DNA from: an uncultured bacterium
Lineage (GTDB): Bacteria; Armatimonadota; UBA5829
DNA: 64,000 nt
Direction of reading: 5' to 3'
Assembly: GCA_938074205.1 (NCBI GenBank)
Contig: CALJES010000004.1
Location: 1 to 64,000, forward strand
Positions 1 through 64,000 of this stretch are shown in pieces. Each line of letters begins with the position of its first letter. Positions within the stretch are counted from its first letter, which is position 1. Under the pieces are notes generated by a model. The model was not told the origin of the DNA and searched no databases. It saw nothing but the letters and a program-made list of their open reading frames with translations. The translations under genes and the position numbers were made by a program.

Positions 1-97
1 TGTTTGGCGAAAGGTTAGAGGCTCGGCAGTGCGAAAGAAAGGCTTGCAAAGCGCTTTTTATAGTGTGCCTTTGGGCGAGGAAGACACGATGAGTTTG

Positions 98-161
98 GGC
101 AACATGGTTTTGCACCTGGGGTCCTCCTTCTTTGTGTCGAAACCCGGCAAACCATGTTGCC
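98..161. repeat. 13-bp perfect inverted repeat
   Basis: Arms at 98-110 (GGCAACATGGTTT) and 149-161 are exact reverse complements separated by 38 bases. The repeat lies just downstream of the leftward tRNA-Leu gene. No T-run follows on either strand, so it is not a classic terminator. Its role is unknown; it could be an RNA hairpin or a small repeat remnant. Confidence 0.6.
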
Positions 162-232
162 GAATGAGGGCTGGGGAGTTTTCAAATTAGGTGGATGGGC
201 TAATCTGGTTTCAGGCTCGATAAACTGAATCC

Positions 233-318
233 TGGTGGGGACGGTGAGAGTTGAACTCACACGAGCTAATGCTCACTTGGCCCTCAACCAAGCGCGTCTG
301 CCATTCCGCCACGTCCCC
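233..318 (-). tRNA. tRNA-Leu (GAG)
   Basis: Read on the minus strand, the ends GGGGACG and CGTCCCC form a perfect 7-bp acceptor stem and the 3' ACCA tail is encoded (233-236). The anticodon loop TTGAGGG gives anticodon GAG, and the T arm contains GTTCAA. The 86-nt length with a variable arm fits a class II leucine tRNA. I am confident of the identity. Confidence 0.95.
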
Positions 319-541
319 GTTGTTGGGTACCATAATCATGTTAGCCGCGCTGCAGTTTCTGTGTCAAGGCTTCGTATTGCCCCTGCCTATTCTTTGCTGA
401 GCGGTGAGATTATGCAAGCAAGTGGGGAGGCTAGCAAGTCTGAGAAGTCTATTCGAACCAGACATTGGCTAAGTTATAGGAAGGTAATACTTCTGTCAAG
501 TAGAAGGGGATTTAGTATCAACGCGAAAGGAGCACATCCAA

Positions 542-1186
542 ATGACAAAGCAACGAACGGTTATGCTGGCGGTATTCATGGGGGTGCTGTGGCTTGCGGT
601 GTCCGTGGCAGCTGTAGACTTCTCGGCCGACATGGTAACACAGATCGGCTCCGCAACAGTTACAGGCAAGATCTACCGACAAGGGAACATGATCCGCCAA
701 GACTCAACCATGGGTTCGAATACCAGCTCTGTAGTCATACGTCCAGATAAGAAAGTGGTGTGGCTGATCAATCCCGCACTCAAGCGCTATAGCGAGATGC
801 CCTACGATCCCAAAGTCAGCGATGTATCTATACTGGCCAACGAAAAGGAACTCTCCAAGATTGCTGTAAAAAAGAATCTCGGCAGCGAAAAGGTCAACGG
901 GTACGACTGCGAGAAGTTCGAGTTGACATTCAAGAACGAGCAGGCGGGGAAGTCAACCATATGGCTTGCCAAGAAGCTGCAGTTTCCGATAAAGACTCAG
1001 AGCCAGACGCCCAACGGCACCGTTACGAGCCAGTGCAAAAACATAAAGGTCGGAACACCCGCCAAGAAGCTCTTTGAGCTGCCCGCAGGCTACAAAAAAG
1101 TTTCGGTGCAAGAACTCCACGGAGGACAGCCTATTCCGGCACCTAAACCGGGAGCAAAACCACCGGCTCCGAACCTGAAGAGATAG
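542..1186 (+). CDS. Secreted DUF4412/LolA-like protein
   Basis: The 214-residue product starts with a hydrophobic signal peptide (about residues 1-24). A periplasmic beta-rich domain follows, with the pattern of DUF4412 and outer-membrane-lipoprotein-sorting-like proteins: a QGNMIRQD stretch near the start, a central segment about constants in the mature fold (VVIRPDKKVVW), and GYDCEKFEL around residue 120. The last 25 residues are proline-rich. An AAAGGAG ribosome binding site sits 9 bases before the ATG. DUF4412 function is not settled; by fold it may bind a hydrophobic ligand, but that is inference. The gene appears monocistronic and converges with the phosphatase gene to its right. Confidence 0.8.
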   Translation: MTKQRTVMLAVFMGVLWLAVSVAAVDFSADMVTQIGSATVTGKIYRQGNMIRQDSTMGSNTSSVVIRPDKKVVWLINPALKRYSEMPYDPKVSDVSILANEKELSKIAVKKNLGSEKVNGYDCEKFELTFKNEQAGKSTIWLAKKLQFPIKTQSQTPNGTVTSQCKNIKVGTPAKKLFELPAGYKKVSVQELHGGQPIPAPKPGAKPPAPNLKR

Positions 1187-1275
1187 CGTTCCATCGACCA
1201 CACCGCTGAGCTCGACTCTTCAGGTTTTGGGCTCTTTTCTTCGATGTTGGTCGGATTATGGAGGTATGTGGGGAG

Positions 1276-3390
1276 TCACTTGATTCTTCGAACCGCTAAT
1301 ATAGCTGCGTCGTCCTTCAGTTCTCCTCCGGCATACTCTAGAGCCATTCTATGAACGCATTTGGCAACGTCTTCACTTGTTAGGCTTTCGCACACGGCTA
1401 GCTGCTGTTCTATACCTTCAGCACCGAGTACGAAGCCGTCGCTACGGGCTTCGCTTATGCCGTCGGTATAGAGTAACAGCGTACTCCCGGGCTGTAGGAC
1501 TATTCTGCCTTCTTCGTAATCGGCGTCGGTGTCTATTCCGAGCGGTATACCTGTGGCAGGCAAACTCAAGCGCGTTTCGTTGTGGATGTAGATTGCCGGT
1601 TCGTGACCTGCACTCGCATAGGTAAGTTCAGCGGTGGAGGAATCAAGCACGCCTACGAAAAGTGTCACGAATGCGGCGTTTTCGGAGAACTGATCGGCGG
1701 TTCGGTTTAGCAGGCGCAGCGCAGTTCCGGGCGAATGTCCTTCGTTGAGGTAAGCCCTCAGAGTATATTTGATCATCGCCGTATGCACTGCTGCGCGCAG
1801 ACCCTTTCCCGAGACGTCACCAATGACCAAGGCCGTTCTGCCGTCCGCCATCTCGAAAGCGTCATAGAAGTCGCCGCCTACCAATGCCTCGTTGCTAGCC
1901 GGTTCGTACACCTGGGTAATCTCAAACTTGTCGGTGGTCAGGGTCGATTCGCTCATAAATGTGCGCTGGAGTATGTCTGCTATAGTGCTCTCGCGCTCAT
2001 AACTGAGAGCATTGTGTATTGCGACAGCTGCATGCGAGGCAAAACCTTCTAGTAGCTTGGTATCCCATTCCTCGAAGCCAGCTTTGTGGTACGAGTATAT
2101 AGCGATGGCGCCCAGTACGTCGCTTTCGTAGATCATTGGTGCGCAAATAGCTGAACGCAGGCAGGATTCATGGGTGAAATCGCAATCTATCCAGCCAGTT
2201 TGCTCCAGGTCGTCGATTATGATCGGTGAACGACTGTCTAACACCTGTTTAGCGAGCCTAAGTGTAACTTCAACTGGGTTTTCAACTTTGTGGCAGACGC
2301 CCCTTTGTGAAGCGACGGCAGCTTCTCGGCTCGTTTCGTCCTTTACAACAACCACCGCGCAGTCTGCATGTTGCATTTGCTGGGCAAGATCGGCTATAAG
2401 GTCGAGCGCCTCCTTCAGTTTCAGACTGGAAGAAAGTGCTTTGCCCACTCGCGCGAATGACCGTTCCATTTCTGCGCGGTGCTCCTGTGCATCTTTGTAT
2501 AGCGCTGCTAGTTCGTCGCGTGCGCGTGCGAGCTCCAGGTATGGGCGGCTTATTGCCGAAACGAACAACGCGTTCAGAATAAGTACGTAGGAGGCCGCTT
2601 TGAACACGTGGCCAAGGGCGTTGGTCCAAGCGTAAGGCGTTAAGTAAAGCATGAAGGCTATTTCAGCGATTATTGCAAGGATAAGGGCTGTTCTCAGATT
2701 CCGTTTCACCTCAGATTCCCACGCTGACTGTCTTCCCATTAATAGGATTACGCTTGCATATAGAGCTACCACTATGCACTCGATCAATATCTTCAGAGTG
2801 CTGGGCGGGTGTCCAATGGCGGGATACAAAACCTTGCCGACAGTATCACCATACAGGGTGAGAACCACACAAGAGCCGAGCACTGTAATTAGCGACGCGG
2901 CAAGTAGACTAGTAGGCAGACGACCGGACGGTTTCGATGGCGCGCGCATTACCGTTGCTCCGAGAAGTCCCACACCAACGACCAATCGCGCCAAGAGCCA
3001 GTAAGCGGCTGCCTTTCCCGGACTATTTACGCCGAGAAAATCCGGCATCCCCTTGTAAGTAAGTGTGTGGATGAAATCAAGGGCGCCTGCAACTGCGAAC
3101 GTTGACGCAACCAATAGATCCTGGGCGTTTTGGGTCTGCTTGTAACCGAACCAACCTGTTATGAAAACCGCAAGTGCCACCACGACACTTACCATCTCAA
3201 GGGCTATGTGTGATGGAAGGAACCAGCGAGTCGGGATAGTAAGCCCTAGCGCATCGGCTATATAGCTCAGAACCATAAGCAGCCCGGCCGATACGAGTAT
3301 GACCACACAACGCTTACTGCACAGATTCGCGTGGCTTGCGGATGCCGGCGGCTCGCTTGTCAGATTGATGTGTTCGGGGTTTGTAAGCAT
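1276..3390 (-). CDS. MASE3-GAF-SpoIIE protein phosphatase
   Basis: This 704-residue membrane protein has about eight hydrophobic segments (residues 28-280) resembling the MASE3 sensor domain, a short coiled linker, a GAF domain (about 325-470) and a C-terminal PP2C/SpoIIE-type phosphatase domain (about 510-700). The phosphatase metal-binding motifs are visible: GGDFYD, GDVSGKG, SAGHEPA, YTDG and a terminal DD. In the known family such enzymes dephosphorylate anti-sigma-factor antagonists in partner-switching cascades. The substrate is not adjacent. An RsbW-like kinase is encoded at 26245-26772, and pairing the two is inference. The stop converges with the DUF4412 gene, and the promoter side is shared with the divergent fusion reductase. 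Confidence 0.92.
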   Translation of the reverse strand: MLTNPEHINLTSEPPASASHANLCSKRCVVILVSAGLLMVLSYIADALGLTIPTRWFLPSHIALEMVSVVVALAVFITGWFGYKQTQNAQDLLVASTFAVAGALDFIHTLTYKGMPDFLGVNSPGKAAAYWLLARLVVGVGLLGATVMRAPSKPSGRLPTSLLAASLITVLGSCVVLTLYGDTVGKVLYPAIGHPPSTLKILIECIVVALYASVILLMGRQSAWESEVKRNLRTALILAIIAEIAFMLYLTPYAWTNALGHVFKAASYVLILNALFVSAISRPYLELARARDELAALYKDAQEHRAEMERSFARVGKALSSSLKLKEALDLIADLAQQMQHADCAVVVVKDETSREAAVASQRGVCHKVENPVEVTLRLAKQVLDSRSPIIIDDLEQTGWIDCDFTHESCLRSAICAPMIYESDVLGAIAIYSYHKAGFEEWDTKLLEGFASHAAVAIHNALSYERESTIADILQRTFMSESTLTTDKFEITQVYEPASNEALVGGDFYDAFEMADGRTALVIGDVSGKGLRAAVHTAMIKYTLRAYLNEGHSPGTALRLLNRTADQFSENAAFVTLFVGVLDSSTAELTYASAGHEPAIYIHNETRLSLPATGIPLGIDTDADYEEGRIVLQPGSTLLLYTDGISEARSDGFVLGAEGIEQQLAVCESLTSEDVAKCVHRMALEYAGGELKDDAAILAVRRIK

Positions 3391-3536
3391 CGGTTAAATT
3401 GCGATTCCTGGCATAAGTCGAGTTCTTACGCGCATGATACCACGAGCTTTCAGCCTTCTCAAATGCGTAACAAGCCGGCGTCGCCGAGTTTCGGCGAGAG
3501 AATCAAACCGCGTAGCACAAGCAAAGCCCCATTAGG

Positions 3537-3542
3537 TATAAT
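3537..3542 (+). promoter_or_regulatory. TATAAT box very close to start codon
   Basis: A perfect TATAAT lies only 9 bases before the ATG at 3552, and no Shine-Dalgarno-like sequence separates them. No good -35 element is present 16-18 bases upstream. If the box is used, transcription would start about 3 bases before the ATG and give a nearly leaderless message. It could also be a chance match. Confidence 0.4.
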
Positions 3543-3551
3543 TGAGCCGTT

Positions 3552-6197
3552 ATGATAGCGCCGAATGTACACTCGCCATTTCGATTGTCGTCGATTCAAG
3601 ACTTGAGAGAGGCCGTTGAGCTTCTCGGATTGGAAATACCTGCCGATGAAGATATTTCTATTCTTGCCGAGCCGTTAAATGTTGCCGGAAAGACTGTGCC
3701 GAACTCGATGGGCATCCAGCCTATGGAAGGCTGCGACGGTACACCTGATGGAGCTCCAGATGAACTGACTTTCCGGCGTTACAAGCGGTTTGCATCTGGG
3801 GGGGCAGGTCTATTGTGGTTTGAAGCGTGCGCGGTGGTGCCTGAGGGAAGAGCCAACCCCAGGCAACTTTGGCTTCACGAAAAAACCAAGGATGAGTTCG
3901 CTCGGTTGGTCGAAGAAGTCCACAAAGCGGCCAAGGAATCAATGGGACCGGAGCACAGGCCTCTATGCGTGCTTCAGCTTACCCATTCCGGACGCTACAG
4001 CCGACCCTCACGCGAGCCTGCGCCGATTATAGCCTTTCACGACCCTATTCTCGATGCGGATCGAGGAATACCTGCTGATTACCCGGTGGTGACCGACGAA
4101 TACCTGAGATCCTTGGAGGACGCGTTCGTCGAAGCCGCGCTACTGGCTTTTGAGGCTGGATTCGACGCTGTGGATATCAAATCTTGCCATCGCTATCTGC
4201 TTAATGAGCTCCTCGCAGCGCATACCAGAGAGGGCGAATATGGCGGCAGCTATGAGAATCGCACACGATTCCTGAAAAACGTAATTCGCAAGGTTTGCAA
4301 AGCGGCTGGTCCCGGACGCATTGTTACCTGCAGGCTAGGTGTATACGATGCGCATCCTTATCCTTACGGCTGGGGCGTCGACAAGGAAATCGCCGATAAG
4401 CCAGATCTCGATGAACCGAAGCGACTGGTTCGAGAACTGCGCGAGTTGGGTGTGCCTCTAATTAACATAACCATGGGCAACCCATACTACAATCCGCACG
4501 TCAACCGGCCTTTTGATCGTCCTATTGAGGGTGGCGTATACCCGAACGAGCATCCGTTGGTTGGCGTCAATCGCCTTATCACTCTAACGCGCGAGATTAC
4601 GCAGAGTGTCGGCGATATAGTCGTAGTGGGAAGTGGCTACAGTTGGCTGCGCAATCTCTGGCCCCACGTTGCGGCAGCGTGCATTCGCCGGGGCTATATG
4701 AATATCGTGGGTGTAGGGCGACAAGCTTTTGCATATCCCTGGTTTGCGGCAGAGATCATCAAGACCGGAAGGCTGGAAAGGCGCCACACCTGTATCGCTT
4801 GCTCTTCATGCACTCAGATAATGCGGGACGGCGGCCGCACTGGATGCGTGCCGTTTGATTCGGAGATTTACGGACCTATATACCGAGAGGGCCGAAGGCG
4901 CAGCCTGGATTATGCTCAGAAGCAGGCGGCGAGGTGCCGAGATTGTTTCGACGCCACTTGCCGCGACGGCTGTCCGGCAGGTGTAGACATTCCTAGGTTT
5001 GTGAAGGCGATAGCCGAGGGGGATATCAAAGAGTCCTATCGCGTTCTGCGCGAAGCCAACAATCTGCCGGAACTTTGCGCCTATGTTTGCCCTGCCGATG
5101 TGCAGTGTCAGGATCGCTGTATTGAAAACATTTTCTCCGGTGATCCAATACCCATTCGCGAGCTGCAAGAATTTGTGGCACGAACCGCTCGGGAGAAGGG
5201 TTGGGTTCGAGAGTTATCCCAGGGTGCCGAAGCCCGCCCAGGCGCCGATCGGCTGAAGGTGGCTATTGTCGGGGCGGGGCCCGCGGGTCTGGCTTGCGCG
5301 CTGCAGCTTTTGAGTATGGGCTATAGGGTCGACCTGTTTGACACACGTGATTCCCTCGGAGGCACGGCGACAAGAGTGATACCTAGCCGAAGGTTGACCA
5401 GGGAAGACTTCGAGAACGAAGCTGCCCAGCTGCTGGCTTGTTACACTGAACGGTATGCATTTCACGGGGGAGTCGGACTATCCGAAGCTAGGACGCTGGA
5501 TTGGTTTGCAGAGCGCTACGACGCGGTCTTTTTGGCGTTCGGACTTCCGGATGCCGTGCCGCTTTTCCCGGATAAGCCCAGCGGTGTGGAAGATGCCATA
5601 AGCTTTCTCGAGCGGGCGAAGCAAGACGGTATTGTTGTGCCGGCTGCGGTTGCCGTATTGGGCGGCGGCAACACTGCTATGGATGCTGCGGTTACGGCTG
5701 TTTCCTGCGGTGCGCGGGATGTGTATCTTGTGTATCGGCGATCCTTTGCGGAAATGCCGGCTTGGCCTGAAGAACGCGACACTGCTTTAGAGATGGGTGT
5801 GCATTTCTTGCTCCTTACGCAACCTGTGCGATATGTGGCGGATGAGCGGGGATGCCTGCGCGGTCTGGTAATAGCGAGAACGGTTTTGGGAGAACCAGAC
5901 GAATCAGGCCGCAGAAAGCCTGTGGTTGTTCCGAACAGCGAGTGTGTGCTGGAGGTTGAGATGGCGATTGAGGCGCTCGGTCAGAAGTTGCCGGACGGTT
6001 TTGAGAAATTGATCCCTGGCGTGCAATTGACGCAAGGCGGATTGATTAGGGTTGACGACCAGTGTCGAACGTCACGAGATGGGGTATTCGCAGGGGGAGA
6101 TGCCGTAAACGGCGGTTCGACCGTGGTTCAGGCGGTCGCGGAGGGGATGCACGCCGCTTCGGCGATTGACCGGTACTTGATGGCTTCCCGCAGTTAG
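3552..6197 (+). CDS. OYE-family reductase fused to GltD-like flavoprotein
   Basis: The 881-residue protein joins two enzyme modules. Residues about 25-410 form an FMN-binding TIM barrel of the Old Yellow Enzyme/FadH type (QLTHSGRYSRPS, RYLLNELLAAHTREGEYGG). It ends in a cysteine cluster, CIACSSC plus a further Cys, expected to hold a 4Fe-4S centre. Residues about 450-530 match the two-cluster iron-sulfur domain of glutamate synthase small subunit and dihydropyrimidine dehydrogenase (CRDCFDATCRDGCPAGVD, CAYVCPADVQCQDRC). Residues about 560-880 are an FAD/NAD(P) module (AIVGAGPAGLACAL, AVLGGGNTAMDAA, GVFAGGDAVNGGS). The inferred electron path is NAD(P)H to FAD, then Fe-S, then FMN, reducing an unknown enoate or aromatic substrate. 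ATG at 3552 is the only sensible start because a stop codon lies just upstream in frame. Confidence 0.92.
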   Translation: MIAPNVHSPFRLSSIQDLREAVELLGLEIPADEDISILAEPLNVAGKTVPNSMGIQPMEGCDGTPDGAPDELTFRRYKRFASGGAGLLWFEACAVVPEGRANPRQLWLHEKTKDEFARLVEEVHKAAKESMGPEHRPLCVLQLTHSGRYSRPSREPAPIIAFHDPILDADRGIPADYPVVTDEYLRSLEDAFVEAALLAFEAGFDAVDIKSCHRYLLNELLAAHTREGEYGGSYENRTRFLKNVIRKVCKAAGPGRIVTCRLGVYDAHPYPYGWGVDKEIADKPDLDEPKRLVRELRELGVPLINITMGNPYYNPHVNRPFDRPIEGGVYPNEHPLVGVNRLITLTREITQSVGDIVVVGSGYSWLRNLWPHVAAACIRRGYMNIVGVGRQAFAYPWFAAEIIKTGRLERRHTCIACSSCTQIMRDGGRTGCVPFDSEIYGPIYREGRRRSLDYAQKQAARCRDCFDATCRDGCPAGVDIPRFVKAIAEGDIKESYRVLREANNLPELCAYVCPADVQCQDRCIENIFSGDPIPIRELQEFVARTAREKGWVRELSQGAEARPGADRLKVAIVGAGPAGLACALQLLSMGYRVDLFDTRDSLGGTATRVIPSRRLTREDFENEAAQLLACYTERYAFHGGVGLSEARTLDWFAERYDAVFLAFGLPDAVPLFPDKPSGVEDAISFLERAKQDGIVVPAAVAVLGGGNTAMDAAVTAVSCGARDVYLVYRRSFAEMPAWPEERDTALEMGVHFLLLTQPVRYVADERGCLRGLVIARTVLGEPDESGRRKPVVVPNSECVLEVEMAIEALGQKLPDGFEKLIPGVQLTQGGLIRVDDQCRTSRDGVFAGGDAVNGGSTVVQAVAEGMHAASAIDRYLMASRS

Positions 6198-6220
6198 CTT
6201 TTGCCTGGTTGGACTGTCAG

Positions 6221-7573
6221 ATGAGGCAGATTGTGGTTATGGCGATTCTTGCAATGTCGTGCGTGAGGGCTTTTGGGGACAGGAGCATAATAGTCGATCC
6301 TTCGTATGCCTATTACAAAAACCGCAGTGTTGAAAGCATAGTAGAGGAAATCAAGGCGAACGGATACGACGAGGTCAGGTTGTGCTGCACGAATGAATCC
6401 GGCATTGACGGCTCGCTGGTCAAGGCATTTGTCGACGCCGGCGTGCGCGTATGGATGCTTACATTCACCAACGGCGTGTATTCTCGGGTGGATCTGCCCA
6501 AGGGTTGGGAAGCTTGGCGCATGAAGCTGCGCAAAAAGCCCGATCCTGCCGGCTTCACAATGCTGTGCCCCAACAATCTAGATTACAGAGCTTGGAAGAA
6601 GCAGCAGGTGACAGCGGCCCTGCGAGCGCACCCGTTTCACGGAATAGACCTTGCCGAACCGCAGATGCCCGCTTATCCGGGGCCGGAGAGCGAGCATTAC
6701 GGCTGTTTTTGTGATGCATGCCTGGAAGAGTTCAAACGACTCTATCCGGGGGTTACCCGCTTCCCGGATTTCGAAGATCCCGAGTCCGAGTACTTTTGGA
6801 AAAAGAACAAGGATTTGTATGAAAAATGGGTTGGGTTCAGAGTTGCCACAGTTGTGAATTGGCTTGACGATTTGGTCAACGGCAATGGCGGGATTCGCGA
6901 AAAATGTCCGGGAGTAAAAATTGCCACTTGGAGCCTCGGTCTGGATGTGCCTGATCAACTTTCCAAACTGCGCGAGTGGCAAGCCATGGATGCCGCGGCG
7001 ATAGTTCGGAGAGTGAAACCTGATGTTCACGTGATACAAACGGACTGGCCCGATTGGATCAAAGACAATCTTGATCCCAACTACGCAGCTGCTTACAAAC
7101 CGATTTTCGATTCTGTTAGACAGGTTGCCCCTTCGATACCCATAATCCTGCAGACAGACATAGGTTCAAAGCCAAACATGCGGCGTGATACTCATTGGAT
7201 AAAGGCTGTCGAAACGGCTGCTAGGAAAATGGGCTATGCGGGTGTCTTTCACTATGAATATCATCTCGGCGAGTATATCTATTCGGATCCGCCTACGGTG
7301 GTGAATGCCTGCTTCGATGGAAACACAATAAAGCTAGTCTTCAACAAGCGACTAGACCCTGCGCAAGCCTGCAACGTTTCGAACTATTCGCTTTCCTCCG
7401 GGCGGGTAGATTTCGCGCGCGTCGACGGCAACGTGATTTACTTGTCGGTTTCAGGGGCAATGCGCGGTTTGGTGCTAACCGTGAGCGGACTTTCCGACGA
7501 CGCTTCTCGAAGGCTATATCACGACAAACCTGCATGCGTGATGCCAGACCCAATTGAGATAACTATCGAGTAG
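6221..7573 (+). CDS. Secreted putative TIM-barrel protein
   Basis: The roughly 450-residue product begins with a short signal peptide (MRQIVVMAILAMSCVRAFG). The body (SIIVDPSYAYYKN, then IKANGYDEVRLCC) looks like the start of a (beta/alpha)8 barrel seen in uncharacterised glycoside-hydrolase-like families, with acidic positions in GIDLAEPQMP and FHYEYHLGEY that could be catalytic. The last 90 residues form an Ig-like beta domain (VVNACFDGNTIKLVF). I do not recognise a defined family, so the function is unknown. The start could also be TTG at 6209; I chose ATG because the signal peptide begins there. It follows the fusion reductase by 23 bases and may share its transcript. Confidence 0.75.
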   Translation: MRQIVVMAILAMSCVRAFGDRSIIVDPSYAYYKNRSVESIVEEIKANGYDEVRLCCTNESGIDGSLVKAFVDAGVRVWMLTFTNGVYSRVDLPKGWEAWRMKLRKKPDPAGFTMLCPNNLDYRAWKKQQVTAALRAHPFHGIDLAEPQMPAYPGPESEHYGCFCDACLEEFKRLYPGVTRFPDFEDPESEYFWKKNKDLYEKWVGFRVATVVNWLDDLVNGNGGIREKCPGVKIATWSLGLDVPDQLSKLREWQAMDAAAIVRRVKPDVHVIQTDWPDWIKDNLDPNYAAAYKPIFDSVRQVAPSIPIILQTDIGSKPNMRRDTHWIKAVETAARKMGYAGVFHYEYHLGEYIYSDPPTVVNACFDGNTIKLVFNKRLDPAQACNVSNYSLSSGRVDFARVDGNVIYLSVSGAMRGLVLTVSGLSDDASRRLYHDKPACVMPDPIEITIE

Positions 7574-7709
7574 CAGCATGCTCGTACAAGGAGGCTTCGT
7601 ATAATCAGGTGCGGTACTTTTACTCCGCCGTGGTATACACATTTGAGCCTTGACGACCCCATCGCGTTTTTTTATCTCCGTTGGCACGATCACTAAGCGC
7701 GCCATTCAC

Positions 7710-7738
7710 TTGACATGCTCTCCATGCTGCGGAATAAT
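7710..7738 (+). promoter_or_regulatory. Predicted sigma-70 promoter
   Basis: A perfect TTGACA (7710-7715) is followed by 17 bases and AATAAT (7733-7738). It lies about 80 bases before the secreted CBM9-type gene at 7822, which has its own ribosome binding site (GAAGGAG). This is the best promoter-like pair in the 248-base gap. Confidence 0.5.
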
Positions 7739-7821
7739 CCATTATACACACGTGCTTCGTGCACTGCTGCGCTGCCACGACACGGCGCAAATGCTGAGCG
7801 CACATTGAGAAGGAGCATAAT

Positions 7822-8574
7822 ATGAGACTGACTCTGCCGATTATTGCGTGGTCTCTTTTCTTCGTGGTTTTTAGGGAGTTCGGCGTCGCCGATGTGCTGG
7901 TTCTTGAAGATCCCCTGATTGGCAGCACTAGCGGAACACGAGTGGGCGGATCCTTCACACAGGAGGGCTGGCGCGTCGACGGGCAGTACGACTCAATCTA
8001 TTGGCACTTGCCTTACACTATTCAAAAGGGCGCCGTGGAGTTCTACATCCGTGGGATTAGACCGAATGAATGCCGGCCAGGGATGCAGGACAAGACGGAG
8101 CTTTTTCACATGTATGACTACACCTACGCGAACTCCGACACAAACTACGCGCCGGGCTATCGAGATAATCCTTACAAGCACTTTATTCGGAAAACTGGCT
8201 GTCTCGACACTGCGAAGACCGACTCGTTCGAACTTCTGCTCAAGATTGAAGACGAATATACTGAGCCGGATTCGTCCGTGATGACTTGGGATGAGAATTC
8301 GACTTACCTCATCCGCGAGGAATGGGAGCCTGACGGGCATATGTCTTCCACTCTCGGGCAGGCGTATATGGCGCCTATCATTTCTTCGATATGGCTGGTG
8401 TCGATTGCTACTCCAGGATCCGTGAGATTCTGCCAGCTGACCTGGCAAGCTGGACGCGCAACGATGGAAAGGAGAGTTCAGCACCATTCACGGTGTACTG
8501 CGACGGCGTGGCGAACAAGTACTGGACCGATCCCGGGTTTGCAAACGCTTCGAGCGGGTGCCATCGGAACATAG
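7822..8574 (+). CDS. N-terminal part of frameshifted secreted CBM9-type protein
   Basis: The reading frame opens with a signal peptide (MRLTLPIIAWSLFFVVFREF) and a beta-sandwich, lectin-like segment (GAVEFYIRGI, TELFHMYDY) down to about residue 171 (EEWEPDG). After that it turns into unconvincing sequence rich in Arg, Thr and Ser up to the stop at 8574. The natural continuation is in another frame, with AYVFHSRAG directly followed by the ORF at 8391. Adding one G to the GGG run at 8335-8337 would join the two into one protein of about 1014 residues. Real coding here therefore probably ends near 8337. The gene has an AGAAGGAG ribosome binding site. Confidence 0.8.
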   Translation: MRLTLPIIAWSLFFVVFREFGVADVLVLEDPLIGSTSGTRVGGSFTQEGWRVDGQYDSIYWHLPYTIQKGAVEFYIRGIRPNECRPGMQDKTELFHMYDYTYANSDTNYAPGYRDNPYKHFIRKTGCLDTAKTDSFELLLKIEDEYTEPDSSVMTWDENSTYLIREEWEPDGHMSSTLGQAYMAPIISSIWLVSIATPGSVRFCQLTWQAGRATMERRVQHHSRCTATAWRTSTGPIPGLQTLRAGAIGT

Positions 8575-10865
8575 GCGCAAGCAAGGGCGATGAGTTCGTG
8601 TGTTATTGCCAAGGCATTCTCAAGAACGGGGTTCAGTTGCAAGCTCGCAGACCCGTGAATGTTCGCGTGTACGATCCGATTAGCGGTGAGGTAGTCCTGT
8701 ATACGACGCGTTCTGCTGGGGATGTTCTTTTGCTGCCGCAAGGTCCGGGCGCATATGTTATTCGAGGAACGTTTTTAGATGTATCATGCCGCAAACTCCG
8801 GATTAAAGAGCGTACTGCTCCAGTGCTCATAGACGGGCGGCCCAACGACTGGGACCTAAGCGCTTTTCAGACGCCCATATGCGCCGGCAAGTGCGGTATA
8901 GGAGATTTCGCAGTGGTGGGTTACTGGGCTGGAGAACTGTGTCGCTCTGGATATTGGTCTGGCGGCTCGATGCCAGCGGACGACAGTGACCACAGCGCGC
9001 GAGTCTATGCAATGCACGATACCTACCACATCTATTTGCTGGCTCGGATCAACGACAGCGAGATTAACTGCCCCGCGGATTTGAGCTCCAATTGGCAGAA
9101 TGACTGCATAGAGATATATATCGACCCGACTTACGATCGCGGTTCTGCTCCGATATCGAATTCATCGTCTGATATCCGACTAGTTGTTGACGCAGCGAAT
9201 CGGGTGAACGTTTACCAGTGCACCTCTGCGTACAGAAGCACGGTGCTGGCGGGGACAACTTCGGCGATAACTAGGGACAGCAGCGGGTGGTGGGCAGAGA
9301 TTAGAATATCCAAGGCAGCTCTCAATCCCGACGTGGAGGCAATGGGTCTGATCGGTATCGACTTCGTATTCAGGGACAATGATGGTGGCAATAATCCCTC
9401 GCAGTCAACAGTGTATTCTTGGGCAGACGAAACGGTAGACGATATATTCCCGAGCAGAATACCGGATCAGTGGGGGGAGGGTGTACTGCTTTCAGAGCTA
9501 TGCTTTGCTGAACTTTTCAACTATCCGAACAGCTTTCTAAACTCCAACGACGGCTGGTTTGGGACTGCGCAGACACAGATAGTCGTATATAACTGTGCCG
9601 TACGGGTTGGGGGCGGTGCAGGGCAGTGTTACTCAGATCGGATGGTGTCGTGTGCTGGGCGGAACGGCCGCATTGGCGTTTGGGCAAAGGTCAAGCGCGG
9701 CATAGGTGATCGCACGCTTTGGAGCTTGTATTTCGATGATCCTACGGGGGCAAACTTGGCGCGGTGGTACGGCCAAGGCACTACCGCTAGAGGGCGCATC
9801 GGTGCTGGTGCGCAAGTCACACCCCAGCAGACGCTCACCGGCAACTGGGATGACCTCTACGTGCGAATTGATTGTGCTAGCAACACCTCCGATTTCGTCT
9901 TCAACGGCACCAATATCGGCACGCTCAACCACTCTGAATTCGGCGCGGGCGATACCGTCGGCCGGATTAGGATCGAACGAGTAGACAATGTGGATGCCAC
10001 TGGGCACTACGTGTTTTTGGACAACATTATCATCGGCCCCGCTGATGAAACCGCGCCCGAGTGTGTAATTTCCGAACCTTCGGTGCCGATTACTGTATCG
10101 GGCCCGATCAGTTACACGATCTCTTTTGGCGAAACCGTGTACGGTTTTGACGAGTCTGATGTGCTGGTTGACGCGGAGGGCGAAACAAGCGCTTCGGAAT
10201 GCACTATAACTGATCTCGGGACTGGCACTTACAAAGTGACGCTGTCGGGTATCAGCGGCACAGGCAAGGTGGGCATAACGGTTAAGCCGCGGTGTTGTAC
10301 GGACGTTGCCGGCAACCAAAACCTCGCGGGCGCTCTCAGCGCGAAGTGTGCCGTTGTGGGCGAGGAGGGTTCCATTGCGGCTGCGAAGCAGCTTCCGAAT
10401 GGCACCGAGGTCACCCTGCGCAACAAGTTGCTCTACTTCAAAGGCTCAGGGTTCGGATACATTGAAGAACCGAATAGAAGTTGCGGTATCAGGATTGAGG
10501 GGAAGATTGATTGCACAGAGGGTGATCTAGTGCTGCTGGTCGGCGTAATGCAGACAACTAATGCCGGCGAACGGTACATCTCGGTTCAGGCGATGGCTAA
10601 GTGCGGGGATTTGCAACTGAGGCCCGTCGGCGCGAATAACCGAGCTCTCAGAAATAGGCAGATGGACGGGCTGTATGTTAGGACCTGGTCGCGTGTTGTC
10701 CCAGGTTCGGTAACAGACAGTAGCTTTCGTATCACGGATGGCTCCGATGACCTGGGAATCAAAATTGTCACGCGTGCTCGTGCAAATGTCTCTGACAATC
10801 AGCTTATTTCGGTCTCGGGAGCCGCAGGCTGGGATGGGGAGAGGGTTATTTATCTGAAGGAGTAG
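8391..10865 (+). CDS. C-terminal part of frameshifted secreted CBM9-type protein
   Basis: This frame remains open back to 8334 and reads sensibly from about 8337, so the ATG at 8391 is probably not a true start. Modules in order: the end of the N-terminal domain, then a short beta domain (VNVRVYDPISGEVV); a CBM9/DOMON-like domain (about 145-370 of this part, from APVLIDGRPNDWD); a concanavalin-like sandwich (about 375-545); an Ig-like domain (about 548-655, beginning near ETAPECVISEPSVP); and a C-terminal OB-like beta domain (about 660-824). The product is cysteine-rich for a secreted protein. CBM9-like domains typically bind glycans at the cell surface. No catalytic domain is evident. The OB-like tail resembles that of the convergent 883-residue protein. 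Confidence 0.82.
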   Translation: MAGVDCYSRIREILPADLASWTRNDGKESSAPFTVYCDGVANKYWTDPGFANASSGCHRNIGASKGDEFVCYCQGILKNGVQLQARRPVNVRVYDPISGEVVLYTTRSAGDVLLLPQGPGAYVIRGTFLDVSCRKLRIKERTAPVLIDGRPNDWDLSAFQTPICAGKCGIGDFAVVGYWAGELCRSGYWSGGSMPADDSDHSARVYAMHDTYHIYLLARINDSEINCPADLSSNWQNDCIEIYIDPTYDRGSAPISNSSSDIRLVVDAANRVNVYQCTSAYRSTVLAGTTSAITRDSSGWWAEIRISKAALNPDVEAMGLIGIDFVFRDNDGGNNPSQSTVYSWADETVDDIFPSRIPDQWGEGVLLSELCFAELFNYPNSFLNSNDGWFGTAQTQIVVYNCAVRVGGGAGQCYSDRMVSCAGRNGRIGVWAKVKRGIGDRTLWSLYFDDPTGANLARWYGQGTTARGRIGAGAQVTPQQTLTGNWDDLYVRIDCASNTSDFVFNGTNIGTLNHSEFGAGDTVGRIRIERVDNVDATGHYVFLDNIIIGPADETAPECVISEPSVPITVSGPISYTISFGETVYGFDESDVLVDAEGETSASECTITDLGTGTYKVTLSGISGTGKVGITVKPRCCTDVAGNQNLAGALSAKCAVVGEEGSIAAAKQLPNGTEVTLRNKLLYFKGSGFGYIEEPNRSCGIRIEGKIDCTEGDLVLLVGVMQTTNAGERYISVQAMAKCGDLQLRPVGANNRALRNRQMDGLYVRTWSRVVPGSVTDSSFRITDGSDDLGIKIVTRARANVSDNQLISVSGAAGWDGERVIYLKE

Positions 10866-10900
10866 AAACTTTATCATCAGAAGCCTGGATGTGAAAAACC

Positions 10901-10931
10901 GTCCGCCCGTGTCACCATGACACGGGCGGAC
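10901..10931. terminator. Bidirectional terminator hairpin
   Basis: A perfect 14-bp stem (10901-10914 with 10918-10931) closes a 3-base CCA loop between two convergent genes. On the minus strand it is followed by TTTTT, from AAAAA at 10894-10898, so it should terminate the leftward 883-residue gene well. On the plus side the tail is poor in T. Confidence 0.85.
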
Positions 10932-10948
10932 CAACTTATACAGTTCAG

Positions 10949-13600
10949 CTATTCGGCCCTGCGGACGATTACAATGTCATCGCTGGACCGAGGATAGATT
11001 ATCCGCTGACCTGGCACGAAGTAGGTCTTGAGACCCATACCGGTATCGTACTTGTAGGAGAAGTCAAGCCCCACAACACCAGTTACCTCAATAAAGTCAC
11101 CCACGTACACTCCGGCCAGTCCTGGATCGAACAGGACTTTGATTCCAGGTATAGTTTGCTGAGTGTCCGAGGTGTCCCAGTACTTCGTAACAGCGCCGCT
11201 GCCGTCTTCGACAGTGAACCAGTACTTGAAACCAACCACATTGGCCCAGAGATCGTCATAAGGAATCGCGGCAACTCGGCCGGCTATTCTCACCAGCAGA
11301 CCGACGTTGCTCAGTCCAGCAGCAGGATCAGTAGCCGGCTGAGCGCCTTTGGCATATCCGCCGACGTTCTTGATGGTCATACCCAGCGGTTCGACTGACC
11401 CGGTGCCCACCGGAGTCACATTGGCGTAGCGGATTACAGCTTCTCCGTCTACAACGTCAAGCAGCCCTGATACGTTAACCGTCTGACCAACGCTGGGAAC
11501 CGAACTTGTCGCTGACGGAATAACCTTGATCCCGCCGACGCGGTCGGCATCTTCTATGTAGAAGAAGTTCTCATCAGCGTAGGTCACCACTTTAGGCTCG
11601 TCGGTCTGCACAATGAGCCCCGGTTTGTAGTCCTTCGCCTTGGCAATGCTTAGTGGTCCGGGCGCTTCGATATGTGCTGCGTAGAGGTTGTATACCCCTG
11701 TCGTAGGATTGCACGTCAGGGCGTACATCGTGTCCGTATCCTTGTCGAACATCAGGTTCATAACGATCGAGCCTGGCTCTGGCGCGCCTTCGTCGCCTAG
11801 AGTCGGCCTTGTGCCAGTGAACGAGAACGGAATCGTCATTACCCTGTCGATTGGCCCGTATACATAGTTCGGCGCTGCGTTGATCGCAAACCAGGCTTCT
11901 CCAGTGTATGGGTTCACTTCCAAAGCTTGAACCCAATAGATTCCGCCATTGCGCCTGGCCGGCACGAAGGAGTTGACCTCGTCATATCCGTTGACATGCC
12001 AAACTTTGGTTCCGGCAATCTTCTTGTTCGAGTCGAATATCGTCGGGTTGTCCATGCTGCCGTCAAATCGGGTCATAATGTTGGTCAGGAAGAAGTTGGT
12101 CATCGGGTGGTAAGAACCGTCCAGCCATCTGTGATACTTGGTCGACATTTCACTAGGCGCTATATAGCCGGCTCCTACACCCAACCAGTCATAGGTGGCA
12201 GTTATGTTGTTACCGCCGAAGAAGTTCCATCCAACCCAGCCGCCGCCGGTCGTATAGGTGATCGGTCCGTCATAGACAGTGTTTCCGTTCCAAATCAGCT
12301 TGCACCAATCGTTGTTGCCATCGACCGTCAGTGCGAACTCGTTCCATGCTCCTGGCACCACATTGCCCAGGTCTGCGAGCACTGTTGAACCTCTGTCTCT
12401 GAGGACGAACTTACCACCTACTATGGCTATGTCGGCCATACATCTGTGGCCGTTGGCAGCTCGCTGCGCGTTGTTGTAGCTGTAGATTATTGTTTGGTCT
12501 CCGGTGTAGCTGTCTACGCGGAACCGGGCGGCTATCGTAGTGGCACCGCTTGGCACACCAGGCCAGTCGGTTTCATAACCTCTCTGGCTGCCGTCAGAAC
12601 AGGTGATACGTATGCCTGAATTGCCGCCGCCTAGGTCAACTATCTCTGTCGTGTTTGGTCCGGCATTGCGGTTGAGGTTAAAGAAATCGTATCCATAGTA
12701 ATAGCCGCTTTCGGCTCTCTCGCCTCGCGGACCTACCCACATCACCTTTCGAATGGGATCATAAGCGTTGGCCGTATTCCATTTTCGTCCCCAGGTCGGG
12801 TTTGAGTGGTTCTCACTTAGATTCACGCATGGTTCGGTCCACGAGATCAAGTTGCACTGCCAATCCCAGTTGTAATATGGACCTACGATGGCGAACTTGC
12901 CGTCGCCGACGTACTCAAGGTCCAACATTTTGTGCGTTTCCTTGCTGCATTCTTTCGTGTCCGGTGGTCTTGGCGCCTCCTCGACAGTTCCAGAAGCGAC
13001 GTCGTACCGCCAGAAGAAGTGGTATCTCCAGTAGTTGCTTACACCATTCTGGGTCCAATAGACATTGCCGTCTTCGCCGACTGCCATCCCGCCTAGTCTG
13101 TTTTCGGGTGGCGATTTCCAGGGCACAGCCTCACCCGGTGAATATATCATGGTGACTGTGACAGTGTCGTCGGGGTTCAGTTGAAGCCTAAGTATTCGGC
13201 TGGTGACTACCTCCCAGCTCCATTCCAAGTGGATATAATTCTGGAGTGCGTAAACGGCACCGTCTCCGCCGACAGCCAATTTGGTAACGCATCCCGGGTA
13301 TCCCAGAGCTTTCAAGTCGACGTTTATATTCGACGCGAAGTTGGGTTTAAATATGGTAATGCCGCTGCTGCGGGGCTCTGGGGATACACCATTATCGCTG
13401 CTGTAACTCAAGGCTGCCCATATGTTGCCCGCGGTGTCCTTTACCATGTCGCAGAAAACGACGCGTTTGTAGTCGCGAATTTGACTTGGGTTTTCGACTG
13501 TAAATCCCGCCGTGCCGACGTGTGTCCATGTCGCTGCCGTAGCAACGCTGGTCACAACGAGCAAGCATAGTAGAGCTGCTGTGATCGACTTGAGCTTCAT
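10949..13600 (-). CDS. Large secreted beta-propeller-like protein with OB-like tail
   Basis: The 883-residue protein has a clear signal peptide (residues 1-22, ending TSVATAA). Its N-terminal half has repeated short beta motifs of the kind seen in propellers (VCDM.KDTAGNIWAAL, AVGGDGAVYAL, GMAVGEDGNVYWT). A lectin-like sandwich sits near residues 310-470, then more propeller-like sequence. The C-terminal third (about 660-880) contains two OB-like repeats (YIEDADRVGGIKVI, FTVEDGSGAVTKYW). An AGGAGG site lies 10 bases before the ATG. Substrate and enzymatic role are not evident; binding or display at the cell surface is inference. It is bounded downstream by a strong hairpin. Confidence 0.85.
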   Translation of the reverse strand: MKLKSITAALLCLLVVTSVATAATWTHVGTAGFTVENPSQIRDYKRVVFCDMVKDTAGNIWAALSYSSDNGVSPEPRSSGITIFKPNFASNINVDLKALGYPGCVTKLAVGGDGAVYALQNYIHLEWSWEVVTSRILRLQLNPDDTVTVTMIYSPGEAVPWKSPPENRLGGMAVGEDGNVYWTQNGVSNYWRYHFFWRYDVASGTVEEAPRPPDTKECSKETHKMLDLEYVGDGKFAIVGPYYNWDWQCNLISWTEPCVNLSENHSNPTWGRKWNTANAYDPIRKVMWVGPRGERAESGYYYGYDFFNLNRNAGPNTTEIVDLGGGNSGIRITCSDGSQRGYETDWPGVPSGATTIAARFRVDSYTGDQTIIYSYNNAQRAANGHRCMADIAIVGGKFVLRDRGSTVLADLGNVVPGAWNEFALTVDGNNDWCKLIWNGNTVYDGPITYTTGGGWVGWNFFGGNNITATYDWLGVGAGYIAPSEMSTKYHRWLDGSYHPMTNFFLTNIMTRFDGSMDNPTIFDSNKKIAGTKVWHVNGYDEVNSFVPARRNGGIYWVQALEVNPYTGEAWFAINAAPNYVYGPIDRVMTIPFSFTGTRPTLGDEGAPEPGSIVMNLMFDKDTDTMYALTCNPTTGVYNLYAAHIEAPGPLSIAKAKDYKPGLIVQTDEPKVVTYADENFFYIEDADRVGGIKVIPSATSSVPSVGQTVNVSGLLDVVDGEAVIRYANVTPVGTGSVEPLGMTIKNVGGYAKGAQPATDPAAGLSNVGLLVRIAGRVAAIPYDDLWANVVGFKYWFTVEDGSGAVTKYWDTSDTQQTIPGIKVLFDPGLAGVYVGDFIEVTGVVGLDFSYKYDTGMGLKTYFVPGQRIIYPRSSDDIVIVRRAE

Positions 13601-13921
13601 TTGGCCACTACCTCCTGCTTTTATGTTTCGTGATTTTATTAGCTGGGTGTAGAATCGGACCTTGCGCTTCCTTACTTCTCAGCCACTACGAACTTGCGAA
13701 CGCAGGTATTATTGGTAAGACCAGTATCTTCCGAAACACACCCTAACCGTAATATGCCTTAGATATCGAGGAATGTCAAGTAGAAAATTCGTGTTGGTAA
13801 AGCGTTTTTTTGGTCAGCTAGTTGGACCAGCTGGAAGTCAGGCAAACCAAAGTAGGCCGAGATTTTGCGGCAATGATAGCGTGAACTACCTAGCAAAAAT
13901 ACCTGTTTTTTTGGCAAACCG

Positions 13922-13950
13922 TTGACAGTTCACCAGTTCGGTGGTAATGA
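13922..13950 (+). promoter_or_regulatory. Predicted promoter of PEP-CTERM gene
   Basis: TTGACA (13922-13927), 17 bases, then TAATGA (13945-13950), about 75 bases before the ATG at 14024. The rest of the 423-base divergent gap (13601-14023) is AT-rich with several T-runs (for example 13805-13811 and 13905-13911). It shows no further gene; a promoter for the leftward 883-residue gene must also lie in it. Confidence 0.55.
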
Positions 13951-14023
13951 TGAATGTACCAGAGGGCACGAAGCTTCGTGCAGAGAAACAAACGTTTTAC
14001 CATAACAGAGAGGAGGAAGAGAC

Positions 14024-14938
14024 ATGAAAAGATTGTTGCCTATCGCTGCCGTTTTGGCTCTCGCGATGAGCAGCACCGCCATGGCAGCCCTGCAGTGGGA
14101 TTTTGAGACCGGAATGCAGGGCTGGACGTGGAACACCACTGGCGCCGGCACCTGGGTGCCCGGCCAATACATCGCCCCTGGTGATCCACCACCGCTTCTG
14201 GTAACTGGTGCACAGGGTGATGTATATGGCGTGAGTGGTGGCAACCTTTACCTGCCTGGCGACTCACTAAGCAGAAGTGCCGCAGTGTTCGACCTTTCAG
14301 GCTACTTAGTGGGAGGTAAGACCAATAGTTTCTTGCTCAGAGCCGACGTTTACATCCCCAACCTCCGACCCTATGGCGGCTTTCCGAATAACTATCCAGG
14401 CATGACGAACCAGTACTCGGGAATCTGGATGCTTGCCGCCGGCACCAACTGGGGTGTTGGAATTTACGGCAAACCGCAGAAGGGTAGCCAGTGCTACTTG
14501 GACTTCACTGCTGACGATTCGTGGCCTGAGCGGCGCAAGGACTGGTACATGGAGGATTGGACGGGCGGAAGCTACCTACAGCCGGATTCTCTCTGGTGGA
14601 ACACCTGGATCACCCTGGAGCTCGATTGGAACTACTCGGTTCCGGGAAATGTGACAGCGAGATACTACCAGCCTTGGCAGGCGTACACTGGTGCAAGCGG
14701 TTGGATCACCCTTTATTCGGGCCCAATCTATCCTACCCCTTGGGGTGCAACGCTTAGAGACTTCAGCCGGATCGTGATCGGCTGCAACGTGAACACTGCT
14801 GGCACGCCGTGGACGAAGTCGCAGATTGACAATGTATACTTCGACTCGCCGCAGCTTATCCCCGAGCCGGGTAGTTTGATAGCGCTTTCCGTGGGGCTGG
14901 TAGGTTTGGCCGGCGTAATCCGCCGCCGCAAGGCCTAA
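14024..14938 (+). CDS. PEP-CTERM sorting domain surface protein
   Basis: The 304-residue protein has a signal peptide (ending SSTAMAA) and an extracellular beta-rich body (LQWDFETGMQGWTWN) resembling lectin-like sandwich domains. Its C terminus is a classic PEP-CTERM signal: the PEPGS motif at about residue 280, a hydrophobic helix and a terminal RRRKA basic cluster. In known systems this tail is recognised by an exosortase and the protein is anchored or exported with exopolysaccharide. No exosortase gene is in the window. A strong GAGGAGG ribosome binding site and a well-formed downstream terminator mark it as a single, probably well-expressed gene. Confidence 0.92.
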   Translation: MKRLLPIAAVLALAMSSTAMAALQWDFETGMQGWTWNTTGAGTWVPGQYIAPGDPPPLLVTGAQGDVYGVSGGNLYLPGDSLSRSAAVFDLSGYLVGGKTNSFLLRADVYIPNLRPYGGFPNNYPGMTNQYSGIWMLAAGTNWGVGIYGKPQKGSQCYLDFTADDSWPERRKDWYMEDWTGGSYLQPDSLWWNTWITLELDWNYSVPGNVTARYYQPWQAYTGASGWITLYSGPIYPTPWGATLRDFSRIVIGCNVNTAGTPWTKSQIDNVYFDSPQLIPEPGSLIALSVGLVGLAGVIRRRKA

Positions 14939-14968
14939 GTAAGGCTACATTAGCGGTTACTAGGCAAA

Positions 14969-15003
14969 CGAAGGCTCGCCTGAGAGCGAGCCTTCGCCTT
15001 TTT
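14969..15003 (+). terminator. Rho-independent terminator
   Basis: An 11-bp perfect stem (14969-14979 with 14986-14996) and a 6-base loop are followed by CC and TTTTT (14999-15003), 30 bases after the PEP-CTERM stop codon. Confidence 0.92.
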
Positions 15004-15073
15004 ACGCATTAAAATGAAGATTTGTTTGAATTCCGCACCTTATTAGAGACACGGGGGCGGTTCGTTGTGAATG

Positions 15074-15105
15074 TTGACTTGTGCTGTCGCTTCTGGGTAT
15101 ATAAT
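15074..15105 (+). promoter_or_regulatory. Predicted promoter of pseudopilin-lyase operon
   Basis: TTGACT (15074-15079) is followed at 18 or 20 bases by overlapping TATATA/TATAAT boxes (15098-15105). It lies about 70 bases before the pseudopilin ATG and just after the preceding terminator, so it likely drives the two-gene operon. Confidence 0.6.
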
Positions 15106-15174
15106 TAATGCCAGTTCCGCAAAAAGGCACTGTTCTAACACTCAACAATTTATTGGCGGATGAGGTGGTAGGGG

Positions 15175-15927
15175 ATGAAAGGTAGGGTTCAATCACTCCG
15201 AGGTTTCACGCTAATAGAGCTTTTGGTGGTGATCGCGATTATCGCGATATTGGCGGCGATTTTGTTTCCCACATATCTCAGAGCTAAAGCATCGGCTCAG
15301 TTGAGTTCGTGTATTTCCAACCTGAAGCAGATGGGTCTTGCCATCGAAGCATATCGAAACGACTATTCGGGCAATCTCCCTCAGGCACATAACATTTGGT
15401 ATGTGGGTCCGAGTTACGACCGAACTGGTCAGTTTAACTACTTCAAGGCATTGCTCAAATACACCAAGAGTGTCGGGGTTATCAGCTGCCCTGCAAAGCC
15501 TGTAAGGCAAATCGCGCAGTCGCTTTTGGAAGTGTGGTATGAGGACTATCCGACTTGTAGGCAAAAGTCTACTTTCTACGGTGTCACATATACGCCGTCT
15601 ATGTGGCCTCATCCTGCAGGTGAGTTTGCCCCGGATTCCCTTGCGCACGTTGTATGGTCATCGTATCTCTACAGAGGCACCAAGGGTCGTGGCCCAGATG
15701 GCAATGTGAACCTCGATACGATCGATTACTTCGGAGTCTATAACACTCGGCGCTCGCAAGCTGTGATCCTTTTCTGCGTTGCAGGCTCTTGGAGAGCGTT
15801 CCCTGATAGTCGGATCACGCCTCCGCCAAGCGGATACTGGGAAGGCGGACACGAAGGAGGCACCTCCGTTCTATTCGCAGATAACCATGCACAGTTTGTA
15901 GCCAAACACAGGATAGGAAAGCTGTAG
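15175..15927 (+). CDS. Type II pseudopilin-like protein (DUF1559-like)
   Basis: The 250-residue protein carries a prepilin N-terminal cleavage and methylation motif: a short basic leader, then the [19 protein letters not shown] helix with Glu at position 5 of the mature protein. The rest is a globular head ending in [12 protein letters not shown], resembling the H-X9-DG region typical of DUF1559 proteins expanded in Planctomycetota and Armatimonadota. Known pseudopilins form short fibres in type II secretion, but DUF1559 members are often orphans with unknown roles. Its TAG stop overlaps by one base with the GTG start of the lyase, so translation is probably coupled and the two products may act together. 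Confidence 0.9.
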
Positions 15928-18900
15928 TGAAGACTCTAGTGCGATTCTTAGTTTGGGGGTTACTTCCCCTAGTCGCTGCTCCTGTACAAGCAAACTTCCT
16001 GGACGAATACCTTCGCAACATACAGATAGACCAACAATCTCCCTGGAGAGCGGCCGACAAGGCAGCGGAATTTCTTCGTGCGCCTCACCTTTTTGGCCAG
16101 ACGTTTGTCACTGGCCCGAAAGTCGAGCAGATCTACCAGATAGCCATCCACGTTCCACACGTCAACCCCGACTGGGGCGAGGGCACATCGCTTATCATGA
16201 CGCTGTACGATTCCCCTGCCAAGGTAAAGAAGCTTGCTGAATTCGCAATGCGGTACGAGTGGCGTTCCTGGGAAGACATGGTGATGGTCTTTCCGATGAA
16301 AGCTGACGCTGAGCCCAATAGGGAGTATTACTTCGAGCTGAGCGCAGAGGGCGGCAACGGTGTTATTGGTCCCATACTGAAGGCTGGCGGCGACTACCCA
16401 AATGGCAGAGCATATATAGACGGCGAGCCCCAGGACTTCGATTTCGCCTTTCAGGTGTACGTGCACAATCAGTGGGACCGCGACAAGGCATACGCCGAAG
16501 CGTTTTCTATGTTCGATCTGAACTATAGCGGCATGGAACATGTGAGATCTGCGGTTGAGCGCAAGGATTGGGAAGCCGCTGCAAAAGCCTTGGTTGCTTA
16601 CTTCGAGTCGCGTAAGGCTTTTAGAGAATTTGTGAATCAGCCGAAACCTAAGGACACTCCTGATCTCACCCTCGCCGAACTGGCTGTTGAGATGAAGATC
16701 AAGGATGCAGAGGGCAACATACTGAGCCTCGGTCCGAACTGGAATCATTTGAAGTGGTGGCCAACCCGTGGGGGAGTCGGCTTGACGCGTGAGGGCATAC
16801 GCAAGTATCTGGCGCTGGGTTACAGTGTGACGAGGGATCCGAAGTATGCCAGGGCTTGGAACGAAATGCTCAAGGCGGTCCTGAAGGATTTGCCATCCCC
16901 AATCAAGGCAGGAGTCATACCGCCAGATGCCAAGGATATACCTCCAATTAACCCGGGTGGTATTGCCGGAGGTTCAATGTGGTCGGGGTTGGCTATTGGG
17001 GCTCGACTGGCTCACGAGTTCTATTACTATGCTGCCTTCGTTGACGCACCTGAGTTCACCTGGGACGTGCGCGCAGCGTTTATCATCAACTTGGGGGACA
17101 TGGCTGACGTCCTGGCGAAGCAGAAAGGAGGGGGCAACTGGGCAACCCAGATGTACAACCACTTGTTCTATTTTGCCACAGAGTTTCCCGAATTCGCGCG
17201 TTCCAAAGAGTACGCTCAGCTAGCATTTAACGGCCTTCTCGACAATATGAGGGACACGCTTCTGCCGGATGGTCCTATCGGCGAATCTGCGGGCTACCAG
17301 ATGTTGGTTCACAACCAATATTTGGACATACTCGACCGCGCTGACGCTCTCAAGATCGCGATTCCGACAGATATCCGAAGCAAGATAGAACGGGCGTTGG
17401 AGTTTCACATGTATACGGTTGCTCCGGACGGTCACAGACCTGCATTCGGTGATGCTCTGGCTGACACTCCGTTTGAACTGCTTAAGCGTGGAGCGAAAAG
17501 GTTTTCACGGCAGGATATGCTCTGGGTCGCCACACAAGGTCAACAAGGGCGTCCGCCGGCCAAAAAGTCGGTGGGATTTCCATATTCCAAGTACTATGTA
17601 ATGCGTTCTTCTTGGGATCCGGGCGCTTTGTACATGTGCATCAAAAACGGTCGCTACACCGCACATGGTCATTTCGATTCACTCGGCTTTGAGCTACATG
17701 CCTATGGCAATCCGTTGATCGTCGACCCGGGGATATACATATATGGTACTCCTGATGCCCAGAAGCTGATCTCCACCAAGTCGCATAGCACAATCTCAGT
17801 CGATGGCGCAGATCTTCACAACGGCGGCGGACCTAATCAGTTTTTTGCGGGGACGAGCGTCGACTATTTTAGGGGATTAGGTCCTGAATACCAAGGATTG
17901 GATCCGGCGATACGCACGACAAGGCGCGTTGTATTCTTGAAGCCGGACTACTGGATAGTTTCGGATGTGGTCGAAGGTGTGGGTAGACACAGGATTGACT
18001 CGCGGTTCCACTTTTCTGACACGCAGGCGGTTTTAGATGCGCACTCAGGAATCGCAAGAACCACCAAGTTTAAAGGTGGAAATCTGCTGATAATTCCCCT
18101 GAGACCCGAAGTTGTCTCGTCTCAACTCGAAAGCGGGTTCACTGCATTCGTTCATGAGAAAAAGGAGCCGGCGCTAATCCTGCGTCAGAGCGCGGACGCT
18201 GAGCTACCGTTTGCCCTGCACAACGTGCTATATCCGATTCGGAACACGTCCTCCAAGCCTCCAAAGACTCGATTGCTGACTGCGGAAAACCAAGAAGATT
18301 CTAGCTGCGTCGGGATGGAACTGCGAACTGCAAGCGGAACTGACCGCATCATCTTGTGTGCTGAGCCGAATCAAAGTGCCAGTTTCCAAAAGCACAACCT
18401 ATTCGTGCAAGCGCAGTTTGCCGCGGTTCGCAGGGACGAGAAGGGGCGCGTCAAGTCGTTTGCTATGGTTTGGGGGTCTCAGTTGCGTGATGGCATACTT
18501 CTCGTTCGGTCTGAGCGTCCGGTCCCGGGCATTGAGGTTGTTTACTCAAGTGGTGTGGCCGAAGTCACTGCTGAGGATTTGGATCCCAGTGTACGTATCG
18601 CAGCAATGGGCTGCAAGTATTACCGTGTGAATGGTGGTAGCCGCAAGCCTATACGTTCAATCGACGGTATGTTCGCGCCATTTAGCTCGGTTGAGATGGG
18701 AACAGCGTATTTCATAGTCGACGACGAATCGCCGGGGTTTCGAATAGAGGGTTTTACTAAAGGAAGTGACGCGGGCGGCGAAGGTGAATATGGTTTCCAT
18801 TTTCGCTGGTCGCACGTATCTAAGGGTCGAAGCGGTCGGTTTATCTACGAACCCTTGATTGCCAGTTCCGGGCTTTATGAGGTTTCTCTATATGTACCAA

Positions 18901-19298
18901 GTTTCCGCTTGGTGGAGCTCACAAGAGCAGCTTGTGTGGAGGTTTCCTTTTCCGCAAACGGCAAATGGGCGCGCCCAGCGTCTAGTTTGGTGCGAGTAAG
19001 AGATATTAGGAAAACTGAGGGGACTGTAGTATTGGAGATCGACCAAGCTGCAGCGGCAGGGTTGTGGATACCGCTCGGAACTTACGAGTTTGCTGATCCA
19101 AACAAATGCCGGGTAGACATACTATGCGATTCCGAAGTCGGCGGGCCGGCCGTGGTGGCGGATGCGGTGAAGTGGACACTTAAAATTAAAAATGCTGAAT
19201 CGACCAAGAAACTTGGGCGCGCAAGCGCTTCCAGCAATCTAACACTAAGTAGAACCGATTGGTTCACTTCCTGCATGGGCCGCAGCAGAAACAACTGA
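15927..19298 (+). CDS. Heparinase II/III-family polysaccharide lyase
   Basis: The 1123-residue secreted protein starts at GTG directly overlapping the pseudopilin stop (TAGTG), with GGATAGGAAA as ribosome binding site. A signal peptide covers residues 1-23. An (alpha/alpha)-toroid alginate-lyase-like domain spans about 180-540. A heparinase II/III beta domain follows at about 560-790, with the signature HGHFDSLGFELHAYGNPLIV. The C terminus (about 930-1090) is a golvesin-like carbohydrate-associated domain, ending in GTYEF and PAVVADAVKWTL. The family cleaves uronic-acid-containing polysaccharides by beta-elimination; the actual substrate is unknown. The last 54 bases overlap the 3' end of the opposing regulator gene. 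A role in degrading an acidic polysaccharide outside the cell is inference. Confidence 0.9.
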   Translation: MKTLVRFLVWGLLPLVAAPVQANFLDEYLRNIQIDQQSPWRAADKAAEFLRAPHLFGQTFVTGPKVEQIYQIAIHVPHVNPDWGEGTSLIMTLYDSPAKVKKLAEFAMRYEWRSWEDMVMVFPMKADAEPNREYYFELSAEGGNGVIGPILKAGGDYPNGRAYIDGEPQDFDFAFQVYVHNQWDRDKAYAEAFSMFDLNYSGMEHVRSAVERKDWEAAAKALVAYFESRKAFREFVNQPKPKDTPDLTLAELAVEMKIKDAEGNILSLGPNWNHLKWWPTRGGVGLTREGIRKYLALGYSVTRDPKYARAWNEMLKAVLKDLPSPIKAGVIPPDAKDIPPINPGGIAGGSMWSGLAIGARLAHEFYYYAAFVDAPEFTWDVRAAFIINLGDMADVLAKQKGGGNWATQMYNHLFYFATEFPEFARSKEYAQLAFNGLLDNMRDTLLPDGPIGESAGYQMLVHNQYLDILDRADALKIAIPTDIRSKIERALEFHMYTVAPDGHRPAFGDALADTPFELLKRGAKRFSRQDMLWVATQGQQGRPPAKKSVGFPYSKYYVMRSSWDPGALYMCIKNGRYTAHGHFDSLGFELHAYGNPLIVDPGIYIYGTPDAQKLISTKSHSTISVDGADLHNGGGPNQFFAGTSVDYFRGLGPEYQGLDPAIRTTRRVVFLKPDYWIVSDVVEGVGRHRIDSRFHFSDTQAVLDAHSGIARTTKFKGGNLLIIPLRPEVVSSQLESGFTAFVHEKKEPALILRQSADAELPFALHNVLYPIRNTSSKPPKTRLLTAENQEDSSCVGMELRTASGTDRIILCAEPNQSASFQKHNLFVQAQFAAVRRDEKGRVKSFAMVWGSQLRDGILLVRSERPVPGIEVVYSSGVAEVTAEDLDPSVRIAAMGCKYYRVNGGSRKPIRSIDGMFAPFSSVEMGTAYFIVDDESPGFRIEGFTKGSDAGGEGEYGFHFRWSHVSKGRSGRFIYEPLIASSGLYEVSLYVPSFRLVELTRAACVEVSFSANGKWARPASSLVRVRDIRKTEGTVVLEIDQAAAAGLWIPLGTYEFADPNKCRVDILCDSEVGGPAVVADAVKWTLKIKNAESTKKLGRASASSNLTLSRTDWFTSCMGRSRNN

Positions 19299-20399
19299 GC
19301 CGTTTCCAGCGACTGTTGACTGCCCCACTATAAACTTTGATTTCAGAACCGCCATTCGCGGCTCACCTGAGTAGCCCTCTATGCGTTCAATCAGCATCTC
19401 AGATGCGATCAAACCCTCGTCTCGGAGGGGTTGTTCAGTCGTTGTTAAAATTGCTCCTGGACCAGTGGATCCGTAAAGGTTGTCGTAGCCCACGAGTGCA
19501 ATATCGTCCGGCACTTTGTAGCCAAGCTCAGCGAGGCTTTCCCAAACAAGCATTGCCCTTGCGTCGCTCACTGCGAAGATTGCCGTCATATCTGGTACCT
19601 GCCGCACGAGCTCAGCAGTAACGCGCTTGACGTCCTCTGGCCCAGGATTGACCACGAGCGAGTCATCCGGCAATATGCCGTGGTCCATCAAACACTTTTT
19701 GTATCCTGCTATTCGGTCTTCAGCCGAACTGCATTTCATATAGCCTACAAAGCCAATGCGCTTGTGGCCAAGGTCTACGAGGTGCTTTGTGGCCCTATAG
19801 GCTCCGTCGAAGTTATCGCTTACGACAGTGTCGGCTTTGATGCCGGGCACGTAGCGGTCCAGCAGAACATATGGCAAACCTCTACTAGATATGGAGCCCA
19901 GAAGTTGAGCATTTACCTCGGCATAGTTGTCGCATGCTATCGGCACGATTATGAATCCAAGAACGCCGCCTGTTACCATCCGCTCTATTCGACGAAACGC
20001 TTCATCAGTGTCCTCCTCGGTCGCACCGAAAACCACGCTGTAGCCGTGCTGGTGGCAGCAGTCGTCGATGCCTCCGAGAAGTTTGTCCGAAAAGGACGTT
20101 TGGATGCGCGATATCAGCACCCCGATGAGCTTGCTCTGGTTTCCTATCGACCACGTACTAGTTCGCGTAATGTCGTTTACAAACGTGCCCCGGCGTCCTT
20201 CTCGCTTAAGAAAGCCTTCTTCGACGAGATCTCGAATAGCGCGGCGGACAGTTACGCGGCTCACGTCGTATATCTTAACCAGTTCGCGTTCCGAAGGTAT
20301 TAGGTCGCCTGTACGAAGGCCGCGCTTAAGCACATCACGTCGGATTGCTTCTCTAACCTGAAAATGTTTTGGTAGCGGACTATTGTTTTCCAGAATCAC
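19245..20399 (-). CDS. GntR/LacI-hybrid transcriptional regulator
   Basis: The protein of about 384 residues has an N-terminal GntR winged helix (LIPSERELVKIYDVSRVTVRRAI; GFLKREGRRGTFV) joined to a LacI/GalR periplasmic-binding-type sensor (LIGVLISRI, DNFDGAYRATKHLVDLGHKRIGFVG, GYDNL). This is the AraR-like arrangement known to sense sugars. I chose GTG at 20399 because a strong GAGGGGGGAG site lies 7 bases upstream; a longer frame from TTG at 20450 lacks one. A near-consensus promoter lies just upstream. Its stop lies 54 bases inside the lyase gene, in a convergent arrangement, so it may control the polysaccharide region (inference). Confidence 0.93.
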   Translation of the reverse strand: MILENNSPLPKHFQVREAIRRDVLKRGLRTGDLIPSERELVKIYDVSRVTVRRAIRDLVEEGFLKREGRRGTFVNDITRTSTWSIGNQSKLIGVLISRIQTSFSDKLLGGIDDCCHQHGYSVVFGATEEDTDEAFRRIERMVTGGVLGFIIVPIACDNYAEVNAQLLGSISSRGLPYVLLDRYVPGIKADTVVSDNFDGAYRATKHLVDLGHKRIGFVGYMKCSSAEDRIAGYKKCLMDHGILPDDSLVVNPGPEDVKRVTAELVRQVPDMTAIFAVSDARAMLVWESLAELGYKVPDDIALVGYDNLYGSTGPGAILTTTEQPLRDEGLIASEMLIERIEGYSGEPRMAVLKSKFIVGQSTVAGNGSVVSAAAHAGSEPIGST

Positions 20400-20463
20400 G
20401 TGATAACTCCCCCCCTCAGCGTCATGCTCTGGTACGCGCCAAAATACCAAAGCCTACATTCAA

Positions 20464-20492
20464 TTTATACTCTGATTGTTCCGATCTGTCAA
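20464..20492 (-). promoter_or_regulatory. Promoter of GntR/LacI regulator gene
   Basis: On the minus strand: TTGACA (20487-20492), exactly 17 bases, TATAAA (20464-20469). This is one of the best sigma-70 promoters in the window. It would give a leader of about 60 bases before the GTG at 20399. Confidence 0.8.
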
Positions 20493-20505
20493 GCTGTTCA
20501 CCAGG

Positions 20506-20533
20506 TTGCAAGTTTCACGTGACAGTATATAAT
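20506..20533 (+). promoter_or_regulatory. Divergent promoter-like pair
   Basis: TTGCAA (20506-20511), 16 bases, TATAAT (20528-20533), facing away from the regulator promoter. No convincing plus-strand gene follows before the leftward tRNA-Pro. It could drive a short untranslated RNA or be non-functional. Confidence 0.35.
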
Positions 20534-20729
20534 TAGAGTACAAAGCTGTGCGCTCTCTTGACCGAAATCTGTCCGTTTCCAGACGAAAGAGCGGCGATTG
20601 TCCAAAAAACTTTGTTCCGTACTTAGCGGAATGCGACGCAGGAGAGACGGCGCCACATGGTAGCACGGCACCGTGACGACGTTCGCACAGACTCAGAGGC
20701 GCTAAACTGCATCGGTTAGGTGGATTGGC

Positions 20730-20807
20730 TGGTCGGGGCGGCGAGATTTGAACTCGCGACCTCTAGTTCCCAAAACTAGCGCGCTGACCAAACTGCGCTA
20801 CGCCCCG
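20730..20807 (-). tRNA. tRNA-Pro (TGG)
   Basis: The minus-strand ends CGGGGCG and CGCCCCG pair perfectly, the ACCA tail is encoded, and the anticodon stem CTAGT/ACTAG holds the loop TTTGGGA with anticodon TGG. The T arm contains GTTCAAATC. Confidence 0.95.
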
Positions 20808-20970
20808 AACACTTTTATTAATTATATCACACGCCGGCGATGTATTGGAACTGTTTTCATCCTAAGGGTTTCTATTAGCACTTCGCATCAGAAAGCACTC
20901 GTCATAGCGATTGCCCGGGTGCACAGGTGGGGCAGAAACTGCTGGATGAAGGTGTGCCAGATGTTATCGC

Positions 20971-22281
20971 CTACACCTGGCTTCCAGCAGCAACGTCTGC
21001 TCCCTGGAATATCATTCCACTGCTGTCATCATACTCCAAGAGCTCCGAGTATCGTCCCCATTCGATGATCAGGTCAAGCTGCCGCTCGGCCTCTTCGGGA
21101 GGAAAGTCGAGCTGAAGCGCCGCAAGGATCACATTCCGCTCCAGCCGGTGTGTATCCGTTGCTTCCAGCATCCGCAGCAGCCACTTGAACAGAGGAAGCC
21201 TTCTTATGCGCGTAGCGAATATCTCCTTGCGGGTGAGGATTCGCGCCTCGGCAAATGTCTCGCCAAGCGGGGTGAGTGTGATATCACCCTGAGCCAGAGT
21301 TGCAAAACCCAGAAGTTCTGCTGCTTCAGTAAGCCTCAGTAAGTAATCCGAATCGACCCGCAGTTCTTCGGCAAGACGGAAGATATCGGCCGTGTGGTCT
21401 GGCATTTTCAGAAGCCTCTCAAGGACGCCTATCAGGTCACCTATCGCAATATCCGGCAGCGCGCGAGTGCGACCAGGCTCACCCGGCGCAGTGCCCACCT
21501 CCACATACTCAGGCTGTGTCTGACCCGCTAGGATCGCGTATACCTGGTCTACAATATTTACAAACCTCGGTGACTTATGCTGGCGAGGATGGGGCAAATC
21601 TACGATAACATCTGCCACAACTCGCCCGGGGTCCTTATCCATCACAACCACCCTGTCTGCCATAAAGACCGCTTCCTCAATATTGTGCGTCACCATCAGT
21701 ATCGCCTTCGTGGGAATGCCGCCGTTTATCCAAAGCTCCAGAAGCTCGCCGCGAAGAGACTCGGCGCTCAGGACATCCAGCGCCGAAAACGGTTCGTCCA
21801 AACAAAGTAGCTCGGGCTCAACCGCCATCGCCCGCGCAAACCCGACTTTCTGTCGCATGCCTCCCGAAAGCTCACGTGGATAAGCAGTCTCGAACCCGTC
21901 AAGCCCCACCCGGTCAATCAGTTCCAAGGAACGACGAGTGCGCTCATCGGCTGATAAACCCCTAGCCTTCAGAGCAACCTCCACGTTCTGCTGGACAGTC
22001 AGCCACGGAAAGAGAGCAAACGTCTGAAAAACTATTGTGGCATAGGGGTTTACGCCAACTACCGGCCTATCGCGATACAGCACATTCCCCTCACTCGGCT
22101 TCTGCAGTCCGGTGATAATCCTGAGGAGCGTGCTCTTGCCGCAGCCTGAGGGACCGAGAAGAGCGACATACTCTCCCTCACTAACCGTGAGGTTCACCCC
22201 ACTCACCGCGACAAACTCTTTCTTGCCTGTCTGATATTTCTGGGTTACATCCTGAAGTTTAACCAAGGCATTATTTGTCAT
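20971..22281 (-). CDS. NitT/TauT-type ABC ATPase with AAA-associated domain
   Basis: The 437-residue product has a full ABC nucleotide-binding domain (about 5-255): Walker A GPSGCGKST, signature LSGGMRQKVGFARAM, Walker B LLCLDEPFSALD. The C-terminal 170 residues (about 265-437) match the AAA-associated domain found on a subset of nitrate/sulfonate/taurine-type ATPases (IGDLIGVLERLL). ATG at 22281 is chosen for its GGAG site and because it follows the permease stop by 4 bases; the open frame runs 25 codons further upstream. The partner is the fused permease. No substrate-binding protein is present nearby, so the substrate cannot be named. Confidence 0.9.
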   Translation of the reverse strand: MTNNALVKLQDVTQKYQTGKKEFVAVSGVNLTVSEGEYVALLGPSGCGKSTLLRIITGLQKPSEGNVLYRDRPVVGVNPYATIVFQTFALFPWLTVQQNVEVALKARGLSADERTRRSLELIDRVGLDGFETAYPRELSGGMRQKVGFARAMAVEPELLCLDEPFSALDVLSAESLRGELLELWINGGIPTKAILMVTHNIEEAVFMADRVVVMDKDPGRVVADVIVDLPHPRQHKSPRFVNIVDQVYAILAGQTQPEYVEVGTAPGEPGRTRALPDIAIGDLIGVLERLLKMPDHTADIFRLAEELRVDSDYLLRLTEAAELLGFATLAQGDITLTPLGETFAEARILTRKEIFATRIRRLPLFKWLLRMLEATDTHRLERNVILAALQLDFPPEEAERQLDLIIEWGRYSELLEYDDSSGMIFQGADVAAGSQV

Positions 22282-22285
22282 GTCT

Positions 22286-24007
22286 TTACTCCATTCTGTA
22301 TCGATCTGCAGCGAGCCGATAAAGACGTCTCCAAAACAATCGGTTGATGAGCACAACCGTCAAAATCATGGAAAGCGTTGATGCGAACAAAAGCGGAAAG
22401 TTGCCTGCGGCGGTTGCGCGCGAAATGAGAGAACCTATGCCGGTCGTGAACACAGTCTTCCCGCCGAATATCGCGTATTCGGCGACGATGCTTGCGTTCC
22501 ATGCGCCGCCGCTTGCGGTTATCGAGCCCGTAATTATATACGGAAACAGCGCAGGCAGTGTGAGCGTCCGCCACCGCTCCCACTTGCTCAAACCCAGCAG
22601 GGCCGATGTGTATTTGAGATCCTGCGGCACAGCGCTTGCCCCCGCTATCACGTTGAACAGAAGATACCATTGGGTACCCATAAGCATAAGGAGTACCGCC
22701 GCGATGTTCAGCCCGCCCCTGAGATTGATCACCAGAAGCAGCAGGACTGGAAAGAACGCCGTAGCCGGAATCGACGCTGTTATCTGGACCACAGGCTGAA
22801 GCCAGTTTGCCAGCTTGCGACTGGTTCCCAACGCGGCTCCCAGAGGAATTGTCCAAGCAAGAGCTATGATGAGCGCTGCCGTTACCCGAGCCAGTGTCGC
22901 CAGCACTCCAATCCCTATGGCCGCCCACTCAGCAAGCGATACCCGTGCTAGCATGCCCATTGCCCGATATGTGCCGTAGGCAAGCCCCGAAATGACTACC
23001 GCAGATACGGTCATACCGATCCAAGATCTGCGACTGGTTCCGGCGTCGGATGAATTAACCGGCAAATGCTGCAGCGACCAGGCATCGAGTTTCTCCCCAA
23101 GCGGTCTTAACACATTATTGCCGAACCACCTTACAAGATGTGAGTTATGCAGGACATCGTAGAACCACGACCGTGCCTCTATGTCCCCAGTCACCATTTC
23201 CAGATTGAACCTTTCAGCCCAAACCAGAAGCGGACGCCAGAGGAGCTGATCCAGAGCCACTATTACCATTGCCAACGTCAAGATTCCCAGCAGTATGGAG
23301 TGCACATCGCCTTTGTTTGCGGCTGTGTGCAAGTAGCTGCCAAGCCCGGCGAGGCGGAAGTCGCGGTCGCCAACGGTGAATATTTCCGCCGCCATCAGAA
23401 AGAACCAACCGCCCGCCCAGCTCATCATACTGTTCCAGATAAGGCTGATCGCGGCGAACGGCAGCTCAAGGGTTTTTAGGCGAAGCCAGCCGTTGAAGCG
23501 GAAGATCGCGGTGACCTCGTAAAGTTCGTTTGGGATTGTCGTAAGCGACTGATACCAGGCGAATGTCATGTTCCAGACCTGGCTGGTGAATATAAGCACG
23601 ATTGACGCCAGTTCGACCGCCACACTCTCTGGCATAATTGCTGCAAAGCTGAGCAGAACAACCGGGAGAAATGAAAGGATCGGCACGCTCTGGAGCACGT
23701 CAAGAAGCGGAATCATGATTCTCTCGGCGCGTGGATTCTTCGCCGCAATGTAACCGTATACGAGCGTGAACAGCAGGGACAGCGCATATGCGGCGGCCAT
23801 TCTAGCTGTGGATAACGCGGCATAGAATGGCAGTGCGGACGGGGCCAGCGATATTTTTGGCCCACTTATCACCTTGGGAGCGCCAATTGCAAGTTCAACG
23901 CCGATATATATGAAGACCGCGATACCAACAAGGACGATAAAATCCGCCCATGTGGTGAAGCGGGTCAGCGGCCAGCCGATACCGAACCTGCGGAACAGGC
24001 GGCTCAT
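22286..24007 (-). CDS. Fused two-domain ABC permease (NitT/TauT type)
   Basis: The polypeptide of about 573 residues contains two consecutive BPD_transp_1 permease halves, with coupling-helix motifs FRFNGWLRLKTLELPFA in the first half and GLSKWERWRTLTLPALF in the second. One chain thus supplies both membrane subunits. I start it at ATG 24007, which has GGAG 9 bases upstream. In-frame ATGs at 24037 and 24085 are also possible, the latter behind GGGGGG. It is the first gene of a two-gene operon with the ATPase, 4 bases apart. In this family such fused permeases often lack a dedicated solute-binding protein next door; the solute is unknown. Confidence 0.88.
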   Translation of the reverse strand: MSRLFRRFGIGWPLTRFTTWADFIVLVGIAVFIYIGVELAIGAPKVISGPKISLAPSALPFYAALSTARMAAAYALSLLFTLVYGYIAAKNPRAERIMIPLLDVLQSVPILSFLPVVLLSFAAIMPESVAVELASIVLIFTSQVWNMTFAWYQSLTTIPNELYEVTAIFRFNGWLRLKTLELPFAAISLIWNSMMSWAGGWFFLMAAEIFTVGDRDFRLAGLGSYLHTAANKGDVHSILLGILTLAMVIVALDQLLWRPLLVWAERFNLEMVTGDIEARSWFYDVLHNSHLVRWFGNNVLRPLGEKLDAWSLQHLPVNSSDAGTSRRSWIGMTVSAVVISGLAYGTYRAMGMLARVSLAEWAAIGIGVLATLARVTAALIIALAWTIPLGAALGTSRKLANWLQPVVQITASIPATAFFPVLLLLVINLRGGLNIAAVLLMLMGTQWYLLFNVIAGASAVPQDLKYTSALLGLSKWERWRTLTLPALFPYIITGSITASGGAWNASIVAEYAIFGGKTVFTTGIGSLISRATAAGNFPLLFASTLSMILTVVLINRLFWRRLYRLAADRYRME

Positions 24008-24037
24008 CTGGGCACACTCCGTGGTTGCGGTGTACAT

Positions 24038-24731
24038 ATTATGACCCGGTAAACGGGCCCATCCAGTCTGAGGAATGAACTCATGGAAGCACCCCCCAAT
24101 CTTCGCTTTTCGTGCGAGTCAGGCGAGTGCTCCCTATGATATGAGGCTGTTACCGAGGCGATACCATATCTACAGCAATAGCATAAGAAAGGAGCACTAC
24201 GCTGACCTGACTGTGATGTTCGACTCCAGGTTCGCTAGAACCCGGAGGTTCCACTTGGTTGCCGTTGTCGTCAATGGAACTCAAAGCGAGGACTCCTTCC
24301 TATACTGTGTTGATAGCTATGATAGCATATCGCCCATGCAATCGTCAACCAACGCTGATAGTCCGATGGTTTTCCATTGCGTTATCGCAGTGGGTTCCTT
24401 TGGGCATGAAGTTAACGGTACGACCTTGTTAGTATTACCCGCTACTCCAACCGTTACCAGGCACAAACAACTGAGCAACCTTTCAAACTCGTGCTCAGAA
24501 ATCTTCTGGACTCAAAATGGCAAGTCCAGAATATGTAGAAAGAAATGGCGGAAAGATAGAGAAACGGGGTGGAATATGGGGTCTGACCGCTCGAACGAGT
24601 CCACAGGATTCGATAGGCGCGAACTGCCGGATTTCGCGGCCTCAAGCTCGATCCCACGCCCAAAACGCCGAGAGCGCAGAATCATACATCACCGGCGCTC
24701 ACATTAGGGAGGAACCTTATTCAGGTTACAT
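24038..24731. other. Intergenic region without a convincing gene
   Basis: This 694-base stretch separates the ABC operon from ssrA, both leftward. A 210-codon open frame on the plus strand (24075-24707) has an amino-acid composition and start context unlike the neighbouring genes, and I take it as chance. The region should hold the ABC-operon promoter and leader on the minus strand. I could not match a known riboswitch. Confidence 0.5.
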
Positions 24732-25086
24732 TGGTGGAGGCGGGGGGACTCGAACCCCCGTCCGAAAGAGGATCGTCAAAAGCCTCTACGAGCGTAGCCT
24801 GCATTTTTCTTCTCGGGCCATTGACTCCTACAGGCGGGATTCGCAGGCCCCAGTCTGCGTTAGAAGTCCTCGACAGTCCGCAGACCTAACAAGTCGAGCA
24901 AGCCGGTTTTGGTCACGCCCGTAACCGTCCCCACCGGCAGGGAACGGGCGGACGCGCTAGCCTAATCTTAGGCAGCGTGTGCGTACTGAGTAGTCGCGTT
25001 TATTGTTTTGCCGCTTTTTACGAGGCCAGCGGCGCCTCGGCTCGCAGCTTAAGCCGATCACTCCCCCGTCGACACCAATCGCCCCC
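24732..25086 (-). ncRNA. ssrA: Transfer-messenger RNA
   Basis: Read leftward, the 5' end GGGGGCG pairs with CGCCTCC next to an encoded ACCA tail, forming the tRNA-like acceptor; the T arm contains GGTTCGAGTCC. The tag reading frame at 24968-25012 starts at GGC and encodes GKTINATTQYAHAA before TAA. With the charged alanine the tag would be A-GKTINATTQYAHAA. The AHAA ending fits the degradation tags read by ClpXP, and clpX and clpP are encoded at 39.6-41.5 kb. Total length is 355 nt, normal for a one-piece tmRNA. A TATAAT box lies about 25 bases upstream. Confidence 0.95.
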
Positions 25087-25111
25087 ACGAGGGAATATAT
25101 CGCTCACTATC

Positions 25112-25140
25112 ATTATACCCCGAAATCGCTAAATAAGTAA
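25112..25140 (-). promoter_or_regulatory. Promoter of ssrA
   Basis: On the minus strand: TTACTT (25135-25140), 17 bases, TATAAT (25112-25117). Transcription would begin near 25105, about 19 bases before the mature 5' end of tmRNA. Confidence 0.6.
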
Positions 25141-25184
25141 GATAGTAGACCAATTCACATCAGTTAGTCTCGGCCTTACGAACT

Positions 25185-26153
25185 TTATCCGCCTGAGCAC
25201 GAACCTGCGCCCAATATCACGATCGGGCAGCCCAAATCAATAGGAGACTCTGCGTCGGCGCGAAGTCTTACTGTCCAGCTTACGGATATGCGCGCAGCTT
25301 CGACGGTCGGTGGAGCGTCACTAGGCACGGAAAGCATGAAATCGCCTTCCGCCGTGCCAGCGTGCAGGGTCGGATTCTCAAATACGAACTCGTCGGCCGT
25401 TTTTCGGTGCACAGTTGCGCCGTGCGATCCTCGCACGCGTTCACACAAGTCCAGGCATATCGTCACGCTCTTCGGCCGCGATCCGCTGGGTGCTGAGAGC
25501 TTGAAATGTCCCATAACCGATGAGCCGGCTTCTAAAACCGTATCGTAAAGCGCAAGCTCCGCCGTTAAGGTAGCCTCTTTCTGTTCACTTGTATCTGAGG
25601 GATATCTTACCACGGCTGGTTTCGCTTCCTTGTTATGTCCAGCGGAGGTCACCAACACATGCTGCTTTATTGTCCGAGTGCGTCTTAGAGAGCTGTTCAA
25701 CCGCGCTCCCAAGATGTACTCAATTTCGCCAGCCGAACCTTTGTAACTTGGTGGAAGCGATCCAGGTAGCGGTATAGCAAAAGGGTAAATATGCTCCCCC
25801 GGGACAATCGTGCGCTTTTTGGTCCTACCTAGGAACGTGTTCCACAACAGAGAAATCCGCTCGCGCGCCTTGCAAGGAGGTTCCACACCGGTGATAAGCT
25901 TTTCCCTGGCAAAGAACATTGTTTGCTCTCGAGAAATTCTCCGCTGTGGCTTATTGTTCCTGGCCGTTGATTCCACACCCTGCAACCAAACTTTCAATGT
26001 ACCGCTTATGACGGGTTGCGTAGCACGCAGGATGACTATACCAGTGAGCAATCCCCCAGCCGAGAAAACGCTTCGAGTGGTGACCAGCTCAATCGTACAG
26101 CCCTGATTTCTCACATCACCCACGCGTTTTCCAACTTGCTCAGTGTTGGTCAT
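25185..26153 (-). CDS. Two-domain arrestin-like protein
   Basis: The 322-residue protein has no signal peptide or membrane segment and is built of beta strands. The first half (about 20-175) carries the arrestin N-domain pattern (GTLKVWLQGVE; PGEHIYPFAIPLPGSLPPSYKG, then GEIEYILGARL), which resembles eukaryotic alpha-arrestins. The second half (about 190-310) looks like the arrestin C-domain (LTAELALYDTVLEAGSSVMGHFKLS). Bacterial members of this fold are mostly uncharacterised, the closest studied being Spo0M-type proteins. It lies 91 bases downstream of an RsbW-like kinase on the same strand, hinting at a stress or signalling role (inference). A GAGAAG motif just before the ATG is a weak ribosome binding site. 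Confidence 0.82.
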   Translation of the reverse strand: MTNTEQVGKRVGDVRNQGCTIELVTTRSVFSAGGLLTGIVILRATQPVISGTLKVWLQGVESTARNNKPQRRISREQTMFFAREKLITGVEPPCKARERISLLWNTFLGRTKKRTIVPGEHIYPFAIPLPGSLPPSYKGSAGEIEYILGARLNSSLRRTRTIKQHVLVTSAGHNKEAKPAVVRYPSDTSEQKEATLTAELALYDTVLEAGSSVMGHFKLSAPSGSRPKSVTICLDLCERVRGSHGATVHRKTADEFVFENPTLHAGTAEGDFMLSVPSDAPPTVEAARISVSWTVRLRADAESPIDLGCPIVILGAGSCSGG

Positions 26154-26244
26154 CGCTTCTCAGGTTTAATACTACCGCGGACAGCATTACCTTGCAAGAC
26201 GTAATCGCGTGGGGCTAGCTTGCTAGTGATTGCACTTGCAGTAT

Positions 26245-26772
26245 TCACCGCTTCAAGCGCTTGAGGAGTTCAACTCGAGTTCCCGGATTGGCTGGGCGGA
26301 AGTTCACTTCGTCCATCACCGCTCGCATAACGGTTATCCCGCGGCCGCTCTCGTCAAGCCGGTCGTTCTGCGCGACTTTTGCTTTCTCAGGATCAAATCC
26401 GCAGCCGTGGTCGCTTACCGAAATCTTCAACGCCGTCGGCTGCTTTTCCATTTCTATTTCGATCCTGCAAGAGTCGCTGCTAACACCATGCTTTACTGCA
26501 TTCGCGCTAGCCTCCCCGACCGCCAGCTTTATTTCCTGAACTTCTTCCTCGGTGAACGGCATCGTGCGGGCGAAATCAGCTACGCGCGACCTTATGACCG
26601 GGAGCATTTCAGGAGTGCCGGGGACGTCGAAGCGAACTATATCCGTCTTCTGTTCCGAAACGCACTTGTCCAACTTTACCTGATCGGAGGCATCGAAACG
26701 TGCACGGCGATATCTCTTCACACGGTCCCACAGCCGAATCGTCGGCGCAAACGCCACGCTCAGTCCGCACAT
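26245..26772 (-). CDS. RsbW-like anti-sigma factor kinase
   Basis: The 175-residue protein has a GHKL ATPase domain (about 45-175) with N box EIKLAVGEASANAVKHG, G1 box DHGCGF and G2 box GRGITVMR. These are the features of RsbW/SpoIIAB-type serine kinases that bind sigma factors and phosphorylate an antagonist. The first 40 residues are an extension not typical of the family. AAAGGAGG lies 9 bases before the ATG, an unusually strong site. No sigma factor or STAS antagonist gene is adjacent; the SpoIIE-type phosphatase at 1276-3390 may act in the same cascade (inference). It is likely co-transcribed with the arrestin-like gene downstream. Confidence 0.92.
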   Translation of the reverse strand: MCGLSVAFAPTIRLWDRVKRYRRARFDASDQVKLDKCVSEQKTDIVRFDVPGTPEMLPVIRSRVADFARTMPFTEEEVQEIKLAVGEASANAVKHGVSSDSCRIEIEMEKQPTALKISVSDHGCGFDPEKAKVAQNDRLDESGRGITVMRAVMDEVNFRPANPGTRVELLKRLKR

Positions 26773-26925
26773 TTCGATCGCCTCCTTTCACTTATCAAAG
26801 ACGCAGGAATATTTTTTCTTCTCCAATTTTTAGACGCCTAGACCGCGAAGCTTGTTCTTGAGTCGTACTCATGTTTTTTCGAGACGGGCCCGGCTGGGAT
26901 ATACCGCTGCTTTTCACTCACAACG

Positions 26926-26955
26926 TTGACTTTTTCCAATCCGGCGTAGTATAGT
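26926..26955 (+). promoter_or_regulatory. Promoter of dtxR-feoA-feoB operon
   Basis: TTGACT (26926-26931), 18 bases, TATAGT (26950-26955). The -10 box runs into the palindromic operator described separately, the usual layout for repression. Confidence 0.7.
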
Positions 26956-26970
26956 TAGGTAAGCCTAACT
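26953..26970 (+). promoter_or_regulatory. DtxR/MntR-type palindromic operator
   Basis: AGTTAGG (26953-26959) and CCTAACT (26964-26970) are perfect inverted half-sites around a 4-base centre. The core TTAGGTAAGCCTAA closely resembles the DtxR/IdeR box (TTAGGTTAGSCTAACCTAA type). It overlaps the -10 box of the promoter for the DtxR-family gene, so the regulator most likely represses its own operon when metal is bound. Confidence 0.8.
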
Positions 26971-27056
26971 CCTGCAACCAAGTTGCGTACGACTGGTTGC
27001 GACGGTGGGCCCCGAGTATTCCGAAGTTGTCCGATATCCATTGGGATTCAAAGCAG

Positions 27057-27482
27057 ATGAAAACGGATTTCACGCGGAAACGTCCTGAGCTAACTAGCTC
27101 GCTCGAGGACTATCTGGAAGCAATCTATCATCTTCAGACACACAACCAAAGAGCTCGCGTCAAAGAAATAGCCCGCGCGATGGATGTAAAGATGCCTTCG
27201 GTTACAGGAGCGCTGCGGGCACTCGTTGAAAAAGGGCTCGTCCGGCACGATCCGTATCACGAGGTCCAACTCACCCAAAAAGGGCTCGAGTGTGCGGAAA
27301 GCGTTGTCGAGAAGCACACGACAATCAAGACGTTTCTTGTAAACATTCTTGGCCTTACTGATAGCGAAGCGGAAGGTGAAGCTTGCCGCTTGGAGCATGC
27401 GATCAAACCGGAGACACTGGACAAACTCGTGGATTTCCTGAAGCGTGCGAAGGACTTGGAAGATTTATTCGGACGAGCCTGA
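27057..27482 (+). CDS. DtxR/MntR-family metal-dependent repressor
   Basis: The 141-residue protein has the family's N-terminal winged helix (LTSSLEDYLEAIYHLQ; ARVKEIARAMDVKMPSVTGALRALVEKGLV) and the dimerisation/metal domain (about 75-141; EKHTTIKTFLVNILGL, EGEACRLEHAIKPET), with the Glu and His residues that line the metal sites. It ends without the SH3-like third domain, as in MntR. ATG at 27057 is preferred to an in-frame TTG at 26997 because family members start this close to SLEDYLE. It is the first gene of a dtxR-feoA-feoB operon and lies behind a perfect cognate-looking operator, so it probably senses Fe(II) (inference). Confidence 0.93.
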   Translation: MKTDFTRKRPELTSSLEDYLEAIYHLQTHNQRARVKEIARAMDVKMPSVTGALRALVEKGLVRHDPYHEVQLTQKGLECAESVVEKHTTIKTFLVNILGLTDSEAEGEACRLEHAIKPETLDKLVDFLKRAKDLEDLFGRA

Positions 27483-27518
27483 GGTGGAAAAGACAGAGGC
27501 AAACCAAAGGAGCCTGCT

Positions 27519-27848
27519 ATGAGGGCGGGTAACGACCCCGACCTACCTGCGTGCGGAAATAAGGGATGGCGTCACGGGTTGAGACGTGGCGGGCAGCCGT
27601 GGCGGCCAGGTCTTAGAAGTCTGAACGATCTAGAACCCGGAGAATCTGCAAAGATTGCACATGTGTGTTGCAGGGGAAGGCTGGGTGAGCGACTATTGGA
27701 GATGGGTTTGACGCCCGGCACAGAGGTAGAAGTCATCCGTCATGCACCTTTAGGTGGCCCGATAGAGGTGCGAGTTCGTGGCTATTTGCTTTTATTACGC
27801 AGATGCGAGGCGGAGAACATACTCGTTGAGTCTGAATCCGCAGTGTGA
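27519..27848 (+). CDS. feoA: Ferrous iron transport protein A
   Basis: The C-terminal 75 residues form the SH3-like FeoA fold (LRSLNDLEPGESAKIAHV, RLLEMGLTPGTEVEVIRHAPLGGPIEV, RGYLLLLRRCEA). The first 30 residues are a basic, glycine- and arginine-rich extension not usual for FeoA. FeoA assists the FeoB ferrous iron transporter at the cytoplasmic face. A GGAG site precedes the ATG. It is 36 bases after the repressor gene and its end overlaps the start of feoB, so the three are one operon. Confidence 0.92.
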   Translation: MRAGNDPDLPACGNKGWRHGLRRGGQPWRPGLRSLNDLEPGESAKIAHVCCRGRLGERLLEMGLTPGTEVEVIRHAPLGGPIEVRVRGYLLLLRRCEAENILVESESAV

Positions 27849-29904
27849 GCTTAAGACGACCAATCCGCACAAGAAAACGCCGCGAGAGTTGCTAATAGCG
27901 CTCGCGGGCAATCCCAACTCCGGCAAAACTACATTTTTCAACCAACTGACTGGTGCACGTCAGCACGTAGGTAACTGGCCTGGCGTTACTGTCGAGCGCA
28001 AAGAGGGCGTGGTACACAGTGGGGGCACTCGATTCCGCATTGTAGATCTACCAGGTATTTACAGTATGTCTGCATACTCCCAGGAGGAAATGATTGCCCG
28101 CGACTTCCTCATCAGTGGGGGAGTAGATGTGGTCGTCAACGTCGTGGACGCTGCAAACCTCGAGAGAAACCTATACCTGACTATGCAGCTCCTAGAGCTG
28201 GGACTGCCGGTCGTAATAGCGCTCAACATGATTGACGAAGTCGAAAAACGCGGGCAACGTATCGACACTGCAAAGATGAGTCGTCTTCTCTGCGTGCCGG
28301 TCGTTCCAACTCAGGCGCGTGCTGGCATCGGACTGGAGCAAGTGCTTTCTGAGGTTGTCGAGGTGGCTGAAAAATCGGCAGATCGGAAACCGCACGCCAC
28401 CCGTTATCATCCCACAATTGAAGCGGAAATAAGCAAGCTTGAGAAAACTTTGCACATTGCTGGCGATTGCCCACTTCCTTCTCGGTGGCTTATAGTCAAG
28501 TCGCTGGAGGGTGACGAGGATGCGTTGAACCGTCTGAAGCGTTGGGTTGAGGATGGGGATGCTGCCCAAGAGGCAATTGGGAGCACTCGGCGACATCTAG
28601 AGGCACATTTGGGCGAAAATTTGGAAACCGTTGTTGCCGACAGTCGGTACGGGTTTATCGAGGGTCTACTTCGCGAGGTTATAAGATACACCAAAGCGCC
28701 AGAAGCGCTTACCACGACCGACAGGATAGACGCAATCGTTCTTCACCCTTTTTTGGGCGTCCCCATATTCTTGGCGTTGGTACTACTGACATTTGAATTG
28801 ACTTTTGGACTCGGCGGTGTGCTGTCCGGGGTAATTGAGCACCAAGTGTCGATTCTCGCGGAGCATCTGAAAACTGTAATGCCGAACACGCCTCTGCAGT
28901 CTTTGTTGGTCGAAGGTGTGATACCTGGGGTGGGCGGGGTGATTGTGTTTCTGCCCAACATATGCATCATGTTCGCGGCCATATCGCTCTTGGAAAGCTC
29001 AGGCTATATGGCGCGAGCTGCTTTTCTGATGGACCGGCTGATGCATTCTATGGGACTGCATGGCAAGTCTTTTATCCCAATGCTGATGGGATTCGGCTGC
29101 AATGTGCCTGCAATAATGGCAACACGCACCCTGGAATCCTTCGAAGATCGTTTACTGACGATCCTAGTGCTGCCGCTGATGTCTTGTTCGGCCAGGCTGC
29201 CTATATACATACTTTTCACGGGGATCTTCTTTAGACACAGCGCGGCTTTGGTTATATTTTCGCTTTATGTAATCGGAGTGTTGCTTGCTGTCTTGTCAGG
29301 AAAGTTGCTTCGCAGAGCTTTCTTCGCACAGACGTTTTCTGCATTCGTGATGGAGCTTCCGCCATACCGGTTGCCTACGCTAAAGGGTACCGCCCTAGAC
29401 GTCTGGGAGCGTGCTTGGATATTCCTGTCAAAAGCCGGAACGGTTATACTGGCTGCTTCAGTTGTAGTCTGGGCTCTGGGTAGCTTGCCTTGGGGAGTGC
29501 CCTTCGGTTCCGAGCGAAGCCTGGCGGGCATGCTGGGTAAGCTACTTGCGCCGTTAGTGGCACCTCTCGGATTAGATTGGAGAGCGGCGGTGGCTCTGCT
29601 TTTCGGAGTTGCGGCAAAGGAAATCGTTGTCAGCACCTTGGGAATACTATACTCTGCATCGCCTAAAGCCCAAGGTTCGCCGAACATAGCAAGCGCAGTT
29701 TCGCAGTCATTTACGCCTCTGACAGCCTATGCGTTTATGGCTGTAAGCCTAATTTATATTCCGTGTGCTGCAACGATTGCAGCGATCAAGAGGGAGACCA
29801 ATTCGTGGAAATGGGCTGCATTTGCCTCTTGTTATACCATCTGTCTAGCTTATGCAGTAGGGCTACTAATTTATCAGTTGGGAAGAGTGGTAGGGCTCGG
29901 TTAA
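27826..29904 (+). CDS. feoB: Ferrous iron transporter B
   Basis: The protein of about 692 residues has an N-terminal G domain (G1 GNPNSGKTTFF, G3 DLPG, G4 NMID), a linker/GDI domain (about 165-290) and a polytopic membrane domain with two Gate/nucleoside-recognition repeats (GFGCNVPAIMATRTLES; GVAAKEIVVSTLGILY), as in characterised FeoB. It imports Fe(II) in a GTP-dependent way. The start is uncertain: the frame opens at GTG 27778 inside feoA. I chose TTG 27826 because a GGCGGAG site precedes it. It converges with the next gene with only 19 bases between and no visible terminator. Confidence 0.94.
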   Translation: MSLNPQCELKTTNPHKKTPRELLIALAGNPNSGKTTFFNQLTGARQHVGNWPGVTVERKEGVVHSGGTRFRIVDLPGIYSMSAYSQEEMIARDFLISGGVDVVVNVVDAANLERNLYLTMQLLELGLPVVIALNMIDEVEKRGQRIDTAKMSRLLCVPVVPTQARAGIGLEQVLSEVVEVAEKSADRKPHATRYHPTIEAEISKLEKTLHIAGDCPLPSRWLIVKSLEGDEDALNRLKRWVEDGDAAQEAIGSTRRHLEAHLGENLETVVADSRYGFIEGLLREVIRYTKAPEALTTTDRIDAIVLHPFLGVPIFLALVLLTFELTFGLGGVLSGVIEHQVSILAEHLKTVMPNTPLQSLLVEGVIPGVGGVIVFLPNICIMFAAISLLESSGYMARAAFLMDRLMHSMGLHGKSFIPMLMGFGCNVPAIMATRTLESFEDRLLTILVLPLMSCSARLPIYILFTGIFFRHSAALVIFSLYVIGVLLAVLSGKLLRRAFFAQTFSAFVMELPPYRLPTLKGTALDVWERAWIFLSKAGTVILAASVVVWALGSLPWGVPFGSERSLAGMLGKLLAPLVAPLGLDWRAAVALLFGVAAKEIVVSTLGILYSASPKAQGSPNIASAVSQSFTPLTAYAFMAVSLIYIPCAATIAAIKRETNSWKWAAFASCYTICLAYAVGLLIYQLGRVVGLG

Positions 29905-29923
29905 TAACTTGTTTAGTGCTGCC

Positions 29924-32455
29924 TTAATAGGGCTTTATTACGCCGTTGGGTTTGAAGCCTTTTGGGCTCAAAACAAGCGCATCAACCGCGAAATAGTACC
30001 GCTTGTCGGATGTTCTTCGCCCGTCTACCCGAAGCGAGATTGTATGCCTGCCGGCTGTCAAATTAATGGTGCCTATCTTGTACCAGGCCAGTCCAGGAGC
30101 ATATTTCGACACATTACCAGTTGCATCTACCGGCAGCCAGTTTCCGTCGTCAACAGAGAAACTCGTGCGCGAGCCCTCTGTAGGCGGCGTCGCGGCGAGC
30201 CAGATCTCGTAGCTGGAGGTTAGCGGCGCGTCAAAGGCAAAGGTGGTCGCGTAGGAAGACATAGGTGGGTCTTCGTTAGTGTCCACAAGCAGCACCAGGT
30301 TGCAGCTTGCTGCTTGGCACGCTGAGACGCCATCAAAACTGTGTGCAAGCGGCGCCTCGCCTTCTATCCACAAGTCGCCACCCAAAAGCTTTAGCAGTTC
30401 CAACAAATTCTGCTGGGCCATTCCATAAGCAGTAAGTGGTGATCCCTTTTCGATGACGACCTTCGCGTTTTCCAGTGCCGCCCTTGCGTTTTTCACATCG
30501 TACCCTGCCTTGTCAGCTTCTATGATGGCATCGGCCAACCTTTGAATTTCTGTTTGGGCGGTCTCGTAAGGGAATACTAGTTTCAAGTCCATGCCGTCCA
30601 GAATGATGGGTATGTCTGTCAGCGTGACGGTGAACTGCCCGCTCCTCTTTTTTGATATGGCAGCACGTTCAGGAAATTCTACCCTCGGATAACCAGTAGG
30701 GCCGGACTTGAGGGTGATGGTTTGAGATCCGATGCTGGACCACAGGTAAGTTTTGTCCTCGCCCACGAAGGAATAAGCGAAAAGCCCATCGCCAATGTAC
30801 GAAGTCGTGCCCACTCTCAACGACGGCAGCCACCATGTGTTCTTTGCCAACCGCTTCACTTGCGCTCCCACCATCGGCACCGTCGGATAGCTCACCACGG
30901 TGGGTTTGAAATCCGCGAGTGCGTCAAGATTGAGCTTTTTCTTGTATTCAGCTAGGCTGTTCATCGTAGATACAGATATATCGTGCGAGATATGGTAGCC
31001 GTCATCTTGCGATAAGCTATCGTCTGAGCAAGCTGTGTCGACAAAAAAGCCCTTGCATCCGATCTCCCGCAGTAGGTCTAGCTCGCCAGCAAGACTGTCT
31101 GCTTGTAGCTCGTCACATCTGGACGACAGAACACTGAAAAACCAGGTAGTCTTAGCAGACTCCTCTGCTAGTGCGTAGGCAGGGCCGAGGGCTGTCACAA
31201 CTGCCGCTTCGGATGGCCCGCATGCTGCCGCGGCCAACCCATCGTATCCGCCCATACCATACGGATTCGCATACACGCGGTGGAATTGCTCACACGTGAA
31301 TATAACGGGTACGTCCGCCACATGTCTGCGGAGGACATCGGCTATTGCGTTCATGTGTTCTTGAAGCGAGGCGTCGCGATGGTTGGCCACGTCTGACCAC
31401 AGTTGGCTGGATAGGGCATTTACGGAGTAAAGTTTTGCCGTGGTTCGATCGTAAGCGTAAGCCAACCCTCGTCCTTGAGCCCAAAGCGGCACTACGCGCG
31501 AAGCTTCCTGGATGGAGTCCACCAGCTCTACGAAGCCCCAGGCGGTGTTAACGCCTCCTTCGTGGGTGTACTTCCTGGTCAGATATGCTTCTAGGCCGAG
31601 CCGAAAGCCTGCGGAATCCGGTAAGAACTCGCTGATCTCAGTAGCCAGGTTCGGACGACAAACAAACGGGTCGAGGAAAAACCTCAGTCCAGGTCCGAAC
31701 TTGATGTTCTTGAAAAATGCCAGCAGCCGATCGCGGTACTCGCCGAATCCGCTCCATAAATCGCCGAAGCCGCCTTCGGCTGCGCGCTTGAACACCTTGC
31801 GCGGGTACGCGATGAGAACCTCGCCCGGCCCCAGGGGTTCTGGGAGGCTAATTGTCACCTTCCCACCACTTACTACCGCACCCCCAAGTGATTTGATGGA
31901 GCTGTCGGACTTGCGAGCTATTACGTAGATCGCCGAGTCTACGTCAGGCCAATTGTAGACAAACTTCGTCTCCGGGTTTGGTCCCTCCAGTCGGTACCGG
32001 CTCGGCGAGATCACGTAGCCTCTGAGCGGGTCGGCAGGCCCGTCCTTGAATGTTAGGCCGTAACAGAAGCCCTCAGAATCTAGGTAATCGATAAGCCGTT
32101 GAAACGACGCCGGATCAACCGTGGTTATTGGCGCAATAGGGATAATGATAATATCAGTGATTCCTTTGCTCTTGAGAGTCTGTAGCGCGGCTTTGTCGCT
32201 TTCCAGGTCTTGTTCAGTCGAGCCGGGCTGCGCGCTATTGGGACGAAATACGGTTCCAACTGGCACGTAGGGCTTCCCGTTCCATAAAAGTGTATGGCTG
32301 TCATTGATTGCCCAAGCATGCTGACCGCCGGAGCTATCGAGGTAGGTGCCGCTGGTTTTCAGCTTGACAACACCTGCAGCGGATGCCTCGCCTATGATGC
32401 ACGCTAATGTGAGCAGCCCACAAACTAGCAGATAAATGAACCGCCGGTTTAGCAT
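29924..32455 (-). CDS. Secreted TIM-barrel glycoside-hydrolase-like protein
   Basis: The 843-residue protein has a signal peptide (residues 1-27, ending GEASA). The segment from residue 50 (LLWNGKPYVPVGTVFRP, then LKSKGITDIIIIPI) resembles the opening of a (beta/alpha)8 barrel of the GH-A/GH42 kind. Acidic positions occur in FTCEQFHRVY and FFVDTACSDDS, though I cannot assign catalytic residues. An alpha-helical segment (about 630-700) separates this from a C-terminal carbohydrate-binding-like beta domain (WIEGEAPL; ISLRVDGRR), similar in outline to CBM35/golvesin modules. No clear ribosome binding site precedes the ATG. Enzymatic action on an extracellular glycan is inference. Confidence 0.82.
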   Translation of the reverse strand: MLNRRFIYLLVCGLLTLACIIGEASAAGVVKLKTSGTYLDSSGGQHAWAINDSHTLLWNGKPYVPVGTVFRPNSAQPGSTEQDLESDKAALQTLKSKGITDIIIIPIAPITTVDPASFQRLIDYLDSEGFCYGLTFKDGPADPLRGYVISPSRYRLEGPNPETKFVYNWPDVDSAIYVIARKSDSSIKSLGGAVVSGGKVTISLPEPLGPGEVLIAYPRKVFKRAAEGGFGDLWSGFGEYRDRLLAFFKNIKFGPGLRFFLDPFVCRPNLATEISEFLPDSAGFRLGLEAYLTRKYTHEGGVNTAWGFVELVDSIQEASRVVPLWAQGRGLAYAYDRTTAKLYSVNALSSQLWSDVANHRDASLQEHMNAIADVLRRHVADVPVIFTCEQFHRVYANPYGMGGYDGLAAAACGPSEAAVVTALGPAYALAEESAKTTWFFSVLSSRCDELQADSLAGELDLLREIGCKGFFVDTACSDDSLSQDDGYHISHDISVSTMNSLAEYKKKLNLDALADFKPTVVSYPTVPMVGAQVKRLAKNTWWLPSLRVGTTSYIGDGLFAYSFVGEDKTYLWSSIGSQTITLKSGPTGYPRVEFPERAAISKKRSGQFTVTLTDIPIILDGMDLKLVFPYETAQTEIQRLADAIIEADKAGYDVKNARAALENAKVVIEKGSPLTAYGMAQQNLLELLKLLGGDLWIEGEAPLAHSFDGVSACQAASCNLVLLVDTNEDPPMSSYATTFAFDAPLTSSYEIWLAATPPTEGSRTSFSVDDGNWLPVDATGNVSKYAPGLAWYKIGTINLTAGRHTISLRVDGRRTSDKRYYFAVDALVLSPKGFKPNGVIKPY

Positions 32456-32566
32456 ATTTGTACCAGGGTATTTAGCGTTATCTACGTTGACGGGGTATTC
32501 ACGTGACCCAGCGGTACGACGACACTCCTTGACGTGAGGTTCCTCGCCAGATTGCGGCGCGGTATA

Positions 32567-32797
32567 TTAGTGGGTATTCTTGCGCTCTCCGGTGTGCCCG
32601 TGCCGGGCACAGCATTCTCGGAGCTCATGCACGATCACGTCTGGATCCAGATTGTGCATAATAGCGCCTTCTGCGATAGTCCCACTTGTAGCGCCGGCAC
32701 ACGTCTGACAGGGCATACCGTGTCTTTCAAAGACCTCTGCACACTCGGGATGCTCCCGCAGCACGTCTGCTATTATAGTTTCTCGAGTGATTTCCAC
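32567..32797 (-). CDS. DUF1858 (hybrid-cluster-associated) small protein
   Basis: The 76-residue product matches the DUF1858 pattern: ITRETIIADVLREHPECAEVFERHGMPCQTCAGA with its CxxC pair, known from small proteins and from N-terminal domains linked to redox enzymes. The C terminus adds a further Cys-Cys pair (RECCARHG). The GTG start at 32797 has GAGGGG about 9 bases upstream. It lies 47 bases downstream of the CBS-DUF1385 gene and may be co-transcribed. The domain is thought to bind a ligand or redox centre, but no function is proven. Confidence 0.85.
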   Translation of the reverse strand: MEITRETIIADVLREHPECAEVFERHGMPCQTCAGATSGTIAEGAIMHNLDPDVIVHELRECCARHGHTGERKNTH

Positions 32798-32844
32798 CGC
32801 TTCATCCCCTCGAAACGAAAGTTCTTAACTTCGCCCAATACCAG

Positions 32845-33990
32845 CTATAGCCAGCTCAGCCCCACTAATTGCTGTGCAATAGAGAGAACTGTCAGCATGC
32901 CCGCAGCAGTCTGAAACAATCCGATATTCCACATCCTCTCCAATGGCTTCGGAATACGGTTCGGCTCCTCTTGGTAGCGTTCTAGCAACTGGCGACCCGC
33001 GGCTATACCGCTTTCGATCTGCCGCCGCGAGGGATCCTTAGTGGTCACAAAGTACTGTAGCCAACCACCCACTGTTCGCCAACCAATGACAACCACAAGC
33101 AACGCCAAAAGCACCCCCACACTGCTACTCAACTTGTTAGTCAGTATCACGAATACGCCAGCCGCTGCAAGCAGATTCGTTCCGCATCTCGGATGCACTC
33201 GTGGCATTCTCCTCACGGTCTCGTAAGTCAAAACTTCCCCTGATTCAATCGCGTGAACAGTCATATGCTCCGCTGCGTGGTAACCTGAAAGCGGTGAGAT
33301 TCGCATCAGCACGAAGAAAACAACAACCGTAAGAACCGTGGTTACGTAAAATGCAATGTCGTACACATTTGGTGTAGATGTCAATGGAGGAGAGGCTAGA
33401 AACACCGAGACGTTAATACCTGTAGTTATGGAAAAAAGCCGCTGAAGTAGTTCCACTATCACTCCGGATAGAATTATCATAACTGAAAGCGATACACCTG
33501 TCAGAAACAGGCCTATGTTGCCGGCGCCACCCGACACGACACCATTGGTAAGATAGACCCCCAACGGCGTTGCCATTCCTGCGACAAGCGGTGGCCGAAG
33601 GTTTTTGCTCAGATAAGCCAACAAGTCTCTTCTATACAGAACCCCTCTGAACGCACCGCGCTCGTCTGTGACAGGTAACACATCCTCACCCGAAGCGGCG
33701 AACACGCTTGCTGCCTCTTGGGGGCTTACGCGAATGTCCAAAAGCGTAACACCGGGTTCGACAAGCGATTCGATGGACGTGTCTAGCACGTCGTTGGGGC
33801 TATCCGCGGCTGCAAGCTGGGCCGCGATAGAGCGCTCGCTTATGGTCCCAAAGATCGAACCGTTGCGGCACACTGGAAGACGAGACCCACCACTTGCGCG
33901 CAATAGCCCCGCAGCACGCCTTACGGTGTCCTGCGGACTTAGCACGGGACAATCCTTGACCAGTCGGGCTATACCAACGTATCCGTTCAC
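32845..33990 (-). CDS. CBS-pair domain fused to DUF1385 membrane protein
   Basis: Residues about 5-130 form a CBS pair (VLSPQDTVRRAAGLLRASGGSRLPV; SPQEAASVFAASGEDVLPVTDERG), a module that usually binds adenosyl ligands. From residue 150 on the protein is a DUF1385 integral membrane protein with the family motifs GYHAAEHMTVHAIESG and RVHPRCGTN and about four transmembrane helices. DUF1385 proteins are widespread but undefined; the His/Glu and His/Cys motifs suggest a metal site or enzyme. Fusion to CBS implies control by nucleotide (inference). The gene is divergent from rpmB, with DUF1858 downstream. Confidence 0.88.
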   Translation of the reverse strand: MNGYVGIARLVKDCPVLSPQDTVRRAAGLLRASGGSRLPVCRNGSIFGTISERSIAAQLAAADSPNDVLDTSIESLVEPGVTLLDIRVSPQEAASVFAASGEDVLPVTDERGAFRGVLYRRDLLAYLSKNLRPPLVAGMATPLGVYLTNGVVSGGAGNIGLFLTGVSLSVMIILSGVIVELLQRLFSITTGINVSVFLASPPLTSTPNVYDIAFYVTTVLTVVVFFVLMRISPLSGYHAAEHMTVHAIESGEVLTYETVRRMPRVHPRCGTNLLAAAGVFVILTNKLSSSVGVLLALLVVVIGWRTVGGWLQYFVTTKDPSRRQIESGIAAGRQLLERYQEEPNRIPKPLERMWNIGLFQTAAGMLTVLSIAQQLVGLSWL

Positions 33991-34074
33991 GGCACCTTGC
34001 TCGAATTTAGCATTTGTGATAGCATATAGGCGGTTTTCTTAGCCAAACACCTACCGGGAGGATTATTCATAACA

Positions 34075-34290
34075 ATGGCCAGCATTTGCGACATATGCGG
34101 TAAGGGACCTCAGTTCGGTCAGAATATTCGCCACCTCCACTCGGGAGCGTGGGCGCTTCGCGCTCCTCGGACCAAGCGAAGGTGGATGCCAAATCTACAA
34201 ACCGTGCGCACACGTATCAATGGTAGACCCGTCAAGCTCCGAGTTTGTGCCAAGTGCATCAAGGCGGGCAAAGTTGTTCGCGCGGTATGA
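34075..34290 (+). CDS. rpmB: 50S ribosomal protein L28
   Basis: The 71-residue protein is full length for the short, zinc-binding form of L28, with [11 protein letters not shown] at the N terminus and [13 protein letters not shown] at the C terminus providing four cysteines, and the conserved [10 protein letters not shown] core. It is part of the large ribosomal subunit near the exit-tunnel side. A GGGAGGA site precedes the ATG. It stands alone with a strong downstream terminator. Confidence 0.97.
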
Positions 34291-34375
34291 CGAAGTGTTC
34301 TCTGCCGCCGAAAGAGTGGTTACCATCGCATCAAAAGCCTCTTGGCATTTACATTCTATCAAATAAACGCTCGTA

Positions 34376-34410
34376 AAGGGAGAACCCGGAGCCATCCAGG
34401 GTTCTCCCTT
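34376..34410 (+). terminator. Rho-independent terminator after rpmB
   Basis: A perfect 12-bp stem (34376-34387 with 34399-34410) with an 11-base loop is followed by an AT-rich tail (ATTATTTGTTTA). It lies 85 bases after the rpmB stop codon. Confidence 0.9.
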
Positions 34411-34476
34411 ATTATTTGTTTATTGTCGACATTTTGGAATTAATGATACACGTTTGAGAATACGGGGAGCTGTGCT

Positions 34477-35277
34477 ATGAAGATCTACATCTTGACCGAT
34501 CTTGAGGGTGTAGGCGGCGTGGTGAACAGGACTCAGGTGTCGGCCGGAAGCGCCGCCTACGAAAAGGCATGCGATCGTCTGACGCTTGAAGTGAATGCTG
34601 CCGTGGAAGGGGCTGTCGCCGCCGGCGCAGACGAGATATTGGTTGTCGACGGACACGGCTCAAACAGCGCAGTTAATATGATTTATGAGAAGCTCCACCC
34701 GGCCGCATCGTACGTTCAGGGAGTGCCGTGGACAATCTACCCACAAGACCTGGATGATACTTACGACGCGATCTTCCAGATAGGGGCGCACGCTATGGCC
34801 GGAACAAAGGGCGCTGTGTTGGAGCACACTATGTCCTCAGAGCACTGGGTTGAAATGAGGATTAACGGCAAACCGATGGGCGAAGTCGGCTTGATCGCGG
34901 CGTGTGCAGGCGCGTACGAGGTGCCCTTTGTAATGGTCTCCGGCTGCGATAAGGCGTGTGCGGAAGCAAGAGCAATAGTTCCCGAAGTAGAGTGTGCTGT
35001 AGTAAAGTACGGCATCAGCCGCCATTGTGCTCGTCTGCTGCCTCACCCAGTAGTTTTGGACATTATTCGAGAGAAGGCTTGCCAAGCAGTCAAGAAGGCG
35101 CACATTGTGCAGCCCTTCAAGGTAGACGGTCCCGTAAGCATTGAAATAGATTATTTGAGAAACGATATGGTGGACATGATCAAGGAAAGGCAAGGCGTAG
35201 AAAAAATCGGACCTCGCACAGTGCGCTTCACCGGCAAGGACATTATCCAAGCTTACGCACGCGTGCGAGGAGCATAA
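34477..35277 (+). CDS. M55-family D-aminopeptidase (DppA-like)
   Basis: The 266-residue length and key residues match DppA of peptidase family M55: D8 and E10 in TDLEG, His in VDGHG near residue 60, His in GAHAMAG near 104, and Glu in GEVGLIAA near 133, which together hold two zinc ions. The nucleophilic His in LEHTMS lies near residue 115. The family hydrolyses short D-amino-acid peptides and is linked to cell-wall peptide recycling. A GGGGAG site precedes the ATG. It is apparently a single gene; no dipeptide transporter is adjacent. Confidence 0.93.
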   Translation: MKIYILTDLEGVGGVVNRTQVSAGSAAYEKACDRLTLEVNAAVEGAVAAGADEILVVDGHGSNSAVNMIYEKLHPAASYVQGVPWTIYPQDLDDTYDAIFQIGAHAMAGTKGAVLEHTMSSEHWVEMRINGKPMGEVGLIAACAGAYEVPFVMVSGCDKACAEARAIVPEVECAVVKYGISRHCARLLPHPVVLDIIREKACQAVKKAHIVQPFKVDGPVSIEIDYLRNDMVDMIKERQGVEKIGPRTVRFTGKDIIQAYARVRGA

Positions 35278-35399
35278 TTCGCAGCAGAACGGATGGCCAA
35301 TCCACCTCTGTACCTTCCCCCAGCGGCTTGCCTCTGTCGTTGCTTGGGCCGACCAGTTGTATGTGCCCTACTGAATCTGGCGAATTTTCAGCGGCGATG

Positions 35400-35519
35400 C
35401 TATCGCAGGTGAGGTATTGGTAGGTGATTCAAACAGTTTATTAGCGCGTTCGCCAGCGTGACCAGCAAGCCGAGTGCAACCGCGTTCACTATTATCAGGA
35501 AACCGTTGTCTCGCAGCAT
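35400..35519 (-). CDS. Possible 39-residue membrane peptide
   Basis: In the 357-base gap after the aminopeptidase a short frame encodes MLRDNGFLIIVNAVALGLLV and ends NHLPIPHLR, a single convincing transmembrane helix. It lies 115 bases downstream of the ABC ATPase on the same strand. The ribosome binding site is poor. It could be a small membrane protein, or a remnant of a permease that once accompanied the ATPase. The rest of the gap shows nothing I recognise. Confidence 0.3.
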   Translation of the reverse strand: MLRDNGFLIIVNAVALGLLVTLANALINCLNHLPIPHLR

Positions 35520-35634
35520 AGGACGCCTGCACGTTCCGGGCTGTATATGTAACCTGCCCTGTATTTGACTCCCACATGCCCACATTGTGCAAGCGTTATG
35601 CCAACTAGGCGCCCGCAGACAAAAACAGGTATTT

Positions 35635-36924
35635 TCATCGGTTTCCAATGAGCTTGTCTGCACTCGCCATCACTTTGTCCAGTATCCGCAATACATCGCT
35701 TAAGCTCTCAGCCGGTTCAGCGCCAGCTTCGATCGCATCTTGTACCAACTGAGCCGCAGTGCCGCCGGTGAAGTCTCTATCGCCAACGAGCTGAGGCTTC
35801 AGGATCACCACTCGTTTGCCAGCAGCGGCAGCATCCCGAATAGCTTGCACGTTTGCCAGATTGCCGTGACCTATCGGCGCGTCGGCTAGAACAACTAAAT
35901 CGGCAGACTCAATCAGCTTTCGATGTTTCCTATCCGCTTCCTCATTGATATATGTAAATGTGGGAAGCGAGATACAAGGCACGTCAAGTGCAATTGCAAC
36001 TTCATAATCGGCGTCGCCTTCGCTCAGGACTCCACATGTGACCTTACAGCCGTGCCGTACAAGGGTCGCAATAATAGGCGCAGCTGTTCCGCCTCCGCCG
36101 ACAACGTGAACCCAGGGTTGTTTCACCAGCTCGTCCGACCGGTTGGTCGGTGCGCGCTTGACGCCTGATATCACATATGGACGCTGTGTCACGGGATTCT
36201 TGCGAACCCAGACCTCGGCGCCGTAAACGCGTCGAATGTTGTCAGCGGTTACCACCTCGTCCGGCGCGCCAGAAGCTTGAACTGAGCCGCCGCCCATTAG
36301 GTAAAGACGGTCGCAGTATTGGCTCGCCAGATTCAAATCGTGCAAGACGGCTAGCACGGTGATATCTTTGTCTTTATTCAGCGATCGCAGCAGGTCCATG
36401 ATGTCGAATTGGAAGCTTATGTCCAGGTGCGACGTAGGCTCGTCGAGCAGCAGTATCTCAGGTTCCTGAGCGAGTGCCCGGGCGATCATAACTCGTTGTC
36501 TTTCACCGCCGGAGAGGGCATTTATTGACCGGTCTTTGATATGGAGCGTGCCAGTAAGCCTTAGGGCATTCTCAGCGATGGCAATATCTCGGGGGGACTC
36601 AACAGCAAATCTGCCCAGATGGGGTGAGCGCCCCATCAAGACAATCTCGAGCACGCTGAAATCAAACGCAACAATCACGTCCTGTGGAACCACAGCCACG
36701 CGCTTGGCGAAGTCCCTTGCGGCTATAGAGTATATGTCTTGCCCATCTAACTCAATGACACCGCAGGTAGGCTTGAGACATCGGGACATAGCCCTGATAA
36801 GAGTGGTTTTACCGCATCCGTTGGGCCCGATAACGCCCACGAAGTCACTGCGTGCCAAGTCGATAGACACGCCCCGCACGACCGGCTCATCGCCGTAGCC
36901 GGCGTGTATATTGTGAACCCGCAT
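35635..36924 (-). CDS. FecE/BtuD-type ABC ATPase with C-terminal Rossmann-like domain
   Basis: Residues about 1-250 are a standard iron-siderophore/cobalamin-type ABC ATPase: Walker A GPNGCGKTT, Q loop VVPQDV, signature LSGGERQRVMIARAL, Walker B LLLDEPTSHLD. From about 265 a second domain begins (PWVHVVGGGGTAAPIIATLVRHG), with a glycine-rich loop and alternating strands and helices to residue 420. Similar extensions occur on some cobalamin/haem ATPases, but its function is unknown. No permease or binding-protein gene accompanies it here. The start is taken at ATG 36924, 21 bases after the acetyltransferase gene; a GTG 9 bases earlier is possible. Confidence 0.9.
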   Translation of the reverse strand: MRVHNIHAGYGDEPVVRGVSIDLARSDFVGVIGPNGCGKTTLIRAMSRCLKPTCGVIELDGQDIYSIAARDFAKRVAVVPQDVIVAFDFSVLEIVLMGRSPHLGRFAVESPRDIAIAENALRLTGTLHIKDRSINALSGGERQRVMIARALAQEPEILLLDEPTSHLDISFQFDIMDLLRSLNKDKDITVLAVLHDLNLASQYCDRLYLMGGGSVQASGAPDEVVTADNIRRVYGAEVWVRKNPVTQRPYVISGVKRAPTNRSDELVKQPWVHVVGGGGTAAPIIATLVRHGCKVTCGVLSEGDADYEVAIALDVPCISLPTFTYINEEADRKHRKLIESADLVVLADAPIGHGNLANVQAIRDAAAAGKRVVILKPQLVGDRDFTGGTAAQLVQDAIEAGAEPAESLSDVLRILDKVMASADKLIGNR

Positions 36925-36945
36925 TAGGCACACGTCGCTATCTAC

Positions 36946-38064
36946 TCAGAAGTGGTCTGCAGCCCAGACGTAAGGGTTTTGAGGAGGAAAAAGGATTTCG
37001 AGAAGGCTCGACGCGCTGTCATTAAACACTACATCGGGTTCGGTGAGCATATCTCGAGCGCGACGATATCCGTATACAAGTTGCACAAGCTTTGATTGAG
37101 GCAGTTGAACACTGTTGGTCCGGTTGCCCTCGTTTGCAACGTTCACTCTGCCGTTTCTAAGCGTAAGAGCAAGTTCTCCCACATCCGTGCTAATCCACAA
37201 GCAAGTATCCACATCGCGATGCTCTGAAGCTGCCAGCCGTCTGCTGAGCTCGCCCGCAATCTTTTCGAATAGACTGTGCAAGTTGACTACTCGCGCCATA
37301 CCTCCGCCGCAGCGCGCGTAGTTCGTCGTGACACTGCATTCGTATCGGTGGCAGAACTCAGCAAACGGGTGATCAGGAGGCAGCAGCATATTAATAGAGC
37401 CCGTACGCCGGTCTATGGCGAGCTTCGCAAATTCGTAGAGCAGGTTCGGATAAGCAAGCGGATCGCTTGATTCCACTTCTGTAACAACGACTTCTGTCTG
37501 GTGTCTGTCGTACGCAGCATATCCGACGAAATTACCGCCGTTGTCGGTTGCGACAATCACATCTGCCTCTACTCCCCACCGTGACCCTTTGGATATGCCT
37601 GAGAAATGGCCTTTCTCGCGTACTAGAGTGGCGGTTCTGCAGCTGTTTGCCGAGTTGTAAAGACCGATCAAACCGTCCAGGTCGCTCTCCGTATAGGGGC
37701 GTACGGTGAAGCTTCCCAAGGCACTCTCGGCTCGTTCGGCGTCGCGTGTAGCGATTGTCAGGGTAGTAGGTGCCATACACACCGCATAGCCGAACTTAGG
37801 ATAAAAATCGCGGATGCCGAAAAGCCACGACACGTCAAAACCTTCGTCCTGCATATACTTGATGGTGTCCTGGATAACGCGACGTGAGTAACCTTTCATA
37901 CGCTCGCTGGGCTCTGTGCCGACACCCGCGATTCCTCCCATTCGAACAACCGCGGAGCCAATGCGCTGGTGATAGTCGATAACCGTCAGCCAACTGACTT
38001 TCTTGCCATCAATATATAGCGCCCTGTGACACCGCGGACCATCTGTGGTTGCGAGGATTTCCAT
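36946..38064 (-). CDS. Eis-family GNAT acetyltransferase
   Basis: The 372-residue protein follows the Eis layout: a first GNAT domain (AVVRMGGIAGVGTEPSERMKG with the acetyl-CoA loop, then FYPKFGYAV), a second degenerate GNAT domain (about 110-270) and a C-terminal SCP2-like domain (about 280-372; LWISTDVGELALTLRNGRV). Eis enzymes acetylate amines such as aminoglycosides at several positions; the physiological substrate here is unknown. It begins 5 bases after the oxidoreductase stop and is followed closely by the ABC ATPase, so the three are probably one transcript. Confidence 0.88.
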   Translation of the reverse strand: MEILATTDGPRCHRALYIDGKKVSWLTVIDYHQRIGSAVVRMGGIAGVGTEPSERMKGYSRRVIQDTIKYMQDEGFDVSWLFGIRDFYPKFGYAVCMAPTTLTIATRDAERAESALGSFTVRPYTESDLDGLIGLYNSANSCRTATLVREKGHFSGISKGSRWGVEADVIVATDNGGNFVGYAAYDRHQTEVVVTEVESSDPLAYPNLLYEFAKLAIDRRTGSINMLLPPDHPFAEFCHRYECSVTTNYARCGGGMARVVNLHSLFEKIAGELSRRLAASEHRDVDTCLWISTDVGELALTLRNGRVNVANEGNRTNSVQLPQSKLVQLVYGYRRARDMLTEPDVVFNDSASSLLEILFPPQNPYVWAADHF

Positions 38065-38069
38065 TCAGA

Positions 38070-39380
38070 TCACACCGCCCAAGGAGCACGGGCCAGTCTC
38101 TTCAGAAGCGCATTCGCCTCAGGATCCCCGACAAACTCTTCTTTCACTGGATCCCATCTCAGCTTCCGCCCGCCTAACTTCAAGGAAATATTGCACAAAT
38201 GGCAGATGGTTACCGATCTGTGCCCTATTTCTGCGTCGCAAATTGGCTGCTGCCGGGATCGTATGCACTCTACGAAGTTCGCCGCGTGGTTGTTGGATTC
38301 GTAGAGTCGGATGGCATTGCTCGGCAGAGGCTCTTCGATAAGCTTCGGATCGCTCGCCTTGATCTCACCGCGGCTTACGAATATCCACCCTTCTTCGCCG
38401 TAGAAGTGTACCCCGTTGGGACCCTCATTCGTGACGCGCAGATGCACGCCGTTCTCGTAAATCAGCGTAACATCGAACTCAGGTATCGTATCGTAGCAGT
38501 TCACACCGATTTTAGGACCTCTGCCGTATGCTTGCACACTGATGGGTCCGGATCTATCGGTGCCAAGCCCCCACTGGGCGATGTCACAGTGATGCGCACC
38601 CCAGTCCGTAAGCATGCCTCCCGAATAATCAAGCCACCATCTAAATGACCCATGGGTGCGCTCGCGCACATAATCCACCATGGGAGCGGGTCCAAGCCAC
38701 ATGTCCCAATCGAAATCGGATGGCACGTCCTGGACGGGGAAAGGACCGCCGACCGGTCCCGTGGGCAGATGCGCTTCCACCTTGGTCAGCTTACCGATGC
38801 GACCGTTCCTTACAAGCTCGCACGCAAGTCTGAACCGCTTGTCCGACCTCTGTTGGCTTCCGGTCTGGAACACCGCGCCTGTTTCACGCCAAGTCTTGAC
38901 GATCTTCTTGCCCTGGTCGATCGTTAGCGTGAGCGGCTTCTCGCAGTACACGTCCTTGCCAGCCTTCATTGCGGCTATACACATGTATGCGTGCCAGTGA
39001 TCCGGGGTGCCGATAACTACTGCGTCGATGTCTTTCTGTGCCAGAAGCTCACGGAAGTCTTTATACTTCCGGCATTCGGGACCCAGCCTTTCAGCGGCTT
39101 CATTCAGATGGGTTTCGTCGACGTCGCACGCAGCCACCACTTTTACGCCTGGCTGAGATGCAATCGCGAGCGTGTCGTGCAGTCCCTGTTTGTAGCCGCC
39201 CTTACTTCCACCGGGGCCAATAACTGCCACATTTATTTGGTCATTTGGACCAAACTTTTTCCTGCGGAGTCCAGCGGCGTAGCTCTCGCGTTTCGTAAAC
39301 CATTCGGGTAAGGATACGAATGCCACACCTGCAGCAGTAGAAGTCAGAAACGTTCGCCGAGAAATCTTGCCATCGCTCAT
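38070..39380 (-). CDS. Tat-exported Gfo/Idh/MocA-family oxidoreductase
   Basis: The 436-residue protein opens with a twin-arginine signal (SRRTFLTSTAAGVAFVSLP). The Rossmann fold follows (INVAVIGPGGSKGGY; VVAACDVDE), with the family's EKPLT motif near residue 150 and a substrate-binding beta domain (GGMLTDWGAHHCDIAQWG). Members of this secreted branch are abundant in Planctomycetota and Armatimonadota and act on sugars, with NAD(P) carried in already bound. The substrate is unknown. An AGGAGA site lies upstream of the ATG. The 194-base gap behind it (39381-39574) must contain its promoter. Confidence 0.93.
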   Translation of the reverse strand: MSDGKISRRTFLTSTAAGVAFVSLPEWFTKRESYAAGLRRKKFGPNDQINVAVIGPGGSKGGYKQGLHDTLAIASQPGVKVVAACDVDETHLNEAAERLGPECRKYKDFRELLAQKDIDAVVIGTPDHWHAYMCIAAMKAGKDVYCEKPLTLTIDQGKKIVKTWRETGAVFQTGSQQRSDKRFRLACELVRNGRIGKLTKVEAHLPTGPVGGPFPVQDVPSDFDWDMWLGPAPMVDYVRERTHGSFRWWLDYSGGMLTDWGAHHCDIAQWGLGTDRSGPISVQAYGRGPKIGVNCYDTIPEFDVTLIYENGVHLRVTNEGPNGVHFYGEEGWIFVSRGEIKASDPKLIEEPLPSNAIRLYESNNHAANFVECIRSRQQPICDAEIGHRSVTICHLCNISLKLGGRKLRWDPVKEEFVGDPEANALLKRLARAPWAV

Positions 39381-39574
39381 TTCCTAATCTCTCCTAATCG
39401 CCGAAATGGGAATCTTGTATCACCTTTATGGATGTGGCCTGAGCATTCCTTCCAAACTTGCTGAAGTCTGCAAACGTGAATTAGTAGCCAATGCAGCGTT
39501 GGCAAACGTGGCAGGTTCTACTATAGGGGGAGATCCTAGAGCGATTACTACTAGGGCTTCAGATTCTTCTTGCT

Positions 39575-40864
39575 CTAAGAGGCTTTTTCGATGTCGTCGA
39601 GCGCAGCCTGGCCTATTTCGCTGAGCGTGATTAATGTCGGCTCCTTCCTGCCAACAATCGTCTCCTTTGTAACAATGCACTTCTTTACGTCTTTGCAGGA
39701 GGGCACTTCGTACATTATATTCAGCATGACCTCTTCTATGATGGCTCGAAGGGCCCTAGCGCCCATGCCGCGCTTGAGTGCTTCAGCAGCTATCGCTCTG
39801 AGCGCGTCCTGGGTGAATACGAGTTCCACGCCATCGTAATCAAAGAATTTCTGGTACTGCTTGACAAGGGCGTTCTTAGGCTGGGTTAGTATTTTGACCA
39901 AGTCGTCCTCGTCCAGCTGGTCCAAGGTAGCTATAACAGGCAGGCGTCCAACTAGTTCGGGGATGAGTCCGTACTTCAATAAGTCCTCGGGAAGTACTTG
40001 TGCCAATATTTCACCGACGTTGTAGTTTTTCTTGCTTTTCACCTGTGCGCGGAATCCCATCGCATTTTGCGAGATCCTGCGCAAAATAATTTCTTCCAGA
40101 CCCTCGAAGGCTCCGCCGCAGATGAACAAGATGTTCGTAGTGTCGATTGGAATGTACTCCTGTTGAGGGTGCTTTCTTCCCCCCTGCGGTGGTACGTTCG
40201 CTATTGTGCCTTCCAGGATCTTAAGTAAAGCTTGCTGAACGCCTTCGCCGGAGACGTCTCTGGTGATCGACGGGTTTTCGGACTTGCGAGCAATCTTGTC
40301 AATCTCGTCGATGTATACTATGCCTCTCTGTGCATTCTTAATCGTGTTTTGTATGCTGTCGCCGGTGTCTGCTGCCTGAAGGAGTTTGAGTAGAATGTTC
40401 TCCACGTCCTCGCCTACGTATCCGGCTTCAGTCAGAGACGTAGCATCAGCTATCGCGAAGGGAACATTGAGTATTTTCGCAAGAGTCTGAGCGAGGAGGG
40501 TCTTGCCGGAACCCGTAGGGCCGACCAGCAGGATATTAGATTTCTGTAGCTCGACGTCGCCAGGACGTGAATTGATGCGCTTAAAATGATTGTATACCGC
40601 TACGGAGAGTATACGTTTAGCCTTGTCCTGACCTACGACGTACTGGCTTAGTATGCGGTATATCTCTTTTGGCTTAGGAATGTTGTCCGTTGGTACATAA
40701 GCTTCCGGTTGGGTGGAGCTGCCTCTAATAATCTCACTACATAGCTCCACACAATCCGTGCATATCCCCCCGTACACACCCACAAGAAGCTTCTTGGCTT
40801 GGTCCTTCGTCTTACCACAGAGGGCGCATCGTTCTGCGGCGCGGTCATAACCGATTCTGGCCAA
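39575..40864 (-). CDS. clpX: ATP-dependent protease ATPase subunit ClpX
   Basis: The 429-residue protein is full length: an N-terminal zinc-binding domain with C13, C16, C35 and C38; Walker A GPTGSGKT (about 115); Walker [11 protein letters not shown]; the RKSENPS and arginine-finger regions; and a C-terminal sensor-2 domain ([10 protein letters not shown]). ClpX unfolds tagged substrates and feeds them to ClpP. The TTG start is supported by GGGGGA 9 bases upstream. It follows clpP by 93 bases in a tig-clpP-clpX group, a common order in bacteria. Confidence 0.97.
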
Positions 40865-40957
40865 ATCGCTAATCCCCCGGTTCGTTAACTGGATCGCCCA
40901 CCTCGTCTATCAGCTGAATGAGAATTACTCGCGTCAGTAGTTGTCCACGAGCGTCTA

Positions 40958-41542
40958 TCAGCTTTTCGAAGTGATCACCTTATCTATAATGCCATATTCT
41001 CGCGCTTCATCTGCTGACATGTAGTAGTCGCGGTCGATGTCTTTTTCAACTTTTTCTCTCGGCTGGCCCGTATGCTTTGCCAGTATGTCGATAAGCAGAG
41101 CTTTGTAACGCAGCACTTCCCGCGCCACAATATCAATATCTGAGGGCGTACCGTGGAAACCTGCGCTTCCTTGGTGAATCATTACCCGTGCGTTTGGAAG
41201 CGACAGCCTCTTGCCGGGCGCACCGGCAGCCAGAAGTACAGCAGCCATACTCATCGCATGCCCGACACATAGAGTGGCCACATCCGGCTTGATTACCTGC
41301 ATAGTATCGTAGATAGCTAAGCCGGCTATAACGGACCCTCCCGGGCTGTTTATGTATAGCTCTATTTCGCGGTCGGGGTCTTCTTTCTCGAGAAAAAGCA
41401 TTTGCGCCACAACTAGGTTGGCTATATCGTCATCTATAGCCGTGCCGATGAAAATTATTCGATCCTTGAGCAGTCGGGAGTAGATGTCGTAGGCTCGCTC
41501 TCCGCGGGCTGTTTGCTCTACGACCATGGGAATCAAAGCCAT
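40958..41542 (-). CDS. clpP: ATP-dependent Clp protease proteolytic subunit
   Basis: The 194-residue serine protease shows the catalytic Ser in [11 protein letters not shown], His in [11 protein letters not shown] and Asp in [11 protein letters not shown]. The ATG at 41542 ([11 protein letters not shown]) has AAAGGAG at good spacing and matches the usual ClpP length; the frame is open 16 codons further. The product forms a tetradecameric barrel that degrades substrates delivered by ClpX, including tmRNA-tagged chains. It lies 99 bases downstream of tig. Confidence 0.97.
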
Positions 41543-41641
41543 GCGAACGAACTCCTTTCGTTCCGTTGTATAGAAGCTAATCTGAGGCAACTGATGGTGC
41601 GCATCGCAGAGCCCCAGGGTTATCTCAAACGTTCGGCGCTT

Positions 41642-42964
41642 TTAACTGCTCACGTTCTTTATATTGGACGCGTGAACCAAAAAATCCAGAACCTTTTTTC
41701 GTCGAGCGCGGTTTTCTATCATACTTTTGCTTTGGGTAGACTCGACGTAAGCCCTCATCGTTTCCACGGGCACCCGGCGCTCGCGAGCCAGTTGCTTTAT
41801 TTCAGCGTCCACATCTTCTTCTGATACGGTTATGTTTTCGCGTTGGGCGATTTCCCGAAAGACCAACATATTGGTTATCTGCTTGCGAACATTCTCAGCT
41901 ATTTGCTCGCGCAGTTGATCCAACGTCTGATTGGTATGGCGAAGGTAGTCCGGCAGTGTCAGATCTCTGCGCCGAAGTGTGCCCACAAGTTCTTCGAGCT
42001 CTGATTCTACTGCTTCATCAACAATTGCTTCGGGGAACGAAACCTTCGAACCAGAAACAACCTTGTTTACAAGTTCCGCGCGTACCACGTCGTCAGCTTC
42101 AGCGTGTGCTGCTTTCTCTAAGGCGGACCGAATGAGCGATCTAAGCTTCTCAACAGAGTCTACTCTGTCACCTTCGGGCTCTTCCCCTTCGTTTTCCTCT
42201 CTTGCAAACAGCTTTTGGACCCACTCGTCCGTGACTTCAGGCAGCGTTCGCGAATGGATACTGTTCACCTTGGTGACTAGCACGACAGTCTGCCCACGCA
42301 ACTTTTCGTCCGGATAATCGTCGGGGTAAGTAACATGGATTTGTTTTTCTTCGCCGGCAACCATGCCGATTATACCCTTGTCAAAGTCCGGCAGGTTCTC
42401 GCCTACGCGAACTCGTGCACGCTGCGGCTTATCTTCGGGCTCGTCCTCGCTGCGAATCTCCACATCAACCACGTCGCCCTCTTGAACTCCGCGGTCCGTT
42501 ACAGGTTCGTAAGGGGTTGTCTCGTCGACAAGTCGATCAATCTCAGCCTGAACGTCCTCATCCGTCACAGCGCGAACTCTTCGTTCCACTTCCAAGCCTA
42601 CGTAGTCGCCCAGTTCCACAACAGGCTCAAGCGGAACTTTTACCTTGAAGCGCATAGGCTCATTGGGCTCTAGGTGAATAAGCTCATAGTTTGCAGGCCG
42701 GAATGGGTCCAGCTTGGTTTCTTCAAGTGCTTCCTCGTACGCAGCAGAGATCAATTTGTCCGCTACGCGCTCTCGAACTACGTCTTTGTCTAGGAACGTC
42801 TCCAAAACTACCCTCGGCGCTTTGCCCTTGCGGAAGCCAGGAACCGTTACAGATTTCCCTAGCTGGGTATAAACATCATCATATGCCGAGGCGACCTTTT
42901 CTGCATCTACCTCGATCTCGAGTTCGACTTCGCACGGGCTGATTTGCTCTCGTCTGACTAACAT
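41642..42964 (-). CDS. tig: Trigger factor chaperone
   Basis: The 440-residue protein has the ribosome-binding tail with the GFRKGKAP signature near residue 45, a PPIase (FKBP-like) domain about 155-245 (EGDVVDVEIRS; TYPDDYP), and a long helical C-terminal chaperone domain ending in SMIENRARRKKVLDFL. It binds nascent chains at the ribosome exit. I prefer ATG 42964 to 42994 because AGGGAGA lies just upstream and the family starts at this point. The acidic insert EENEGEEPEGD near 265 is unusual but small. It is first in the tig-clpP-clpX group. Confidence 0.95.
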   Translation of the reverse strand: MLVRREQISPCEVELEIEVDAEKVASAYDDVYTQLGKSVTVPGFRKGKAPRVVLETFLDKDVVRERVADKLISAAYEEALEETKLDPFRPANYELIHLEPNEPMRFKVKVPLEPVVELGDYVGLEVERRVRAVTDEDVQAEIDRLVDETTPYEPVTDRGVQEGDVVDVEIRSEDEPEDKPQRARVRVGENLPDFDKGIIGMVAGEEKQIHVTYPDDYPDEKLRGQTVVLVTKVNSIHSRTLPEVTDEWVQKLFAREENEGEEPEGDRVDSVEKLRSLIRSALEKAAHAEADDVVRAELVNKVVSGSKVSFPEAIVDEAVESELEELVGTLRRRDLTLPDYLRHTNQTLDQLREQIAENVRKQITNMLVFREIAQRENITVSEEDVDAEIKQLARERRVPVETMRAYVESTQSKSMIENRARRKKVLDFLVHASNIKNVSS

Positions 42965-43143
42965 TTTGAGTCTCCCTTGGCGCGCTGCGAACAAAGCACG
43001 ATGGGCTAAGATTCTACCTCAGTACAACCAAGCCTCGACATCCGGTACCTTTAGTTCGTGCGCCGTTTTGATTGTAGTACCCTGCGGCTTACAAAATAAG
43101 CTCGCTACGGCCGTTTGATCTCCACTGCGAGCTGAGAAAAAAG

Positions 43144-43218
43144 TGGAGCGGGGGACGGGACTCGAACCCGCGACATCCACCTTGGCAAGGTGGCGTTCTA
43201 CCACTGAACCACCCCCGC
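43144..43218 (-). tRNA. tRNA-Gly (GCC)
   Basis: Minus strand: 5' GCGGGGG pairs with CCCCCGC; the encoded tail is TCCA. The anticodon stem CCACC/GGTGG encloses TTGCCAA, anticodon GCC; the T arm contains GGTTCGAGTCC. Confidence 0.95.
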
Positions 43219-43296
43219 ACCAATCCTAATACAATTGTTTCGCTTGCCGCCCTTGCGAATGCCCCTTCGAGCTAATTTTTCTTCAGGACAAGGGTG

Positions 43297-43380
43297 TGGT
43301 GGGCGAGAGGAGAGTTGAACTCCTACGCCTTGCGGCACTGGATCCTAAGTCCAGCGTGTCTGCCATTCCACCACTCGCCC
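43297..43380 (-). tRNA. tRNA-Leu (TAG)
   Basis: Minus strand: GGGCGAG pairs with CTCGCCC before an encoded ACCA tail. The anticodon stem CTGGA/TCCAG encloses CTTAGGA, anticodon TAG. A variable arm (TGCCGCAAGGCGT) makes it class II, as expected for leucine. It is the second Leu tRNA of the window. Confidence 0.95.
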
Positions 43381-43481
43381 CGAAGCCGAAACTCTGTCGC
43401 TTTGCCGTCACGATAACGTTGCTCTTATCGCCCTTAAAGGCAGCCCGCGTAACGACGTCAAGACGCAAATAAGAAGAAACT

Positions 43482-43557
43482 TGGTGGACGATCAGGGACT
43501 CGAACCCTGGACCAATGGATTAAGAGTCCACTGCTCTACCAACTGAGCTAATCGTCC
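43482..43557 (-). tRNA. tRNA-Lys (CTT)
   Basis: Minus strand: GGACGAT pairs with ATCGTCC before an encoded ACCA tail. The anticodon loop CTCTTAA gives CTT; the D arm has AGCTCAGTTGGTAGAGC. It is the first transcribed of the three clustered tRNAs (Lys, Leu, Gly). Confidence 0.95.
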
Positions 43558-43833
43558 TCGATGAAAGGCTTCCGATGGTAATTATACCAACCGCTGCAGT
43601 TCTTAGTCAATGCAGCCGCAAGAAATCTTTCCAGGACGATAAACCCACAGCCCCAACGGCTCCTCCACTTTTGAATTATACCAGTATCCCAACACCTCGT
43701 CAAACCAGATGTGGCGCTTTCGTAAGTTGCGGACCTTTCGGTCGCCAATACAAATATGGCTGTTAGAAGATGCCAGTACCATAGCCAAGTTGGACTTTAG
43801 ATATAAGAAAGCGCTTTCGGCAGCTGGTAGTTT

Positions 43834-46596
43834 TTACAAAGAAGTTGACGCTGTCCTGATTTGTAGTTTCATCCGCCTTCCAATTGATTTCGAGATTTCC
43901 ATAAACAATACCACGGAGCTGGTCAGTACGATAACTACACCCCACTCTTGCAGGTTTAGCGGTGTAGTGCCAAAAACACTTTGTAGTGGCCTCCAGTAGA
44001 TTGCAGCCAACTGTGCGCAAGACGAGGCGATTACCGAAAACAGCACGAACTTGTTCGTCGTAAGTGGGATGTGGAATATGCTACGGTCCAGGCTGCGGCA
44101 GTTAAACACGTGCCACATCTGAAACATTACCATAGTGGTCATAGCCAAAGTGCGAGACTCTTTCAAATTCACTTCTCCACCGGCCCACTTGAACATTGCC
44201 AGAGTTCCGATGGCAAACAGGAACATAATACCGATAGTATGCAGGATGACAAGCCTGTCGAAGATACCCTCCTTAAGCCCCCGAGGCTTACGATAGACCA
44301 GATGTTCTTCGCCCGGCTCAAAAGCGAGCGCGACATCTTGCAAGCCATTAGTGACCAGGTTTATCCAGAGAATCTGCGCCGGAGTGTAAGGCAGTGGCCA
44401 CCCCATTGTGAGAGCCGTAAGAACGGACATTACCTCACCAACCCCGCTAGATATTAAGAAGAAGCTGACCTTCTTGATGTTCTCGAAGACGTAACGCCCT
44501 TCTTTTATCGCGTTATAAATACTGGCAAAGCTGTCGTCCAAGAGCACCATGTCGGATGCTTCTCTAGCGACCTCAGTACCGGACTTGCCCATAGCAATAC
44601 CCAGGTGTGCCGTTTTCAGGGCTGGTGCGTCGTTGACTCCATCTCCGGTGACCGCCACAACGTTGCCTCGCTCTCGGAATAGTCTGACCAGCCTATGTTT
44701 GTCCTGAGGTGTGACCCGGGCATAGACCTTGACCTCGTCGAGCCGACGCAAGAGTTGTTCATCAGACATGTCTTGGAGTTGCCGGCCAGTAACTACCCGT
44801 CTATCTTGCTCGATTGGAGGCAAATCACCCTCTGGTTTGATAATGCTCACTTCCAGAGCTATCGCACGAGCCGTGGCTGCGTGGTCACCTGTGACCATTA
44901 CCACGTTGATTCCCGACCGCTGAGCGTTTCGAACAGCGTCAGCGGCATCGGGTCTCGGCGGGTCGATCAAACCGACCAAGCCCACGAGTGTGAGTCCGCC
45001 GATCGTTTCCGGTTTCAGTTCGACGGACCGGTCCCAGGCGCTCGAGGCTAGAGCCAAGACTCGCTGGCCTCTTGCAGCCAAGTTGTCTACTATGCTGAGC
45101 CAGTGGGATTTGTCGATGGGTCCCATGCCGTCTGATCTGACCTCGCTTTCGCACATCGGTATTACAGCTTCTGGGCTGCCCTTGACGAGAAGATCAAACT
45201 CGTCGTGCTCTCCAACGCCTTTTGCCACGACAATGGCCATATACTTCCTTTCGGAGCTGAACGGGATCTCCGCAACAATTGACCTTTCGGCAAGCGATTG
45301 ATACACATCTGGTTCAAGTGCTACAGCCATTTCAAGCAGGGCTAATTCTGTTGGCGTGCCCGATCTTTCAACAATCTCGCCGTTTTCGATTCTGATGTTT
45401 GCATTGTTGCACAGTGCGGCCACGCGAGCCATACTCCGTCTTGCGAGACGGGCGGGTTCGAAGTCCACAGGTACTTCCGTGTTCTGAAGAGTTTGAATAG
45501 GCGAATTGGCCATAGGCCCATCGCCTCTTTCTATCTTCCAGGGCCCAAAGACCAGCGTGGTGGCAGTCATTCGATTTTGAGTCAGTGTGCCTGTCTTGTC
45601 CGAACATATTACCTCTGTAGAACCGAGGGTCTCTACAGCCGGCAGCTTGCGTACAAGGACGTTGCGCTTCGCCATGTTTCGGACGCCGACGGCCAGCGCT
45701 ATAGTTACAATGACAGGCAGACCTTCCGGGATAGCGGATACAGCTAATGCTATTGCTCCGAGCAACATCTCGAACACTTGCTCGCCTTGCACTATTCCTA
45801 TTATCGCGACGAGTCCAGAAAGCCCAAGAGTACCTATGGCTATATAATGGCTGAACTTCTTTATATTGTGCTGGAGAGGTGTGTCGACGTGTCTTTCCGA
45901 CTTAATTTGCTGGGCAATCTTGCCAAGCTCCGTATCGCGGCCGGTTGCAACCACCACGGCTTCTCCGCGGCCTTCTAATACGAGTGTGCCGGCGAACGTA
46001 ATATTTACCCAATCTGCAAGCGTTGCCTCTGTGTCCGTCATAGGCTCACACTGCTTATCAACCGGGACGGACTCCCCAGTCAGCAGCGATTCGTCTACGC
46101 GAAGGTCTGTGCAGGAAATAATTCGACAGTCTGCATCGACGCGATCTCCAGCTTCCAGAATGACGATGTCGCCCGGAACCAGTTCAGAGCTGTCTATCAC
46201 TCTAATCTGCCCGTCACGTCTGACTTTGGACGTTGTGCTAGTCAGTTTCTGCAGGGCGAGCATAGCCGTATTGGCTTTGTACTCCTGTGTAAAACCGATA
46301 ATCCCATTTAGCAACACCACCGCCAGAATTACCGCCGTGTCGGTGTAGTCCTTCATTGCGATGGTGATGGCAGCCGCTGCTAGTAATACATAAATGAGAG
46401 GGCTTCTGATCTGATCCAGCACGAGCTCCCATATTGGCACCTTGTCGTCCCGGGGAATAACGTTAGCTCCAAGTCGATCCAGTCGAAGCTTGGCCTCATC
46501 TGAACTGAGACCCAAAATGGACGAACCGCTCTGTCTTATGACTTCCTCCGCAGGAGCGCCTAACACAATAGACTTGTCTAGATCTAATAGAGCCAT
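43834..46596 (-). CDS. P-type (P2A-like) cation-transporting ATPase
   Basis: The 920-residue protein has the full P2-type layout: N-terminal cation-ATPase domain (1-75), actuator loop with TGES at 173-176, the ion-binding PEGLP at 290-294 in M4, the phosphorylation site DKTGT with D333, the nucleotide domain (EIPFSSERKYMAIV), hinge TGDGVNDAPALK, and a C-terminal six-helix region. The sequence looks closest to bacterial Ca2+/Mn2+-type pumps, but the ion cannot be fixed without a structural comparison. ATG 46596 has AGAGGAG 5 bases upstream. It lies 43 bases downstream of the GH130 gene on the same strand and may be read with it. Confidence 0.93.
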   Translation of the reverse strand: MALLDLDKSIVLGAPAEEVIRQSGSSILGLSSDEAKLRLDRLGANVIPRDDKVPIWELVLDQIRSPLIYVLLAAAAITIAMKDYTDTAVILAVVLLNGIIGFTQEYKANTAMLALQKLTSTTSKVRRDGQIRVIDSSELVPGDIVILEAGDRVDADCRIISCTDLRVDESLLTGESVPVDKQCEPMTDTEATLADWVNITFAGTLVLEGRGEAVVVATGRDTELGKIAQQIKSERHVDTPLQHNIKKFSHYIAIGTLGLSGLVAIIGIVQGEQVFEMLLGAIALAVSAIPEGLPVIVTIALAVGVRNMAKRNVLVRKLPAVETLGSTEVICSDKTGTLTQNRMTATTLVFGPWKIERGDGPMANSPIQTLQNTEVPVDFEPARLARRSMARVAALCNNANIRIENGEIVERSGTPTELALLEMAVALEPDVYQSLAERSIVAEIPFSSERKYMAIVVAKGVGEHDEFDLLVKGSPEAVIPMCESEVRSDGMGPIDKSHWLSIVDNLAARGQRVLALASSAWDRSVELKPETIGGLTLVGLVGLIDPPRPDAADAVRNAQRSGINVVMVTGDHAATARAIALEVSIIKPEGDLPPIEQDRRVVTGRQLQDMSDEQLLRRLDEVKVYARVTPQDKHRLVRLFRERGNVVAVTGDGVNDAPALKTAHLGIAMGKSGTEVAREASDMVLLDDSFASIYNAIKEGRYVFENIKKVSFFLISSGVGEVMSVLTALTMGWPLPYTPAQILWINLVTNGLQDVALAFEPGEEHLVYRKPRGLKEGIFDRLVILHTIGIMFLFAIGTLAMFKWAGGEVNLKESRTLAMTTMVMFQMWHVFNCRSLDRSIFHIPLTTNKFVLFSVIASSCAQLAAIYWRPLQSVFGTTPLNLQEWGVVIVLTSSVVLFMEISKSIGRRMKLQIRTASTSL

Positions 46597-46639
46597 GTAC
46601 ACTCCTCTCGAATATGGTTTAAATCGCGCATACTTATAG

Positions 46640-47581
46640 TCAAATGCGATATTTCCTTAGCTCGTCCAGGAGCTCCGATACACTGCCGGTGGCCAGACAT
46701 ACACACGAATCCGCAGCACCATAGTAGACATATAATGTGTCGCCCCTTTGGATGTGCCCGGTTGAGAACACCACGTTTGGCACTTCTCCTGTGGTCTCAT
46801 ACGGCTCATGCGGACCTAGAATCCAGTATGGTAGCCTGGCTATTAGGCGGCGGGGGTTATCCAGATCAAGCAGTGCCGCCCCGGTCCTGTAAGTCGGGCC
46901 AGCGGGGAACTGTTTTACTCCGTGATACAATACGAGCCAACCCTCCGGCGTCTCGATGGGCACGCCATTGGCTCCCACGCGATAACCATCCCACCACGGA
47001 CCGCCCCGCTCGTCGATAACCATCCACGGGCGACCCCAGTGTAGCAAATCGGTGCTCTCGGTAAGCCATATGTGTTCAATACTACCCGCTATCGGCCGGT
47101 GTAACATCCAGTATTTGCCACCGATCTTGCGAGGAAAAACAGCTGCGTCCTTGTTACTGGGAGCAAGCACCAGCCCAAGCCGTTCCACATGCTTGAAATC
47201 TTTGGTCGTGGCAAGTGCGACCCCGGCACCCATGGGCGAGTAGGCAGTATAGGCAATAACCCACATTCCGATATCTTCAAGATATGTTATTCGGGCATCC
47301 TCAATTCCGTAGTCTTCGTATGGGCATCCTTCTTCAGACGGATGCATCAGGGGTTCCTTCTCAATCCGCCAGTCGGTGACCCCATCTCGACTGCGCGCCA
47401 CGGTAAGATGAGAACGACCTTCCAAATCTTCCACACGCAGCAGGAGCAGAGTTTCCCCGTCCACCTCTGCCGCACCAGGATTGAACACCGAATTGCACGG
47501 ATAGGGCATTTCCCGAAAGGTGATCAGAGGGTTATGAACGCTGCGGGTTAGCATTTCGCGACCTTTGCATTGTAGTGCCAT
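46640..47581 (-). CDS. GH130-family glycoside phosphorylase
   Basis: The 313-residue protein has the five-bladed propeller pattern of GH130: FNPGAAEVDGETLLLLRVEDLEGRSHL in the first blades, YGIEDARIT containing the family acid, FPRKIGGKYWMLHRP and WWDGYRVGANG in the phosphate-binding region, and GEVPNVVFSTGHI near the end. Known members phosphorolyse beta-mannosides such as mannosyl-glucose or mannosyl-N-acetylglucosamine, giving mannose 1-phosphate. The acceptor sugar here cannot be told. An AGGAGG site precedes the ATG. The lack of a signal peptide places it in the cytoplasm, downstream of sugar uptake. Confidence 0.93.
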   Translation of the reverse strand: MALQCKGREMLTRSVHNPLITFREMPYPCNSVFNPGAAEVDGETLLLLRVEDLEGRSHLTVARSRDGVTDWRIEKEPLMHPSEEGCPYEDYGIEDARITYLEDIGMWVIAYTAYSPMGAGVALATTKDFKHVERLGLVLAPSNKDAAVFPRKIGGKYWMLHRPIAGSIEHIWLTESTDLLHWGRPWMVIDERGGPWWDGYRVGANGVPIETPEGWLVLYHGVKQFPAGPTYRTGAALLDLDNPRRLIARLPYWILGPHEPYETTGEVPNVVFSTGHIQRGDTLYVYYGAADSCVCLATGSVSELLDELRKYRI

Positions 47582-47595
47582 TACTCGGCCTCCTG

Positions 47596-47856
47596 CTAAA
47601 AGCTTTCACGCAAGACCACTATACTTGCCGAACTGTTATTGACGACGCTATGCGTTGTGCTGCCGACCGAAGAACCAACTGTACGGACTGATGTACCCGT
47701 TCCCAGCGCCGCATGGTCGATCTTCTGTCTGCGGAGATACTCAACATCAGCAAGCGCCTTCTCTATGCCCAGTGCTTCGACTTCCGTGGCCACAGACTCA
47801 ACTACGTGGATAAGTTCCGTGGATATGCTAATAGGACGCGCCAACGACAGAGTCAT
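47596..47856 (-). pseudogene. C-terminal remnant of a universal stress protein
   Basis: The 86-residue frame matches only the second half of a UspA-type domain: the helix EVEALGIEKALADVEYLRRQ, then ALGTGTS and GSSVGSTTHSVVNNSSASIVVLR, which resembles the ATP-binding GSVS/NSxxPVLVVR end. The N-terminal half, including the first strand and the nucleotide Asp, is missing, and no matching frame exists upstream. Although it has an ATG, I read it as a truncated gene that may no longer work. A TATAAT box lies at 47975-47980 on the minus strand. GH130 follows after 14 bases. Confidence 0.6.
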
Positions 47857-48099
47857 CTAATCAGCTGTCCGCGAACTTGCTGAAAAGTCAGCGCTAACCA
47901 GTGCGTAACCGAAATAATCAATGTAGTGTTCCGAATCACATTAAGGCTGTATAAAAACATACCGGCGTTGTCATATTATACCCGATTCACCTAATAACGC
48001 CCATACTCTGGGGAATTACGTTTTATTCGCTGTAGCGTCTCTGGCGGAAACATTATATACTGGATTCAAGCACAGCTAACCACGAAAAGGAGTCTAACT

Positions 48100-49581
48100 G
48101 TGATACAACTAGGCAAGTGCGTGTTAATAATAATCACTATATTGGTATCTACCACAGCTGCAAGTGCGGCTGAGGATAACCTGGCGGAACTCTCCGCAGA
48201 GGGTTTTACTATTCGCTACCCAGCCGCCTTTGAAGCCCAAGCCAAAGCAGTCCTCAACATGGCTGTGGAACACATTCGTCCCGGCATACAAGCCCACCGC
48301 CAGATTGTGCAGCTGCTTAGCAACCCTTCTGAACTTGCTGCCTACATAACGGACCTGTTGGGAGCTGAAGAAACCCAAGAGGCAACCCGTGTAAGGCTAA
48401 CTGCTTATAAGGAAAAGTCTGAGGCACTTGTTCACGCGTTCTCGAACATACGGATCATACCTGCGGCAGATGCTGTGGTCGCTGGCGGTGTCGATGCGGG
48501 CGTCATTCAAGTCCGATATTTCCATGATACAGATGAATTCAGTATCGGGCTCGAGCTGCATAGCCTGAACGCAGATCGTCTTAAGCGCAGCTTCTTCCCT
48601 GTGTTCGTAAACGCTGACGGCAAAATCAGATCAGAAAAGAACCTGCCGGATACGGCTTTGAATCTGCTAGGCTCGAGCAAGGCAATGATCCCAGCGGCCA
48701 TACACGAAACTGTTTCCTGGATCATTTCTGAGAAGCTTAACCTTTATCACCCGTTCACTAGGTGGTTCCTGGAAGGTGTTACGGGTTGGGTCACACTTCG
48801 AGTGCTCAGTCGAGCCGGTGAGGAGTATGCAAATATTGCTAGAGAAGTCTATACGCCTGGTGCAGTGGCTAAGAAAGTAAGGAACAAAGTGAACCTTTTC
48901 GCTTGGCCACAGAGTGCATTTCAAAACAAGAAGCCTCCCTATCTGGATCCGGAACTTGAGGTTGCTCAGACGCAGTACGCAGTCGAGGCCATTGGCAACC
49001 TGCTCGGGGGTAATCGCAACAAAACTCTCGCCCGGATAATAGGTGAGATCAAGCACCGACCTGACGTGGATACAGACGCAATCTGCGCCGCCATCAAGAA
49101 GATCACCGACGTGGACTTTAAGAAGACACTGCTTACCTACGTCCCCGAGGATATTGTCCGCGCAATGAATACCGGTGAGGCACGCAGACTGATCTCGCAG
49201 GCTGAAAAATCGGCTCAGGAGAAGAAATGGGCGGATGCCATTGCCAAGTTGCGTCGGGCACTCCAGATAGACCCTTATGACGTCAACGCGCGTATTAACC
49301 TGGCTTGGTTAGAACGCGAAAACTCTGAAACGCTCGATTCGGAAATACAAGTTTTTACCGCGGCCAGACTTCTAAAGGAGAAGACCTACTCGTTCCGCTT
49401 GTTCGCACCCAGCGTGGAGGGAAACTACGTATTGGCAAGGCTCGCGATCTTGTTGGGCAATCTGGAGTACGCTAAGAAGTTCCTAGAGCCAGTGCTTGCG
49501 GCAAACCCCGACCACAAAGACGCAAAACGAGCCCTTGAGGAGATTCGGCGAATAGAGGCATCCGTCAAGGGAGGCAAGTGA
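48100..49581 (+). CDS. Secreted protease-like TPR protein with degenerate zinc motif
   Basis: The 493-residue protein has a signal peptide (ending TTAASAAE) and a helical body reminiscent of the peptidase-MA-like gluzincin family. The expected HExxH is present only as HETVS (H202, E203; the second His is Ser), followed by FLEGVTGWVT with a Glu at the right distance. It is therefore either inactive or uses another ligand. A tetratricopeptide-like region occupies about 365-490 (SAQEKKWADAIAKLRRALQIDPYDVNARINLA). The GTG start has AAAGGAG 8 bases upstream. A scaffolding or binding role is inference. Confidence 0.75.
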   Translation: MIQLGKCVLIIITILVSTTAASAAEDNLAELSAEGFTIRYPAAFEAQAKAVLNMAVEHIRPGIQAHRQIVQLLSNPSELAAYITDLLGAEETQEATRVRLTAYKEKSEALVHAFSNIRIIPAADAVVAGGVDAGVIQVRYFHDTDEFSIGLELHSLNADRLKRSFFPVFVNADGKIRSEKNLPDTALNLLGSSKAMIPAAIHETVSWIISEKLNLYHPFTRWFLEGVTGWVTLRVLSRAGEEYANIAREVYTPGAVAKKVRNKVNLFAWPQSAFQNKKPPYLDPELEVAQTQYAVEAIGNLLGGNRNKTLARIIGEIKHRPDVDTDAICAAIKKITDVDFKKTLLTYVPEDIVRAMNTGEARRLISQAEKSAQEKKWADAIAKLRRALQIDPYDVNARINLAWLERENSETLDSEIQVFTAARLLKEKTYSFRLFAPSVEGNYVLARLAILLGNLEYAKKFLEPVLAANPDHKDAKRALEEIRRIEASVKGGK

Positions 49582-49673
49582 CTTAGCGCCTGCATGCCTT
49601 CGCATTCACACTGGGACGGTTGTTAGCGGGCCGACCCGTTACGCAAACCTGCGAGGTATGCTTCTGCTCAGAC

Positions 49674-50777
49674 ATGAACGGCTTTTGCATTCAGGTAAGT
49701 CAACTCGGAACTGCCTATCTGCCCGGCAAATACGCAGGCATGGCGGCCAAGGGTGCTGTTAGGTGCGTTTCCGTTGCGCCTGGAGAGCGCAGCCAAGCGG
49801 CGCGCTTTATAAAGCAAGGCGGCACACTCGTTCTAGTTGGGGAGTGGGGTGCGGTTCGAAATTTTGCTCGCGGTCTGTTGTCGCGCGAGCGCGAACTAGT
49901 GCCCAACGCATCTGATGCACGGGAAAGGAAGCTTCTCTCCCGCGCCCTGAGTGCGCGAGTAATGACCACTACTCAGTGCTCCCCACTTACTAGGATATTC
50001 CAACCATGCGAGCTGGCGGGATTCTTGGGCGAGGACTCGCTGCCAGAGGATGTTCCGACTTTGGTTCCTGTAACGGATGTTGAAAGGTTACTCGAGATAC
50101 CTGCCAACAAGTTCGCAGTCGAATCAGCCGGGGTCGAGTTGGTAGCGCATCCAGACGTGTTGGCGCCGCAATCCAAGGAGACTGTCGGTCTGTTGCGGGA
50201 GGCATTAGGATCGTGTGAACCGGATCTGCCCTATGAACCTAAAGTGCTTGATATGGGCTGCGGATCCGGAGTGCTGAGCGTGCTTGCGTGGCAGGTGCTG
50301 GCAAGTAAATCTCCCTTCATTACGGCGGTTGATATCCTGCCTGAAGCAGTGGCTACTACACGGTATAACTGGCGCCAGTTGGCAGAACAAGGTAAGGTCG
50401 GACCGGTCGAATCACTCACTGTAGTCTGCGGCAACTTGTTCGAACCCCTCGGGAGTTCGGAGTTTGACCTTATAATCTTCAATGCGCCCTGGGTAAATGC
50501 TCCTCCACGCAGCCGCGCCGACGTAGCGTTGATGGATGAGGACCAGCATTTAGTAATAGGGTTTCTGAACGCGTGCCCAGAGCATCTGACGCAGTTCGGA
50601 CGAGTGGTTTTAGCCTATGCATCGAACGCCGGTTCCGACGCCGTGTCGCGTTTGGAGCAGATCATAGGTGATGTCCGACTTCAAATTCTTCGCGTGCTAA
50701 AGACAAGAATCCACACCAGACGTGCCAAGCGCCAGTGGCAGAACGTCTACGTTTACATTCTCGGCCAAGGACCCTGA
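49674..50777 (+). CDS. SAM-dependent methyltransferase (PrmA/HemK-like)
   Basis: The C-terminal half (about 190-330) is a class I methyltransferase: motif I KVLDMGCGSGVLSVLA, motif II TAVDILPEAVATTRYN, and FNAPWVN in place of the N-P-P-Y/F motif that binds the target amide or base. The N-terminal 180 residues show no recognised domain but resemble the extra N-terminal regions of protein or rRNA methyltransferases. The substrate is unknown. The start is uncertain: ATG 49674 is used here, and TTG 49620 would add 18 residues. It lies 92 bases after the TPR gene, with no visible terminator between. Confidence 0.78.
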   Translation: MNGFCIQVSQLGTAYLPGKYAGMAAKGAVRCVSVAPGERSQAARFIKQGGTLVLVGEWGAVRNFARGLLSRERELVPNASDARERKLLSRALSARVMTTTQCSPLTRIFQPCELAGFLGEDSLPEDVPTLVPVTDVERLLEIPANKFAVESAGVELVAHPDVLAPQSKETVGLLREALGSCEPDLPYEPKVLDMGCGSGVLSVLAWQVLASKSPFITAVDILPEAVATTRYNWRQLAEQGKVGPVESLTVVCGNLFEPLGSSEFDLIIFNAPWVNAPPRSRADVALMDEDQHLVIGFLNACPEHLTQFGRVVLAYASNAGSDAVSRLEQIIGDVRLQILRVLKTRIHTRRAKRQWQNVYVYILGQGP

Positions 50778-50815
50778 AGTGGCAGGAGCAGATGTCAGCC
50801 GCCACCTATTGTGAA

Positions 50816-52204
50816 CTATCGATCCCTTACCGGCATTGGGATAGGGTCGGTTCGCGATGGCATCGGTGGATAATCCGGAGGCTCCAATCCTGAAACCAGC
50901 TCGGAAATCCTCACGGGCTCACCTGTGACGAACGAGATGTTCGCCGCTGCGCCGATAAGAATCGAGTAGGCTCCAGCTCGGTGGTCTGCGGCGCGCAAAT
51001 ATGGGTCGGGCTTCTTTTCGGGCGAGAAAATATCGTCGAGCAGAATAGGATCACCGCCGCCGTGACCGCCTTCTCCGGTCCAGATTTCCACTTCGTATGC
51101 TGGAGATCGCAGGGGGTATATTCTGATGTAAGTTCCTTCCTTCTGAATAGCGCCCGGCACCGTTCCGTCACCGGATATGTAAACGCTTTCTTGCATCGTG
51201 TGTTCAAGTCTTCCCTTGGTGCCGTTGAAACAGATTGTATACCCTTCCCAGCTGCAAAATGTGTTCAGCGAGTAACAAAGTGTGGTTCCCGACGAATACT
51301 TTACGATGACGTTCATAGTGTCTTCGATGTCTATGTCCGGTCTGAAAACGCATCGGTCCCGATAATAACCGTCGTAGTGCTCGTTTTCTAGGTATAGCTG
51401 TCCCATTTGCCCAGAGCTAATATCGATCTTGAAACCGCACTTTTCTTCCTCCGGGCACGTGCGGCAGCGTTCGTGGTGGCTTGTTAAACCCATTCGCCGA
51501 GCAGTTTCGGGGGTATAGAATTCTCGTTTGCCAACTCCGAATACGCTGACTGGTATGTCAGAAAGCCACCAGTTGACAAGGTCAAAGTGATGAGTGGCCT
51601 TGTGGACCATCAGCCCGCCGGAGTTGGCTTTGTTGGAATGCCATCTTCTGAAATAATCTGCTCCGTGGTGCGTGTTGAGCATCCAGTGAAAATCGACCGA
51701 TAGAACATCGCCGATTGTGCCTTTCATCAGAAGATCCTTCACCTGAGTTCTGGGAGGAGAGTAGCGGTAATTGAAAGTGACACGGCATTTGCGCCCTGTC
51801 CGACGTTGGGTATCTATGATCGCCCGGCATTTTTCTGCGTCGATGGTCATGGGCTTTTCGGTTATCACGTCGCAGCCCAGTTCCATCGCGCGGATTATGT
51901 ATTCGTGATGCGTGCAATCCTTGGACGTGACGATTACTTCGTCCGGTCTGGTCTCCTCAATCATTCGGTCGAAGGCGTTGGGGTCAGCAGAGACGTCATA
52001 GATGGGCGGTTCCACACCGGTCCTTTCTTTGCTCTGTGCCTGAGCCAGTTTCAACCTGCCCAGATTGTTGTCGCAGAAGCCAACTATTGCGCAGTACTCA
52101 GTGTAGGGGCCCTCGATCGCGCCGCGGTAGAAGTTCGAGCGACCCCCAACGCCGACAACTGCGTACCGGCGCCTTCCGTCTTGTGCACTTGAGATCTTGT
52201 CCAC
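50816..52204 (-). CDS. Gfo/Idh/MocA-family oxidoreductase
   Basis: The 462-residue cytoplasmic enzyme has the Rossmann start (YAVVGVGGRSNFYRGAI), the EKPMT motif near residue 115 and the substrate-binding half (GGLMVHKATHHFDLVNWW with the family's conserved His). An insertion near 245-260 carries the cysteines CRTCPEEEKCGF (CxxCx5C), which could bind metal and is not usual in the family. The substrate is probably a sugar or cyclitol but cannot be named. GTG 52204 has GAGGAGG 7-9 bases upstream. It faces the methyltransferase gene. Confidence 0.9.
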   Translation of the reverse strand: MDKISSAQDGRRRYAVVGVGGRSNFYRGAIEGPYTEYCAIVGFCDNNLGRLKLAQAQSKERTGVEPPIYDVSADPNAFDRMIEETRPDEVIVTSKDCTHHEYIIRAMELGCDVITEKPMTIDAEKCRAIIDTQRRTGRKCRVTFNYRYSPPRTQVKDLLMKGTIGDVLSVDFHWMLNTHHGADYFRRWHSNKANSGGLMVHKATHHFDLVNWWLSDIPVSVFGVGKREFYTPETARRMGLTSHHERCRTCPEEEKCGFKIDISSGQMGQLYLENEHYDGYYRDRCVFRPDIDIEDTMNVIVKYSSGTTLCYSLNTFCSWEGYTICFNGTKGRLEHTMQESVYISGDGTVPGAIQKEGTYIRIYPLRSPAYEVEIWTGEGGHGGGDPILLDDIFSPEKKPDPYLRAADHRAGAYSILIGAAANISFVTGEPVRISELVSGLEPPDYPPMPSRTDPIPMPVRDR

Positions 52205-52263
52205 TGTGGCACCTCCTCAAAGACCTAATCCGTTCTGAAAGGCATTATTCGCATCAAATAAAA

Positions 52264-52286
52264 GTCCGGGACGATATGTCCCGGAC
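52264..52286 (-). terminator. Terminator of enolase gene
   Basis: A perfect 9-bp stem (52264-52272 with 52278-52286) and a 5-base loop. On the minus strand it is followed by TTTTATTT, 48 bases after the enolase stop. Confidence 0.85.
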
Positions 52287-52333
52287 CATTCGTTTTCTCT
52301 AAGAGCATCCGGCTGCCACTGCTTTAGGGCTCG

Positions 52334-53731
<1,398 letters not shown>

Positions 53732-53733
53732 TT

Positions 53734-53763
53734 ATTATAGCACTTTTATCTACCAGGAGTCTA
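53734..53763 (-). promoter_or_regulatory. Predicted promoter of eno
   Basis: On the minus strand: TAGACT (53758-53763), 18 bases, perfect TATAAT (53734-53739), giving a leader of about 110 bases. Confidence 0.5.
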
Positions 53764-54086
53764 CGACAAAAACATGCGCGGACGCCGTATTTCAGCCAAG
53801 AACGGTGCACGCAACAGCGCTGACAGAACACCTGCTCGACCGAGGTAAGTGCAACTCTCTAAACGGAAAAACGTAGCTTCCTGAACGCTGGCGTCTTATC
53901 TTGGGTCTTGGGGGCAAGTCTTTCGTGTAAGCGTGTCAGGGGATGTTTAAAGAAACGGCATCACGGGTATTAACTTCGGTGCAGAACAAGGGTATTGTAT
54001 TAGACGGCTACTACCGAAGGATTATATTGTCCGTTCGTCTAAAATTTAGTCGGCAATAATAGGGCAAAACTTTCGTCAATCAGATA
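53764..54086. other. Intergenic region between eno and porin promoters
   Basis: This 323-base stretch contains no gene I can support. It holds one inverted repeat, TTAGACG at 54000-54006 and CGTCTAA at 54036-54042, 45 bases before the porin -35 box. This could be a protein-binding site or a weak hairpin. Confidence 0.5.
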
Positions 54087-54115
54087 TTGACACGCAATTT
54101 GTCTTGTGCTAGGAT
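54087..54115 (+). promoter_or_regulatory. Promoter of SLH porin gene
   Basis: Perfect TTGACA (54087-54092), 17 bases, TAGGAT (54110-54115). Transcription would start near 54122 and give an untranslated leader of about 219 bases, long for this genome. Confidence 0.7.
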
Positions 54116-54262
54116 TTCGTGCGAACCAGGCTATCGCACCGATCGCAGCGCAGGGTGGAAAGGAGGTGAAAGGTTCCTCGAAAGTGTCCTGTGAGTGCTG
54201 CGGGTGATAGCATAGACGGGAAGGCGCTTCCAAGGAGCGTTCAAGCGCGTAGCAGGTAACAA

Positions 54263-54332
54263 GGAGACTGTGAGCGCTTAGTCTCCGCGGGGCGTTCCTC
54301 CTGTCAAGAAAAGGTTCTATTCAAGGAGGAAC
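54263..54332 (+). promoter_or_regulatory. Structured porin leader that can mask its ribosome binding site
   Basis: Two stems are visible. GGAGACT (54263-54269) pairs with AGTCTCC (54280-54286). GTTCCTCC (54294-54301) is the exact complement of GGAGGAAC (54325-54332), which contains the porin Shine-Dalgarno sequence, with a 23-base loop between. Folding of the second stem would block translation of the porin. A further purine-rich AAAGGAGG near 54160 and GCGCTT/AAGCGC copies offer alternative pairings. Regulation by protein, temperature or small RNA is inference. Confidence 0.55.
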
Positions 54333-54340
54333 AAGAAACT

Positions 54341-56239
54341 ATGAAACAGACAGCATGCCTAGTATTGGGTTTGCTAGTCGCAATGGCAGTGCCGGTCTTT
54401 GGCCAGGCGTTCACGGATGTGCCGGCCGACCACTGGGCATACGATGCGATCGAGCAGCTGCAGAGGGACGGTATTCTCATCGGTTACCCCGATGGAACCT
54501 ACCAGGGGAAGCGAACTCTCACTCGCTATGAGTTCGCAATCGCAATAGCTCGACTCGCAGACTGGGTTCGAAGCGTCATGCCTGGCGCACCTGGGGCTGC
54601 GGGTGTGACCAAGGCCGACGTAGAGAAGATGCTCGCGGACTACGCCAAGAAGTCGGAGCTGCCCAGCATCCCTCAGAACCTAGCGACCAAGGACGACATC
54701 ACGGCAATCCGCAAGCTCGTCGATGAGTTCCGCGACGAGATAGCTGCGCTCGGCGTTGATGTCGACGCCCTGAAGAGGGATGTGGCGGCACTGGGTGCCC
54801 GCGTCGATGCGATCGAGGCAGAGCTGAAGCGCGTTCGCCTGACGGCTGAGGCGAACACGTTCGCCGTATCGCTTAGCTCGACAAGCGACGCGACCGGCCA
54901 GCCTGTGGTGAACCTCGACAGTCGGACTGCCACCTATCCGAACGAGGCGTTGTTCCGCAATGTCGGTCTGGTCAAGGACTTCGACCTGACCATCACCGGC
55001 CGCGTGAGCGACACCGTAACGGCACAGGCAACCATCAACTACGGCAACTACCTGACGTACCTGGGCTCAGTCGATGACTACGCAGGTGGCGTGTTGCCGA
55101 ACGCATCGAATGACGACTTCTTCCCCTACTACACCTTTGTTCAGGCTGCAATAGGGCAGAAGGGGTCGTTGACCGTTGGTAGGTTCCCGCTGCAGTTCAC
55201 GCCGTACACCCTGAAGAAGATCGACGTGGACAGCTACACTAGCATCCTTAAGACGGATGACGGGAACTATCCAGTTGATGGTGCCAAGCTGACTTGGGAC
55301 TTCGGCGGTGTGGATCTCACGCTGTTCGCGGCCAAGAATGATCAGAACAGGTACCTTGCCAATGGACTGACTGGTCAGCCGTTCCCGGTGGTTCAGGGTG
55401 CTACAGGCTCTGGTGTTGGTGGCCTCAATGCCGTGACTCAGTCCGCAGGCGTACGAGCCACTGTGGCGATTCCGTGGGAAGGCACGCTCGGCCTGACCTA
55501 CTACGAGGCTTGGAATCGAGCTGCGTATGCGGCTGGCACTCGAGACAAGGCTCGTGTCTATGGTGCTGACCTGAGCGTCGACATCCCGTGGCTGAAGACG
55601 CTGAAGATGGTTGGCAGCTGGACGCGGTCTGAGGCGTTGGCGGCCAGCACGGCGCCGGCTACCATTGATGACGTTGACTATCTCAACACCGCTTGGGACG
55701 CGAAGTTCAGCGGCACAATCGGTTCCTTCGGCATAGGTGCCGGTTACAAGAGCATTGGCCGCAACTTCGCAGCAGCCGGTGCTTGGGATAAGATCGGCCG
55801 CTGGACGAACCCGGCTGGCGTCAGAGGTCCGTATGCGGAAATCGATGTTCCGATCATGGACAACCTGAAGGTCGCCCTGAACGGCGAGTTTCTGAAGGGC
55901 GGTGACAATGACGATCCGCTGTTCGGCGCTGGCAAATGGGGTTCGACCAAGGACGACAAGCTGACCAAGGCAGAGGCTGCAGTCAAGTGGTCCTTCAGCA
56001 AAGCTAACTCGCTTGACGTAGCCTACCAGTGGATTAAGTTCGAGCCTGACACCGCGGGTCTTGACAGCGCTGACGAGAAGTATCTGACTGTCGGCCTGGC
56101 GCATCAGCTGGCTCCGAACGCCACTGTCAAGGTCGGCTATCAGTTCATCAAGTACGACGGCGGAACCACGACCAGCGGCCCTTATGGCAGGGACTACCAG
56201 GGTTCGCAGGCTGTGGTGCAGTTCGGCGTGAGCTTCTAG
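54341..56239 (+). CDS. SLH-domain outer-membrane porin (OmpM/SlpA-like)
   Basis: The 632-residue protein has a signal peptide (1-21), one SLH domain (about 22-78; FTDVPADHWAYDAIEQLQRDGILIG, TRYEFAIAIARL), a coiled coil (about 100-170; DALKRDVAALGARVDAIEAEL) and a C-terminal beta-barrel of about 450 residues rich in alternating polar and hydrophobic strands, ending in QFGVSF with the terminal Phe typical of barrel insertion. In the known OmpM, Ompalpha and SlpA family the SLH domain tethers the outer membrane to peptidoglycan or secondary polymers, and the barrel is a trimeric channel. It is probably very abundant. It has an AAGGAGG site, a long leader and a strong terminator. Confidence 0.95.
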   Translation: MKQTACLVLGLLVAMAVPVFGQAFTDVPADHWAYDAIEQLQRDGILIGYPDGTYQGKRTLTRYEFAIAIARLADWVRSVMPGAPGAAGVTKADVEKMLADYAKKSELPSIPQNLATKDDITAIRKLVDEFRDEIAALGVDVDALKRDVAALGARVDAIEAELKRVRLTAEANTFAVSLSSTSDATGQPVVNLDSRTATYPNEALFRNVGLVKDFDLTITGRVSDTVTAQATINYGNYLTYLGSVDDYAGGVLPNASNDDFFPYYTFVQAAIGQKGSLTVGRFPLQFTPYTLKKIDVDSYTSILKTDDGNYPVDGAKLTWDFGGVDLTLFAAKNDQNRYLANGLTGQPFPVVQGATGSGVGGLNAVTQSAGVRATVAIPWEGTLGLTYYEAWNRAAYAAGTRDKARVYGADLSVDIPWLKTLKMVGSWTRSEALAASTAPATIDDVDYLNTAWDAKFSGTIGSFGIGAGYKSIGRNFAAAGAWDKIGRWTNPAGVRGPYAEIDVPIMDNLKVALNGEFLKGGDNDDPLFGAGKWGSTKDDKLTKAEAAVKWSFSKANSLDVAYQWIKFEPDTAGLDSADEKYLTVGLAHQLAPNATVKVGYQFIKYDGGTTTSGPYGRDYQGSQAVVQFGVSF

Positions 56240-56263
56240 CCACGACTGATCTAACCTGAGCTG

Positions 56264-56297
56264 AAGCCCCTGGTCTTTATCGGACCAGGGGCTTTTT
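56264..56297 (+). terminator. Terminator of porin gene
   Basis: A perfect 12-bp GC-rich stem (56264-56275 with 56283-56294), a 7-base loop and a T-run, 24 bases after the porin stop. Confidence 0.93.
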
Positions 56298-56379
56298 CAG
56301 CATTGCCTCATAGAGTGTAGCAGCGTTTATTGGGTATAAAAAAATCCAGCTCAGCAACTCACCAGCGGCAAGTGTTCAG

Positions 56380-56409
56380 TTGACCGAATTTGCTTCTTAG
56401 TGCGATAAT
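56380..56409 (+). promoter_or_regulatory. Predicted promoter of sugar-metabolism cluster
   Basis: TTGACC (56380-56385), 18 bases, GATAAT (56404-56409), 125 bases before the SIS gene. It is the first promoter-like pair after the porin terminator and may drive the run of co-oriented genes to 63.8 kb. Confidence 0.5.
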
Positions 56410-56534
56410 CTCCAGGATTACAATCCGAGCCGGCATCGAACCTTGATCGGTGGGGCTGACTAGCCGGAAGGCAGTATCTTTCTTCGCATCTTCACTCGTG
56501 TCATCGTAAGAATTCGAAGGGGAATAAACTAGCC

Positions 56535-57248
56535 ATGGCCACTAGCGCTCAACGTTACTATCAGATTGTAAGCGATGTGTTGGCGAAAATCGCTGAGACC
56601 CAACAAGAGGCTATTCAGAAGGCCGCACAGGTAATAGCAGACCATATATCAGACGGCGGCATTCTGTACCTGCTGGGTAGTGGACATTCGCTGGCGGTAG
56701 CTATGGAGGCTTTTCACCGAGCCGGTGGATTGGCCCCCGTGGATGTAATCCACGATCGCACATTCGGTAGGGCGGAGCGCTTGGAAGGGTATGCGGAGGT
56801 CTTACTGAAAGACTATAATATACCTGCTGGCGGCGTTGTGGTTATAATCTCTAACTCCGGGCGCAACGCTTTGCCAATCGAAGTTGCTCTTTACTGCAAG
56901 GCACGCGGAATTACGACGATAGCCATCACGTCATTGGCCCATTCGCGCTCAGTTTCGTCTAGGCATTCGGGTGGGAAGAGGCTTTTCGAAATAGCCGACA
57001 TAGTGATTGACAACTGCGGTGTTTACGGTGATGCTGCGCTTGATGTCGAAGGTGTTCCCTCAAAGGTGTGCCCAACATCAGGGATAGCTGGTATGTTTAT
57101 AATTGAGTCGATTGTTGCTCAGGTTATAGAGAATCTTGTGCAGGCAGGCCATAAACCGCCTGTTTTTATAAGTGCGAATGTGGATGGGGGCGACGAACAT
57201 AACGCACAGCTTTACGAAAAGTACTGGCACAGAATCAGAGGACTATAG
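56535..57248 (+). CDS. UPF0309-type SIS-domain sugar isomerase
   Basis: The 237-residue protein is a single SIS domain with the sugar-phosphate-binding loops GSGHSLAVAMEAFHRAGG and ISNSGRNALPIEVAL, and matches the UPF0309 family in length. Such proteins isomerise or bind phosphorylated sugars, and relatives act near amino-sugar metabolism. The exact substrate is unknown. An AAGGGGA site is rather far from the ATG (about 12 bases). It is followed after 2 bases by a beta-propeller-like protein gene. Its cluster contains a sugar nucleotidyltransferase, galT and galK, consistent with sugar-phosphate work. Confidence 0.88.
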   Translation: MATSAQRYYQIVSDVLAKIAETQQEAIQKAAQVIADHISDGGILYLLGSGHSLAVAMEAFHRAGGLAPVDVIHDRTFGRAERLEGYAEVLLKDYNIPAGGVVVIISNSGRNALPIEVALYCKARGITTIAITSLAHSRSVSSRHSGGKRLFEIADIVIDNCGVYGDAALDVEGVPSKVCPTSGIAGMFIIESIVAQVIENLVQAGHKPPVFISANVDGGDEHNAQLYEKYWHRIRGL

Positions 57249-57250
57249 AT

Positions 57251-58417
57251 ATGAACCCACGGATACCTGTAGCAATTCTGGCTCTACTTGTTCTAGTTGC
57301 TCTCATATGGCGAATAGCCAATCCTCCTGCTCCTCCTCTGCCTGGCCCATTAGGCACGATTCCCACTTGGGACAGCCAGACCAAGATCGGAGATATGAGC
57401 TCGTGTGCAGTAAGTCCGTCAGGCAAATATTGGGCAGGGGCTTGGAACGAACTGACAAAGCAGGGCGAACTGCGGTCTGCGGTTCTGGTCATAGATTTGG
57501 AAAAGTCGAGAAGCTACCAGCAAGCAATGAGGGCTGGTTTCTTTATAACTAGTGTTGGCTGGGCGGACGATTCGAACCTTTGGGCTTTGCTGGTCAATTC
57601 TGAAACACCTGAGAGCGCAACCGAGAGCAAATTAGCGTGGATACGGCGCTCAGGAAAAGATAGACTGAACTACGACCTGCTTCCTCTCAAGGAAACTGTT
57701 GTTCGAGTTTTGGATTGGCCCGAAGGTTCCAGGTTTTTCCTCGGGGAGATCCACCGTAACTCTTCTTTATGCGTAGGGGTTTTTGACCGCCAGGGGCAGC
57801 CAGTGAGCAAGCTAGTTGAAGTGCAAATCCCACGCGGAAGCTCGCTGGGAGAGATCGGCGCGCTTAGCGGCGACGGTCGACTCTTTGTGTTTTCGGTAAT
57901 AGAGGACAAAATTGGGGGAGCTGTCAGTTATTACTTGGCAGACTCCGAATCAGGTACGGGGCGGAGAATTTTCGGCTCGCAGGAATTGCCCGGAAGGGTT
58001 GAAGACCTTTGGATCTCGCCTTACGGTATACTGGTTGCGTGTGCTGAACGCGAGAACTTTCAGGTTTTGGTTTATCCGCTTGGAACGCAGCAGCCGAAGC
58101 TGGTACCCGTCCAGAAGATAAAGTTGCGTGACAGCGACGTTGCGAAGTACTGGCCGGATGCGCCTAAGGTGATAATGTTCGCCACTTATAATGGCGGCTA
58201 CGCTGTCAGCCTGGCGACTGGCAAAGTCAAGCAATTGTTTGACCTTACCAAGCTCGACAGATACTCCGACGTCTGGCGCCGGCATATTCAAGATGGCAGG
58301 CTTTATCCCCGCAAGGATGGGGATTATACATCGATTTCGGTCCTGGCGGACGAAGTCGACATCAGGGTAATAAAGAGATCAGGTGACCGAGGACCGAATA
58401 TTCTTCCGCGGCGCTGA
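57251..58417 (+). CDS. Membrane-anchored beta-propeller-like protein
   Basis: The 388-residue protein has one N-terminal membrane helix (about 5-22; VAILALLVLVALIWRI) followed by a proline-rich stretch and a beta-rich body with repeated W-containing segments (SVGWADDSNLWALLV, DLWISPYGILVAC) resembling WD40/TolB-like propellers. The body would lie in the periplasm. I do not recognise a specific family. It starts 2 bases after the SIS gene stop, so it is certainly in the same operon; its partner and ligand are unknown. Confidence 0.78.
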   Translation: MNPRIPVAILALLVLVALIWRIANPPAPPLPGPLGTIPTWDSQTKIGDMSSCAVSPSGKYWAGAWNELTKQGELRSAVLVIDLEKSRSYQQAMRAGFFITSVGWADDSNLWALLVNSETPESATESKLAWIRRSGKDRLNYDLLPLKETVVRVLDWPEGSRFFLGEIHRNSSLCVGVFDRQGQPVSKLVEVQIPRGSSLGEIGALSGDGRLFVFSVIEDKIGGAVSYYLADSESGTGRRIFGSQELPGRVEDLWISPYGILVACAERENFQVLVYPLGTQQPKLVPVQKIKLRDSDVAKYWPDAPKVIMFATYNGGYAVSLATGKVKQLFDLTKLDRYSDVWRRHIQDGRLYPRKDGDYTSISVLADEVDIRVIKRSGDRGPNILPRR

Positions 58418-58487
58418 TTGCTTACCCGTAGTAGTCGATATAATTCAGACCTGGACGGAACTTACTGCCAAGGAGAGCTCAGATATC

Positions 58488-59237
58488 GTGAACACCGCCG
58501 TTGGATTGGTTCTTGCAGCAGGAAGGGGAACACGCTTCGCGCGCTCTGATGTCGCTCCTAGGCCGAAGGTGATTGAGCTCCTACTGGGCAAACCGGTCAT
58601 AAGTTACGTACTTGAGACGCTTCGCGACGCTGGTGTGGGACGTGTCATCGTCGTGGTAGGCTTCGGTGCCCAGCAGGTTGAGGGCGTATTGGGTAATGCT
58701 GTGGAGTATGTTCGGCAGAACGTGCAGCTAGGCTCCGGCCACGCTGTCAAACGTGGGTTGAACTTGCTTCGGGGGATGGAAGGAGCTCTGGTTGTAATGT
58801 GCGGCGACAGTCCGCTGTTCAAGGCTGACACGATACGCGCAATGCTGGATGAACAGCGGAGGTCTGATGCGGTGGTAGTTCTGGTGTCGGCCGTTGTTGA
58901 AGATCCTAGTGGCTACGGGCGCATACTGCGGGACGGAAAGGGTGCAGTCCTGCGAATTGTTGAAGAAAAGTGCGCGGACAACGCCGAGCGCGCTATAAGA
59001 GAGGTTAACGGTGGAGCGTATGTGTTCCGGGCTCCTTGGCTCGCTTCGAACATAGAACAAATTTCCAAGAACGATGCCGGAGAGTACAATTTAACTGATA
59101 TGGTTCGGATTGCAATTCAGCAGGGTAAGAATGTCAGTGTAGTTCGGTGTGAGCCTGATGAGATACTCGGAATAAATACGCCCGAAGATCTGAGGCGCGC
59201 AGAGGATGTTTTAAGGATAAGAAGCCGTTTTGCGTAA
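58488..59237 (+). CDS. GlmU-like sugar nucleotidyltransferase (no acyltransferase domain)
   Basis: The 249-residue enzyme shows the pyrophosphorylase fold: nucleotide loop GLVLAAGRGTRF with PRPKV, the NTP/sugar region QNVQLGSGHAV, catalytic CGDSPLF and NGGAYVF, and NLTDMV as in GlmU. Unlike GlmU there is no left-handed helix acyltransferase half. It likely makes a UDP- or dTDP-activated (amino)sugar from its 1-phosphate; the sugar is unknown. The start is taken at GTG 58488 (AAGGAG upstream); the frame is open further and would overlap the previous gene. It may provide the UDP-sugar used by galT (inference). Confidence 0.88.
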   Translation: MNTAVGLVLAAGRGTRFARSDVAPRPKVIELLLGKPVISYVLETLRDAGVGRVIVVVGFGAQQVEGVLGNAVEYVRQNVQLGSGHAVKRGLNLLRGMEGALVVMCGDSPLFKADTIRAMLDEQRRSDAVVVLVSAVVEDPSGYGRILRDGKGAVLRIVEEKCADNAERAIREVNGGAYVFRAPWLASNIEQISKNDAGEYNLTDMVRIAIQQGKNVSVVRCEPDEILGINTPEDLRRAEDVLRIRSRFA

Positions 59238-59256
59238 GATATCCAGAAGGTGACTT

Positions 59257-59427
59257 ATGACTAGAAACAATGCGCGATGCCCAGAATCTATAATAATGCA
59301 AAAAAAACGGATTATTCTTGAGGACGGCAGGTATCTAATTTATTACTCTTTTGGCGACAAACATGACAAAGAGGAGTGTGCCCAGCGCAGCTCGACTAGT
59401 TGCGACGATGCGGAGGGCAAGAGCTGA
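59257..59427 (+). CDS. Small conserved-looking protein coupled to galT
   Basis: This 56-codon gene is easily missed. It has an AGAAGG site 7 bases before the ATG, an ordinary coding composition and a TGA stop that overlaps the galT ATG (TGATG), so translation of the two is coupled. The product contains MQKKRIILEDGRYLIYYSFGD in its middle, followed by a charged, cysteine-containing tail (ECAQRSSTSCDD). I recall similar short 'RIILxDGRYLIxY' proteins in related genomes, but cannot verify this here. Function unknown; a small regulator or binding partner of GalT is possible. Confidence 0.7.
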   Translation: MTRNNARCPESIIMQKKRIILEDGRYLIYYSFGDKHDKEECAQRSSTSCDDAEGKS

Positions 59428-60428
59428 TGTCTGAGCTGCGATGGCATCCCATCCTCGAGGAATGGGTAATAACTGCTACTCACAGAATGGATCGCACATT
59501 CCTGCCTCCTGAGGATTTCTGTCCACTGTGTCCGACCAGGTCTTCCGATTATCCAACAGAGATACCTGCAGAGGACTACGAGATCGTCACTTTCGAGAAT
59601 AGGTTCCCTTCGCTACAGCATCCCGCGCCCGAGCCGTCAGTCCGAGGGTCGGAGCTGTATAAGGTTCGGCCTGCAGACGGTATCTGTGAGGTATTATGTT
59701 ACACGTCCAGACACGTCGGTACCCTGACCGACGCAAGCATTCAGGAGTTAAGGAACCTTGTGGAAGTATGGGTGGACCGCTTCCAGGAACTTGGCTCTAA
59801 AGACTTCATAGACTACGTTCTTATCTTCGAAAACAAGGGCACCGTGATAGGGGTTACGCTTACGCATCCCCACGGGCAGATATACGCGTTTCCATTCATT
59901 CCGCCTAAGATTCAGAGAGAGTTGCAGTCGGCTTCCAAGCACATGGCAAGAACCGGCAGGTGCCTGTTCTGCGACATCATCAAAGAGGAGACTGCTGACG
60001 GGCGAAGAATCGTGGTAGAAAACAATTCATTCGTTGCTGTGGTGCCGTTTTTTGCAAGGTTTCCGTATGAGGTGTATGTGTTCCCGCGAACTCACCACCA
60101 AACTATGTTGACTTTCGACGACAGGGAGCGCTACGACCTTGCAGGTATACTGAAGGCTATCCTTCTTAAATACGATAACCTGTGGGGCATTTCCATGCCT
60201 TACATGATGATTATGCATCAGGCACCTACAGACGGTCGCGACTATGGATATTATCACTATCATATAGAGTTCCATCCGCCGCATCGCACCAAGGATAAGC
60301 TCAAATACCTCGCAGGTTGCGAAACCGGCGCCGGTACTTACATAGTTGATGCACTGGCAGAAGAAACAGCGGCCAAGCTGCGCGAAGCTGAACCGAGCAC
60401 AGTTGAGAACACTTTTCTTGAAATGTGA
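59427..60428 (+). CDS. galT: Galactose-1-phosphate uridylyltransferase
   Basis: The 333-residue protein is a GalT of the HIT superfamily: zinc-binding CPLCP, the active-site HPHGQIYAFPF with the nucleophilic His, the second zinc region CLFCDI, and YHYHIEFHPP near the end. It exchanges UDP between UDP-glucose and galactose 1-phosphate in the Leloir pathway. ATG 59427 is chosen (GGAGGGC upstream, overlapping the stop of the 56-codon gene); a TTG at 59400 is less likely. galK lies 1.6 kb further on, with a radical SAM gene between. Confidence 0.94.
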   Translation: MSELRWHPILEEWVITATHRMDRTFLPPEDFCPLCPTRSSDYPTEIPAEDYEIVTFENRFPSLQHPAPEPSVRGSELYKVRPADGICEVLCYTSRHVGTLTDASIQELRNLVEVWVDRFQELGSKDFIDYVLIFENKGTVIGVTLTHPHGQIYAFPFIPPKIQRELQSASKHMARTGRCLFCDIIKEETADGRRIVVENNSFVAVVPFFARFPYEVYVFPRTHHQTMLTFDDRERYDLAGILKAILLKYDNLWGISMPYMMIMHQAPTDGRDYGYYHYHIEFHPPHRTKDKLKYLAGCETGAGTYIVDALAEETAAKLREAEPSTVENTFLEM

Positions 60429-60530
60429 GGCTCGGCGAAATTGTCGGTTTTGATCGGGTTGGGTTATCAGATGTCATATTACGCATTTCAGAACGTGCTC
60501 AAAGATAGTAGAGTGAAAGGGTGGTAAGGT

Positions 60531-62033
60531 ATGTCTAGGATTAAAAAGGTTGCACTAATTGAGCCGCGGGCTCCGGGGTACCACGTCTATAGTCGGATAG
60601 CGCTTCCGCGCTTGGGCCTTCCGTTAATAGGTGCGATGCTCAGGCAGCGCGGAATCGATGTTACCGTGTACTGTCAGGACTTCGTAGACATCGATTACTC
60701 GGACGTTATGAACTCGGATCTTGTAGGTATCTCTACAACCACCTCAACTGCTCCGGAGGGCTATCGCATAGCTCAGCGTGTGAGAGAAGCCGGTATACCG
60801 GTTGTTATTGGAGGCTCGCACGTCACGTTCTTGCCTGACGAAGCCCTTCAGTACGCCGACTTCTGCGTCCGAGGGGAAGGCGAGTACACTATGCTTGAGC
60901 TCGTCGATGCGATTGAGTCCGGCTCAGGATATGGATCTATTGCAGGGCTATCCTACAGAGTAGGAGACGAAATCCGCCACAATCCACCGCGTGAGCTAAT
61001 TCGAGACCTCGATGCCCTTCCATTTCCTGATCTCTCACTCATAAGAGGACGAGAGAAGATGGGAATAACCCCTATTGCCACTTCCCGCGGCTGCCCATAC
61101 AACTGCAATTTTTGCAGTGTAATCAAAATGTTCGGCAGAGGATATCGACAGCGCAGCATTGACAGCGTAATAGAAGAACTGAGATACTTGCGGCCCGATA
61201 CTGTATTCTTCTACGACGACAACTTCGCAGGCAACCGTGAGCGTGCAAAAGCTCTATTGGAGCGGATGCTCTCGGAGGACTTGACACCATATTGGACTGC
61301 GCAGGTGCGGGTCGATATTGCGCGGGATAGAGAGCTACTTTCGCTCATGAAACGCAGCAACTGCTACATTCTCTATATAGGTCTGGAGTCTGTAAATCCG
61401 GCCACGCTGCAGGAATTCAACAAGAAACAGAGCGTCGAGGAAATCATGGAGGCCGTCCGCATCATCCACGAGCACGGAATTATGATACACGGTATGTTCG
61501 TGTTTGGTGCGGAACACGACGATATCGCATCTCTGAGGGCTGCTGCGGACTTTGCACTGCGGACCGGAATCGATACCGTCCAGTTTATGATCCTTACGCC
61601 GCTGCCGGGAACAGCATACTTCGATCAAATGGAGCGAGATGGCAGACTGCTGACTCGAGAGTGGCACCTCTACGACGGTCAGCACGTGGTTTTCCAGCCG
61701 GCTCAGATGAGCCCTTACGAGCTGCAAAAGGAGACTTTCAAGGCTATGCGGCGCTTCTACAGCGTCTACGAGTGCATCAAAATGCTCGCTCCACCTCAGT
61801 TCCTTCGCTTTGTGTTCAAGCTGAATCTAAACCTGTTGCGCGGCAAATGGCAGGACGCGAGGCTGCAGATGCGAGTTGCGCTGCGCAGATGGTTCTACCG
61901 AGCGTACGGGCATGTGCTGATCAATCGTTGGGAGGCTGCAAATAAAGACTTCGGTGAAAAAATCAAAAAGCTTGCAGAAAAGGCGCGATCTGTGAGTGCG
62001 GCCAAACAAGCTACCGTAGAAAAGGCGAAATGA
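60531..62033 (+). CDS. B12-binding radical SAM protein
   Basis: The 500-residue enzyme starts with a cobalamin-binding-type Rossmann domain (about 5-145; LPRLGLPLIGAMLRQRGIDV, VVIGGSHVTFLPDEALQ) followed by a radical SAM barrel (about 190-400) with the cluster motif CPYNCNFCS and GLESVNPATL. The helical tail (about 405-500) is basic. Members of this class (as in hopanoid, tetrapyrrole or antibiotic pathways) methylate or rearrange inert carbons; the substrate is unknown. It overlaps galK by 4 bases (ATGA), indicating co-expression with galactose genes, which is unusual. Confidence 0.9.
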   Translation: MSRIKKVALIEPRAPGYHVYSRIALPRLGLPLIGAMLRQRGIDVTVYCQDFVDIDYSDVMNSDLVGISTTTSTAPEGYRIAQRVREAGIPVVIGGSHVTFLPDEALQYADFCVRGEGEYTMLELVDAIESGSGYGSIAGLSYRVGDEIRHNPPRELIRDLDALPFPDLSLIRGREKMGITPIATSRGCPYNCNFCSVIKMFGRGYRQRSIDSVIEELRYLRPDTVFFYDDNFAGNRERAKALLERMLSEDLTPYWTAQVRVDIARDRELLSLMKRSNCYILYIGLESVNPATLQEFNKKQSVEEIMEAVRIIHEHGIMIHGMFVFGAEHDDIASLRAAADFALRTGIDTVQFMILTPLPGTAYFDQMERDGRLLTREWHLYDGQHVVFQPAQMSPYELQKETFKAMRRFYSVYECIKMLAPPQFLRFVFKLNLNLLRGKWQDARLQMRVALRRWFYRAYGHVLINRWEAANKDFGEKIKKLAEKARSVSAAKQATVEKAK

Positions 62034-63202
62034 TGTTGCAAGATAGAGTAGGCGAGGTAAGAGAGCAATTTGAAAGGATATTCGGCACCAGACCCCAGAC
62101 TGTTGTCAGGGCACCGGGGCGTGTCGAGCTGCTAGGCAATCACACAGACTACAACGAGGGGTTTGTGCTTCCAGCTGCGATAAGCATGGACGTTCTTGCA
62201 GCCGGCAGTCTTCGAGACGACGAAGTGGTAGCCGCATACTCGGCCAATTTCGATACCCTCGTTGCGTTTCCGCTTTCTTCCATTGAAAAAGACCAAGTTA
62301 ATACGTGGTCGAACTATGTAAGGGGTGTTTTGCATTTCCTCAAGGAATCGGGCGTGCGGCTGCAGGGCGTTAACATGGCAATCAGCGGCAACGTGCCTGT
62401 AGGGTCCGGTTTGTCTAGTTCTGCGGCTATTGAAATGGCAGTAGGCTTCTTAATGCAAACGCTTATCGGATTCGAGATGTCCGGACCAGATCTTGCCTTG
62501 ATCGGCCAGCGGGCGGAAAACGAGTTTGTCGGCGTAAGCACCGGGATAATGGATCAGTTTGTCTCGCGGCTTGGCAGAAAGGATCACGCGCTTTTCCTGG
62601 ATTGCCGTACACTTGGCTACGAGCAGGTGCCGCTCGAGACGAAAGCCATCAAGATAGTCGTATGCGACACAATGAAGCGTCGCGGGCTTGTCGACAGCGA
62701 GTATGACCAGCGGCGCGCCCAGTGCGAGGAAGCTGCGAGGCTGCTTAGCCAATGGATACCAAATGTGCGGGCGCTGCGAGATGTGAGTAAAGAGGATTTT
62801 GAGCTATACAAGGACAGATTGCCCGAAGTGATACGCAAGCGTGCGCAGCACGTCATATATGAAAATGAGCGGGTGCTCAAGAGTCGCGAGGTCCTTAATG
62901 TTGGCGATTATGACGCATTTGCCCGGCTTTTGGATGAATGCCACGAATCGGCGCGCGACCTCTACGAGGTGAGCTGTGCCGAGCTGGACACTATGGTAGA
63001 AGTGTCCCGTCAGGCTCCGGGCGCGATGTGCGCCAGGCTTACCGGTGCAGGGTTCGGCGGCTGCACTGTCAGCCTCGTCCGAGATGAACAGGTAGATGCT
63101 TTTGTGGACACCGTAAGGGCTGGCTACGCAGAACGCACGGGCGTTACACCTTCTATTTACGTATGTACTGCCGAAGATGGCGCGAGCGTTGTGCAGCAGT
63201 AG
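62030..63202 (+). CDS. galK: Galactokinase
   Basis: The 390-residue GHMP kinase has the galactokinase signature APGRVELLGNHTDYNEG, the ATP loop VPVGSGLSSSAA, the catalytic GIMDQFVSRLG and the C-terminal GAGFGGCTVSLV. It phosphorylates galactose at C1, feeding GalT. Two ATGs (62030, 62033) are possible; the first overlaps the radical SAM stop. With galT and the nucleotidyltransferase it makes up a near-complete galactose pathway; galE and galM are not in the window. Confidence 0.96.
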   Translation: MMLQDRVGEVREQFERIFGTRPQTVVRAPGRVELLGNHTDYNEGFVLPAAISMDVLAAGSLRDDEVVAAYSANFDTLVAFPLSSIEKDQVNTWSNYVRGVLHFLKESGVRLQGVNMAISGNVPVGSGLSSSAAIEMAVGFLMQTLIGFEMSGPDLALIGQRAENEFVGVSTGIMDQFVSRLGRKDHALFLDCRTLGYEQVPLETKAIKIVVCDTMKRRGLVDSEYDQRRAQCEEAARLLSQWIPNVRALRDVSKEDFELYKDRLPEVIRKRAQHVIYENERVLKSREVLNVGDYDAFARLLDECHESARDLYEVSCAELDTMVEVSRQAPGAMCARLTGAGFGGCTVSLVRDEQVDAFVDTVRAGYAERTGVTPSIYVCTAEDGASVVQQ

Positions 63203-63253
63203 GGGCTGGCAGTCATGCTTTGTCCGCAGGGTCAAAATGAGAGGTGAGCGGTC

Positions 63254-63784
63254 GTGAAATGCAGAAAGTGCGGAGCTGAGCTTCACCCGGAACAGAAGGT
63301 CTGTATTCAGTGTGGCGAGGTCACGCCTGCCGGCGGGAAGTTCGATGTCGAAGAGGAGCGCATCTGGCGTCCGAACGCTCGTCAGCTGCAGATAGCCGGA
63401 GGGCTGGTTGCGCTTTTGATCCTGGGGTTTGTGCTATACAAAGTGTTCCATGTCGTGCCGCCGGAAGTTGTAGCTAAGAAGTGGTTCGAAACTATGCTAT
63501 CACGAGCCTACGCCACCGCAGATGATCACATTACTTCAAACTTCGAGCAGGACTTAAGCTCCAGAATGATGGATATGCGCGCACTTGCCGAAACGTGGAT
63601 CGAAGACATAACAGCCAACAACGCAAACTACAGTTTTAGCGCTCCTGCCTTCGACAACATAAGCAACCCGCAAAAGGCTCGGATCACTATCACCATTCAA
63701 TCCCCAGAGGGGCAGATTGTTCGGCAGATCCTGCTGGATATGGTCAAGGTCGGTCGCAGGTGGAAGGTAGACAGGGCGTTGTAG
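63254..63784 (+). CDS. Zinc-ribbon membrane protein
   Basis: The 176-residue protein starts with a zinc ribbon (C3, C6, C17, C20), has one transmembrane helix (about 46-68; LQIAGGLVALLILGFVLYKV) and a C-terminal domain of alternating helices and strands (ARITITIQSPEG, WKVDRAL) resembling DUF4878-type or nuclear-transport-like folds. The GTG start has GAGAGG upstream. The ribbon would face the cytoplasm and the rest the outside. It is at the end of the galactose cluster, 51 bases after galK. Confidence 0.8.
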   Translation: MKCRKCGAELHPEQKVCIQCGEVTPAGGKFDVEEERIWRPNARQLQIAGGLVALLILGFVLYKVFHVVPPEVVAKKWFETMLSRAYATADDHITSNFEQDLSSRMMDMRALAETWIEDITANNANYSFSAPAFDNISNPQKARITITIQSPEGQIVRQILLDMVKVGRRWKVDRAL

Positions 63785-64000
63785 GCCGTATCTTTCCTGT
63801 TACGCTTTTCGCCATCGATGTGTCGCGATTATCTTGTGGTGTGGAATCACAATGTGTCCTCTGCTACAAGCTTAGTTACCAGGCGAAACCCATTGCAGGA
63901 CGCTCGGTACGACTTGCCGAATAGTGTTGGCAGTATGAAAGGCGTATACGACTGCAAAGTAGCGGCACACACATATGAGGCGCCTGATGTTTATCGGTTG
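63785..64000 (+). other. Right end of window, possible start of next gene
   Basis: An ATG at 63935 opens a frame (MKGVYDCKVAAHTYEAPDV) that runs to the window edge without a stop. It lacks a clear ribosome binding site, so it is only a candidate. Nothing else recognisable precedes it. Confidence 0.2.

Follow-up and report, generated by a model that had tools for sequence, protein, structure and literature searches.

A bacterial arrestin-fold protein encoded beside an RsbW-like kinase, probably as a stand-alone gene

We analysed a stretch of 64,000 nucleotides (the window) from the genome of an uncultured member of the Armatimonadota and found that it encodes an arrestin-fold protein next to an RsbW-like kinase. 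With a probability of roughly 0.8, the arrestin gene is a stand-alone, monocistronic, clade-conserved and fast-evolving gene, beside which the kinase lies by accident of gene order. The fold of the protein, its distribution, its gene neighbourhoods and the conservation of its promoter are demonstrated below, and we infer that the two neighbouring genes lack a functional link.

Results

Both genes are located on the minus strand, in the order and at the distance originally described. The upstream gene (26245-26772) has a good Shine-Dalgarno sequence (AAAGGAGG) and encodes an RsbW/SpoIIAB-like ATPase (HATPase_c_2) of 175 amino acids with a conserved 40-residue N-terminal extension. It is followed, after a gap of 91 bp (26154-26244), by the arrestin gene (25185-26153), which starts with ATG and encodes a two-domain protein of 322 amino acids. 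Directly downstream and on the same strand, ARAGORN detected ssrA (tmRNA, 24732-25086, tag ATTQYAHAA), for which a separate TATAAT box can be read in the sequence. Divergent from the kinase gene, a DtxR/MntR-type regulator followed by FeoA and FeoB is encoded at 27057-29904 on the plus strand. Upstream of this regulator we observed a promoter-like site (TTGACT-18-TATAGT) and the sequence TTAGGTAAGCCTAA, which resembles a metalloregulator box.

The assignment of the 25185-26153 product as a two-domain arrestin-fold protein is sound because Pfam profiles, profile matches in the PDB and an AlphaFold (AF2) model searched with Foldseek all support it. Pfam Arrestin_N matched with 69.2 bits (cut-off 24.9, E=4.8e-19), Arrestin_C scored 23.4 bits, below its cut-off of 27.7 (E 7.8e-5), and the Rgp1 and LDB19 profiles of the arrestin clan matched as well. 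Among 12 aligned relatives, Arrestin_N was present in all and Arrestin_C in 10 (E up to 0.01, best 1.1e-11). A profile built from these relatives retrieved ARRDC3, beta-arrestin-1, ARRD-6 and TXNIP in the PDB. The motifs LPGSLPPSYKG and GEIEYILGARL, from which a closeness to alpha-arrestins had been read, can indeed be aligned with ARRDC3 and TXNIP, and also with beta-arrestin-1.

From an input alignment of 12 sequences, AlphaFold produced an all-beta model in two halves with a single helix at residues 96-107 (pLDDT 80.8, pTM 0.76). The last strand ends at residue 314 of 322, and no C-terminal tail was predicted. Foldseek comparison with the PDB returned ARRD-6 (7usy_J) as best match (9.5e-18), followed by beta and visual arrestins, VPS26C, TXNIP and Vps26; most matches were arrestins and the remainder other proteins of the arrestin clan. 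The model aligned to arrestins over its full length with a probability of 1.00 and displayed tandem beta-sandwich domains in arrestin topology, at whole-chain TM-scores of mostly 0.5-0.63 (minimum 0.36, TXNIP) and identities of 9-16%. Thus, structure prediction yielded the fold that the original prediction had proposed.

Of the 61 relatives searched, 14 carry the arrestin: 11 of the 15 genomes of the same family, one of the same order and two remote ones. Searching with the Pfam model gave matches in 22 of 291 genomes of the phylum, and all 14 named control genomes were negative. Within the family it is a single-copy gene, given that two matches in one genome (G014) are adjoining pieces of one gene. 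The gene tree follows the genera, with a support of 98/99 for the Armatimonadota family clade and a long stem branch (0.85) for the arrestins of two sister species, this genome and G002. When public genomes were scanned with a single alignment-profile pattern, only Armatimonadota relatives and one Thorarchaeota MAG were found. In the phylum of this MAG (Asgard-group archaea), 17 of 59 sampled genomes encode Arrestin_N proteins, some of them in two or three copies (L109:7308-7646; loci L152-L157).

Conservation of the kinase-arrestin pair across relatives, on which the original prediction depended, was not found: an RsbW-like gene adjoins the arrestin gene in just 2 of the 14 arrestin genomes, namely in this genome and in its sister species G002 of the same genus. 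Since the entire block from a 381-aa ORF through FeoB, FeoA and DtxR/MntR to ssrA is collinear in G002 (73-89% identity), adjacency there adds little. In a further genome of the genus (G001), the arrestin gene is located next to a beta-lactamase-family gene. Its neighbours in other genera, CNNM/CorC, rhamnosidase, radical SAM, SOD and IF3, and PSP1, are related neither to each other nor to the kinase. RsbW-like matches in the other arrestin genomes were either on a different contig from the arrestin or separated from it by more than 30 kb. Several of the contigs compared are short (4.6-5.5 kb), and the immediate neighbour of the arrestin was visible on at least one side in every case.

The two genes also differ in their pace of change. 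Between this genome and G002, identity amounts to 87% for the kinase and 49% for the arrestin, and dN to 0.08 versus 0.40 (dS is saturated in this pair, so dN/dS is a rough measure). Rates this different argue against evolution of the two genes in close step. Within a block that is well conserved in other respects (73-89% identity), no gene evolves nearly as fast as that of the arrestin (49%; window 25185-26153 versus L046:7819-8796).

Within the gap, a candidate sigma-70-type promoter of the arrestin gene (TTGCAA-N17-TAGTAT, 26169-26197, minus strand) ends 15 nt before the ATG. Hexamers, spacing and place are identical in G002, in contrast to the upstream half of the gap, where the two sequences have diverged. 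In other genera, TTGAAA-N17-TACCAT or close variants precede the arrestin gene and end 6-17 nt before the likely ATG; across the relatives, arrestin starts that had been called too far upstream (G001, G009, G011) or downstream (G014) were reassigned by eye. Searching the 460,392 strand-positions of the collected loci for the strict pattern TTG[AC]A-N18-TANNAT gave 10 matches, always upstream of the arrestin, a count that is descriptive since the pattern was derived from the same sequences. These matches represent 10 of the 11 family genomes, irrespective of the adjacent gene, and the eleventh (G003) carries TTGACT-N17-TAGCAT. Such uniform geometry ahead of unrelated neighbours is probably that of the arrestin gene's own conserved promoter. 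A generic consensus promoter scan passed over the site because it scores 8 of 12. In five relatives, a mere 6-8 nt separate the -10 box from the arrestin ATG, which suggests that several members of the Armatimonadota family may produce leaderless or nearly leaderless arrestin messages. A regulon sharing this promoter was rejected: a genome-wide search for TTGMAA-N17-TANNAT gave 12 sites versus 10 for the reversed control, and the genes next to 7 inspected sites had no common theme.

No terminator was detected in the 91-bp gap (fold z-score +0.74; terminator scan), so transcription might read through from the kinase gene. A joint operon of kinase and arrestin was nevertheless rejected on synteny, promoter and rate evidence. 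A looser, lineage-specific link could have arisen if, in the common ancestor of both sister species, the arrestin gene was relocated to a position behind the kinase gene, with partial co-expression by read-through and no physical interaction. This would fit an arrestin gene that changed its place while keeping its promoter, and a short gap free of a terminator. However, an independent promoter makes co-expression unnecessary, and we consider such a link unlikely.

The RsbW-type kinase of the original prediction was recovered in part. The product of 26245-26772 matches HATPase_c_2 (5.9e-27), contains the N, G1 and G2 boxes and has RsbW (8.8e-13) and SpoIIAB (1.5e-9) as nearest PDB chains. However, its equivalog scores are far under the cut-offs (71.2 versus 145 bits for RsbW, 71.0 versus 135 bits for SpoIIAB), and its neighbourhood contains neither a STAS antagonist nor a sigma gene. 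A complete operon for a STAS protein, an anti-sigma kinase and a sigma-B/F-type sigma factor is instead located on another contig (G000:C2:354167-355690) and is present also in G002. Nothing was found that ties the window kinase to this operon or to any other sigma factor. Its closest homologs in genus g3 (47% and 44%) are fusions of an N-terminal STAS domain and an RsbW-type kinase in one chain (L018:1105-1908; L019:1492-2361), indicating STAS proteins as natural partners of this kinase type. Read in this light, the sequence points to an orphan partner-switching-type serine kinase/ATPase whose natural partner would be a STAS protein. Five SpoIIE-type PP2C phosphatase domains are encoded in the genome, one of them in the window at 1285-1845 (minus strand), within a 705-aa frame some 23 kb from the kinase.

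These data bear on the proposal that the arrestin acts as signalling adaptor of the RsbW-like kinase and controls a sigma factor in this way. The genes share a strand, lie 91 bp apart and keep their order in one sister species; read-through could occur, and the long arrestin stem of the two species (0.85) could reflect a new partner. But the proposal is unsupported because the kinase adjoins the arrestin in two sister species only. In addition, the arrestin has a separate promoter in the gap, both genes change at very different rates, and the sigma operon, encoded elsewhere, has its own anti-sigma kinase. We therefore regard an adaptor of this kind as very improbable, and the proposed bridge between the arrestin and the control of a sigma factor should be dropped. 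A shade more doubtful still is that, in the two-species clade, a relocated and fast-diverging arrestin was recruited as regulator of the adjacent orphan kinase; if true, this would be a lineage-specific, arrestin-controlled partner switch. Least credible is a Spo0M-type sporulation or cell-division regulator, with the pair as part of a sporulation-like programme: Spo0M belongs to the same clan and reportedly co-immunoprecipitates with FtsZ and ZapA (PMC5325327), and both a sigma-B/F-type operon and SpoIIE-like phosphatases are encoded in the genome, but PF07070 matched neither the window protein (at E up to 1) nor any of 12 related genomes, in a search whose controls were positive.

Discussion

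Our preferred reading is that of a stand-alone arrestin. The gene would be transcribed alone, from its own housekeeping-type promoter and with a very short leader, and appears to be monocistronic and constitutive. As neither a signal peptide nor a membrane segment is visible in its product and a C-tail is missing, the most likely role is that of a cytosolic adaptor or scaffold. The protein is thus probably cytosolic, where it might bind other proteins in the manner of eukaryotic arrestins and bacterial Spo0M. Taken alone, the adaptor role is tentative, at a little under even odds, and no conserved neighbour or recovered regulon indicates the process that the arrestin serves. The RsbW-like kinase would be an unrelated orphan, and gene order alone would make the two genes neighbours in this small clade.

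Comparison with known systems

With the anti-sigma kinases RsbW and SpoIIAB, the window kinase has the HATPase_c_2 domain and its N, G1 and G2 boxes in common. It differs from them by equivalog scores below the cut-offs, its location outside a sigma operon and its N-terminal extension.

Eukaryotic alpha-arrestins (ARRDC3, TXNIP and C. elegans ARRD-6) share with the window arrestin the motif GEHxYPF...LP.SY.G...Y.v.A; Arrestin_N and, below its cut-off, Arrestin_C together cover the full length of the window protein, and ARRD-6 (7usy_J) has the nearest fold. However, the window arrestin is encoded by a bacterial host, contains a helix at 96-107 by which it differs and lacks their C-terminal PPxY tail. 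C-terminal PPxY motifs for WW-domain ubiquitin ligases are a criterion for alpha-arrestins (PMC9105457, PMC2699828). In the window protein, the sole PPxY lies within the N domain and the chain stops at the last strand, which does not correspond to the alpha-arrestin functional type. Its PPSY is part of a motif aligned to TSFEG/TSFKG of ARRDC3/TXNIP and was rejected as a PY motif, since this is an N-domain core motif rather than a tail.

Beta and visual arrestins have the same two-domain fold, with a profile match around 1e-8, and the N-domain helix of the window arrestin is near their helix I position. Such a helix has been given as an arrestin criterion, although the same authors doubt its robustness (PMC2699828). 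In contrast, whole-chain TM-scores to these arrestins are just 0.56-0.63 at 10-13% identity. Beta and visual arrestins are further characterized by a polar core that senses phosphate and by a C-tail with clathrin/AP2 motifs, and this C-tail is missing from the window protein.

The prokaryotic branch of the arrestin clan has been described as Spo0M (PMC2515105, repeated in PMC9105457). Spo0M (PF07070) shares clan and fold with the window arrestin but not the profile match, and membership in this family was rejected on the searches given above. We found no relevant publication on bacterial or Asgard arrestins other than Spo0M, which is not proof of their absence from the literature. Since the window protein matches Arrestin_N and, more weakly, Arrestin_C, but not Spo0M, it is a bacterial representative of the arrestin family proper that has the family's fold but no PPxY tail of the alpha-arrestin type.

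The Arrestin_N proteins of Asgard-group archaea belong to the same Pfam family and are of similar length (about 280-360 aa), but are separated from the Armatimonadota family as a clade of their own (99/98); they may be informative on how eukaryotic arrestins originated. A bacterial family that matches eukaryotic-type Arrestin_N/C profiles is present as a single gene in the majority of genomes of one Armatimonadota family, and Asgard-group archaea have counterparts of it. With a stand-alone bacterial arrestin of this type, the role of arrestins before the advent of receptors and ubiquitin could be addressed in a simple case.
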